Source of the DNA: Ruminococcus flavefaciens
GTDB taxonomy: Bacteria > Bacillota > Clostridia > Oscillospirales > Ruminococcaceae
Assembly: GCA_023662725.1 (NCBI GenBank)
Contig: JAMPIL010000016.1
Location: 1 to 37,114, forward strand
Length of the DNA stretch: 37,114 bases
Reading direction: 5' to 3'
Numbering within the stretch: the stretch's first letter is position 1; the number at the start of each line of letters is the position of its first letter. Under the pieces are notes generated by a model. That model was given only the letters and a program-made list of their open reading frames with translations. It made no database searches and had not been told where the DNA came from. The position numbers were made by a program, and so were the translations under genes. Positions 1-37,114 of the stretch are shown in pieces.

Positions 1-69
1 AGCACGGATCTATTCGACCGTTTATTTTTCCAAATCCCTCAACTATGTTATCACTTCCCTATTAAATTT

Positions 70-104
70 AAAAGCTGTACAGGATTTTTCCAAGTACAGC
101 TTTT
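70..104 (-). terminator. Intrinsic terminator after the Fic gene
   Basis: An 11-bp perfect inverted repeat (AAAAGCTGTAC at 70-80, GTACAGCTTTT at 94-104) lies 14 bp beyond the Fic stop codon. The A/T-rich ends of the stem supply a T-run in either direction, so it may work on both strands. Confidence 0.75.
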
Positions 105-117
105 GATTGCTATTAAT

Positions 118-1326
118 TTATTTTTTTATCCACTCGCTCATTTCCTCTAAATTCATGCTATAATACTTTTTCTTGTGAGATGTATTAACCTCATATATAT
201 TTTCCGGAATTTGTTTTAATCGTTTTCGCAGCGTCGCCGGCGACACTTCAATATATTTGCACAAATCGTTTATTGAAATTCCTTCATTTGAAAATAGTGC
301 AGCCTGAATTAAAAGATCATATAATATATGCATTTCTTTTATTTCACTATCGGGCAAAAAACAAATCAAATCTCTATAGTAACCAAGTTTATCAGAACGT
401 GTATTCAATGCTTCCAATAGATCGTTTTCAGATTCAAGCACAATTGACAAAAACATTTCAGCAAATGGAGTTAAATCTCCATGACTATTATAATGATTAC
501 ACATCGTAAATGCTTTATAATACTTTTGAATATTTTTCCTAATTGTGTACGATATCCTATAACCTATAAGATTATTCAGATTTTTAGATAAAAAGTAACT
601 GCTGATAAATCGGCTCGTACGACCATTACCGTCATAAAATGGATGAATATAACCAAATAAATAATGAAATACAGCTAATCTTAACAGGACATCGTATTTG
701 TCATCATTGAGAAAATTAATGGATTTTTCCATAGCTGAAACAATATTCTTTTCTCCCATAATTCCATGATGAATTATTTTGCCGTCATTTCCTTGTATAT
801 TCACATTCTCTTTACGGAAAATTTCTCCGTCCGGAGAATTATCAATGTCATCTGTTTTAATTTCATCAAGAAAAATGTCGTCATAAATTTTTCTTACGTC
901 AGAAGATGATTTTATAGAAATTTCCGAATCGTTCATAAGCGTCAGATACTTTTTAACAATTCCATCAAAACGATTTTTCTTATTATTAGCCGCAATATTT
1001 TCCAGCACTTCCCCTATTTCTTTTCTTGTACTGCGGACTCCCTCGATATCGTTAGTCTTAACGATCTCGTCAATCAAACAGCGACTTGCAAATTGGTGAA
1101 CTGCAATAGGAGGAAGGTGATAGCATTTGTCATTTACTTTTTTATCTATACGTTCAATAGCTATGATAGTATTCATAACGTTAGCCGATTGACAAACAAA
1201 TGCCTTGAATTTTCCAATTTCAATATCAATGTGTATGGTATCATCATCGTTGAACCGATTATTATACTCTACTTCATATCTATTTGGATCAGAATAAAAA
1301 AGCTTGTATAAAGTTGGTTTTGGCAT
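118..1326 (-). CDS. Fic domain protein with N-terminal inhibitory motif and C-terminal winged helix
   Basis: Predicted Fic-fold enzyme that transfers AMP (or another nucleotide part) to a target hydroxyl. The catalytic motif HPFYDGNGR is complete at about residues 228-236. TNDIEG at about 91-96 fits the (S/T)xxxE(G/N) inhibitory helix, here N-terminal to the Fic motif (class II arrangement), so the enzyme is probably autoinhibited. The C-terminal 70 residues (SINDLCKYIEVSPATLRKRL) look like a helix-turn-helix, so it may bind DNA. The start at 1326 is preceded by AAAGGGGAGTGATAAA; a longer frame reaches 1377 but has no ribosome site and would cover the operator. It has its own promoter, operator and terminator, so it behaves as an independent cargo unit. 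Target unknown; no separate antitoxin gene is visible next to it. Confidence 0.9.
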   Translation of the reverse strand: MPKPTLYKLFYSDPNRYEVEYNNRFNDDDTIHIDIEIGKFKAFVCQSANVMNTIIAIERIDKKVNDKCYHLPPIAVHQFASRCLIDEIVKTNDIEGVRSTRKEIGEVLENIAANNKKNRFDGIVKKYLTLMNDSEISIKSSSDVRKIYDDIFLDEIKTDDIDNSPDGEIFRKENVNIQGNDGKIIHHGIMGEKNIVSAMEKSINFLNDDKYDVLLRLAVFHYLFGYIHPFYDGNGRTSRFISSYFLSKNLNNLIGYRISYTIRKNIQKYYKAFTMCNHYNSHGDLTPFAEMFLSIVLESENDLLEALNTRSDKLGYYRDLICFLPDSEIKEMHILYDLLIQAALFSNEGISINDLCKYIEVSPATLRKRLKQIPENIYEVNTSHKKKYYSMNLEEMSEWIKK

Positions 1327-1343
1327 TTTATCACTCCCCTTTA

Positions 1344-1385
1344 GATAGTAAATGATAAAAATAAGGAATTTTATCACTTACTATC
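1344..1385. promoter_or_regulatory. Palindromic operator of the Fic gene
   Basis: GATAGTAAATGATAAA (1344-1359) and TTTATCACTTACTATC (1370-1385) are inverted copies matching at 15 of 16 positions across a 10-bp spacer. The palindrome starts directly downstream of the -10 box and ends 18 bp before the start codon, the classic place for a repressor site. The helix-turn-helix end of the Fic protein itself is the nearest candidate ligand (inference). Confidence 0.7.
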
Positions 1386-1387
1386 AT

Positions 1388-1416
1388 AGTATAACACATT
1401 TGAATAATATATGCAA
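1388..1416 (-). promoter_or_regulatory. Promoter of the Fic gene
   Basis: On the minus strand TTGCAT (1416-1411) and TATACT (1393-1388) are separated by exactly 17 bp. The -10 box abuts the operator palindrome. Confidence 0.75.
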
Positions 1417-1461
1417 GACTTTTTTCATATATTGAAATCAAAAAATGCAAGTACTTCTGAT

Positions 1462-1575
1462 TCACGCAAGAACATAATACATTGCGGCTTCGCTGTCATA
1501 TCGGATAGTTCCCCTACCGTCTAAATATCTGTCGATATAGGCTTCCGCAAGCCTCATTGATATAAAATAAATCAT
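1462..1575 (-). CDS. 37-residue small protein, unknown function
   Basis: Short frame MIYFISMRLAEAYIDRYLDG... of 37 residues. Its start lies 3 nt beyond the stop of the upstream gene, and its ribosome site AAGGAGGTATAAAC is formed by the last codons of that gene, so it is probably translationally coupled. It is the last gene of the leftward cluster. No family recognised; the strong ribosome site and position are the evidence that it is real. Confidence 0.6.
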   Translation of the reverse strand: MIYFISMRLAEAYIDRYLDGRGTIRYDSEAAMYYVLA

Positions 1576-1577
1576 GT

Positions 1578-1781
1578 TTATACCTCCTTTAAATCAGCAT
1601 ATCCACTGATTTTATCGCTTGTTCTTATTATTTCAAAGGATTTTCCGTCAACGTCAAAACGTGCACCAACGGAATGCCAACACATTAAGCTTCGGACAGC
1701 TATTTCGCGTGTACACGCTTCAATTTGTTCTGTACGGATTTTTCCGTTTGGCATGGTTATAGTGATTCTGTATGTTTTCAT
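1578..1781 (-). CDS. Small hypothetical protein of the leftward cluster (67 aa)
   Basis: The start at 1781 is chosen because AAAGGAG sits 5 nt before the second of two tandem ATG codons; the first ATG overlaps the upstream stop as TAATG, so translation is coupled. The protein begins MKTYRITITMPNGK and looks like a small beta-rich domain with the sequence GARFDVDGKSFEII. No family recognised. The DGK or NGK turn followed by hydrophobic residues recurs in several neighbours. Confidence 0.7.
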   Translation of the reverse strand: MKTYRITITMPNGKIRTEQIEACTREIAVRSLMCWHSVGARFDVDGKSFEIIRTSDKISGYADLKEV

Positions 1782-1783
1782 CA

Positions 1784-2110
1784 TTACTCCTTTGAAATTT
1801 CCGTATAAGTGCCTATCTGATATTTCAAACCGCATATTGATATGATGAGCTTGCCATTTTCAAATGTTATTCGTTTATTTTTTCGAATAATCTTAACCCA
1901 TGCAGATTTTCTCACACTCTGCGGCAATTCATACATCCGCATATGTTCATATTCTCTCGGAATTTTCCAGTAAAGAAAAATAATTTCTGCCGTTTTACCA
2001 TGTATATTTTCAACTTTGAATCCGTCTACCGTATAGCCGTCAATTTCTCGCTGCTTATCAAGCCATTTTTCCGATTGATCAAAATTAATAGTTGCCAATT
2101 TTGTTAACAT
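1784..2110 (-). CDS. Hypothetical protein of the leftward cluster (108 aa)
   Basis: Begins MLTKLATINFDQSEKWLDKQ and has an AGGAGG site 8 nt before the ATG at 2110. Mixed alpha/beta composition, with basic patches such as KIIRKNKRITFENGKL. No signal peptide or membrane segment. It follows the frameshifted gene at 2131-2933 by 20 bp and overlaps the next gene by one base. Family not recognised; likely an accessory early gene. Confidence 0.7.
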   Translation of the reverse strand: MLTKLATINFDQSEKWLDKQREIDGYTVDGFKVENIHGKTAEIIFLYWKIPREYEHMRMYELPQSVRKSAWVKIIRKNKRITFENGKLIISICGLKYQIGTYTEISKE

Positions 2111-2130
2111 TGTTAAACCTCCTATATGTT

Positions 2131-2933
2131 TTATTTTTGAAAATCTTCTAAAATTTTCCGTTCAAGTTCCTGCAAATATTCCCAAAATACTTTACTGTCT
2201 CGGCTGCTTTTGTAATATCCATATGTGATTTTTCCGTTGTAACTCCAATCCACATACGCAAGAGCTTTATTTATCCAGCCTTGTGTTCTGAGTGGTATAT
2301 TAATACTACATTTTTTCATAAGATAAAGTATAACGCTTTTTCCGTCAATATCAAAATTCTGCACTTTGGTATGTTTCCGAAACGATTCAAGTACACAGTT
2401 GATTTTATTTTCAAACTCTTCAGCTCTCTTCTTCTCCTCTTCTCTCTCCTGTGCTTCACGTCCAAGACGTGCTTGTTCTATCCGTGCATTCTGCTGTTCT
2501 ATACGTTTAATACGATATTCTGTATAATGTTCAGCAAGATCAGATTTTCCAAGTAGTTTACACAATTCAATATCAAGCATTGAAATATGCTGATGATTTG
2601 CTTCGAGCATTTCCAATCTTCTGTAAAATCCGTCAGTACCAAAATAATTATATTTATTAATTTTTCTGTAATTTCTTCGGTTGTCCACCAATCCGGCAAC
2701 CAATCAATAGAGAAGCATATAATTTCCAGATCCTCAAACAGTCGATAATCATTATTGTATTGACCTTTTACGACTTCAATATATAGATTTTTATGCGACC
2801 GATCGTGGGTTATCTGCTCAAGACTGTAAAGCGTTTTGTAAGGCTTCACGACGGTGTTTCCGTCCTTTGCAAATACAATGCACTTTTTCCGCACAGACTG
2901 CAATTCTTCAAAATTGATCTCTCTGATTTTCAT
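2131..2933 (-). pseudogene. Frameshifted gene of a small mobile-element protein (about 267 codons)
   Basis: Translation starts at 2933 after TTTGGAGGTAAATATTT and reads MKIREINFEELQS... to DWWTTEEITEK. The continuation lies in the -1 frame (INKYNYFGTDGFYRRLEML...) down to 2131. The switch falls at a run of five A on the minus strand (2661-2665): adding one A gives a seamless protein. The second half has a charged helix (about REAQEREEEKKRAEEFE) and a C-terminal domain with DIDGKSVILY. From memory similar proteins occur in mobile elements of gut Clostridia; function unknown. The break could be a real mutation, polymerase slippage or ribosomal slippage, or a homopolymer sequencing error. Confidence 0.65.
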
Positions 2934-3107
2934 AAATATTTACCTCCAAAATAACATAACCATTAGAATTTTCCGTTTATTATCTTGCATCCGGCTACTT
3001 TAGGTATGCCGTGAGTAGCTTTAACGACTGCCATTAAGACAGCCGCCTATCAGCTTTATGCGATTTTAGAATTTTCGGATTATAAATTACCAATATGTTA
3101 ATATAAT

Positions 3108-3386
3108 TTAATCTACAATATACGCATATCCTGTTGTTTCTGTTTTTGATGATTGTCCCCACTTAAAACAATACTTGTTTGAATCTCCGTTAAGATTCCA
3201 GTTTAACGTTTCTTTAAGATCTGATAAGTTCATAAACCATTCTATGCCCCTATCATGAATCTTCTCTTTATTCCAGTAATTACCCGTACGAGTATCAAAG
3301 ACTGAAACAGTTGTAATTTTATTGGTAAGTCTATCGCTAATCACCTCAACGATAAGCTTAGCTTTATTAACATACGTTTTTTTCAT
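3108..3386 (-). CDS. Hypothetical protein of the leftward cluster (92 aa)
   Basis: MKKTYVNKAKLIVEVISDRL..., preceded by the same leader (TTTGGAGGTAAATATTTATG) as the gene starting at 2933. Probably a small beta-rich protein (RTGNYWNKEKIHDRGIEWFM). No family recognised. About 170 bp without a clear gene separates it from the next gene downstream; that gap holds only a weak 23-codon frame without a good ribosome site. Confidence 0.7.
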   Translation of the reverse strand: MKKTYVNKAKLIVEVISDRLTNKITTVSVFDTRTGNYWNKEKIHDRGIEWFMNLSDLKETLNWNLNGDSNKYCFKWGQSSKTETTGYAYIVD

Positions 3387-3468
3387 AAATATTTACCTCC
3401 AAAATAATATTAATGGGATGCGGTTGCTTCAGGTGCAGCCGCTCAAAAACCTATCCCCAAATTTTCCG

Positions 3469-3546
3469 CTATGTGTACGGCTTCCGCCGCCGCTTCGTTC
3501 TCCACGGGGTATATATCCGCTGTTTGTTATGTTCACTGTTGGTCAT
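3469..3546 (-). CDS. Possible 25-residue basic peptide
   Basis: Short frame MTNSEHNKQRIYTPWRTKRR... of 25 residues with 9 Arg/Lys, preceded by GAAAGGAGTAAATTTC. It fills the gap between the genes ending at 3552 and starting at 3386. The ribosome site is good, but the length is too short for certainty. Confidence 0.4.
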   Translation of the reverse strand: MTNSEHNKQRIYTPWRTKRRRKPYT

Positions 3547-3551
3547 GAAAT

Positions 3552-3755
3552 TTACTCCTTTCTTGCTGCTTGTTCAAGCTCGTTTTCGTACTGTTTAACC
3601 ATTGCTTGCGCATCAGCCAATGCAATTTCCATTATACCCTTAAAGGCTTTTAAAATGCTTTCTCCGTTGCAATATGCTGTTGTGATTATATCATCAAATG
3701 TTATGCAAATAACCGCATCGCTGCTTGTTGTACCGTTCTTATTATCAATAATCAT
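3552..3755 (-). CDS. Small hypothetical protein (67 aa)
   Basis: The start at 3755 (MIIDNKNGTTSSDAVICI) is chosen because AAGGAGGAATAAA precedes it; a longer frame to 3842 lacks a site and overlaps the upstream gene. The C-terminal half is a helix with many acidic and Ala residues (MEIALADAQAMVKQYENELEQAARKE). No family recognised; part of the leftward operon. Confidence 0.65.
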   Translation of the reverse strand: MIIDNKNGTTSSDAVICITFDDIITTAYCNGESILKAFKGIMEIALADAQAMVKQYENELEQAARKE

Positions 3756-3769
3756 TATTTTATTCCTCC

Positions 3770-4051
3770 TTAAATACATATCAGGCATTTTACAGATTTT
3801 AAATTGTTCTTGAAGCTTGCATTTTCGCACCATATACCGCACGGCAGCTTGTAATCATAACACCATAATTTACAGGTCAAATCATTGTGAAAAATGTCCT
3901 GCTGGAAAATAGTCTGCTTTATTTCTTCGACTGCTTGCTTTATTTTCCGCTTGTTGTTATCGTTATAGCCTCCATTGTACAAATACGCATTGATAGTTAT
4001 TTTTGCGCCGTCTGTGGTTTTCGCTGTCAATGTTATAATCCGTTTTTTCAT
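3770..4051 (-). CDS. Hypothetical protein with cysteine-rich C-terminus (93 aa)
   Basis: MKKRIITLTAKTTDGAKITINAYLYNGG..., with GGGAGG 8 nt upstream of the ATG. A beta-hairpin start is followed by a helix and a C-terminal part with five Cys (KLWCYDYKLPCGIWCEN, KCLICI). The cysteines are not spaced as a clear zinc finger. Function unknown. Confidence 0.65.
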   Translation of the reverse strand: MKKRIITLTAKTTDGAKITINAYLYNGGYNDNNKRKIKQAVEEIKQTIFQQDIFHNDLTCKLWCYDYKLPCGIWCENASFKNNLKSVKCLICI

Positions 4052-4066
4052 ATTGTTGTACCTCCC

Positions 4067-4729
4067 TTAGACTGATACAGTAAACTCTCTTTTGGAATAT
4101 CCTGCGTTTATGCGTTTTTGTTCTTCTACGTTGATACATACAATTAACTGTCCGTCCTTGATGTAATAACTTGTATTGTCATACTTCATGCCGAAAATTT
4201 CCTTGAAATACTTCGATAATTCTGCAACTTTTGCAATTCGTCTTTTTATTAAGTCCTCATCATATTCAAAGCAGTCGCCAAAGTTGTACATTTCAGACGT
4301 TCCCCAGCCCTTACGTTTGCTATTTGTGAATACTCTGTAACCTGCCATGCTGTCCAAAATGACAACATTATCGAAAGAGCAGTTAAATTGTGTATTTATA
4401 AAATTTCGAATGTTTTCAAGAGTATAATCAGTTTTCAACATCTCGTCATAAGTGATGGTATTTATTCTGCTACCGTTGCAGTCGTCAATTTCAGGATTGT
4501 CCGTAATGTAATGTGCGGCATCAACATACATATATGTTGACAGTAATGTGATCTTATTTTTTTTGGCTTCTTTTGCCTGATACTTGTTTGGATGGCATCC
4601 GTTAAGTTCAAGATAGATCATTTTGCCGTCGTTGTTGTGAAATGCTGTTCTAATCCGGCAATTTAAGCCGTTGTATTCTGCATTTGCCCCGTTCCATCCT
4701 GCACCCTCAAAATATAATGTTTTATTCAT
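4067..4729 (-). CDS. Hypothetical mobile-element protein (220 aa)
   Basis: MNKTLYFEGAGWNGANAEYNG..., preceded by GGAGGTAAAATATT. The largest intact unknown gene of the leftward cluster. It is a soluble alpha/beta protein with repeated aromatic/Gly segments and ends IKDGQLIVCINVEEQKR. From memory similar proteins accompany antirestriction genes in plasmids, integrative elements and phages of Clostridia, but no function is known to me. It lies between the 167-aa helical protein and the 93-aa protein in one apparent operon. Confidence 0.75.
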   Translation of the reverse strand: MNKTLYFEGAGWNGANAEYNGLNCRIRTAFHNNDGKMIYLELNGCHPNKYQAKEAKKNKITLLSTYMYVDAAHYITDNPEIDDCNGSRINTITYDEMLKTDYTLENIRNFINTQFNCSFDNVVILDSMAGYRVFTNSKRKGWGTSEMYNFGDCFEYDEDLIKRRIAKVAELSKYFKEIFGMKYDNTSYYIKDGQLIVCINVEEQKRINAGYSKREFTVSV

Positions 4730-4745
4730 AATATTTTACCTCCTT

Positions 4746-5249
4746 TTATACTCCTAATTTCAGTATTAAATCAAGTATTTGTTCTCTATATTTCCAGTGA
4801 TTAACTGCTTTTCTCAAAGTCTCCTTTTCTTCCGCTAATTCATCGGGAATCAATTCAATAGCAAGCTTTAATAACAGGTTTTCAGCTTCCTTTTTTGCAT
4901 CATGTGCGTTTGCTTCCGGACAATATTCTTTTCCTCTGCTGTCTGCTATTCCTGCTTTCTGATATTCCTCATAGCATTTTGCAAGAAAATCATTCAAGAA
5001 AATTTCTTCATTCATCATATAAGTACGTTTTGGCTCTGTTATACGCTTGGCAATGCCACGTCTGCCCTCATATTCAGGCATAATAAAATATTCATTTTCG
5101 GAAAGAATCTTTTTTTGAATATCTTCAGCAGCTTCTTTTATTGTTTCTTCTACTGCCTCGGCAATTACATATGCCTTTTGTGCTGCTCTGATTTCCTCGC
5201 CGTGGTTCTGTACTCGGTCAGTAAGGATTGATAATACACTGTTATTCAT
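4746..5249 (-). CDS. Hypothetical helical protein (167 aa)
   Basis: The start at 5249 (MNNSVLSILTDRVQNHGEE) follows GGAGGTAAATATT; a longer frame begins at 5273 inside the ArdA gene. The sequence is mostly charged helix (AEAVEETIKEAAEDIQKK, LIPDELAEEKETLRKAV) with no membrane segment. It lies 14 bp after the ArdA stop, so the two are probably co-translated. Function not recognised; cotranscription with ArdA suggests an early protective or establishment role (inference). Confidence 0.7.
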   Translation of the reverse strand: MNNSVLSILTDRVQNHGEEIRAAQKAYVIAEAVEETIKEAAEDIQKKILSENEYFIMPEYEGRRGIAKRITEPKRTYMMNEEIFLNDFLAKCYEEYQKAGIADSRGKEYCPEANAHDAKKEAENLLLKLAIELIPDELAEEKETLRKAVNHWKYREQILDLILKLGV

Positions 5250-5263
5250 AATATTTACCTCCA

Positions 5264-5776
5264 TCATTTGCATATAACGCCGTTTGAAGTCTCATAGTAG
5301 CCATCTATTTCAAGATCACGGGCGAACGCTTCATAGTCGAAATACCGCTTTGCAAATTCCGACAATTCAGAGCGTTCGTCAACAAGTTCATAAGCTACAT
5401 CTTCTAACGTCATACCGCTATAATATGTATACTCGTCAATGTTTTCAATTGCATTTTCAAGCGTTCCGCCGTAAGCTTCCATAATTGCGTCGATCTTTTC
5501 AATGTCGTATTCGTCGAGATCGTCAAGAGATTCGGCGAGGTCGTTTAACTCCTCGATGTTGCTGTATTCGGAAATTTCAAGCCCCTTAATTTCTGTTTCG
5601 AAGTCGTTGATAAATGCCTCCATTTCGTCAACTTCTTCACCGGTTGAAGCTGCAAGGCGTTCAAGAGTTTCATCGAGATTACAAGGAAGATCAACCCAAA
5701 ACCCGCCGTCTGCTCCATTTTTGTTGTAGTTTGCCCATGTGTTCAAAAATACGCTAATAGTTGTTGTTGTCATCAT
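5264..5776 (-). CDS. ardA: ArdA-type antirestriction protein
   Basis: ArdA proteins mimic B-form DNA and block type I restriction-modification enzymes, protecting incoming DNA. Seen here: an ISVFLNTWANYNKNGADGGFWVDLP start typical of the family, very high Asp/Glu content, and the C-terminal FDYEAFARDLEIDG segment matching ArdA proteins such as that of Tn916. At 170 aa it has normal length. The start at 5776 follows GGAGGTAAATATT; the upstream extension to 5860 lacks a site. It is the first large gene of the leftward transcript from 6335, consistent with early expression. Confidence 0.88.
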   Translation of the reverse strand: MMTTTTISVFLNTWANYNKNGADGGFWVDLPCNLDETLERLAASTGEEVDEMEAFINDFETEIKGLEISEYSNIEELNDLAESLDDLDEYDIEKIDAIMEAYGGTLENAIENIDEYTYYSGMTLEDVAYELVDERSELSEFAKRYFDYEAFARDLEIDGYYETSNGVICK

Positions 5777-5885
5777 AATATTTACCTCCGTTTTAAGTCC
5801 GTGGGACTGTTGTTTTTTGGTTTTGGTGGTGCTTTTCGGTTCGTGCGCCGTAAGCTCCATAAATACCGGATTAGCTCCGGTTTTA

Positions 5886-6101
5886 TCAGATATTTTTATA
5901 GCGGTTCTGATCGCTTTGCATTCGCCTTATTTCAGGCTTGACAATTTTTGAATTGTCTGTTATAATAATTTTGGATATTAAATTTGTATGTAACGGATGC
6001 GCCGTTACTCGCTCAATGTACATATTGTTATGTATAGTAGTAATTCGTTCCCCGCAGTTTGCACTAATGCTTTTACCGTCGATTATGGCGTTATTGTTCA
6101 T
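5886..6101 (-). CDS. Possible small protein in the ardA leader (71 aa)
   Basis: Frame MNNNAIIDGKSISANCGERI... The ribosome site GGAG is only 3 nt from the ATG, which is poor. A perfect rightward promoter lies inside the frame at 5938-5966, so the region may instead be regulatory RNA. In favour: the IDGKSI turn recalls other small proteins of the cluster. Real status uncertain. Confidence 0.4.
   Translation of the reverse strand: MNNNAIIDGKSISANCGERITTIHNNMYIERVTAHPLHTNLISKIIITDNSKIVKPEIRRMQSDQNRYKNI
5938..5966 (+). promoter_or_regulatory. Consensus rightward promoter inside the ardA leader
   Basis: TTGACA (5938-5943), 17-bp spacer, TATAAT (5961-5966). It fires rightward, against the leftward operon. 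The predicted transcript soon contains a perfect hairpin, GTAACGG (5990-5996) with CCGTTAC (6002-6008). No rightward protein gene begins before 6425. Confidence 0.65.
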
Positions 6102-6116
6102 TAGCTCCGTGCAAGT

Positions 6117-6152
6117 AGTACAATGATCATTTCTGATCTTCGTAATTGTACT
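6117..6152. promoter_or_regulatory. Stem-loop in the leader of the leftward operon
   Basis: AGTACAAT (6117-6124) pairs with ATTGTACT (6145-6152), enclosing a second hairpin GATCA-tttc-TGATC (6125-6138). It lies about 15 bp upstream of the possible 71-aa frame. It would be formed in both the leftward leader and any rightward antisense RNA. Confidence 0.45.
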
Positions 6153-6203
6153 TCCGCTGCTATTGCAGATTTATTTAATTTTCAAAGTTCTTTATTCAGT
6201 TAA

Positions 6204-6279
6204 TATAAATAGTTTCCGTTTCCACACATTCACTATTTATAAGCTCTGAATACTTCCAGCGGCTTCTGTTACTCCGCTG
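6204..6279. repeat. Two inverted repeats in the leftward leader
   Basis: TATAAATAGT (6204-6213) is repeated inverted as ACTATTTATA (6232-6241), followed by CAGCGG (6257-6262) with CCGCTG (6274-6279). Both lie just downstream of the leftward promoter and should fold in the 5' leader. They may be attenuator parts or protein sites; no U-run terminator is seen. Confidence 0.45.
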
Positions 6280-6306
6280 TGTGTTCTTTCGTTTAACTTG
6301 ATTTAT

Positions 6307-6335
6307 ATTATATCACGATATCTTGTTATTGTCAA
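6307..6335 (-). promoter_or_regulatory. Consensus promoter of the leftward ardA operon
   Basis: On the minus strand TTGACA (6335-6330) and TATAAT (6312-6307) have a 17-bp spacer, a perfect sigma-A match. The spacer is filled by the first GATATC operator, so the promoter is probably repressed by a protein binding there. Confidence 0.85.
6310..6330. promoter_or_regulatory. Operator copy 1
   Basis: This 21-bp site containing GATATCTTGTTATT matches the site at 6365-6385 at 20 of 21 positions. It lies in the spacer of the leftward promoter. Probable binding site of the adjacent ribbon-helix-helix-like protein (inference). Confidence 0.65.
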
Positions 6336-6364
6336 GAGGATTTTTAATAAAATTATACACAAAC

Positions 6365-6385
6365 ATATCAAGATATCTTGTTATT
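6365..6385. promoter_or_regulatory. Operator copy 2
   Basis: Second 21-bp copy, centred on the perfect palindrome CAAGATATCTTG (6369-6380). It lies 40 bp upstream of the regulator start codon, suited to autoregulation. The copies are 55 bp apart, between five and six helical turns. Confidence 0.65.
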
Positions 6386-6424
6386 TATTTGTGCATAATT
6401 CCCATATTGTTTGGAGGCGATACA

Positions 6425-6634
6425 ATGGCAATGTCTGAAGCACATAAAAAGGCAAGTGCAAAATATGACGCTAAAGCTTATGAAAAAAAATTAGTTAGAT
6501 TTAAACCAGATCAATGGGAAAAATTTAAAGCTTATACCGCTGAAAATGGATATACGGACAATGGTTATATTATATCTGCTATTATGTATTGTATCGAAAA
6601 TAATATTGATTTAAAACAAGAAAAAAAGGAATGA
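6425..6634 (+). CDS. Small DNA-binding regulator, ribbon-helix-helix type (69 aa)
   Basis: MAMSEAHKKASAKYDAKAYEKKLVRF... Its layout (a basic start, a beta strand KKLVRFKP, helix QWEKFKAYTAENG and helix NGYIISAIMYCIENN) fits Arc/CopG-like proteins found in clostridial mobile elements. The start at 6425 has GGAGG 7 nt upstream; the longer frame from 6323 would read through the operators. It lies beside two near-identical palindromic sites overlapping the divergent promoters and is the obvious candidate repressor for the ardA operon and itself. Family assignment is by pattern only. Confidence 0.65.
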   Translation: MAMSEAHKKASAKYDAKAYEKKLVRFKPDQWEKFKAYTAENGYTDNGYIISAIMYCIENNIDLKQEKKE

Positions 6635-6638
6635 GATC

Positions 6639-6877
6639 ATGGCTTCAATTGATATAAATGACTTTGAATTAACTTATAAAAATCACAATACAAAACATAC
6701 TAAAGTTAAAACTACATATACTTGTTTTGAAATTGATGGAAAAAATATTTTCAAATAGATACATATGGTAAAAGCACTCGAAAAGAAGTTGAAAAACTTA
6801 GTCAATCAATACAACTTGATGAAGAATCGGCAAAATTATTAGTAAAAATGCTTTGTAATTATTTTAACTTGAATTAA
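6639..6877 (+). pseudogene. Small protein gene interrupted by a -1 frameshift
   Basis: Starts at 6639 with AAGGA 8 nt upstream and reads MASIDINDFELTYKNHNTKH... for 39 codons to TAG at 6756. The -1 frame continues cleanly: FQIDTYGKSTRKEVEKLSQS... to TAA at 6875. The shift maps to the run of six A at 6740-6745; one more A gives an uninterrupted protein of about 79 aa. The heptamer A AAA AAT in frame is also a possible slippery site. It sits 4 bp after the regulator gene, so they form an operon. Family not recognised. Confidence 0.6.
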
Positions 6878-6960
6878 TTCCCTCATTAAACTAAAACCCT
6901 CTACACCCTGACCGATACAGAAGAATAAAAAGAATCACCAAAGAAAGGAGCTGACCAGCC

Positions 6961-7251
6961 GTGACCGAATTTGAAAAAAATATGCTTGCATTCATGCAGG
7001 AAATAAAAACGGAGATTAAAACAATTAACAATCGTCTTGACAACATTGAAAGCGATGTAGCTGTAATGAAAACTGATATGGTTACAATGAAATCAGATAT
7101 CAATACAATGAAGTCCGATATAACAACAATGCAATCAGACATAGAGGACATAAAGGAGAATACAGCCATCACCAGAACAGCAGCCAATTACAACGGCGAG
7201 AAAATAGAAGAGCTTGCAACAGAGCTACAGAAAGCAAATATAATTGCTTGA
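6961..7251 (+). CDS. Coiled-coil protein with heptad repeats (96 aa)
   Basis: GTG start with an AGGAG site upstream (AGAAAGGAGCTGACCAGCC). From about residue 15 to 70 the protein is one coiled coil, with a tandem 7-residue pattern TMKSDIN/TMKSDIT/TMQSDIE that is also visible as imperfect 21-bp DNA repeats (7084-7146). No membrane segment. Its last four bases overlap the next gene, so the two products are probably coupled and may interact. The role is unknown; an adaptor or partner of the nuclease-like protein is a guess from position. Confidence 0.7.
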   Translation: MTEFEKNMLAFMQEIKTEIKTINNRLDNIESDVAVMKTDMVTMKSDINTMKSDITTMQSDIEDIKENTAITRTAANYNGEKIEELATELQKANIIA

Positions 7252-7655
7252 CTGATATTGTAATGATGCTGAATATAATGAATGAAAAAACAATGATTAA
7301 AAATACATTGACCAAAATAGGCGATTACAAAGCAGAATATAATAATAAATTAGGTTTGAAATTGCCATTACTTGGCATATATCAAGATACAGGATTGTAC
7401 AAACATATTGCCAATAGGCACCCTAATTGTTTGCAATATCTAAATAAGACAACTGATATATTATTAAATCCCGATTACATAGGGTACAATCAGAAAAATA
7501 AAAGCGTTGAATTTGTAAAAAAATTCAGTGACAATATAGAAATAGCCATAAAATTAGACTATCAAAACGGTTATTATTATATATCTACTCTCTTTGATAT
7601 TACAAAATCAAAGCTAAGTCACCGCATAGCAAGCGGAGAATTCAAAAAATTTTAA
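7248..7655 (+). CDS. PBECR-like nuclease domain protein (135 aa)
   Basis: Starts at a TTG overlapping the previous stop (TTGA); in-frame ATG codons at 7263 and later are alternatives and none has a clear ribosome site. The core GLYKHIANRHPNCLQYL...NPDYIGYN...VKKFSDNIEIAIKLD...GYYYISTLFDIT recalls the phage-Barnase-EndoU-ColicinE5/D-RelE-like (PBECR) domains, small RNase-like folds in phages and mobile elements. His residues in KHIANRHP are candidate active-site residues. A perfect promoter begins 9 bp downstream. Assignment is from memory of the family; activity is not proven. Confidence 0.5.
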   Translation: MTDIVMMLNIMNEKTMIKNTLTKIGDYKAEYNNKLGLKLPLLGIYQDTGLYKHIANRHPNCLQYLNKTTDILLNPDYIGYNQKNKSVEFVKKFSDNIEIAIKLDYQNGYYYISTLFDITKSKLSHRIASGEFKKF

Positions 7656-7663
7656 AAAACCTC

Positions 7664-7692
7664 TTGACAAATCTAAATTTATAGTGTATAAT
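7664..7692 (+). promoter_or_regulatory. Consensus promoter of a small RNA
   Basis: TTGACA (7664-7669), 17-bp spacer, TATAAT (7687-7692), a perfect sigma-A promoter. No protein gene lies downstream for 2 kb; transcription would begin near 7699. Confidence 0.85.
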
Positions 7693-7698
7693 ATAAGC

Positions 7699-7847
7699 AT
7701 AAAAACAATATAATAATTATAGGTTATTAAGGTAGTAAAGGCTCACTACACACTTTATTTAAAGTATCTGAGATGATGGATACGCCGCCCATCTAATAAC
7801 CAAAACATCAAAGGGACTGCAATTTGTTTTGTAGTCCTTTTTTTATT
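7699..7847 (+). ncRNA. Candidate structured small RNA, about 150 nt
   Basis: Bounded by a perfect promoter and an intrinsic terminator. An 8-bp closing stem GGTTATTA (7722-7729)/TAATAACC (7794-7801) encloses a hairpin GTAGT/ACTAC (7732-7749). It also encloses a segment with two competing pairings: GTATC with GATAC, or AGATG (in CTGAGATGATGG) with CATCT (7790-7794). A three-way junction or a switch-like RNA is possible. It does not match any riboswitch class I can recognise, and no coding frame with a ribosome site is inside. Confidence 0.65.
7812..7847 (+). terminator. Terminator of the small RNA
   Basis: GGGACTGCA pairs with TGTAGTCC (one G-T pair) around an AT-rich loop and is followed by TTTTTTT. 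Confidence 0.8.
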
Positions 7848-8154
7848 CTCTTGATTGTTGGTATTGTGTTGTATGCTTCATACACGCTTGTAAACGCCGT
7901 TATTTGCCACGCTACGCAAAGTAGTATAATTATACTTGTAACACTACAGAATGTCACAGAACGCATTACAGGCAGCTTAAACGTGATGTTGTAATATTAG
8001 TTTGATACTTGATACTATTATTTGTTTCTGATCTTGGTTATTATTGTTCTTGTTGTATTCGTTCTGTCGATTGTGTGCGGACATATGACAATAGCAGTTA
8101 CAACAATAGCCAACACGCTTTTAAATGCGTTTTAAGAGGCTTGTAATTATACTA

Positions 8155-9010
8155 ATGATATAATCAAAATGCATTGTGACGCATTGTAGGGTATTTAAAT
8201 GCAATTGAGTATATTTGTTGCATTTGAATTATCGTTTTTATTTCTTTCCAATACCTATCATTTTGATAGTCATTAAATTCATTATGCATTTAATGCATAC
8301 TTAATCGATAGGTAATAGATAGCTCTGTATCTTAATTCTATAGCCTACTAAATAAGTAGATATTAACGTCAGCTAAATCTAATGAAGTTCAAACGAATTC
8401 ATAGTAATATTATAGGTTTTAATTACTACTATTTCATAGTAATTAAATAGGTTATAAATCGACAGATTTTTAAGCATAGTTAATTAATAGGTATTTATAC
8501 ATTTGGAAATATTATTTTATTTATAGTATTTCGGTAGGCTTAATAGAATTTAATTCATATTAAAAAAGTAGGAATAGTTCGGTAGCAGTTCAGAAAACTC
8601 GAACCGATCAGAGCAATTTGAAAATGGTTTTCATTTTCGTTTTGTTGCATTCTATCCCCGAGATATTCAATATGATTAAAACAATTCGCAATAATAGTAA
8701 TATCAACAAATGATTGCTTTTAAACAATTATTACATTTGGCTATATTCAGCCCTTTCTAACCCGGGGATAGTTTACATTTTAAGCTTAGTTAGTTAAATA
8801 AAAATACGTCTAAGGAGTTCCAATTCACTCATCCATTAAAAATGTCAACTCCAGTCAAATATCTCCTCTTTTTACACTAAATTCATCAAAATTTGTTCGG
8901 AAACTCGTTTCGGAGAAATCGCACATTTAAGCCAAAAATTAACTCTTAACATTCATCAAAATTCAACAATCATAAAATAAGCTTCCTATATATAAGGGAG
9001 TTGTTTTTTA
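8155..9010 (+). ncRNA. Candidate large noncoding RNA (extent uncertain)
   Basis: An extended -10 promoter (TGATATAAT, 8155-8163, no good -35) and a terminator at 8982-9010 enclose about 850 bp without coding signs. Pairings seen: CTATCA/TGATAG (8255-8269), ATGCATT/AATGCAT (8284-8298), AATTACTA/TAGTAATT (8421-8444), GTTCG/CGAAC (8577-8604), the GC-rich long-range stem CTATCCCCG/CGGGGATAG (8652-8660/8763-8771), and GGAGTT/AACTCC (8814-8852). Two imperfect direct copies of TTCATAGTAAT...ATAGGTT lie at about 8398-8422 and 8433-8457. Large ornate phage RNAs (ROOL, GOLLD) have this size, but I cannot match either from the sequence. Confidence 0.4.
8982..9010 (+). terminator. Intrinsic terminator ending the noncoding stretch
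   Basis: CTTCCT (8982-8987) pairs with AGGGAG (8995-9000, one G-T) and is followed by TTGTTTTTT. No protein gene precedes it for over 1.3 kb, so it should end an untranslated transcript. Confidence 0.65.
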
Positions 9011-9180
9011 TGCCTATTTTTCGTTAAAAATTAATCCTGTATCACATTCAATATTATTAAGCGAGCAAAATAAAAAATCCCTTAAACAAGCCATTTCTAC
9101 GAAATTGAATTAAAATACCCAAATCAGTATTTGTTCTGTTTGTTATTTGTACGAAAAAATGCGTATTTGTGCGAAAACTC

Positions 9181-9468
9181 GAAAAGTAAAAAATAATTGT
9201 CGCTTTTTGTTTCTTTTTGGCGACGGGCAGAGTACCCGATTTTACGAGTCAGGGCATGAGCAAAGCGAAATGCAATGACCGTATAAATCGAGGTAATCTG
9301 GATTGGTGAATCAAAAAGAAATATAATTCTTACAACAACAAGTGTAATAACGCAATAAACAAATGTTAAATCATATTAACTCATGTCTTGCAGACAGCTT
9401 CACCCCCACTGTTGCCGTCGCAAGCTCCGTCAACAACCCCCTAAGGGGGAGATGAATTTTTACTTTTC
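9181..9468. repeat. Inverted-repeat-bounded structured element (288 bp)
   Basis: GAAAAGTAAAAA (9181-9192) and TTTTTACTTTTC (9457-9468) are perfect 12-bp inverted ends. Inside: GTCGC/GCGAC (9199-9224); TTTCTTTTTG (9210-9219) inverted as CAAAAAGAAA (9312-9321); a long interrupted hairpin at 9237-9290 (ACG-GTCA-GCAT arms with ATGC-TGAC-CGT); and a repeat-like segment at 9397-9455 ending in CCCCCTAAGGGGG. The last part resembles short palindromic intergenic repeats common in gut Clostridia (from memory). It may be a mobile miniature element or a structured RNA. Confidence 0.5.
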
Positions 9469-9509
9469 AGATAAACACTTATTTTTTTATGTTTATTTCA
9501 AGAAAGCAC

Positions 9510-9538
9510 TTGACATTTTGTAATTTATCAGTTATAAT
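9510..9538 (+). promoter_or_regulatory. Consensus promoter of the ORF6N/RNA polymerase operon
   Basis: TTGACA (9510-9515), 17-bp spacer, TATAAT (9533-9538). It precedes a leader of about 200 nt and the gene at 9746, and no other strong promoter is seen before the RNA polymerase gene. Confidence 0.85.
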
Positions 9539-9573
9539 ATTCTCAGTTAAGAAAAATTATATGTATTTTTATA

Positions 9574-9697
9574 AGTCGCAGACTTTTTGTTTTGTAACTA
9601 AGAGTTTGACCACTTTGTATCTATCATTTATTAATATATATTATATATTTTAATGGGTTATCAATGGTCAAACTTTCATGCAAAGCTGTCAGCGACT
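9574..9697 (+). promoter_or_regulatory. Structured leader upstream of the ORF6N gene
   Basis: Two nested inverted repeats: AGTCGC (9574-9579) with GCGACT (9692-9697), and AGTTTGACCA (9603-9612) with TGGTCAAACT (9665-9674), a perfect 10-bp match. The centre is an almost pure A/T stretch. It lies between promoter and gene, so it may regulate translation or transcription; an AT-rich unwinding element is an alternative. Confidence 0.5.
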
Positions 9698-9745
9698 GAA
9701 TATGTATGATTATCAAAGACAAACATTAATAAAGGAGAGAATTTT

Positions 9746-11638
9746 ATGAAAATTGAAAATTTAAACACAGGAATGAGAATTAAAAATTACAAGGAGATGT
9801 GTTTCCTTATTAAAGAAGATATTACTGGTGGCAACAAAAAGAAAGCACAAATTCAAAAATGGGAGCAATACTTCAGATATCACCGTGACGGATATGCTTT
9901 TATAATCGATGAAATATATGAGCAGCCATTGCCTGATCCGCCACGAAAATTACGCAGCGACAACATATATACCACATTAATCGAAAATATTTTAATGGAC
10001 AGGTTACTTACGGAGCGCAGGATCAGGATAAAGAAAACTGAGATGTATCAGTTTTTAGGTTTTTACAATGGGAATTACAGCAATACTAATTCAAAGCATT
10101 TTAAAAGCATAATGCATCAATTTCAGGAGAACGGTATTATTGGACGTATAATGACCGAAGAGGAGGCACAGTCATATTATACTGACTTTTACAGCTTTGC
10201 CCAAAGCAAATTTAACGATATTCTAACGAGTGCATTAAAATCGATGCAACGCAGGAATTTGATTCTTTACAGAAAAACTTTCATAATAGTTGAAGAAATA
10301 TACGGAAAACACATAACACGAGACGCAAATCAACATGAGGAAATTGAGATTTTTCATCTTATATCCGAGTTCTTAAAGAACAATCCTCGATATTATCGAA
10401 TTAATCCATATATGATATATGCATATTATGCTGAATTAAATAAATGGATAAGGAAAAATAAGAAGGGATGGTATGCTGTTTATCCAGTAATGTGCATTTC
10501 GATTAACGATAATTTGCCCTATGTTCAAGAAAATACGAATGATGAGTTGGTTTCCCATAGTAAGCTTGAACTGAACCGTATTATTATGGGGAAACTAAAT
10601 AAGCATTTCAGTGACGAATTTGAAAGAGCTAAGAACAATAATAGAGTTCTTCAAGAGGATTGGGCTCAATGGGGAGAATTCAATAAGATGAATTCTGAAA
10701 AATTTTACACTCCTGATTTTCAAGAAGTTCAATCAAGTTTAGTAGACTTGTTTATTAAAATTGAGGCGACTGATACATTAAATCAGGATAACATTCAAAC
10801 GGAGGAATTTAAAATGAATACAAATATAAAAGCAGATTCTTGTGTTGTTGTAAATGACTTTCCCATGTCGATTAAGGAATATCATAATCAACGAGTGGTC
10901 ACTTTTAAGGACATTGATACAGTACACGGTAGACCGGAGGGAACAGCAAGTCGTAATTTCAGAAGGAACAGAAACTACTTTATGGAAGGTGAGGACTTCT
11001 TTATACTTGAATTAACTACCGACGAAATTCGTCGTCAGTTCGGGGCAGGTAAAAATGCTGGAAAAACAATGACACTTCTCACCGAAAGCGGCTATCTCAT
11101 GCTTGTAAAATCTTTTACCGATGATTTGGCATGGAGCGTACAGAGACAGCTTGTTAATACATATTTCAAAGCTAAAGAAATTGTTAAACAACAATTTGCT
11201 CAAGACGTTTGTCATACTTCTTTGATGAAAGACAAAATTTCTAAATGGAAAAGACAAGTTTCAAATCCACTTATTGAGAGACTACAATCGTTGTTACCTG
11301 ATTGTAGTTTAGGACAAACATATGCTTGTATTTACCGAGAAATGAAAAAGAACTTTGATTTTGACGGTAATACTTGCAGACTTTCGTATAGTTCTAAATA
11401 TAACATTCCAATCGAAGAATGTGCCATAATTGATGCGATTGCTATAGATAATGTTCTAAGAAAACAATTTTTGCAATGCTTATCAAGCTGTATTAGGTCG
11501 GTCTCAAAAGATCGAGTTGAAGCAGCATTAGAAACACAAGAAAATTGTTTGGAAATGATTGCGAGAAAGGAACAATGCAACGCTCAATTAGATAATGAGT
11601 TCAATGAAGTATTTCTGATTTCTGAGTGCAATCGTTAA
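9746..11638 (+). CDS. Large ORF6N-domain phage protein (630 aa)
   Basis: Starts after AAAGGAGAGAATTTT. The first 340 residues are an unrecognised, charged, mainly helical region (NTNSKHFKSIMHQFQENGIIG could be a winged helix). Residues about 372-465 are an ORF6N domain (MSIKEYHNQRVVTFKDIDTV...RNFRRNRNYFMEGEDFF...LLTESGYLML), a DNA-binding domain of phage regulators, followed by a helical C-terminal region of the kind that often accompanies it (KDKISKWKRQVSNPLIERLQ...). Codon 357 is an ATG with its own strong ribosome site, so the frame may express two proteins or be a fusion of two genes. Likely an early regulator or replication-associated protein; role inferred from domain and position. Confidence 0.75.
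   Translation: MKIENLNTGMRIKNYKEMCFLIKEDITGGNKKKAQIQKWEQYFRYHRDGYAFIIDEIYEQPLPDPPRKLRSDNIYTTLIENILMDRLLTERRIRIKKTEMYQFLGFYNGNYSNTNSKHFKSIMHQFQENGIIGRIMTEEEAQSYYTDFYSFAQSKFNDILTSALKSMQRRNLILYRKTFIIVEEIYGKHITRDANQHEEIEIFHLISEFLKNNPRYYRINPYMIYAYYAELNKWIRKNKKGWYAVYPVMCISINDNLPYVQENTNDELVSHSKLELNRIIMGKLNKHFSDEFERAKNNNRVLQEDWAQWGEFNKMNSEKFYTPDFQEVQSSLVDLFIKIEATDTLNQDNIQTEEFKMNTNIKADSCVVVNDFPMSIKEYHNQRVVTFKDIDTVHGRPEGTASRNFRRNRNYFMEGEDFFILELTTDEIRRQFGAGKNAGKTMTLLTESGYLMLVKSFTDDLAWSVQRQLVNTYFKAKEIVKQQFAQDVCHTSLMKDKISKWKRQVSNPLIERLQSLLPDCSLGQTYACIYREMKKNFDFDGNTCRLSYSSKYNIPIEECAIIDAIAIDNVLRKQFLQCLSSCIRSVSKDRVEAALETQENCLEMIARKEQCNAQLDNEFNEVFLISECNR
10814..11638 (+). CDS. Internal in-frame product: ORF6N regulator alone (274 aa)
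   Basis: ACGGAGGAATTTAAAATG at 10799-10816 gives a textbook ribosome site and start inside the larger frame. Almost the same leader (GGAGGAATTTTAAAATG) starts the RNA polymerase gene. The product MNTNIKADSCVVVNDFPMSI... would begin just before the ORF6N domain and keep the whole C-terminus, which is the usual length of stand-alone ORF6N regulators. Confidence 0.6.
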   Translation: MNTNIKADSCVVVNDFPMSIKEYHNQRVVTFKDIDTVHGRPEGTASRNFRRNRNYFMEGEDFFILELTTDEIRRQFGAGKNAGKTMTLLTESGYLMLVKSFTDDLAWSVQRQLVNTYFKAKEIVKQQFAQDVCHTSLMKDKISKWKRQVSNPLIERLQSLLPDCSLGQTYACIYREMKKNFDFDGNTCRLSYSSKYNIPIEECAIIDAIAIDNVLRKQFLQCLSSCIRSVSKDRVEAALETQENCLEMIARKEQCNAQLDNEFNEVFLISECNR

Positions 11639-11657
11639 TCAAACGGAGGAACAAAAA

Positions 11658-11849
11658 ATGGACAAAACGTCAAATAAATATTGTTTTTATCTTTGTAGTT
11701 ACATAGAGCAGAAAGAAAGCGATTGTCGTTTTAACGATTATGACTACGGTTTTGACAACAGCCAATATAGCAGTCAACATGATTGCCGAGATAACTATTG
11801 GGGATTGTCTGAATATGAAAGAGAATTATTAGAAATGGAGGGAGAATGA
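11658..11849 (+). CDS. Small acidic Tyr/Asp-rich protein (63 aa)
   Basis: MDKTSNKYCFYLCSYIEQKE... with ribosome site ACGGAGGAACAAAAA. Rich in Asp, Tyr, Ser and Cys (NDYDYGFDNSQYSSQHDCRD). Its last four bases (ATGA) overlap the start of the next gene. No family recognised. Confidence 0.65.
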   Translation: MDKTSNKYCFYLCSYIEQKESDCRFNDYDYGFDNSQYSSQHDCRDNYWGLSEYERELLEMEGE

Positions 11850-12121
11850 TGCCGAGTTTGAGTTTAAAACGCAGTGTACGGTCATTGGATGATCTTAACA
11901 AGATTTGCAAACAAGTTACTTTTAAAGACAAGCCGTCTGAAAATGATTTGCAAAATTACAACTGTTTTAAATTTGAAAAATACGGCTATGCCAAAGAAGT
12001 TTACCGAATACTGTCTGAACCGTTTGAGCTAACTGACGATGAGTGGGTCGAGATATGCGGAGGCAGCAGTCATTTCGGCGGCTGTCGTATTGGAAACAGA
12101 ATTGAAGTTTACATTGACTGA
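11846..12121 (+). CDS. Hypothetical protein (91 aa)
   Basis: MMPSLSLKRSVRSLDDLNKIC..., overlapping the upstream gene by 4 bp, with GGAGGGAGA directly before the ATG. Ends ICGGSSHFGGCRIGNRIEVYID. Unrecognised; third gene of the operon leading to the RNA polymerase. Confidence 0.65.
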   Translation: MMPSLSLKRSVRSLDDLNKICKQVTFKDKPSENDLQNYNCFKFEKYGYAKEVYRILSEPFELTDDEWVEICGGSSHFGGCRIGNRIEVYID

Positions 12122-12156
12122 GGAATTAAAATATGAAAATTTGGAGGAATTTTAAA

Positions 12157-13993
12157 ATGAATGAATTAATGAATAGTAATACAAAGCCAGTTTACATACT
12201 CGGATGTGAAGCCAAAGATTTATATGAAGTAAAACAATTGCACGCCCCTACCGTTAACGAGCAGACCGGACAATGCCTTGGATACGTGTGCGAGAATTTA
12301 AAACGATTCAAAAATACGCTCGATTACAGTCTTGATCTTATTAAACTAAGAGAAATATCACAAAAACACTATGGCAAAAAGAAGTCGTTCTTTTACGATG
12401 ATAAATTGGGCAAAGAATTTACCCGGCGTGTTGTCTGCGTAAATTTTGATTTAGCTTATAAGGAGTTCAATAAACACGGGGATATTTATATCAAGGACGG
12501 TTACTCAATGACTGATATTAAAGCCGTTGGTAAATACGGAGATGTTACCTTTTATAAAGATGGTGTGTGTATAGGAGTAAAAATTGGAGACATTACTGAT
12601 GAAAATGTAAACGTGATATGGAATGATGTTCCTGAGTATTTTAAATACGATAAAATTAATCATAAAATTAAACTTTGCAAGACTATTCCGACGCTGATGA
12701 ATCGCAGTGATCTGAGAAAAGACTTATATGAGAATGGTTTTACTTGCAATGGAATTGAATTTGTACGATATAAGCGGTCATCCGGTAGCAGCCGTGTGGG
12801 TAAATGCTTGTTTATAGATAAAAAACTATATCCTGATATGCACAAATGGGAGATGTGCAGACTTGACATCAGAGAAAGCGACGAGGTTGATCTCGCCGGA
12901 TTAGAAGCGTACATATCACTTCCATCAAGCAGTTGTATCGATACTCTTGAAATAAAACCTGAAAATATACTTGTTATTGACGATTATGAATCAGAATTCG
13001 AAGATGACGTAATAGCCGTGTATGGCGAGGGAGAAAATTTTATTGCCAAAGAAGAAAAAGTCAAGATTAAAAATAGTATTTTTGACGGTCAGAGTCTCAT
13101 GGATGAAAGCTTATATAGCGAAAAATACTCATGTAGAACAATGCTGCTTCTCCGCAATAGATTTTTCAAGTCGGCTTGTTTTAAAACCAAGATGCAGGAT
13201 TGGTTTCGAGATAATAATATTACTGACGTTTCGCAGCTCAACGGCTACACTCGTGCCAAAAAAATAGCGGACATCAAGTTGATAACCACTCCGTCAAGTA
13301 TCAAATATATCAAATTCGGCACGTTAGACCAATGGTTTGACAATCTTTATACAACATTCGGAATCGTCAAATACGAAAAGCCGACTCATTATATAGACGG
13401 AAATCTTGTTCAGTGTCATTATCAGTTATTAAATACGCTTCAGCTTTCAAGAGATGATGTCAAAAATTTATTGCAGCCCAATTTTGACTATCTGAACCTT
13501 ATAAGAAAAGACACTGCCGTAATGCGATATCACTTAAAATATCCTTATTCGTTTGCGAATAATGACGAAGGCGCTAACACAAAAGACGAAATCGTTATGA
13601 AAGTTCTGGGTATGAATAGCAAATTTGCTGATACCAAATTATACGATGGATTCCGCAAAGATACTACAAAAGCTATACTGAAAAATTATCGAAACGGTCA
13701 CATTCTTATAAATGGCAATTATGAAACTTTGCTCGGTAACGGCATAGAGATGTTACAGCACGCCATCGGAACATTTAAGGGAGAAAGCATTCTCGGAGTT
13801 GGCAACATATATACAAAGCGTTTCCCGTTTGGTAAAAAATTACTCGGCACAAGAAGTCCGCATATTAATTCCGGTAATATTCTTTTAGCAAATAATATAG
13901 CAAACGATTTAATAGACAGATATTTTGTGCTAAGTAAAGAAATTTGCTATGTAAATGCTATAGGTGAAAATATACAACAAAGACTTAATGGGT
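12157..13993 (+). CDS. YonO-like single-chain RNA polymerase, exon 1
   Basis: First 612 codons plus one base of a 957-residue RNA polymerase related to YonO of SPbeta and to RNA-silencing RNA polymerases, which share the two double-psi beta-barrels of multisubunit enzymes. Seen: FDGQSLMD at about 309-316 with a following Lys-rich FKTKMQDW (barrel that supplies catalytic lysines in the family), and GTRSPHINSGNILLA at about 564-578. The start at 12157 has GGAGG 9 nt upstream; 12133 is an alternative. Without splicing the frame stops at TGA 13993-13995, right before the catalytic aspartates. Joined to 15054-16090 the reading frame is exact (2,874 nt). In SPbeta the homologue transcribes late genes. 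Confidence 0.8.
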
Positions 13994-15053
13994 GAACAAT
14001 CATGCCCCCTTATACAGTAATGTATATTGAATAATTTGGTGAACCTATAAATATAGGGTGTCTTGTTTGAAAAACAAGGCTAACGGCAGACATCTAAGGA
14101 AATCAACTCACCTTAAAAATAAAAAAGAGGTGGGAATATGAAAGAAATATGGAAAGACATAGAGGGATACGAAGGATATTACCAAGTAAGCAATCTTGGT
14201 AATATAAGAAGTTTGGATAGAACCATTACAAGAAGCGATGGTGTCACCCACTTGAGAAAGGGCAGTGCTATGGCTAAAAGAATTTCGAGTGATGGTTATG
14301 TAATAGCCAAACTTTCTATGAATGGGAAAAGCCAATCTATTGGTGTCCACATATTGGTAGCACGACACTTTATCCCTAATCCCGACAATTATCCTGAAAT
14401 AAACCATAAAGATTGCAATCGTAAAAATAATTCTGTAGATAATCTTGAATGGTGTACTCATCAGCAAAATGTTAAGTATAGTGCGGATTTAGGACATTAT
14501 AAGGGGAGAAATGGAGAGCTTAATCCTAATTACAAAAATGATACCCTTAAAAAGAAATATGCAGCAGATCCAGAATTGGCAAAACGTCTTTTGCGCAGAC
14601 CAAGAGAACAAAATGGCAGAGCAGTTCCAATAAGAATGAAATCAGAATATGATACGCTTGATTTTAAATTCATAGGAGAAGCTGCCGAATATCTGAGAAA
14701 TAACGGATACACTGCTTCCAAGGTCGATACAATTAGATCTCGCATAACTGAATCCATAAAAAAGCACAAAACATACTTAGGTTGTACATTTGAAAGAATA
14801 TAAACCGAGTTGATTTCTATGACAATGCCGTGCGAAGTCTCACAACGAGAAACGTGTAACGACTATCCTTCGGCGGTGAAATTCCGCATCAGGAGTAGGG
14901 CTGAGTGAAATTCTTAGTGGGTGAAATTCCCTTAAATCGAAGTGCCAGACACGGAGAAATCCTTGATACCCGTGAACAGACATGGGGTGATGAAATAGTC
15001 TAATCCCACTTTTAAATAAGTGTTAAAATATTGCGAAAGCAAGGGTATAAATG
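13994..15053 (+). ncRNA. Group I intron in the RNA polymerase gene
   Basis: The intron starts after the T of AATGGGT and ends in G (ATAAATG), obeying the group I rule of U before the 5' site and G at the 3' end. GCCC just inside the intron can pair with exon GGGU including the U-G wobble (P1). GACTAT (14861-14866) and ATAGTC (14995-15000) form a P7-like pair; GAAATCAACTC (14099-14109) and GAGTTGATTTC (14807-14817) form an 11-bp stem whose loop holds the endonuclease gene. Splicing joins RLNG-C-DYDSDS across the junction. Exact borders are inferred from frame and motif logic. Confidence 0.85.
14138..14803 (+). CDS. Intron-encoded HNH homing endonuclease with NUMOD4 domain (221 aa)
   Basis: Begins KEIWKDIEGYEGYYQVSNLGNIRSLDR, a clear NUMOD4 domain (about residues 3-30). 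The HNH core spans about 70-107, with HILVARHFIP, then NHKDCNRKNNSVDNLEWCT containing the metal-binding His and Asn. The C-terminal 60 residues (FKFIGEAAEYLRNNGY...) look like a DNA-binding helix module. Ribosome site AAAGAGGTGGGAAT. It lies wholly in a peripheral stem-loop of the group I intron and would cut intron-less polymerase alleles to spread the intron. Confidence 0.92.
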   Translation: MKEIWKDIEGYEGYYQVSNLGNIRSLDRTITRSDGVTHLRKGSAMAKRISSDGYVIAKLSMNGKSQSIGVHILVARHFIPNPDNYPEINHKDCNRKNNSVDNLEWCTHQQNVKYSADLGHYKGRNGELNPNYKNDTLKKKYAADPELAKRLLRRPREQNGRAVPIRMKSEYDTLDFKFIGEAAEYLRNNGYTASKVDTIRSRITESIKKHKTYLGCTFERI

Positions 15054-16090
15054 GTGATTACGACTCCGACAGTATATTGCTTACAGATAACAAAACATTA
15101 ATTGCCACTGCCGAAAAGAATTATCATAGATTCAAAGTACCGACTTGTTTTGTTGAAGCTAAAAAAATTGTCCATCATTATACAAATGAGGACAAGTCAA
15201 AACTGGATATAAGAACCAGTGTAAATAAAATAGGTGAAATTGTAAATCTTTCTCAGTATCTCAATTCTATCATGTGGGAAAATATTTACAATGATATACA
15301 TAATGGAGCGGATGCTGGAACTGCATTTGATAATCAAAAAGAAATCTACCTTGATATCTGCATACTGGCAGTAAGTTCCGGAGTTGAGATAGATTCGGCA
15401 AAAAGGGAATTTGATGTAGACATAACCAAAATGCTTAATTTTCTTAAGAAGAAATACGCTGTTTATACAGATGTCAACAGTAAACGATTGCTTACCAAAC
15501 CCATGTTTTTCAAGAATATTACTCTTGGCAACGGATATTCCTTGAATGAAAATCATTATTTCAGATATTTTGAAACTTCAATGGATTATCTGCAAAAAGA
15601 GATCGACCGCTTCAGGGCTGATAAGATAAAAAATAAGAATCTGCCATTTTATGAAATAATTAAGCCTATGGATATTGATTGGACAAAGGCAACTACAAAG
15701 AGGTATAAAAAAGTCAATAAAGTCATTGAAGAAATAAAAATGCTTCGTAGTAAAATACAGGAGCTGTATATTGATTATCATAATAAAAGTAAAGAAGAGA
15801 AATCAATAGTTGCCAAGGAAGTCAGCGTACTTAAATCCCAGTACATTGATATTCTTGATTCAAGACATTTTTCAGAGATTGAACTATATCTGCTTTTAAG
15901 AGAGATAGACAAAGAAAAAAACAGCGGTTATGCCAGAACAATCTTTAACACATTATTCTCAATGGCAAATCCCCTGCTTTATGACATGATAAGAGATACT
16001 TCAGAAGGTATATATAAAATAACAAAAAAGACCAATGAAAACAGCGTCACTCTCTTCGGATACACATATTTTAAGAAAAAAATAGGCTAA
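15054..16090 (+). CDS. YonO-like RNA polymerase, exon 2
   Basis: Begins with the catalytic loop (C)DYDSDSILLTDN, residues 613-625 of the joined protein. The three Asp (614, 616, 618) correspond to the metal-binding DxDxD of RNA polymerases (NADFDGD in beta-prime). The rest is helical (KEIDRFRADKIKNKNLPFY, long charged helix KRYKKVNKVIEEIKMLRSKI) and ends LFGYTYFKKKIG. The unspliced frame is open back to 15020 but has no ribosome site, so this is not a separate gene. A hairpin 35 bp downstream closes the operon. Confidence 0.8.
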
Positions 16091-16124
16091 AAAGGGACTA
16101 AATTAAAATTTTTGACATGAGAAA

Positions 16125-16144
16125 AACGGCTAAACATAGCCGTT
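16125..16144 (+). terminator. Hairpin after the RNA polymerase gene
   Basis: AACGGCTA (16125-16132) pairs with TAGCCGTT (16137-16144) around a 4-nt loop. The sequence after it (CTTAGACC) is not a strong U-run, so termination may be weak. The following 130 bp before 16274 hold an inverted TACTATA/TATAGTA pair but no consensus host promoter. Confidence 0.45.
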
Positions 16145-16273
16145 CTTAGACCTTTCGGATAGTGGGCATAATGGAAGGGTAATAAAACACCTCATTTTAT
16201 ACTATATCACAATACATTTTCAAAGTCAATACGGTATAGTAACCAAAATTCAAAACGAAAGAAGTGCATATTC

Positions 16274-16462
16274 ATGTTTAAAATCACCAAAGACGAGGCT
16301 AAGTATCTCAGAGAACACGGAGTTACGGAGGGACTTGCGGCGACCATGCGTACAAAAAGCCAAAGGAAGAAATTCTACGCTGCCGAGGAACACAGAATCC
16401 TTGAACTGCTCGAAAATTACCGCAGAAATGTCTCTGTAAGGGAAACATATCCGGTTCAGTAG
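16274..16462 (+). CDS. Small phage protein (62 aa)
   Basis: MFKITKDEAKYLREHGVTEG..., an N-terminal helix followed by a basic, tyrosine-containing segment (TKSQRKKFYAAEEHRILELLENY). From memory such 50-65 aa proteins occur beside structural or late regulatory genes in many Firmicute phages, function unknown. Weak ribosome site GAAAGAAG. First gene of the set that includes YonK-like and HU proteins. Confidence 0.65.
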   Translation: MFKITKDEAKYLREHGVTEGLAATMRTKSQRKKFYAAEEHRILELLENYRRNVSVRETYPVQ

Positions 16463-16473
16463 GGAGTGATAAT

Positions 16474-16656
16474 ATGTCAAAAATCGTAAAGAAGAGCAGC
16501 CTCTCAATCGAGGGAATTCTTAATGTCAACAAAGACGATAATACAATTCTCGTAGAAATTGAGGACGGCAAAACACTTGAACTGGCTGACCTTGCACAGG
16601 GATTTGACGGTTCAGAAGTAAGAATTTCAATAAATGAGATCACAGATATTGCGTGA
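16474..16656 (+). CDS. YonK-like small protein (60 aa)
   Basis: MSKIVKKSSLSIEGILNVNK...VEIEDGKTLELADLAQGFDG...SINEITDIA resembles SPbeta YonK in length and layout: a strand with KGFF/EGIL, an acidic middle, a helix before FxG and a terminal VSITVKE-like strand. YonK function is not known to me. Its position beside the YonO-like polymerase and HU gene matches the SPbeta neighbourhood. Ribosome site GGGAGTGATAAT. Confidence 0.6.
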   Translation: MSKIVKKSSLSIEGILNVNKDDNTILVEIEDGKTLELADLAQGFDGSEVRISINEITDIA

Positions 16657-16687
16657 AAACGCAAATAAAAATCGAAGGAGAATACAT

Positions 16688-16993
16688 ATGGCAATTAATA
16701 CAAAGAAGTTTGCAGGAGTGGTTCAGACCACTCTTGCCGAAAAATACGATACAGCAGTTACAAAAAAGGACTGCGAGAAATTTGTAAACGCAGTTCTTGA
16801 CTCAATTACGGACTGCCTTGCTGACGGAGAAAGCGTCAAGTTCACTGGTTTCGGTTCATTTGAAGTGCACGAACGTAAGGAAAGGACTTGTATTAATCCC
16901 AGAACAAAGGAAAAGATGTTCGTTCCTGAAAGCAAATCCCCTGCTTTCAAGGCTGGAAAGTCTCTCAAGGACGCTGTAAAAGGTGAATCGTAA
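16688..16993 (+). CDS. HU-family DNA-binding protein (101 aa)
   Basis: Nucleoid-associated protein that bends DNA. The family signature FGSFEVHERKERTCINPRTKE is complete, with Pro in the arm tip (INPRT), and the N-terminal helices carry VVQTTLAEKYDTAVTKKDCEKFV. Start at 16688 after GAAGGAGAATACAT; the longer frame from 16634 overlaps the previous gene. SPbeta also carries an HU-like gene (yonN) beside its polymerase. The stop overlaps the next start as TAATG. Confidence 0.93.
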   Translation: MAINTKKFAGVVQTTLAEKYDTAVTKKDCEKFVNAVLDSITDCLADGESVKFTGFGSFEVHERKERTCINPRTKEKMFVPESKSPAFKAGKSLKDAVKGES

Positions 16994-17403
16994 TGAGTGC
17001 GAAAACTTATACCAACATCGACGACTTGGTGAATTCTGTAGTTGTTTCTTATGCAGAAGCACGAGAAATTGCAGTCATAATAGACGTACATATCGCTATG
17101 CCATTTCTCAAAAGACTACTGAGCTGCACAGCAAATGGTTTGGAATTTGGCATCGAGGCATCTTGCGAGGACGTGCTGTTTGATGATCTCAAACAAGCAG
17201 AGGAATCGAATGCACCTTTCATGATTTCCATTATGAAGGACGGACTGGTTGTTACCGAGAGTTTTCATAGTGAGTACAAATCTGATGATTGTTTCGATAT
17301 GTTGTATTTTATCGATGCAAAATATCGTAACCTCATACACAATCTGAATCCGGCACATTTCTCTCTTTTTGAGACCGACTTCGATCCGTTAGAGATGATG
17401 TAG
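16993..17403 (+). CDS. Hypothetical protein coupled to HU (136 aa)
   Basis: MSAKTYTNIDDLVNSVVVSYAEAREIAVII..., starting on the last base of the HU stop codon (TAATG), so translation is coupled. Soluble, acidic C-terminal half (SLFETDFDPLEMM). No family recognised. Confidence 0.7.
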   Translation: MSAKTYTNIDDLVNSVVVSYAEAREIAVIIDVHIAMPFLKRLLSCTANGLEFGIEASCEDVLFDDLKQAEESNAPFMISIMKDGLVVTESFHSEYKSDDCFDMLYFIDAKYRNLIHNLNPAHFSLFETDFDPLEMM

Positions 17404-17409
17404 AAAGCG

Positions 17410-17566
17410 ACACAGGATTTTATTCTGTGTTTCGATGATTATTGTTGGTACGGCAACAGCTGTGCAGTGAGATAATATCGCCGTGGGTGGGCGATTTAAT
17501 CAAGTACGCTCAATTTCTGAATATTGCTTGTTTGCAGTAGGGTGCAGCGAAACGTTGTACCCTACT
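17410..17566 (+). promoter_or_regulatory. Three consecutive hairpins before the antirepressor gene
   Basis: ACACAG/CTGTGT (17410-17430), ATCGCC/GGCGAT (17477-17495) and a long stem AGTAGGGT/ACCCTACT (17536-17566) with inner CA-CG/CG-TG pairs and an AAA loop. The last ends 15 bp before the AAAGGAGAG ribosome site at 17593, so it may control that gene. None has a terminator-like U-run. Confidence 0.5.
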
Positions 17567-17592
17567 ACATTAAAAATCAAAGGAGAGTAAAA

Positions 17593-18357
17593 ATGACAAA
17601 CGAAATTATTATCAAAAACAATGAAGGTGTACTTACCGTATCAAGCTTACAGGTGGCAAAGGATTTTGACAAAAGACATGATAAGCTTGTAGCTGAAATT
17701 GAGCGTATGTACGGCGAATTGATAGGGTGTGCCCAAAATGGTGGAGACCCATTTTTCATAGAAAAATCGTATCAGCATCCACAAAACAAACAGTGGTACA
17801 AGTATTATGAAATTACTCGTGATGGATTTTCACTGCTCGTTATGGGATTCACCGGAAAGAAAGCTCTTGAGTGGAAACTGAAATATATTGAAGCTTTCAA
17901 TCTCATGGAACAAAAACTGCTTGCTGTAAACGAAAAAGCAAATCTGCTTCTTTCTATTTATAACGGTGGTACGGAAGCTGTCATTGCGTCCAAACAGCTT
18001 GTTGAAATCGAAACCAAACCACTTGTCGAGCAAATCGAAAGAAACAAACCTATGGTCGAATTTGCGGATCATATTAAACAGTCCGAAGATAGCATCGATA
18101 TGAAAGAAATGGCTAAATTTGCAAGTAAAAACGGCGTTAAGATAGGCAGAAACAATCTTTTTAAGTTCCTGCGGGAAAAGAATGTGATCATGTTTGACAA
18201 CGAGCCTTATCAGAAATACATAGACAACGATTGGCTTGAATTAATTGAAAATACAGTTGTTTTGTCAAATGGCGAAATTAAAATAACCAAGAAACCTTTG
18301 GTTAAACCCAAGGGACAAATCGGAATAGTTAAGATGCTGAAGAAACATTGCGCATGA
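17593..18357 (+). CDS. Rha-family regulator with KilAC antirepressor domain (254 aa)
   Basis: Residues about 10-105 match the phage Rha domain (TVSSLQVAKDFDKRHDKLVAEI...YYEITRDGFSLLVMGFTGKKALEWKLKYIEAFNLME). The C-terminal part (DSIDMKEMAKFASKNGVKIGRNNLFKFLREKN) matches the KilA-C/ANT domain of antirepressors, which relieve repression by binding the phage repressor. Start at 17593 after AAAGGAGAGTAAAA; the earlier frame start at 17524 would read through the hairpins. Lies between the HU pair and the recombinase. Confidence 0.88.
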   Translation: MTNEIIIKNNEGVLTVSSLQVAKDFDKRHDKLVAEIERMYGELIGCAQNGGDPFFIEKSYQHPQNKQWYKYYEITRDGFSLLVMGFTGKKALEWKLKYIEAFNLMEQKLLAVNEKANLLLSIYNGGTEAVIASKQLVEIETKPLVEQIERNKPMVEFADHIKQSEDSIDMKEMAKFASKNGVKIGRNNLFKFLREKNVIMFDNEPYQKYIDNDWLELIENTVVLSNGEIKITKKPLVKPKGQIGIVKMLKKHCA

Positions 18358-18417
18358 ATTTTAAATAATAATTTGCCTTTTTTTGATTAACAATACACCA
18401 CATTAAGGAGGTCGTTA

Positions 18418-19371
18418 ATGCCGGAACGGAGCAGAAGAATTGAATTGCATGATTCAGAGAAATTAAAGCAGATAAATTCTGAAACTCAAAAATTCTTACA
18501 GAAATATCAAATCGATATGTCCTTGCGTGGACTATCTGAAAAAACACAGTATCACTACAAAATGGATTTAAATCAGTGGTTTATTTACATACTGGATAAT
18601 CAGTTCAATCAAAGCGTAACAGAGCTTTCGGATGATGACATAACCGAGTTTTTATATTTCTGTAAACGAAACGGAAATAATGTTGAACGTATGAAACGCA
18701 GAATATCTGCAATTTCAGCGTTTTATAAATTTCTCAGAAAAAAGAAACTGATACAGGAAGATCCTACTGAATTTCTTGACAGACCGAAGAAAGGATTGCC
18801 AATTGTTGCTCAAACATTTTTGACTGAAGAACAGGTTGCTCTCATGCGTAAAAAACTTATTGAATACGGCGCTCTTCAACTCAGAACCTATGCTTTATTT
18901 TCACTTTCGACGATGGCAAGAGTAAGCGCTGTTGCAAATATAAAGTGGAAACAGATCGATTTTGATAATCGTATTGTCAGGAACGTTCTTGAAAAAGAGG
19001 GCAAAATCGTAGAATTATTCTTCAGTAAAGAAGTCAAAGAACTTTTACTTGAAATGAAGTCTGCTCGTGAAGCTGATGGTATTAACGACTTCGGCTGGGT
19101 ATTCTTTTCAGGACATAATACTGAAACTCAACCTATAACTAACTGCACTCTGAATGAATGGTGTAAGAAAATCGGCAGAATGATCGGCGTTCCTTCACTT
19201 CATCCGCACGATTTCAGACACAGCGGAGCAAGTTTGCTGAAAAATGCCGGTATGCCTCTTGAAGATGTATCAGCTCTTCTTAATCATAACAGTACAGATG
19301 TTACCAAGAAATTTTATATAAAAGAGGATGTGTCCCGTATCAAAAAAATGAAAGACAAGTTTAATATTTAA
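18418..19371 (+). CDS. Tyrosine recombinase / integrase-like protein (317 aa)
   Basis: Core-binding SAM-like domain at about 20-110 (RGLSEKTQYHYKMDLNQWF). The catalytic domain carries R168 (TMARVSAV), a Lys in the LEKEGK hairpin (about 196), H264-xx-R267 (HPHDFRH), H290 (LLNHNS) and nucleophile Y300 (KKFYIK): a complete set. Ribosome site AAGGAGGTCGTTA. It may integrate the phage, resolve multimers or, like SPbeta YopP, have a regulatory role, since it lies inside the rightward cluster rather than at a genome end. No attachment site is identified. Confidence 0.88.
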   Translation: MPERSRRIELHDSEKLKQINSETQKFLQKYQIDMSLRGLSEKTQYHYKMDLNQWFIYILDNQFNQSVTELSDDDITEFLYFCKRNGNNVERMKRRISAISAFYKFLRKKKLIQEDPTEFLDRPKKGLPIVAQTFLTEEQVALMRKKLIEYGALQLRTYALFSLSTMARVSAVANIKWKQIDFDNRIVRNVLEKEGKIVELFFSKEVKELLLEMKSAREADGINDFGWVFFSGHNTETQPITNCTLNEWCKKIGRMIGVPSLHPHDFRHSGASLLKNAGMPLEDVSALLNHNSTDVTKKFYIKEDVSRIKKMKDKFNI

Positions 19372-19406
19372 AATCTACCAACTGACATAAATTCCTCCAT
19401 TAAACC

Positions 19407-19427
19407 CGGAGCGTATTGTACGCTCCG
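19407..19427 (+). repeat. Perfect 9-bp hairpin
   Basis: CGGAGCGTA-TTG-TACGCTCCG, between the recombinase stop and the terminator. No U-run follows. It may be a protein site or recombination-related; position next to a tyrosine recombinase is the only hint. Confidence 0.45.
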
Positions 19428-19468
19428 ATATGTCGGCGATGAGGTAATTACTCAAAGTCGGCTTCCAT

Positions 19469-19512
19469 ACAGCAGGGTTATCACTCTCCTGCCCTGCTGT
19501 TTTATTTTTTAA
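19469..19512 (+). terminator. Strong terminator just before the packaging genes
   Basis: ACAGCAGGG (19469-19477) pairs with CCCTGCTGT (19492-19500), followed by TTTATTTTTT. The next gene starts only 12 bp further, leaving no room for a promoter in between. Confidence 0.85.
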
Positions 19513-19523
19513 GGAGATAAATA

Positions 19524-20552
19524 ATGATAAAGGAGATGATCGGAGTGGCAAGACCACGAATGAGCAATAGCGGCAATTTAAAAGCAACTCAAAAATCAAG
19601 TCAATCTGCAACAAAAATCAATAATGATGTTGAAATAAGCAAATTAACTTATGACGAACCTGAAAAACGACTTTTTTACTGCACAGCTTGTGGAAAGTCA
19701 TTCAAAAAACAAGAAGCAAATTTTTGCAAATCCCAGTCGCCTTTATTTGTAAACAATAACGGATTTGTACATATATGTAAAAAATGCACAGACAAGCATT
19801 ATTATAATTTAGTGGATTTTTTCAGCGATAACGAAGAAAAGGCTATGGATAGAATGTGCCAGCTTTTTGATTGGTACTACTCGGATGAAATTTTCACAGC
19901 AACACGCAAAATATCCGCTGACAGATCAAGAGTCTGCGCATATCCTGCCAAAGCTAATTTACCCCAATACGAAGCCCGAAATAAGACTTACGCTGATACA
20001 ATCGCCGATAGAGCTAATAGTGTGATAAACAGTGTGGAGGATCTTGAAGAAATCAAAGCTGGGGGACAAGTTAATATAACTAAAGTCATGTTTGAAAGAT
20101 GGGGGCAAGTTTCTCCCGACGATATTGTCGCTCTCGAAGATCATTACAAAATGCTGAAAAAGCAAAATCCCAATTGTGACAATAATCAAGAAATATTTAT
20201 TAAGGATTTGTGTTATACAAAACTTCTTCAGCTTAAAGCGTTCAGGGACGGCAACAGTACCGACTTTGAAAAATATACCAAACTGTACAGAGATACATTC
20301 AAACAAGCCGGACTGAAAACAGTGCAGGAATCTGACGCAAGCAATGAAGAAACATTCGGAGTAACTCTGGCTGTTATATCTCAATATACTCCGGAAGAAT
20401 ACTACAAGGACAAATCGCTTTATAAAGATTTTGATAATATCGGAGATTATTTCAAAAGGTTTGTGTTAAGACCGATTAAAAACCTTATGTTTGGAAGTAA
20501 GGAAAGGGATGAAGAATACTATGTAAAGGACGATGACAATGAGCAAAGTTAA
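19524..20552 (+). CDS. Zinc-finger protein upstream of terminase, probable small terminase subunit (342 aa)
   Basis: The N-terminal 40 residues are basic and Ser-rich; a CxxC...CxxC motif follows (YCTACGKSF at about 52, HICKKC at about 86), likely one zinc finger. The remainder is helical (KADRANSVINSV-like segments, LEDHYKMLKKQNP...) and ends acidic. It overlaps the large terminase subunit by 14 bp and occupies the usual place of the DNA-recognising small subunit; that role is inferred from position. Ribosome site AAGGAGATAAATA. Confidence 0.65.
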   Translation: MIKEMIGVARPRMSNSGNLKATQKSSQSATKINNDVEISKLTYDEPEKRLFYCTACGKSFKKQEANFCKSQSPLFVNNNGFVHICKKCTDKHYYNLVDFFSDNEEKAMDRMCQLFDWYYSDEIFTATRKISADRSRVCAYPAKANLPQYEARNKTYADTIADRANSVINSVEDLEEIKAGGQVNITKVMFERWGQVSPDDIVALEDHYKMLKKQNPNCDNNQEIFIKDLCYTKLLQLKAFRDGNSTDFEKYTKLYRDTFKQAGLKTVQESDASNEETFGVTLAVISQYTPEEYYKDKSLYKDFDNIGDYFKRFVLRPIKNLMFGSKERDEEYYVKDDDNEQS

Positions 20553-22350
20553 ATATGCAGATGAAAAACAATCACAGCTTTACAAAAAATTCCCTTCTAC
20601 GCATTATCTGAGCAATCCTAAAAACGTTGACCATGTTCTATTATGGAATACGTTTTTCAGAAGAAATTTACATAGATTTGCGATTGATTATTTAGGTATA
20701 AAACTTCATTTTTATCAAGCTATTATGCTGTATTTCATGGGTATATCTCAGTTCTTCGTAACTATCGCAACACGTTCTGCCGCAAAATCGCTGATACTTG
20801 CTTTGTACGCTTGTTGCAGATGCATAACTCGTCCAGAGACATTATTCGTTCTGGCATCCAGTACAAAGGGGCAAGCCAAACTGCTTGTTACGCAGAAAAT
20901 ACAAGGTATTTTTATGGCTCGCTCCCCTGCTTTGCGTAAAGAAATCGAGAGCATAAAAGACAATCAGAATGAAATAATTATCAGATTCAGAAATAACAGT
21001 CAGATTATTGTGGTAGCTGCCCTTGATACGGCAAGAGGAAACAGATCTACCTGTCTTGCAAGAGAAGAATTCAGACAGATTAAAAAGAACGTTGACGACA
21101 GCGTATTGTCCCCTTTCCAGGTCATCCGGCAAGCTAATTACATGACCGATGATTTCTATAGAAACATTTCTGAACTTCAAGAGGAAGCCGTTGATATTTA
21201 TATCAGTTCAAGCTGGCTTGACGACGGTCATTGGATGTGGAATATTGTACAGCAGGCTTTTGATGGTATGGTCGAAGATAAACCTCTTTGTCTGCTTGCT
21301 TTTGACGAAAGCATTGTGTTAAAACATAACATTAAAACGATGAATCAGCTCAAACGTGAGAAAAAGAAACAAGATCCTCTTACATGGCGAATCGAATATC
21401 TTAACGAAAGGGTTAAAGAAAATACTCATGCCTTTTTTAGTTACGATATACTTGCAAAAAATCAAAGATTAAAAAAAGCGTTTTATCCTCGTAAGGCAGA
21501 CGATGTAAAACTGCATAAAAAGAATCCCTATGAAATGCCCAGACAATCCGGAGAAGTGCGAATTGTAAGCTGCGATATGGCTTTTGTAACCAACAAGACA
21601 AATGATAACTCTATTTTTTCATGTATCAGACTTCTTCCAGAGTCAACTAATTATCAGACAGAAAACAAAACAGTAGAAATAAAAAACGGTTACCGCAGAC
21701 AATTACCTTATATGGAGTCTGTACAAGGCGGAGACGTTGACAGACAAGCTTTGAGAATCCGTCAGTTATACGAGGATTTCGGAGCGGATTATATTGTACT
21801 TGATCTGCGCAATGCCGGTATTTCTATTTATGATAAGCTTGCAAAAGTAATGTACGACGATGAAAGAGACGTTGAATATGCTCCGTTGTGCTGCATGAAC
21901 GACGATAATATTGCAAACAGAGTTAAATCGGTTGACTCAAATCCCGTTATTTTTGTAATTTCAGCCTCACAAAAGCTCAACAGCGATATTGCTTTGTCTT
22001 TTAAAAATGTTCTGACTTCCGGCATGATTGATCTGCTTGTCAGTTACAATATGGCTTCAGAAGAAATTCTGCCTAATATACCGGGCTATCAAAAAGCTGT
22101 TGCAGAAAGTGTTGATTCACAGCTATTCTTTGAAAAACCTTATTTTGAAACACAGGAACTTATAAGCGAAACGATCAATTTAACGTACGAAAGAAAGGAA
22201 CAAACCGGAGCAATTGTAATAAGCGAACAAGGAAGTAACCGCAAGGATAGATATTCAAGTCTGAGCTACGGTAATTATTTCGCTTCACTGCTTGAACAGG
22301 ATCTTTTGTCCGAAGATGATAATTATAACTTTGTACCATTGTACAACTAG
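20539..22350 (+). CDS. Terminase large subunit (603 aa)
   Basis: Packaging ATPase and nuclease. Walker A-like TRSAAKS at about 78-84, preceded by FYQAIMLYFM; a Walker B-like segment STCLAREEF with Glu at about 176-177; nuclease domain with RIVSCDMAF (catalytic Asp) and YIVLDLRNAGI. Start at 20539 has AAGGA 8 nt upstream, inside the previous gene. The stop codon TAG is formed at the edge of an inserted miniature element: the uninterrupted gene would have ended in TAA at the same place. Confidence 0.9.
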   Translation: MSKVKYADEKQSQLYKKFPSTHYLSNPKNVDHVLLWNTFFRRNLHRFAIDYLGIKLHFYQAIMLYFMGISQFFVTIATRSAAKSLILALYACCRCITRPETLFVLASSTKGQAKLLVTQKIQGIFMARSPALRKEIESIKDNQNEIIIRFRNNSQIIVVAALDTARGNRSTCLAREEFRQIKKNVDDSVLSPFQVIRQANYMTDDFYRNISELQEEAVDIYISSSWLDDGHWMWNIVQQAFDGMVEDKPLCLLAFDESIVLKHNIKTMNQLKREKKKQDPLTWRIEYLNERVKENTHAFFSYDILAKNQRLKKAFYPRKADDVKLHKKNPYEMPRQSGEVRIVSCDMAFVTNKTNDNSIFSCIRLLPESTNYQTENKTVEIKNGYRRQLPYMESVQGGDVDRQALRIRQLYEDFGADYIVLDLRNAGISIYDKLAKVMYDDERDVEYAPLCCMNDDNIANRVKSVDSNPVIFVISASQKLNSDIALSFKNVLTSGMIDLLVSYNMASEEILPNIPGYQKAVAESVDSQLFFEKPYFETQELISETINLTYERKEQTGAIVISEQGSNRKDRYSSLSYGNYFASLLEQDLLSEDDNYNFVPLYN

Positions 22351-22511
22351 AGCGTGTTTACATAAAATTAATGTGCGAATTTTCGAGCACAATTTTGGCG
22401 AATACAAGGCGAAAATATGCAGACAAGCTGTCGCTTGGCAAATATTTTCAACGCAGTAGCCGTCAAAATTTGTCGAAAAGACGTGCGTTACATTTTTATG
22501 TAAACACGCTC
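22350..22511. mobile_element. MITE with 18-bp terminal inverted repeats and TA duplication
   Basis: GAGCGTGTTTACATAAAA (22350-22367) and TTTTATGTAAACACGCTC (22494-22511) are perfect inverted ends, flanked by TA on both sides (22348-22349, 22512-22513). Inner nested pairs (TTTTCGA/TCGAAAA, AATTTTGGCG/CGTCAAAATT) make the whole 162 bp one long hairpin. No gene inside. TA duplication is typical of IS630/Tc1-mariner-type transposition. Removing it and one TA restores TAA at the terminase stop and 20 bp to the portal start. Confidence 0.85.
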
Positions 22512-22533
22512 TAAGAAAGGCGGTGATAAAATT

Positions 22534-24108
22534 TTGAGTACAGATGAAAAAATAATCGAAGCAGAATCGTTTGACTTTGGCTTTAATACTTCTCTTGATG
22601 TCGGGTATTACATGAGCTGTAACTGGCTGTGGGACGCTCCCTGCGATATGTCATTGATAAACGAGTATATTAAACATCCGTATGAACATCAGAAAATACT
22701 TCGTGAGCTTGCATGGTGGGCGTACAATACTAATGGTTCAGTCAGTGCGGCGGTAGAGTATCTGCGTACCATGCACACGCTGGATAAGGTAGTTGTATGC
22801 AAATCAAGAAACTTGATTGGAAAGAAACCCATGTCGTTTCAAAAGAATAAGAAAAAAATGCTGTCGGTTTTGGAGTGTATCAAGTACAAAGAACGTATCA
22901 GGGATGCAATTCTGAAAAAGTGTAACGACGGCATTTATTTTTATTATTTTGAAGTCAGGCAATCCAATCTTTTTAAGCAAAAATATCTCAGTGACGTTGA
23001 TGTTGCAAATATTGCCGACATAAACGAACTTGGAGTAAATGCAAGTATTATTTCACTTCCTGTTGATTATTGTAAAATCGTAGGACGAAAAGACAGCAGT
23101 ATGGTAATTGCTTTTGATCTGAAATATTTTCAGAGTTTTAATGAAAACGAATTAAAAAGGCGGCTTCTGACATTCCCGAGAGAAATCCAAAAAGGTTGGT
23201 TAGCATACAAAAAATCAGGCTTTTCTTTAAACTCATGGCTTGTACTTAATAATAACCATACGATCGTTGATAAGTGCAAAACTCCCGATAACAAGCCCTA
23301 TGGCATACCGTTTGCAATATGCGCCCTCGATGATATTTTGTATGAGAACTATTTTACTCAAACAAAAAGAACAGTTCTTGACAGCGTTAATAATCAGATA
23401 GTTTATGAAATATTCCCAGAAGGAAAAGATAAGGGCAAATGTTCTCTTACAAATACCTAACAGAAGGATCAGCACGATATTGTTAAAGACGCCGTAACTC
23501 ATAAAAAGCACAGCAATGGAGTTGCTTTTTTCTCTCTTGCTTCGGGAACTAAACTTGATTCTATCAAGACTGATGTTTCACTGCTTGACGAGAAAAATCA
23601 AAAAGCAATTGAAAATGCCGTTCCGAAGTCTCTTGGCATTGCAGCGGCTCTTTTGAACGGTACTGACAGCGGAAACTACGCAACTGCAACGCTCAACCTT
23701 GAAATGATTGCGGCTAATATTTATTCGTGGATCGAGAACTTTATGAACGAGCTGAATAAATGCATTAACGCAAATATAATCCAGGACAGAAAATGCATCG
23801 TTTCATGCTATATTCTGCCGACCACATATGTAAACAGAGATAAGTTTTTTTCAGAAATGAAAACTCTGTACGCAGAATGCGGAGGTTCTTTGCAAGCTGT
23901 TATTGCCGCAAGCGGTATGGATGTTGAATCTTACCTGAGTCTGCTTGACGAAGAAAAGGACGGCGATTTTGACGATCGTTATCCGCCTCATCAGTCCATG
24001 TATACCCAAAGTTCAAAGGGTGGGCGACCGAGCGCTGATTCAAATAATTCAAACACTGTGCAAGGCAAATCCAACAACTCAAATGCAAATCCCAAACCGT
24101 CAACGTAA
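22534..24108 (+). pseudogene. Portal protein gene with an in-frame TAA
   Basis: TTG start after AGAAAGGCGGTGATAAAATT. The product resembles a phage portal: YEHQKILRELAWWAYNTNGSVSAAVEYL near the start, then IVGRKDSSMVIAFDLKYF and YENYFTQTKRTVLDSV. The frame meets TAA at 23458-23460 and continues in the same frame with portal-like sequence (QKDQHDIVKDAVTHKKHSNG...SIKTDVSLLDEKNQKAIENAV...) to 24108, about 523 residues in all. A single C-to-T change (CAA to TAA) explains it. The tail is Ser/Asn-rich. With the stop, the protein loses its C-terminal 40 percent and the phage may be defective. Confidence 0.75.
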
Positions 24109-24127
24109 GAAAGCGAGGTGATACAAG

Positions 24128-25333
24128 ATTTTTAACATTATTGAAATTTGTAAAAAACAGGATAAAAACGGCAGAAGAAAATTCAAAGCTGTTCTTCACG
24201 AAATTTTCAGCGATAACTGCGTCGGTGAAGATGGACTCGGTACTGAATATCAGGATAACGGCATTACATGGATTGAAAAATACTGTCAGAATGCGTTAAG
24301 CACTATTTCCGGAATGAGTATTCGTGTTCAGTTCCTTGATGAAGAACGCACTCAGATATTCGGTCACGGAGCCACCGACCTTACGGGAACTAAATCCGAC
24401 GGATTAGCGTTGTTTGAGGACGCTACTGTTGTAGGTCATTTCGAAAAAGGTTATATTACCAATACTGAAATAGACGGTGTTACAAAAAGAGTATGCGTAG
24501 GCGAAGGCATATTGGATGAAATGTGCTACCCGAATTTCGTTCATTGGCTTGAAGATAAAATAAACGACGGCGAATCGGTATTTGGCAGTATAGAAATTTT
24601 CAAAAAACCGGGTAATAAAGGCATCGTATATCTTAAAGGACATAACGGTGAAGAGACCGGCAGAGTACCTGCTGAATTTATGTATTCAGGCTTTGCCATG
24701 CTTGACTGCTGCCGTCCGGCAGATAAATCAAGCCGATTACTGGAGTTAAATTCAAAGAAAACGGAGGTTAACAAAATGGATGAAAAAACTATAAATCAGA
24801 TCACAGAAACAATAAGATCCGGCATTGCTGAGGCAGCAAATAAGTCTTGTGTATACGAAACAAAAATTTCTGAACTCAATTCTATTGTTGAGAAGAAAGA
24901 TGAAGAAATATCCACGCTTAATAAAAATATTGCCGAGTTGACTGCTGTTCTTGAAAAGGTCAATAAAGAACAAGCAGCTATGTGGGCTGAAAGAGATGCA
25001 ATTGAAAAGGAACTTGGAGAGTTGAGAGCTGCAAAGAGAGTTGCCGAGCTTAATACTGCTCTTGAACAGTTCACTGAAAATGAAACAAATGCGGCTAAAG
25101 ACAGCATTGATAAATTCCGTGAAGATCCTATAAATTGCGGAATTGAAATCAATTCTATCGTGGAATCTATTAAGATACACAGTTACGATGCAAGCAAATC
25201 CAAGACGCCTGTAAGAACTGCTGAAATCAACTCAATGCAGAATGAGTTTTTAACAGAATCGATTTTCGGAGGCGTGGACTTCCCGGAAAATGAAAGCACG
25301 GATTCTCTTAATATGAACGAACTTTTTAATTGA
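24128..25333 (+). CDS. Prohead protease fused to scaffold (401 aa), likely ATT start
   Basis: The clean coding frame extends 62 codons upstream of the first ATG (24314) to an in-frame TGA at 24119-24121; the only start-like codon well placed behind GAGGTGATACAAG is ATT at 24128. Protease-like features: VVGHFEKG (His about 104) and FGSIEIF (Ser about 154), as in HK97-type maturation proteases. After about residue 216 comes a charged coiled-coil region (KISELNSIVEKKDEEISTLN...), typical of scaffolds, and an acidic end. An internal start at 24776 would give scaffold alone. Confidence 0.7.
   Translation: MFNIIEICKKQDKNGRRKFKAVLHEIFSDNCVGEDGLGTEYQDNGITWIEKYCQNALSTISGMSIRVQFLDEERTQIFGHGATDLTGTKSDGLALFEDATVVGHFEKGYITNTEIDGVTKRVCVGEGILDEMCYPNFVHWLEDKINDGESVFGSIEIFKKPGNKGIVYLKGHNGEETGRVPAEFMYSGFAMLDCCRPADKSSRLLELNSKKTEVNKMDEKTINQITETIRSGIAEAANKSCVYETKISELNSIVEKKDEEISTLNKNIAELTAVLEKVNKEQAAMWAERDAIEKELGELRAAKRVAELNTALEQFTENETNAAKDSIDKFREDPINCGIEINSIVESIKIHSYDASKSKTPVRTAEINSMQNEFLTESIFGGVDFPENESTDSLNMNELFN
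24776..25333 (+). CDS. Nested scaffold protein (185 aa)
   Basis: ACGGAGGTTAACAAAATG inside the protease frame is a strong ribosome site plus start at 24776. The product MDEKTINQITETIRSGIAEA... contains the whole coiled-coil region and lacks the protease domain, as lambda Nu3 does inside gene C. Abundant scaffold from a nested start fits the need for many more scaffold than protease copies. Confidence 0.65.
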   Translation: MDEKTINQITETIRSGIAEAANKSCVYETKISELNSIVEKKDEEISTLNKNIAELTAVLEKVNKEQAAMWAERDAIEKELGELRAAKRVAELNTALEQFTENETNAAKDSIDKFREDPINCGIEINSIVESIKIHSYDASKSKTPVRTAEINSMQNEFLTESIFGGVDFPENESTDSLNMNELFN

Positions 25334-25350
25334 GAAAGAGAGGTAATAAA

Positions 25351-25821
25351 ATGATTAAATTTCATGAAATAGGAATGTATAAGAATGCAGTAAATATTCC
25401 TTATTGCAAAGTCCCCGATACGATTGCAGACGGAGTAAAGAACGGATATGCAGTAACTTATTCTGAAACAACTAAGACCGTTTCACTTCCTACTGCGACA
25501 ACAGCTAAGGATAGCAATCTTACTATCGTAATGAATGTTTTGGACAAGCCTGAACTCAAGTCTCCTGACGATTATGTAGTCAACGTCGGCGAATACGCAA
25601 GACTTTTCAGACTTGATTCTCTTGCCAACAGAATGCTCGATATGAACGATCTTGCCCTGACTACTGCTTATGAAAACGTTGCTGTTGGAGATAGGCTCAT
25701 TGCAGGTATCGACGGAAAATGGTCTAAGTCTGCTTCTGTAGACGGATATTCTGCATATCTTGAAGTAATTGAAAAGACAAGCTTCTGCGGAAACGGACTG
25801 CTTGTCAAGGTTAATGCCTGA
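25351..25821 (+). CDS. Probable head decoration or minor capsid protein (156 aa)
   Basis: MIKFHEIGMYKNAVNIPYCK... with ribosome site AGAGAGGTAATAAA; the frame from 25330 overlaps the scaffold. Beta-rich, Gly/Val-rich C-terminal half (VAVGDRLIAGIDGKWS...SYLEVIEK-like strands). It sits between scaffold and major capsid protein, the usual place of a decoration protein. Family not certain. Confidence 0.6.
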   Translation: MIKFHEIGMYKNAVNIPYCKVPDTIADGVKNGYAVTYSETTKTVSLPTATTAKDSNLTIVMNVLDKPELKSPDDYVVNVGEYARLFRLDSLANRMLDMNDLALTTAYENVAVGDRLIAGIDGKWSKSASVDGYSAYLEVIEKTSFCGNGLLVKVNA

Positions 25822-25846
25822 TCTTTAGAAACGGAGGTAAAAATAA

Positions 25847-26941
25847 ATGAATACAACTGTTGAACTTAATAATGTACGTCCCTCTGAGTGCGAAGTAAAA
25901 TCTCAGGCAGTTATGAAGAAAACAGCAGAGATTTGTTCTGCGCTTTTTAAGGGCGAGGATACTTCCAAATACGGAAATAATGTCGATATTGTTGCGGCAA
26001 AGCTTAAGTCTCTTGGTCGTGCTGCTGCGGACAATAACTCCAAGGCTATCGCCGAACTTAACACGATCGTAAAGTTTATAGTTCAGCCAAATCTACTGAA
26101 GTCTACGGAAATATTCTCTAAGCTTGGAAATTATCATAAGATCAGATATAACGAACAGGCTGTTGTAAGAACGTACTCTTACGAAGGAATTGACGCTCGC
26201 TGGCAGGCTGCCCACGGTGATGTGACTTTTGGTACGAAGGTGTGGAAACAGTACCCTATAACTACTCAGACAATCTCTTCCGGCATGGCTATTGATTACA
26301 GAGAGCTCGCAAGCGGTAATTTTGACGGAACTATGGGCGAGGAAATTTCTCAGGTTCAGATTGATATGAACAACAAGGCTGTGGCTTATGTTCTTTCCGT
26401 ACTCCATAACGCACTCAAAAACAACACTGAATATGTCAAGTTTTACGAGGAATATGACACTATTCCCACAAAGTCTGCTGTTGATAATATGATAAAAAAT
26501 ATCAGACGACTCGGTAAGGTGACTATTGCCGGCGATTACTCTGTTCTGGCTGCCATTTCTGATTTTAACGGCTATAAGACTGTAGGTTCGGATTCAGTTC
26601 CTTTCTACAATGACGCACAGGTTACAGAAATGGCTCACACAGGATTGAACGGTTGGTATAAGGGAGCTGCTCTTGTGGAGCTTCCAAATCCTTATAACCT
26701 GACGAAGCCGCTTGCTGATAAGTCCGGTTTTGAGACTTATTATGATACGGACAAGCTTTACTTCCTTGCTGCCGGAACAAATTCACCTCTTAATATCTTC
26801 CGCAGAGGAGATATTATGAGTATGTCCGGCAACAGCGTTGATAACGGTGCGGTTATGACACGTTTCGATATGGAAATCGGCGCTGACGTAACCAAGGGCA
26901 GAGAATACGAGATCGGTATGCTTGCAAAAGCTCAGGCGTAA
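25847..26941 (+). CDS. Major capsid protein, HK97-like (364 aa)
   Basis: Starts after ACGGAGGTAAAAATAA. An N-terminal helical arm (about 1-75) is followed by a capsid fold with VRTYSYEGIDARWQAAHGD, TTQTISSGMAIDYRELASG and a late loop PFYNDAQVTEMAHTGLNGWYKGAALVELPNPY. Position after protease/scaffold and decoration genes and before connectors supports it. Very regular codon use with many Gly/Ala/Val, as expected for a highly expressed gene. Confidence 0.8.
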   Translation: MNTTVELNNVRPSECEVKSQAVMKKTAEICSALFKGEDTSKYGNNVDIVAAKLKSLGRAAADNNSKAIAELNTIVKFIVQPNLLKSTEIFSKLGNYHKIRYNEQAVVRTYSYEGIDARWQAAHGDVTFGTKVWKQYPITTQTISSGMAIDYRELASGNFDGTMGEEISQVQIDMNNKAVAYVLSVLHNALKNNTEYVKFYEEYDTIPTKSAVDNMIKNIRRLGKVTIAGDYSVLAAISDFNGYKTVGSDSVPFYNDAQVTEMAHTGLNGWYKGAALVELPNPYNLTKPLADKSGFETYYDTDKLYFLAAGTNSPLNIFRRGDIMSMSGNSVDNGAVMTRFDMEIGADVTKGREYEIGMLAKAQA

Positions 26942-27007
26942 TTGAAAATTATTTTATTCCGAGGGGATGAAACACTCCCCTCTTATGTTTTTAAGGAGGT
27001 AAATACT

Positions 27008-27574
27008 ATGCCGGTTAAAAAGAACACAAAGGCTGAAACCGAAAACGCAGCAGAGGAGACAATTGTCGATAATATCACAGAGGAAATTCCTGTTAAACCC
27101 AAAAGAGAAATTGCCTATACTGACAGAGTTGTTATGACAAATACACGTTCATGGAATCTGAATTTCACATCTACCGAAACAGGCAGAGATATTGTTGTTC
27201 CGGCAGGAGCACAGCATTGGAGCAAGCTAACGGTCGCTGAAGTCGAAGGACAAATTCAGACAGGAAACTTCTTCTTTGTAGGAGCAGACGGCGAAGGAAA
27301 CAACGCCTATATTGAAATTGAAGATGAAGATGTCAGAAATTTTGTATTTCATTTTGATGAAAATGACAGTGGAGACAGGATTATTCTTAACCTTAATAGC
27401 GTAAAGAAGCTTCTTGCTATATCTGACAAATCGGAATTTGAGAATGCTCTTGAAAAACTTGTGGTGACCGAAGGCGATAAGAGAATGATCATTCCTATGG
27501 CAATAAAAGTCGGTATCGACAATGTACAGTCTTACAAAGTATCGGCTATTGAAAAGATATCGGGATACAAATAG
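27008..27574 (+). CDS. Late protein of unknown function (188 aa)
   Basis: Start at 27008 after AAGGAGGTAAATACT (the longer frame from 26942 has no site). N-terminal 35 residues are acidic and disordered (KAETENAAEETIVDNITEEI), followed by a beta-rich domain (SWNLNFTSTETGRDIVVPAG...). Lies between capsid and connector genes; a capsid-associated role is likely from position only. Confidence 0.55.
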   Translation: MPVKKNTKAETENAAEETIVDNITEEIPVKPKREIAYTDRVVMTNTRSWNLNFTSTETGRDIVVPAGAQHWSKLTVAEVEGQIQTGNFFFVGADGEGNNAYIEIEDEDVRNFVFHFDENDSGDRIILNLNSVKKLLAISDKSEFENALEKLVVTEGDKRMIIPMAIKVGIDNVQSYKVSAIEKISGYK

Positions 27575-27585
27575 GCGGTGAAATA

Positions 27586-27990
27586 ATGGGCGATACGTTA
27601 CAAAATACTACCAACAGCGATGTATTTAACAGCTTTCACTCCCATCCTCTGACGAAATATCCTATTCCGGAAGGTCTTGAGGAGCAATGGCTGATTGACG
27701 CTGTCGCCGATTACAGTTTGTCAATCGCTCCCCTGTTTTATGATACTTCCGCCAAAGAATTTGATTCACATCTGCCGCAAGCTGTAATTGCTACACTTGG
27801 GCAGATGATGTACTGTTCCTATCTTGTCAGGACTCTTGACCGTCTGGAACAGTTGAACGGATTTTACGGCAAGGATATCCGTCTTACAGGTTCAGACGAA
27901 TCCAAAAGAACAACCGCCGAAAATCTTGAAAGACAGCTTGAAATCACAAGAGACTGGATTCACAAGCAGAAAACCGTGAGTTATGGGTGA
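27586..27990 (+). CDS. Putative head-tail connector protein (134 aa)
   Basis: MGDTLQNTTNSDVFNSFHSHPLTKYPIPEG... with a helical middle (LPQAVIATLGQMMYCSYLVRTLDRLEQLNG), the size and helical layout of phage head-completion adaptors. Ribosome site AGGCGGTGAAATA. Its stop overlaps the GTG of the next frame. Confidence 0.55.
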   Translation: MGDTLQNTTNSDVFNSFHSHPLTKYPIPEGLEEQWLIDAVADYSLSIAPLFYDTSAKEFDSHLPQAVIATLGQMMYCSYLVRTLDRLEQLNGFYGKDIRLTGSDESKRTTAENLERQLEITRDWIHKQKTVSYG

Positions 27991-27995
27991 CGCCA

Positions 27996-29003
27996 ATGAA
28001 AGAATGGTATATGATCAATTCGCAGCCCACATTAAACAGCGGATTTGAACGCAGTGAATGGGACAGTTATGTGAGCGATTCCTTTGATGAAACCTTAACT
28101 GAAACTCAGCTTGGCAGACAGATATATATGTGCAGAGGACGGTTTGACGGAAATAAATTTGAAACTGAAATTTCTACCTGCGGAATAGTACAATCTGAAA
28201 CTCCGGACGCTTATACACAAGGCTGGCAAAGGCAATTGCTTACAAGAATTTCAGACAGAATTCAGGATTATAAGTATATCAGATACGATGATCATATCTG
28301 GGTAATTATGACAATGCCATCGGATAATCAGATATACAACAAGTGTGTGATTCATTTATGCAACTACACTTTAAAATGGCAGGACAAAAAAGGCAGGATT
28401 TATTATTATCCTGCCAGTATACAGGATGCAACTCAGTACAATACCGGTATCGAAGGAACAAAGGAAATTCATACAGGTTATGTTCAGCTTATGGCTTGGG
28501 TATCTCTTGATAAAATTACTGCCGGACTTGAACGTGATATGCGTATGTTTATCGACGTTGATAAGGCTTCCCCTACTCCGTATGTTATTACAAGCAAGAG
28601 TACTGTTGCTTATTCTTACGGCGGCGATATGCGTGTTATGCGTATTACATTTACCGAAGATGAGCTTAATCGTAAAACAGACCGTATCGACTTAATGCTC
28701 TGCGACTACATTGATCCGGATAACATTCCTCGCCCTACTGTTCCGATAGAGATAAATTATTCGGGCAATCCCGAGATCAGAATAGGCGGACGGAAAACGT
28801 TCAGTACCGATGTTCCGGTTACGTTTTCAATGATTGCCGCCGATATGTGGAAGGACAAAATATTGCTTACTCAGATTGACGATTATTCCTGCGTTGTGAG
28901 GTGCCCAAATGAATCCGCTATGGTGGGAGCAAATATCAAAATTATAGCAAAAAGTGAAACCCAAACAAGCGAACTGCTTGTAAAAGTGATTGGAGGTGTT
29001 TAA
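27996..29003 (+). CDS. Structural protein with C-terminal Ig-like domain (335 aa)
   Basis: Starts MKEWYMINSQPTLNSGFERS; a GTG at 27987 overlapping the previous stop is an alternative. The middle is beta-rich (YKYIRYDDHIWVIMTMPSDN...). The last 85 residues (NYSGNPEIRIGGRKTFSTDV...TQIDDYSCVVRCPNESAMVG...SETQTSELLVKVIGGV) look like a bacterial Ig-like fold, as often added to phage virion proteins for surface binding. Connector or neck role inferred from position. Confidence 0.6.
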   Translation: MKEWYMINSQPTLNSGFERSEWDSYVSDSFDETLTETQLGRQIYMCRGRFDGNKFETEISTCGIVQSETPDAYTQGWQRQLLTRISDRIQDYKYIRYDDHIWVIMTMPSDNQIYNKCVIHLCNYTLKWQDKKGRIYYYPASIQDATQYNTGIEGTKEIHTGYVQLMAWVSLDKITAGLERDMRMFIDVDKASPTPYVITSKSTVAYSYGGDMRVMRITFTEDELNRKTDRIDLMLCDYIDPDNIPRPTVPIEINYSGNPEIRIGGRKTFSTDVPVTFSMIAADMWKDKILLTQIDDYSCVVRCPNESAMVGANIKIIAKSETQTSELLVKVIGGV

Positions 29004-29004
29004 T

Positions 29005-29499
29005 ATGGCTAATTCAAGTTGTGTTATCGACTGGAAAAATCAGATACTTTCCGATTTACAAAACGACAACGAAATTATTACGGCTCTGAATCTTCACGAA
29101 GATGACGATCCCGATGATCTTGTTTGGAGCAGATTGTTTCCCCATTATTACATACCCGATACTCAGGAAGAGGTAAAGACTTATATAATGGTTGAAATTG
29201 ATATTCAGTCCAACAGGAGCAGATATGAGCCGATGAAATATGATTTATACGCTTATCCTACGATAACATTTACCGTTCTTTCGCATCAGAACGATATGCA
29301 GATGAAAATGGCAGGAGTATCAGCTACGAGAATTGACTACATAGCTATGCTGCTCGATAAAAAGTATAACGGCGCTGACGGCTTCGGACTTGGCAGATTA
29401 CAGCTTACGAGCAATATTGCAGGAAATTTGAACGAGACTTATCGTATCAGACAGCTTACGTTCCGAACTGTTGATTTCAACGATAATTTATGTGGATGA
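29005..29499 (+). CDS. Putative tail completion or neck protein (164 aa)
   Basis: Start at 29005 one base after the previous stop, site GGAGGTGTTTAAT. The segment EVKTYIMVEIDIQSNRS...KYDLYAYPTITFTVLSHQND resembles tail-terminator or neck proteins that have a strand-rich core with variable ends. Assignment from layout and position. Confidence 0.5.
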   Translation: MANSSCVIDWKNQILSDLQNDNEIITALNLHEDDDPDDLVWSRLFPHYYIPDTQEEVKTYIMVEIDIQSNRSRYEPMKYDLYAYPTITFTVLSHQNDMQMKMAGVSATRIDYIAMLLDKKYNGADGFGLGRLQLTSNIAGNLNETYRIRQLTFRTVDFNDNLCG

Positions 29500-29503
29500 G
29501 CGT

Positions 29504-30244
29504 ATGAATACTGTTGACGAAATGAGATTATTGACCGGTAAATGCATCGAAATTGCCAAAGGAGTTACTTTATATCAGCCAACCATGAGGGAAATAGCAA
29601 AATTTGGAGAAAAGGAGTATCTGTCTATTGTGCAGATGTTGACAGCAGAACCTTTTGATATGCCGTACTACCTGAGTCGTGCAGGAATTGATTTTGCGAA
29701 AATAACGCCATTTGAGTTGTTTTGCTATTTGTCACGAGGGTTACCCCGAGAATCAACAAAATTGCTGCTGGGCAATCTGAATCTGTCAGATTTCAAAATC
29801 ACCTGCCGAAACGGTGAAACGTTATTAATGGACAGCAATGGAATTATGATAAACTCTCTGACAAGAGAGATACTTGCAGACAACATACGGCGAATGCATT
29901 CTTTACCCAAAAATATAATAACTTCCTGTGAAAATGATTTTACTCATGATTTACTGATTCAACAGCAAAAGAAAGAAATTGACCGAGCTGAACGAAGAAG
30001 AAAAATGTTTGGGGAAAATTCAAATTACGCCGCTTTTATATCGTCTCTTGCTTGTGAATGGCAGAGTTACGATCAGGTACTCGATATGACAGTAGGTCAG
30101 TTTTTTGACGCTCTCGTCAGATTGGGATATAAAGTGACATCTCAAAATCTTTATATGGGTATATATTCCGGCAATCTCTCTCCAAAAGATATAAACAAAA
30201 AAGATTTGGACTGGATGCGTCCAATAAAAAACAAAACATTATAA
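29504..30244 (+). CDS. Hypothetical late protein (246 aa)
   Basis: Starts MNTVDEMRLLTGKCIEIAKG 4 bp after the previous stop; the frame extends to 29471 but lacks a better site. Soluble, helical (TPFELFCYLSRGLPRESTKLLLG, TREILADNIRRMHSLP, QQQKKEIDRAERRRKMFG). Found directly before the tail tube gene. Not recognised; a structural or assembly role is likely by position. Confidence 0.55.
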   Translation: MNTVDEMRLLTGKCIEIAKGVTLYQPTMREIAKFGEKEYLSIVQMLTAEPFDMPYYLSRAGIDFAKITPFELFCYLSRGLPRESTKLLLGNLNLSDFKITCRNGETLLMDSNGIMINSLTREILADNIRRMHSLPKNIITSCENDFTHDLLIQQQKKEIDRAERRRKMFGENSNYAAFISSLACEWQSYDQVLDMTVGQFFDALVRLGYKVTSQNLYMGIYSGNLSPKDINKKDLDWMRPIKNKTL

Positions 30245-30260
30245 TGAAAGGTGGTAGCGT

Positions 30261-31091
30261 ATGGCTATTAACAGTATTGCAATTAAACAGATTGTTGGCG
30301 CTTGGGCTTTTGACAGTGCCGATAAGGTAAAGTGGATGTGCTCACAGGTTGAAAATCTCAAGATTCAGCAGGACGGTCAAACAACAGAAAAGAAGGACGC
30401 TCAGGGATCAACTATTTTTAGTATTGACCTTGCTAAGTCCTGTCAGATTACATTTGATTCTTCCGTACTCGATTTATCTCTCGTAGCAGCTCTTAACGGA
30501 ACAACGAGAACTGATGCGGATTCAGATCATCCTATTAACGTTCCTAATATCGAAAGATTTACTCTTAAAACTGCTGATGTTACAAACGGTTATGTATCAC
30601 TCAGCGAAACGCCAATTTCAACAAGTGGCTTCTATAGAATTTCGTTCCATACTCTGACTACAGATAGTTCTCTTGCGGACAACTATGAGCAAGTTGCTTC
30701 CGCTGCTACTTCGACAAAATTTTACTATGATTCAGCAAATAACAGAGTTTACTTCCCTACCGATTCTGAGGTGTTTAAGGCTGGCTGTAAAATTGAGATT
30801 ATCTATGAGTATCAGGTAACAGCCGGAGTTCAGGTAGTAAACGCAGCCGACAAATTCCCCGACGCTTCCAAGGTCAGATTTCTTGTTCTTGCCGTCGATC
30901 TTTGTGACCAGACCCGTGTTCGTGCGCTTTGGCTGACTGCAAATAATGCAAAACCAAGCGTTTCCAATACAGTTGGATTCTCTCTCGAAGATACGATTTC
31001 CGTAACGCTGAATTGTGCTTATGATTACTGCGATTCAGATAAGTCATTCTACGACATTTCTATTGCCGATAAGACTTTCTCTTGGGCATAA
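30261..31091 (+). CDS. Putative major tail (tube) protein (276 aa)
   Basis: MAINSIAIKQIVGAWAFDSA..., beta-rich with Ser/Thr-rich strands (STIFSIDLAKSCQITFDSSV, RFTLKTADVTNGYVSLSE) and late segments KVRFLVLAVDLCDQTRVRAL and SVSNTVGFSLEDTISVTLNC. This composition and its place before a tail chaperone and tape measure fit a tail tube protein. Ribosome site AAAGGTGGTAGCGT. Confidence 0.65.
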   Translation: MAINSIAIKQIVGAWAFDSADKVKWMCSQVENLKIQQDGQTTEKKDAQGSTIFSIDLAKSCQITFDSSVLDLSLVAALNGTTRTDADSDHPINVPNIERFTLKTADVTNGYVSLSETPISTSGFYRISFHTLTTDSSLADNYEQVASAATSTKFYYDSANNRVYFPTDSEVFKAGCKIEIIYEYQVTAGVQVVNAADKFPDASKVRFLVLAVDLCDQTRVRALWLTANNAKPSVSNTVGFSLEDTISVTLNCAYDYCDSDKSFYDISIADKTFSWA

Positions 31092-31107
31092 ACGAAAGGA
31101 GAAAATA

Positions 31108-31428
31108 ATGGCAGCTTTGATAGAGTGCTGGATTTGTGGCAAACTTCATGAGTATTGTTCGCACTGCGCCGCTTACCATGGGTGGAAATACGTTGCTGAT
31201 ACTCCGGAACATTATCAGATATATTTGACTATCGAGGATTATAATGACGGTGTAATCACTAAAGAAGAAGCGAAGTCTTTGTTTAACACTCATCATGAGA
31301 TAAAAGCATCCGATGATTTATCATGGATGCTTCCTCATGTGGAAAAAAATGCTCGTGAGATCATTGGTGAAAAATCAGCTAAAGAACCAAAAACCGGCAG
31401 GAAAACAGTAGAAAAAACAACAGAATAA
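31108..31428 (+). CDS. Small zinc-ribbon protein (106 aa)
   Basis: Start at 31108 after GAAAGGAGAAAATA. The start CWICGKLHEYCSHCAAYHG holds CxxC...CxxC, one likely zinc site. The tail is Lys/Thr-rich (AKEPKTGRKTVEKTTE). A strong terminator follows 9 bp after the stop. Role unknown. Confidence 0.65.
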   Translation: MAALIECWICGKLHEYCSHCAAYHGWKYVADTPEHYQIYLTIEDYNDGVITKEEAKSLFNTHHEIKASDDLSWMLPHVEKNAREIIGEKSAKEPKTGRKTVEKTTE

Positions 31429-31436
31429 AAAGAATC

Positions 31437-31472
31437 AGAGCGGTTAATCAATATTAACCGCTCTCTGTTTTT
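31437..31472 (+). terminator. Strong terminator inside the late region
   Basis: AGAGCGGTTAAT (31437-31448) and ATTAACCGCTCT (31453-31464) form a perfect 12-bp stem with a 4-nt loop, followed by CTGTTTTTT. It separates the tail tube group from the nuclease gene at 31490. Confidence 0.88.
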
Positions 31473-31489
31473 TAACAATGAGGTTAATA

Positions 31490-31942
31490 ATGGCAAGAAG
31501 TAAATTTAACGTTGATAAAAACACAGCTAAACGCACTTATAACGGAATCACATTTGATTCGGAATTGGAAATGAAATACTATCGTGACGTGGTTTTGCCT
31601 GGCATGGAAAGCGGTCATATCAAATATTACGAACTGCAAAAACCGTATGAACTTCAGCCTAAATTTGTTCATGACGGTAAAATTGTACAGCCGATAAAGT
31701 ATGTCGCTGATTTTTACATAGAGTACGCCGACGGCAGCTCCAAGGTGATTGATACAAAGGGAATCCCCGACAGTACTGCGGTCGTGAAACGTAAAATGTT
31801 CTGGTATGTTTATCCTGACATCAGATATATATGGATAACATACTCAAAAATCGACGGAGGCTGGTGCAGTTACGAGTACGTGAAACAGCAGAGAAATTTA
31901 CGCAAAAAAAATAAAAGAAACAAGGAGAAGAATCATGAATAA
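31490..31942 (+). CDS. DUF1064-type PD-(D/E)XK nuclease (150 aa)
   Basis: MARSKFNVDKNTAKRTYNGI... with FDSELEMKYY (Glu), YVADFYIEYADGSSKVIDTKG (Asp and D-T-K, the D...DxK core) and KRKMFWYVYP. This is the layout of DUF1064 phage endonucleases, small PD-(D/E)XK enzymes thought to act on phage DNA. Ends in a basic tail (RNLRKKNKRNKEKNHE). Odd place: it follows a terminator and sits between tail genes. It overlaps the next gene by 8 bp. Confidence 0.8.
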   Translation: MARSKFNVDKNTAKRTYNGITFDSELEMKYYRDVVLPGMESGHIKYYELQKPYELQPKFVHDGKIVQPIKYVADFYIEYADGSSKVIDTKGIPDSTAVVKRKMFWYVYPDIRYIWITYSKIDGGWCSYEYVKQQRNLRKKNKRNKEKNHE

Positions 31943-32504
31943 AATTAAACTTATTGATGTTATCGGAAAGAACTTTGCTCTTAAAAATAAAACTGTAAAA
32001 ATTAATGGAACGGAAGTTGAAATTAGGACTTATCTTGACACAGATACTTATGCTGCCGCTATCAAGACCATTGCAGAAACTTGTTTTCAGCATGGTACAT
32101 ATTGCCCCGAATACCGTGAACTTGCCCGTAAATATGTTATGCTCAAATACTTCACAAACATTGAAGTGTCTGACGATATGGTAAAAGAAATCTTCAAAAC
32201 AGCTCAAAGCGGAGTATGGTTTTCTAAGATTGAGAGTACAATAGTTTCATTGCCGGTGTGGGCTAATATTGAATCATCCGCAAACGCACTGATCGATTAC
32301 AAAATCAAATCACGCAAAACCTCATTCGATGAATTATGCGACTCTCTAAAGGCTATAACTGCGGAAATGGCTGCAAATACAAACAACATTGACATGGACG
32401 TCATCAAAAACCTTGCCGATCGTCTCAATGGAATAAGCAACAAAGAAATCATCAAGACAATCGTTAAAGAGCATGAAAACGATAATAAGGTTGAAAAGGT
32501 TTAA
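31935..32504 (+). CDS. Putative tail assembly chaperone (189 aa)
   Basis: MNKIKLIDVIGKNFALKNKT...EVEIRTYLDTDTYAAAIKTI. Helical, acidic, and upstream of the tape measure gene, the standard place for a tail chaperone. Starts inside the end of the nuclease gene with AAGGAGAAGAATC. No programmed frameshift product was seen after it. Assignment by position and composition. Confidence 0.55.
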   Translation: MNKIKLIDVIGKNFALKNKTVKINGTEVEIRTYLDTDTYAAAIKTIAETCFQHGTYCPEYRELARKYVMLKYFTNIEVSDDMVKEIFKTAQSGVWFSKIESTIVSLPVWANIESSANALIDYKIKSRKTSFDELCDSLKAITAEMAANTNNIDMDVIKNLADRLNGISNKEIIKTIVKEHENDNKVEKV

Positions 32505-32517
32505 ATAAGGCGAATTT

Positions 32518-33030
32518 ATGGGAAAAGCTAATATTCAGAAACAACTTCAGAAACTTGTCGCAAGTAAGATGAAAATGAGCAGCGGTGAAACCTTACAGGA
32601 TCAATTGTCTCGTGAGGTTCGCCGTCTTTATGACTGTATACAACGTAGGATAAACGATTACTACGATTCGTATGAGCCGAAAATTTACCGCAGGACATAT
32701 AACTTTCGGAAAGCTATGTACGCTGAAGATTTAATCGACGCATATGTAGAAGGCAATCAGATTAAATTGTCAGTCAGGTTTCACGATTCATTTGCATATC
32801 ATCCCAACTTTGATAATTCTCACGATAGTTATGTTCCCATTCTCATGAACTATGGCTGGAATGCTCCAAAATTGGAGAAATATATCGGACATCCCGTTGA
32901 CAGGTTTACACGATTTGAGGGTGCATTTTTTATCGAAAACGGAATCCTTGACTGGAATCATCAGAATAAACTCGGTATAACCATTGATGTGACTTCTATT
33001 TATAACGGCAGAAGGTTTAATTACTTTTAA
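32518..33030 (+). CDS. Late structural protein (170 aa)
   Basis: MGKANIQKQLQKLVASKMKM... begins with a basic helix, then VRRLYDCIQRRINDYYDSYEP and IKLSVRFHDSFAYHPNFDNS. This resembles phage minor proteins of HK97 gp10 type, but the match is weak. Ribosome site AAGGCGAATTT. The cargo unit at 33074-34460 separates it from the tape measure gene. Confidence 0.5.
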   Translation: MGKANIQKQLQKLVASKMKMSSGETLQDQLSREVRRLYDCIQRRINDYYDSYEPKIYRRTYNFRKAMYAEDLIDAYVEGNQIKLSVRFHDSFAYHPNFDNSHDSYVPILMNYGWNAPKLEKYIGHPVDRFTRFEGAFFIENGILDWNHQNKLGITIDVTSIYNGRRFNYF

Positions 33031-33073
33031 AAATTTCTTCTCTTCATTATACAAAAAACAATGATAATACATA

Positions 33074-33102
33074 TTGACAAAAGAATCTGCATATGTTATA
33101 AT
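33074..33102 (+). promoter_or_regulatory. Consensus promoter facing the HEPN gene
   Basis: TTGACA (33074-33079), 17-bp spacer, TATAAT (33097-33102). It drives rightward transcription into the tail of the leftward HEPN gene; no rightward protein gene follows it. Confidence 0.85.
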
Positions 33103-33105
33103 ATG

Positions 33106-33202
33106 AATAAGTTAACTCGTGAAGGATTAAGGCTGGGTTCCTGAATAGGAGTAGGCAGTTATGCTTAGAATTCCTTTGCCCCTGGGGTTGACTTATTTTT
33201 TT
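33106..33202 (+). ncRNA. Candidate structured RNA convergent with the HEPN gene
   Basis: AATAAGTTAACTC (33106-33118) pairs over 13 positions (two G-U) with GGGTTGACTTATT (33185-33197), followed by T7, so the closing stem is also a terminator. Inside, GAAGGA pairs with TTCCTT, and TCCT-gaat-AGGA forms a hairpin. The transcript would start near 33109, so up to three bases of the outer arm may be missing. Its last 38 nt are antisense to the 3' end of the HEPN coding sequence (stop at 33165). No peptide frame with a ribosome site. Confidence 0.65.
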
Positions 33203-34154
33203 GCAATTTTTCCTTAATGTTCTGAATTATATTTTCAGAATCTTTTTTTATTTCATTAACTATAAAATCTATAGTTTGTAAGGAATAACTATATTGGGGT
33301 TGAGAAAAAACCTTAGAAACAAAACATAGCTTTTTATTCTCCTTTATAGCATAATATTTACAGAATAAATCAAAATGGTACTTGTTAAATGACATATTAA
33401 TATTCATTTTTTCAAGGCGTCTATTTATTTCGTTACAACATTTTTTCATAGTATATTTAAATGTATTATTCGGATCTTGTATTTGCTTTATTATTTTTAC
33501 AGTTGTTTCTGCTGAATTATCTACTCTCACGGTAGCTGAAGCATTATCTTTATTTTTAGTAATATAATAATGATGATCAACACGAATTGCAAAATGTTCA
33601 TTATTTTCTTCAATAACTGGTTTCAGTTCTTCATTAGCGTTAATAAGTCTGTCAGCAATTTCCTTTGGATATTTTGCCCTTATTTCATCACCATCCAAAG
33701 AATTATAACTAACGGTAAGAGTAAGAAAATTTTGTGGAATTATTTCAGTCATGTCCACGTTATGGAACGACTGCATTTTTTCAATAAAATTAAATACTGT
33801 CGCTTGAAATAAAGGAATATAAACCATTTCATATTCCTCTGTTATAAAATGTGTGCTTGTGTTACGAAGCTCAATTATCTTTTCAAGATTTTTGCGAAGT
33901 GGATCTTTATCATTGGTAAAAACCTTCTTTATACAATTTTCAAATGTAATTGTTCTATTATGATTATCCTTATAGTAGATGCTATCATCTCCCCAATTAT
34001 TTATCATATAAGCCTTTAACATAAGTTCCCACGCATTACATACAAAAAAACTAAATCCTTCCACACGATATCGAATAGATGGTTTATTGTATACTTCTAT
34101 TGCCAATAAAAAAGCTTCTTTTGATTTGTCAATTAGTTTTGTTGAAAGACTCAT
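33165..34154 (-). CDS. HEPN/DUF3644-like protein, probable abortive-infection RNase (329 aa)
   Basis: The N-terminus KSKEAFLLAIEVYNKPSIRY...CNAWELMLKAYMI fits DUF3644. RNTSTH at residues 97-102 is an Rx4H motif with Asn after Arg, the RNase signature of HEPN domains. HEPN RNases cut RNA in many toxin-antitoxin and phage-defence systems. The C-terminal 190 residues have no recognised domain. Start at 34154 after AAAGGAAAAGAAA; own promoter at 34210-34238. It is opposite in strand to all late genes and lies as a self-contained cargo unit between two tail genes. A small RNA with a perfect promoter converges on its 3' end, a possible regulator or partner. Confidence 0.75.
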   Translation of the reverse strand: MSLSTKLIDKSKEAFLLAIEVYNKPSIRYRVEGFSFFVCNAWELMLKAYMINNWGDDSIYYKDNHNRTITFENCIKKVFTNDKDPLRKNLEKIIELRNTSTHFITEEYEMVYIPLFQATVFNFIEKMQSFHNVDMTEIIPQNFLTLTVSYNSLDGDEIRAKYPKEIADRLINANEELKPVIEENNEHFAIRVDHHYYITKNKDNASATVRVDNSAETTVKIIKQIQDPNNTFKYTMKKCCNEINRRLEKMNINMSFNKYHFDLFCKYYAIKENKKLCFVSKVFSQPQYSYSLQTIDFIVNEIKKDSENIIQNIKEKLQKNKSTPGAKEF

Positions 34155-34209
34155 TTTCTTTTCCTTTCACTTAAGTGTAAAATTCAATATTTAAAATTAT
34201 ATTGTAATT

Positions 34210-34238
34210 ATTATACTAGTAATCTGGTAAAAAGTCAA
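34210..34238 (-). promoter_or_regulatory. Promoter of the HEPN/DUF3644 gene
   Basis: On the minus strand TTGACT (34238-34233), 17-bp spacer, TATAAT (34215-34210). It begins about 56 bp upstream of the start codon; a short palindrome (ACTTAAGT) lies between. Confidence 0.8.
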
Positions 34239-34289
34239 GTATTTTATCGAGTGATTAACAAAACACAGTATATATAATAATAGAACAGC

Positions 34290-34323
34290 ACTCACAGGCA
34301 AAGAAATTTGCACACTTGTGAGT
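34290..34323 (+). ncRNA. Two-part hairpin, possible small RNA with the following terminator
   Basis: ACTCACA pairs with TGTGAGT, and inside it GCAAA-gaaa-TTTGC forms a perfect second stem. A TATAAT (34273-34278) lies just upstream but without a -35 box, and a terminator follows at 34328. It may be a short RNA or leftover 3' end of a lost gene. Confidence 0.4.
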
Positions 34324-34327
34324 CTAA

Positions 34328-34364
34328 AAAGGCAGCAGTGATTATTTTCATTGCTGCCTTTAAA
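34328..34364 (+). terminator. Terminator upstream of the tape measure gene
   Basis: AAAGGCAGCA (34328-34337) pairs with TGCTGCCTTT (34352-34361), followed by AAATAT. The T-run is within the stem end. Confidence 0.6.
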
Positions 34365-34430
34365 TATATGTTATCTTAAAATTATAATTTAATTTATTTT
34401 ATTAACAGTAACAAAATGATGATAAATACA

Positions 34431-34463
34431 ATCCCTTCTCCAATTTTGAGAAGGGATTTTGTT
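34431..34463 (+). terminator. Second terminator upstream of the tape measure gene
   Basis: ATCCCTTCTC (34431-34440) pairs with GAGAAGGGAT (34448-34457), followed by TTTGTT. The rest of 34155-34515 holds only AT-rich sequence. Confidence 0.75.
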
Positions 34464-34515
34464 ATCTTATTATAAAATATTTATATTTAAATAAGCATAA
34501 AAGAAAGGTGGTAAA

Positions 34516-37114
34516 ATGGCAAGAGATAATGAATTGATTATAACCGCCGGTTTGGCTATACCTGAAACGACGGAAGATATATCCAAGGACTTGAAACAAG
34601 TTGGTGACAGGCTTAATACCGATCACGCTTTAAAAATTGTTTGTAATATTGATCTCTCTAAAACGACTCAACGCATTCAGTCTCAGTTAAATACGATAAG
34701 CAAAGATTTCAGCATTAAGATCGGGAAGATTGATTTAAACTCAATACAAAATAATATTTCAAGACAAACCAATGGACTTGAAACCAAGGTAAGAATAACA
34801 CCCGAGATCGACAAACGTTCTTTAACGGACAAAGCAAAGGATCTTGCGGAATCTTTGTCAAAAGAATTAGAAGATAAGTCGATCAAGAAGCGTACTCGGG
34901 AAATTCTTCAATATTCAAAAGAAGCATTGGGTGGAGAAAGAGCTACGGCAATCGAGGAGGCTAACGGTCAGCTCCAAAAATTCGCTATTTATGTTAATAC
35001 ATCAGAAAACGCAACTGAAAAACTCACATTTAAGCTTAATAAACTTAGCAATGCGTTTGAATATGTAGGTAAATCTATTCATGAAGCTAATAACTCAACT
35101 GATTTAAGAAAAAAGCCAGTAGACGTTTCAAGAGATATTCAGATAGGAGAACTTGATAAATTCTCTATGAAAGTTGCTTCGTCAGGAATTGTCAACGGCG
35201 AAGAATTTAAAAATAAGGTTCAGGACTTGCGGAAACAACTTGAAGATGTATTTGACACCACCAGTTTAAATGCTTTTTTAAATGCATTTTCAAGAGTTAA
35301 GGCTGAGTTTGAATCTTTTGAATCTGTTACTTCATCTATAAACGATTCAATTAAACAACTGGACAAAATGTCTGGTAATGTAAATCTTTCTAAAAATTTA
35401 TCTGATCCGCAGGTTCAAAATCAGATTCAGTTAATCACAGAACTGCGTGGAGAATACGAAAAGCTTTTGCAGGATGTAAGTGAAACTAAAGATATAAAAT
35501 CTCTTGCTGATATTGAATCGAAGGTTCATTTCCTGAATAGTCGTATTCTGGAAGTACGGCAATCTACTGATGCTCTATCATCTTCTTTGAAAAGTTCATC
35601 GGCATTAGAAACTCTTAATAATAGAATTCAGAAAACCGTATCTTCAATGGAAGTCTACGCAAATTCCAACAAAAAAGCGATATCTTCCACAAAGCTGATG
35701 TCCGACGGAGTTACGACTTTTGCTGAAAAATGGGACGAGTTGACTTCCAAAATCAGGTCGGGCAATCTCAGTGCCGATGAGTTTAAGCATCTCAACGAGG
35801 AAATTGCAACATTCAAGCAGGAAGTCAAGGCTGCTGGATTGGACAGCGGAGTATTCTTCCGCAAAATGGGCGATCAGATCAGATTAGTTGTTACTCAGTG
35901 GATTTCACTTAATGCTGTGATTGCAGCAGTACGCAACACAACAGAAGAATTAAAACAGATTGACGATATATTAACTGAAATATCGAAAACATCTGATCGT
36001 ACAACAGAAAGCTTGAAAAAACTTGGTGACACATCATATGACACAGCAAATAAGTACGGAAGAAAAGCAAGCGATTACTTACTTGGAGTGCAGGAAATGA
36101 GCCGTGCCGGTTTTGGAGATCAACAATCTGAGGATTTGGCTGAATTATCTATACTTGCACAGGCTGCCGGTGATATGACAGCAGAAATGTCTAACGAATA
36201 TATTGTTGCAACAGATGCGGCTTATGGATTAGAAGGAAGCGTAGAAAAACTAAATGCAGTTTTGGATGGACAGAACTATATTACCAATAGAAACGCTCTT
36301 AGTATGGAAAACCTTTCTCAGGCAACTAAGGTTGCGGCATCTCAGGCAAGCGCATCAGGTATAGCAATAGATGAACTTTCAGCCGCTGTTGGTACCATGG
36401 TTGCGACAACTCAGCAAGGCGGTGACGTTGCCGGAAGAGCTTTTAAGGGCATACTTATGAACCTACAGCAAGTTAAGGCTGATGCAAGCGAAATTGGTGA
36501 TGGCGGAGAATCAATAACAGAGGAGTCACTTTCCAAGTATGAAGAAGCAACAAAAGCTCTTGGTGTATCTTTAAAGGAAGTTAAAAACGGAGTATGGGAA
36601 CTCCGTGATCCAATGCAAATTCTCAAAGAATTATCTGAAGCAGTCAGCAAGGAATCGCAAGGTTCAATTAAGGTTGCAAATCTTATAAATGCTGTCGGAG
36701 GAAAGTTACGTGGCAATCAATTGATCGCATTATTGAATAATTGGGAAACGTATGAAAAAATGCTGTCTGAATTCAACTCGGATCAGGCAGTTGGTTCAGC
36801 TATGGAAGAAGCAGAGAAATCAGCGAATAACTGGTCTGGTTCTCTCAATAATCTGTCAAACAGTTGGTCTGAACTGGTGAGCAAATTCGTTGAATCTGAC
36901 AATGTAATTGAAATAGTTCAATCGCTTGATAATGTTATCCAAAATTTAACTGATTCCGCAGTAACTGGAACACTCGGTACTATTGCTGATGTGTTTACTG
37001 GAATTATAAAACTAATCGGAAATGTATCTGATAATCTTGGCACACTCCCAACTCTTATGGGAGCAATAGCCGGAGGATTATCGTTCAAAGGTGTAGGTAG
37101 ACCACAAACCGAAT
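34516..37114 (+). CDS. Tail tape measure protein, N-terminal 866 residues (runs off the window)
   Basis: MARDNELIITAGLAIPETTE... after AAGAAAGGTGGTAAA. Open to the end of the window without a stop. The first 480 residues are helical and Ser/Lys/Leu-rich coiled coil (LNTISKDFSIKIGKIDLNS). From about 490 comes the TP901-type tape measure core: TTEELKQIDDILTEISKTSD, then KYGRKASDYLLGVQEMSRAG, ASGIAIDELSAAVGTMVATT, then VAGRAFKGILMNLQQVKADA. It sets tail length and is threaded through the tube. Confidence 0.9.
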   Translation, partial: MARDNELIITAGLAIPETTEDISKDLKQVGDRLNTDHALKIVCNIDLSKTTQRIQSQLNTISKDFSIKIGKIDLNSIQNNISRQTNGLETKVRITPEIDKRSLTDKAKDLAESLSKELEDKSIKKRTREILQYSKEALGGERATAIEEANGQLQKFAIYVNTSENATEKLTFKLNKLSNAFEYVGKSIHEANNSTDLRKKPVDVSRDIQIGELDKFSMKVASSGIVNGEEFKNKVQDLRKQLEDVFDTTSLNAFLNAFSRVKAEFESFESVTSSINDSIKQLDKMSGNVNLSKNLSDPQVQNQIQLITELRGEYEKLLQDVSETKDIKSLADIESKVHFLNSRILEVRQSTDALSSSLKSSSALETLNNRIQKTVSSMEVYANSNKKAISSTKLMSDGVTTFAEKWDELTSKIRSGNLSADEFKHLNEEIATFKQEVKAAGLDSGVFFRKMGDQIRLVVTQWISLNAVIAAVRNTTEELKQIDDILTEISKTSDRTTESLKKLGDTSYDTANKYGRKASDYLLGVQEMSRAGFGDQQSEDLAELSILAQAAGDMTAEMSNEYIVATDAAYGLEGSVEKLNAVLDGQNYITNRNALSMENLSQATKVAASQASASGIAIDELSAAVGTMVATTQQGGDVAGRAFKGILMNLQQVKADASEIGDGGESITEESLSKYEEATKALGVSLKEVKNGVWELRDPMQILKELSEAVSKESQGSIKVANLINAVGGKLRGNQLIALLNNWETYEKMLSEFNSDQAVGSAMEEAEKSANNWSGSLNNLSNSWSELVSKFVESDNVIEIVQSLDNVIQNLTDSAVTGTLGTIADVFTGIIKLIGNVSDNLGTLPTLMGAIAGGLSFKGVGRPQTE

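Follow-up and report, generated by a model that had tools for sequence, protein, structure and literature searches.

The window, i.e., the whole stretch of DNA that was analysed here (37,114 nucleotides from Ruminococcus flavefaciens, GenBank JAMPIL010000016.1), is an entire contig, and all coordinates below are positions within it. Its genes include an integrase, anti-repressors, a portal-like and another head protein, and a possible terminase, and the G+C content of its first 20 kb is 34.6%, lower than that of two further stretches of this genome of equal length (37.9% and 39.4%). From its sequence, the window looks like a prophage. The right end is occupied by a long open frame; an alternative genetic code was considered for this region and is unneeded, since the ORF is open in the standard code and runs off the end. 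The locus of interest is the gene of a YonO-like RNA polymerase (RNAP), which is interrupted by a group I intron with an endonuclease ORF of its own (Table 1).

Table 1. The interrupted RNAP gene and the elements of its intron; positions refer to the window.
Feature	Position	Strand	Basis or remarks
Exon 1 of the YonO-like RNAP: 620 codons and first base (T) of the split Cys codon	12133..13993	+	PHROG 8308, E 4e-73; 75% identity with intronless L024
Exon 2 of the RNAP: last two bases of the split codon, then DYDSD...	15054..16090	+	stop codon 16088-16090; 61% identity with L024
Catalytic triad codons D-Y-D-S-D	15056..15070	+	three Asp invariant in 47 intronless relatives
Group I intron of 1060 nt; 5' splice site preceded by U, last intron base G	13994..15053	+	empty sites, pairings, likeness to L006
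Internal guide AATCATGCCC, intron nt 5-14	13998..14007	+	GCCC pairs with exon 1 GGGU (P1); AATCAT pairs with exon 2 GUGAUU (P10)
P3 5' strand UUUGG, partner CCAGA 14945-14949	14035..14039	+	P3 pairs 60/60 over 12 introns, 8 different pairings
P3 3' strand CCAGA	14945..14949	+	pairing across 12 introns
P4 5' strand CGGCA, partner UGCCG 14826-14830	14084..14088	+	P4 pairs 58/60 over 12 introns
Peripheral 11-bp stem GAAATCAACTC / GAGTTGATTTC	14099-14109 / 14807-14817	+	between the P4 strands; loop contains the endonuclease ORF
P7 5' strand GACUA, partner UAGUC	14861..14865	+	pairing across 12 introns
P7 3' strand UAGUC	14996..15000	+	pairing across 12 introns
HNH endonuclease ORF, 221 aa, NUMOD4 and HNH_3; presumed homing endonuclease	14138..14803	+	Pfam; AGAGGTGGGAAT (Shine-Dalgarno-like) upstream

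The insertion is confirmed to split a YonO-like single-chain RNAP within the codon that precedes the first catalytic Asp (T|GT-GAT, joined as Cys-DYDSD). A sequence-only reading of this DNA had let exon 1 end at T13993 and exon 2 start with GT GAT TAC GAC at 15054, and intronless relatives, which run uninterrupted across this join, bear out both positions. It had also stated that the unspliced frame halts at a TGA right behind AAT GGG, which is where the exon 1 ORF (12133-13995) ends. Both exons are open from end to end. The joined frame of 957 codons that had been proposed fits an internal ATG eight codons into the gene, but from the first ATG (12133) the product comprises 620 + 1 + 344 = 965 amino acids. 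The earlier claim that splicing is needed to complete the active-site motif follows directly from the sequence; the three invariant Asp residues of the motif correspond to D615, D617, and D619 in the numbering of L024.

The assignment to the YonO-like RNAPs, likewise made by the sequence-only reading, is upheld by two lines of evidence: a profile of 47 intronless relatives aligns with a protein of the Spbetavirus BUCT082 (hhalign: 99.3%, E 2e-20), with DFDSD placed on DFDYD, and the fold of an intronless relative is of the QDE-1/RDR2 type, i.e., that of a single-chain two-barrel RNAP. The BUCT082 protein was taken as the YonO counterpart based on its genus and the neighbouring HU gene. In BUCT082, a single hypothetical gene separates the counterpart from HU; in the window, two short frames lie between the RNAP and HU (16688-16993, Pfam PF00216, 4.4e-28). 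Structure comparison was used because a profile search of PDB sequences with the polymerase returned nothing relevant (three rows at E 0.17-0.18); a Pfam search with three full-length relatives matched no family.

Relatives were collected by alignment queries of viral contigs (best 80 loci per query; single-protein queries gave 0 and 1 loci), and the resulting census comprises 263 loci among the matches listed (L001-L262 and the window, duplicates included). Both exon ends are present in 243 of these loci, and the other 20 are 17 distant YonO-like genes (L007-L023) and the contigs L031, L137, and L156. In 223 of the 243 loci (among the matches listed), exactly three bases, i.e., one codon, lie between the Gly codon and D[FY]DSD, a spacing that decides in favour of the join that had been proposed from the window alone. 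Examples of such uninterrupted reads are ...NG-A-DYDSD (L001), ...SG-A-DFDSD (L003), and ...NG-C-DYDSD (L004). The codon that precedes the first Asp was tallied over 146 distinct intronless contexts (93 Ala, 38 Cys, 13 Ser, and 2 Met); Cys is therefore a normal residue at this position.

The remaining 20 of the 243 loci (among the matches listed) carry inserts of 294-1063 nt (about 0.3-1.06 kb), 13 of which are distinct, counting the window and its copy L002 as one. Two insertion sites are used. Site A, T|GT-GAT, is occupied by four distinct introns (the window, L006 = L104, L005, and L035 = L218). Site B lies directly 3' of the first Asp codon (e.g., GCGGAT|TTTGAT), 5 nt downstream of site A, and is occupied by nine (L146, L077, L091, L095 = L097 = L124, L130, L216 = L228, L239 = L240, L241, and L254). 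Two adjacent sites at the triad have been invaded repeatedly, which is an unusually clean pattern. The codon at the split position starts with T in 4/4 site-A genes vs. 45/146 intronless contexts, since the U.G pair at the splice site demands a T; in the window this codon is part of NG-C, whereas its five closest intronless relatives (among the matches listed) have QG-A. By blastn, 12 of the 13 introns are connected with each other, and L005 resembles the others only in its endonuclease gene. Because the core of L005 is without detectable similarity, site A has probably been entered by at least two intron lineages.

The internal structure of the insertion fits a group I ribozyme. The last base of exon 1, T13993, stands opposite guide position G14004 as a U.G pair, and the last intron base is G15053. 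The guide AATCATGCCC forms 10 contiguous pairs, including wobbles, with the two exon ends (GGGT|GTGATT), a match that is reached by 59 of 4000 shuffles of the first 44 nt of the intron, and P1 of the window contributes only four pairs. The guide of L005, AGTCATGCCC, is nearly identical to that of the window. In several other introns the guide match is equalled by 7-15% of shuffles (e.g., in 586, 460, and 454 of 4000 for L239, L035, and L254, respectively).

Comparative pairing was counted in 12 of the 13 introns, L005 being omitted as blastn found no core similarity to the others. P1 with the exon sums to 64 bp (mean with mismatched partners 47.1; 0/5000 shuffles as high), P3 forms 60/60 pairs (shuffled mean 48.5; 0/5000), P4 58/60 (52.2; 0/5000), and P7 60/60 (56.6; reached by 75/5000), figures that are to be read as support and not as probabilities, because shuffling the partners keeps the relatedness among the introns. 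P1 tracks the exon (GCAGAT with GTCTGC, GCGGAT with GTCCGC, AGCGAT with GTCGCT), and both strands of P7 are changed in L077 and L216, to GAUCA/UGAUC. In these 12 related introns, P1, P3, and P4 covary, in keeping with a pseudoknotted P3-P7 core that includes P4. A separate 344-nt intron occupies the window's site in G078 (L006); its core is 85% identical to that of the window intron over 242 nt, and it has no endonuclease ORF, including at the place of the 11-bp stem. The P1-like pairing, the P7-like pairing, and the 11-bp stem around an HNH ORF that the sequence-only reading had pointed out are all recovered, the first two by the guide and the comparative pairings and the stem in the sequence itself.

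Classification as a group I intron, which had been claimed on these grounds, holds by virtue of the comparative pairings and the precise empty sites in relatives, below the Rfam gathering score. The check that had been suggested, a search with RF00028, gives a weak match in the window (21 bits, E 0.0097), but the gathering score of 50 is not reached, so that an Rfam scan of the window at this score reports no intron. This score is likewise reached by 0/11 introns at the motif that were scanned in other loci (L006, L005, L091, L077, L146, L240, L241, L254, L130, L216, and L035; L095 was left out). The low score might be due to the endonuclease ORF and to extra hairpins between P7 and P3. Chance is an insufficient explanation, because intronless relatives have exactly one codon at the join and the guide pairs across both exon ends. 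Other weak Rfam matches near the intron (Gut-1, TMV_UPD-PK3, snR39, STnc210, CRISPR-DR6, and Hammerhead_HH9) were treated as chance, and a search of the window by core motifs found no second intron. Introns of subgroup IA are characterized by the extra hairpins P7.1/P7.2 between the P7 5' strand and the P3 3' strand. Single-sequence folds of six ORF-less relatives place hairpins in this interval, and the window intron probably belongs to subgroup IA.

Both domains of the endonuclease ORF score above their Pfam cut-offs: NUMOD4 with 56.8 bits (2.6e-15; cut-off 23.4) and HNH_3 with 36.2 bits (4.6e-9; cut-off 24.8). The distribution of the introns suggests that the element is probably mobile. For a tree of exon 1, 227 proteins of at least 500 aa were reduced to 146 by removing intronless rows with at least 97% identity to a kept row, among them the sisters L072 and L237. 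On this quick tree, which has no bootstrap and places L005 on a very long branch, 13 gains or losses account for 13 intron-bearing rows; for the window and L006, a gain plus a loss takes no more steps than two gains. Traces resembling co-conversion were found in two of six pairs of intron-bearing and intronless sisters. Identity between L077 and L072 falls from 93-97% to 60-80% between about 120 nt upstream and 150 nt downstream of the insertion and then returns to 97%, and that between L239 and L237 is reduced, to 57%, solely within the 30 nt that follow the insertion. No clear dip of this kind was seen in the other four pairs (L241/L078, L216/L079, L130/L089, and L035/L032). The codon before the first Asp differs between the sisters in 6/6 pairs.

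The best explanation is a self-splicing group I intron in the YonO-like RNAP gene of a phage, to which we assign a probability of roughly 94%. After transcription, the intron would fold into a ribozyme with P3-P7 and P4-P6 domains, its guide would align both exon ends, and two transesterifications would join GGGU to GUGAU, restoring Cys-DYDSD and the full enzyme, while unspliced mRNA would yield only a 620-residue fragment that lacks the catalytic Asp triad. The most likely role of the HNH enzyme is to cut intron-free copies of the motif, with repair then copying the intron in. Removing itself by splicing would allow the gene to work despite an interruption at its most constrained point, and conservation of the insertion point would keep a target for the endonuclease available in related phages. 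Comparison of sequences demonstrates exact empty sites, conserved pairings, a scattered presence, and related introns 5 nt downstream, which all accord with this reading.

A dead intron, or another insert that does not splice and simply breaks the polymerase gene of a prophage, is very unlikely. Such an insert could be patchily distributed, as is observed (20/243 loci among the matches listed), and would sit well with the low Rfam score and with a portal-like ORF elsewhere in the window that has an in-frame stop, where some decay or a sequence error is possible. However, the exons are fully open, an exact guide, P3, P4, P7, the terminal G, and the HNH ORF are all retained intact, and the core is closely similar to that of the separate intron at the same site. 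Still less credible is a split polymerase, in which exon 1 and an exon 2 product started inside the insert would act as two polypeptides with the insert as a spacer. In the 3' part of the intron, a GTG codon at 15020 does open an ORF that continues through exon 2, but the two parts share one frame in 146/146 distinct intronless contexts, the break would adjoin the catalytic triad, and the ribozyme pairings covary.

The self-splicing intron might, in addition to being a parasite, serve as a timing switch, with splicing efficiency setting when the late polymerase appears. The catalytic motif requires splicing and YonO transcribes late genes (PMC5467207), so late transcription could depend on splicing. 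A regulatory role is nevertheless improbable: the intron is absent from 223/243 comparable loci (among the matches listed) and from close sisters (L239/L237, L241/L078), and is therefore dispensable in the polymerase family.

Introns in phage RNAP genes are known, and the preference of group I introns for conserved sites is established (PMC2814812); what distinguishes the present case is the repeated invasion of one catalytic motif. The closest precedent is the intron in gp210 of PhiPA3, which lies in the gene of a virion RNAP β-subunit beside conserved Asp residues and whose HNH enzyme introduces a nick at the intron-free site of a competing relative (PMC11620839). PhiPA3 gp210, however, is the β-subunit of a multisubunit-type RNAP of Pseudomonas jumbo phages, whereas the window's intron lies at the DxDxD triad in a YonO-like RNAP with a single chain, in a family whose phages occur mostly with Clostridia and in which two adjacent sites are used repeatedly. 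In crAss-like phages of the gut, group I introns reside in core genes and, according to a figure legend, an intron enzyme of the LAGLIDADG type lies in the transcription block that holds a DxDxD RNAP (PMC7886860); RNAP family and hosts are different, and the passages available from that paper contain no repeated insertion into the triad. In Jug phages, the genes of TerL, NrdD, and DNA polymerase contain numerous group I introns, and splicing of 37/76 predicted introns is backed by metatranscriptome reads; their predicted hosts are Bacteroides/Phocaeicola, and the available excerpts do not mention introns in RNAP genes (PMC12363816). SPbeta YonO shares with the window RNAP the single chain and the catalytic Asp triad, which in the window reads DYDSD, and the main text of the YonO paper does not use the word intron (PMC5467207). 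The sequence-only reading knew of no case in YonO-type enzymes: none was found among the titles and abstract starts listed from the open-licence literature, but two papers provide close precedents in other phage RNAP genes (PMC11620839; PMC7886860).

The family provides a natural experiment on self-splicing introns in catalytic codons, as a single gene family combines two sites separated by 5 nt, ribozymes that are related and others that seem not to be, introns with and without endonuclease, and close intronless sisters. Dependence of late phage transcription on splicing becomes directly testable. For annotation, the case is a warning: the RNAP of such phages gets cut in two, and its active site may be hidden.

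The 3' end of these introns recurs in other phage genes. When viral contigs were searched for exact copies of the 20-base motif at the 3' end of the site-B introns (the window intron has a variant of this motif), at least 120 stretches with 122 copies were found. Among the matches listed, 114 frames downstream of the motif are 40 aa or longer and form clusters of 24, 12, 7, and fewer members. The cluster of 24 contains four genes of the window's polymerase family (L304, L321, L348, and L373), and the other members tested, four from this cluster and one from the 12-member cluster, match PHROGs 35857, 8308 or 37506; PHROG 8308, which has no named function, is the family of the window's exon 1, and L277 and L283 are linked through PHROG 35857 only. 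Other host genes tested encode Pol III, NrdD, terminase, and tape measure proteins. Automatic detection of 5' splice sites being unreliable, only cases read from upstream frames are given, for 10 of 11 chosen loci (all except L408). RNAP-like genes are interrupted at SMNGAD|FDSD (L385), QFD|VDGD (L400), and DADYD|GDIV (L286), and at ...SDSD|VDGD in L391 and L323, where the exact base is uncertain. In Pol III, the insertions lie at GYPD|IDVDF (L395), GYPD|VDIDM (L386), IPD|VDSDF (L404), VLD|VDFDI (L409), and LP|DIDID (L411). The upstream parts of 5/5 Pol III cases match PHROG 405 (DNA polymerase) up to positions 437-444, and the downstream part of L266 starts at 445; correspondingly, three RNAP cases tested match PHROG 8308 up to 534-550, and the downstream parts of L323 and L286 start at 551 and 554. 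The matching breakpoints imply that catalytic motifs unrelated to each other are interrupted at their first Asp by introns with this common 3' end, which is a pattern and not a rate, since the loci were picked because their exon 2 resembled such a motif.

These observations lead to the tentative idea, which we consider somewhat doubtful, that one lineage of phage group I introns is a specialist of catalytic D-x-D-x-D motifs as DNA, with the kinship of the introns across these genes resting mainly on the shared 3' motif. Such a lineage would insert immediately 3' of the first Asp codon, or a few bases 5' of it, in several RNAP subfamilies and, regardless of protein homology, also in phage DNA polymerase III with its PD-x-D-x-D motif. 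Homing would then also alter the amino acid next to the active site (in the branch of the window, from Ala to Cys), and a selfish RNA would edit and police the catalytic core of transcription and replication enzymes.

Within the RNAP family, L077, L151, and L005 have introns in a third area, which lies some 105 codons further downstream and coincides with, or is close to, the conserved motif ...SGxEIDKAK. L151 was outside the scan with RF00028, and the introns in this area of L005 and L077 exceed the gathering score, with 77.2 and 56.6 bits, respectively.

The phage RNA polymerase (RNAP) gene of L005 (MT837385.1, 4276-5540) contains two different group I introns, one of which carries an endonuclease ORF and lies at the catalytic triad, while the other lies about 105 codons downstream. 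In L408, which belongs to the record of L270 (G157), a stretch of roughly 1.1 kb in an RNAP-like gene has three copies of the intron 3' motif, so that this one gene possibly contains three introns. In the phage DNA polymerase III genes of L395, L386, L404, L409, and L411, introns that share this 3' motif interrupt the PD-x-D-x-D motif. Among loci with introns in the RNAP gene, the phage contig L254 has a cluster of 19 tRNA matches (11192-14021) downstream of that gene, and tmRNA matches are present in L130 and L216.

The contig of L104/L006 (JAMPEF010000041.1), which bears a site-A intron (within the codon before the first catalytic Asp), is titled as an Alistipes senegalensis MAG. Most named kin, in contrast, are from Clostridia, and a same-genus genome, that of the window, has a G+C content of 38-39% in two stretches; either the title or the binning is possibly in error.

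Within the window intron, the interval between P7 and P3 has three hairpins in succession with UGAAAUU loops (14870-14945); their resemblance to Gut-1 RNA (18.6 bits, E 1.2) is probably due to chance. Elsewhere in the window, a skipping-rope RNA lies upstream of the polymerase block, and the portal-like ORF is closed by an in-frame TAA (23458-23460), after which the same frame remains open up to 24108, reflecting a nonsense change, recoding, or a sequence error.

Additional features of the window
Feature	Position	Strand	Basis
Skipping-rope RNA (RF02924)	7722-7801	+	69.4 bits
Portal-like ORF with open continuation in the same frame	22534-24108	+	In-frame TAA at 23458-23460, frame open to 24108
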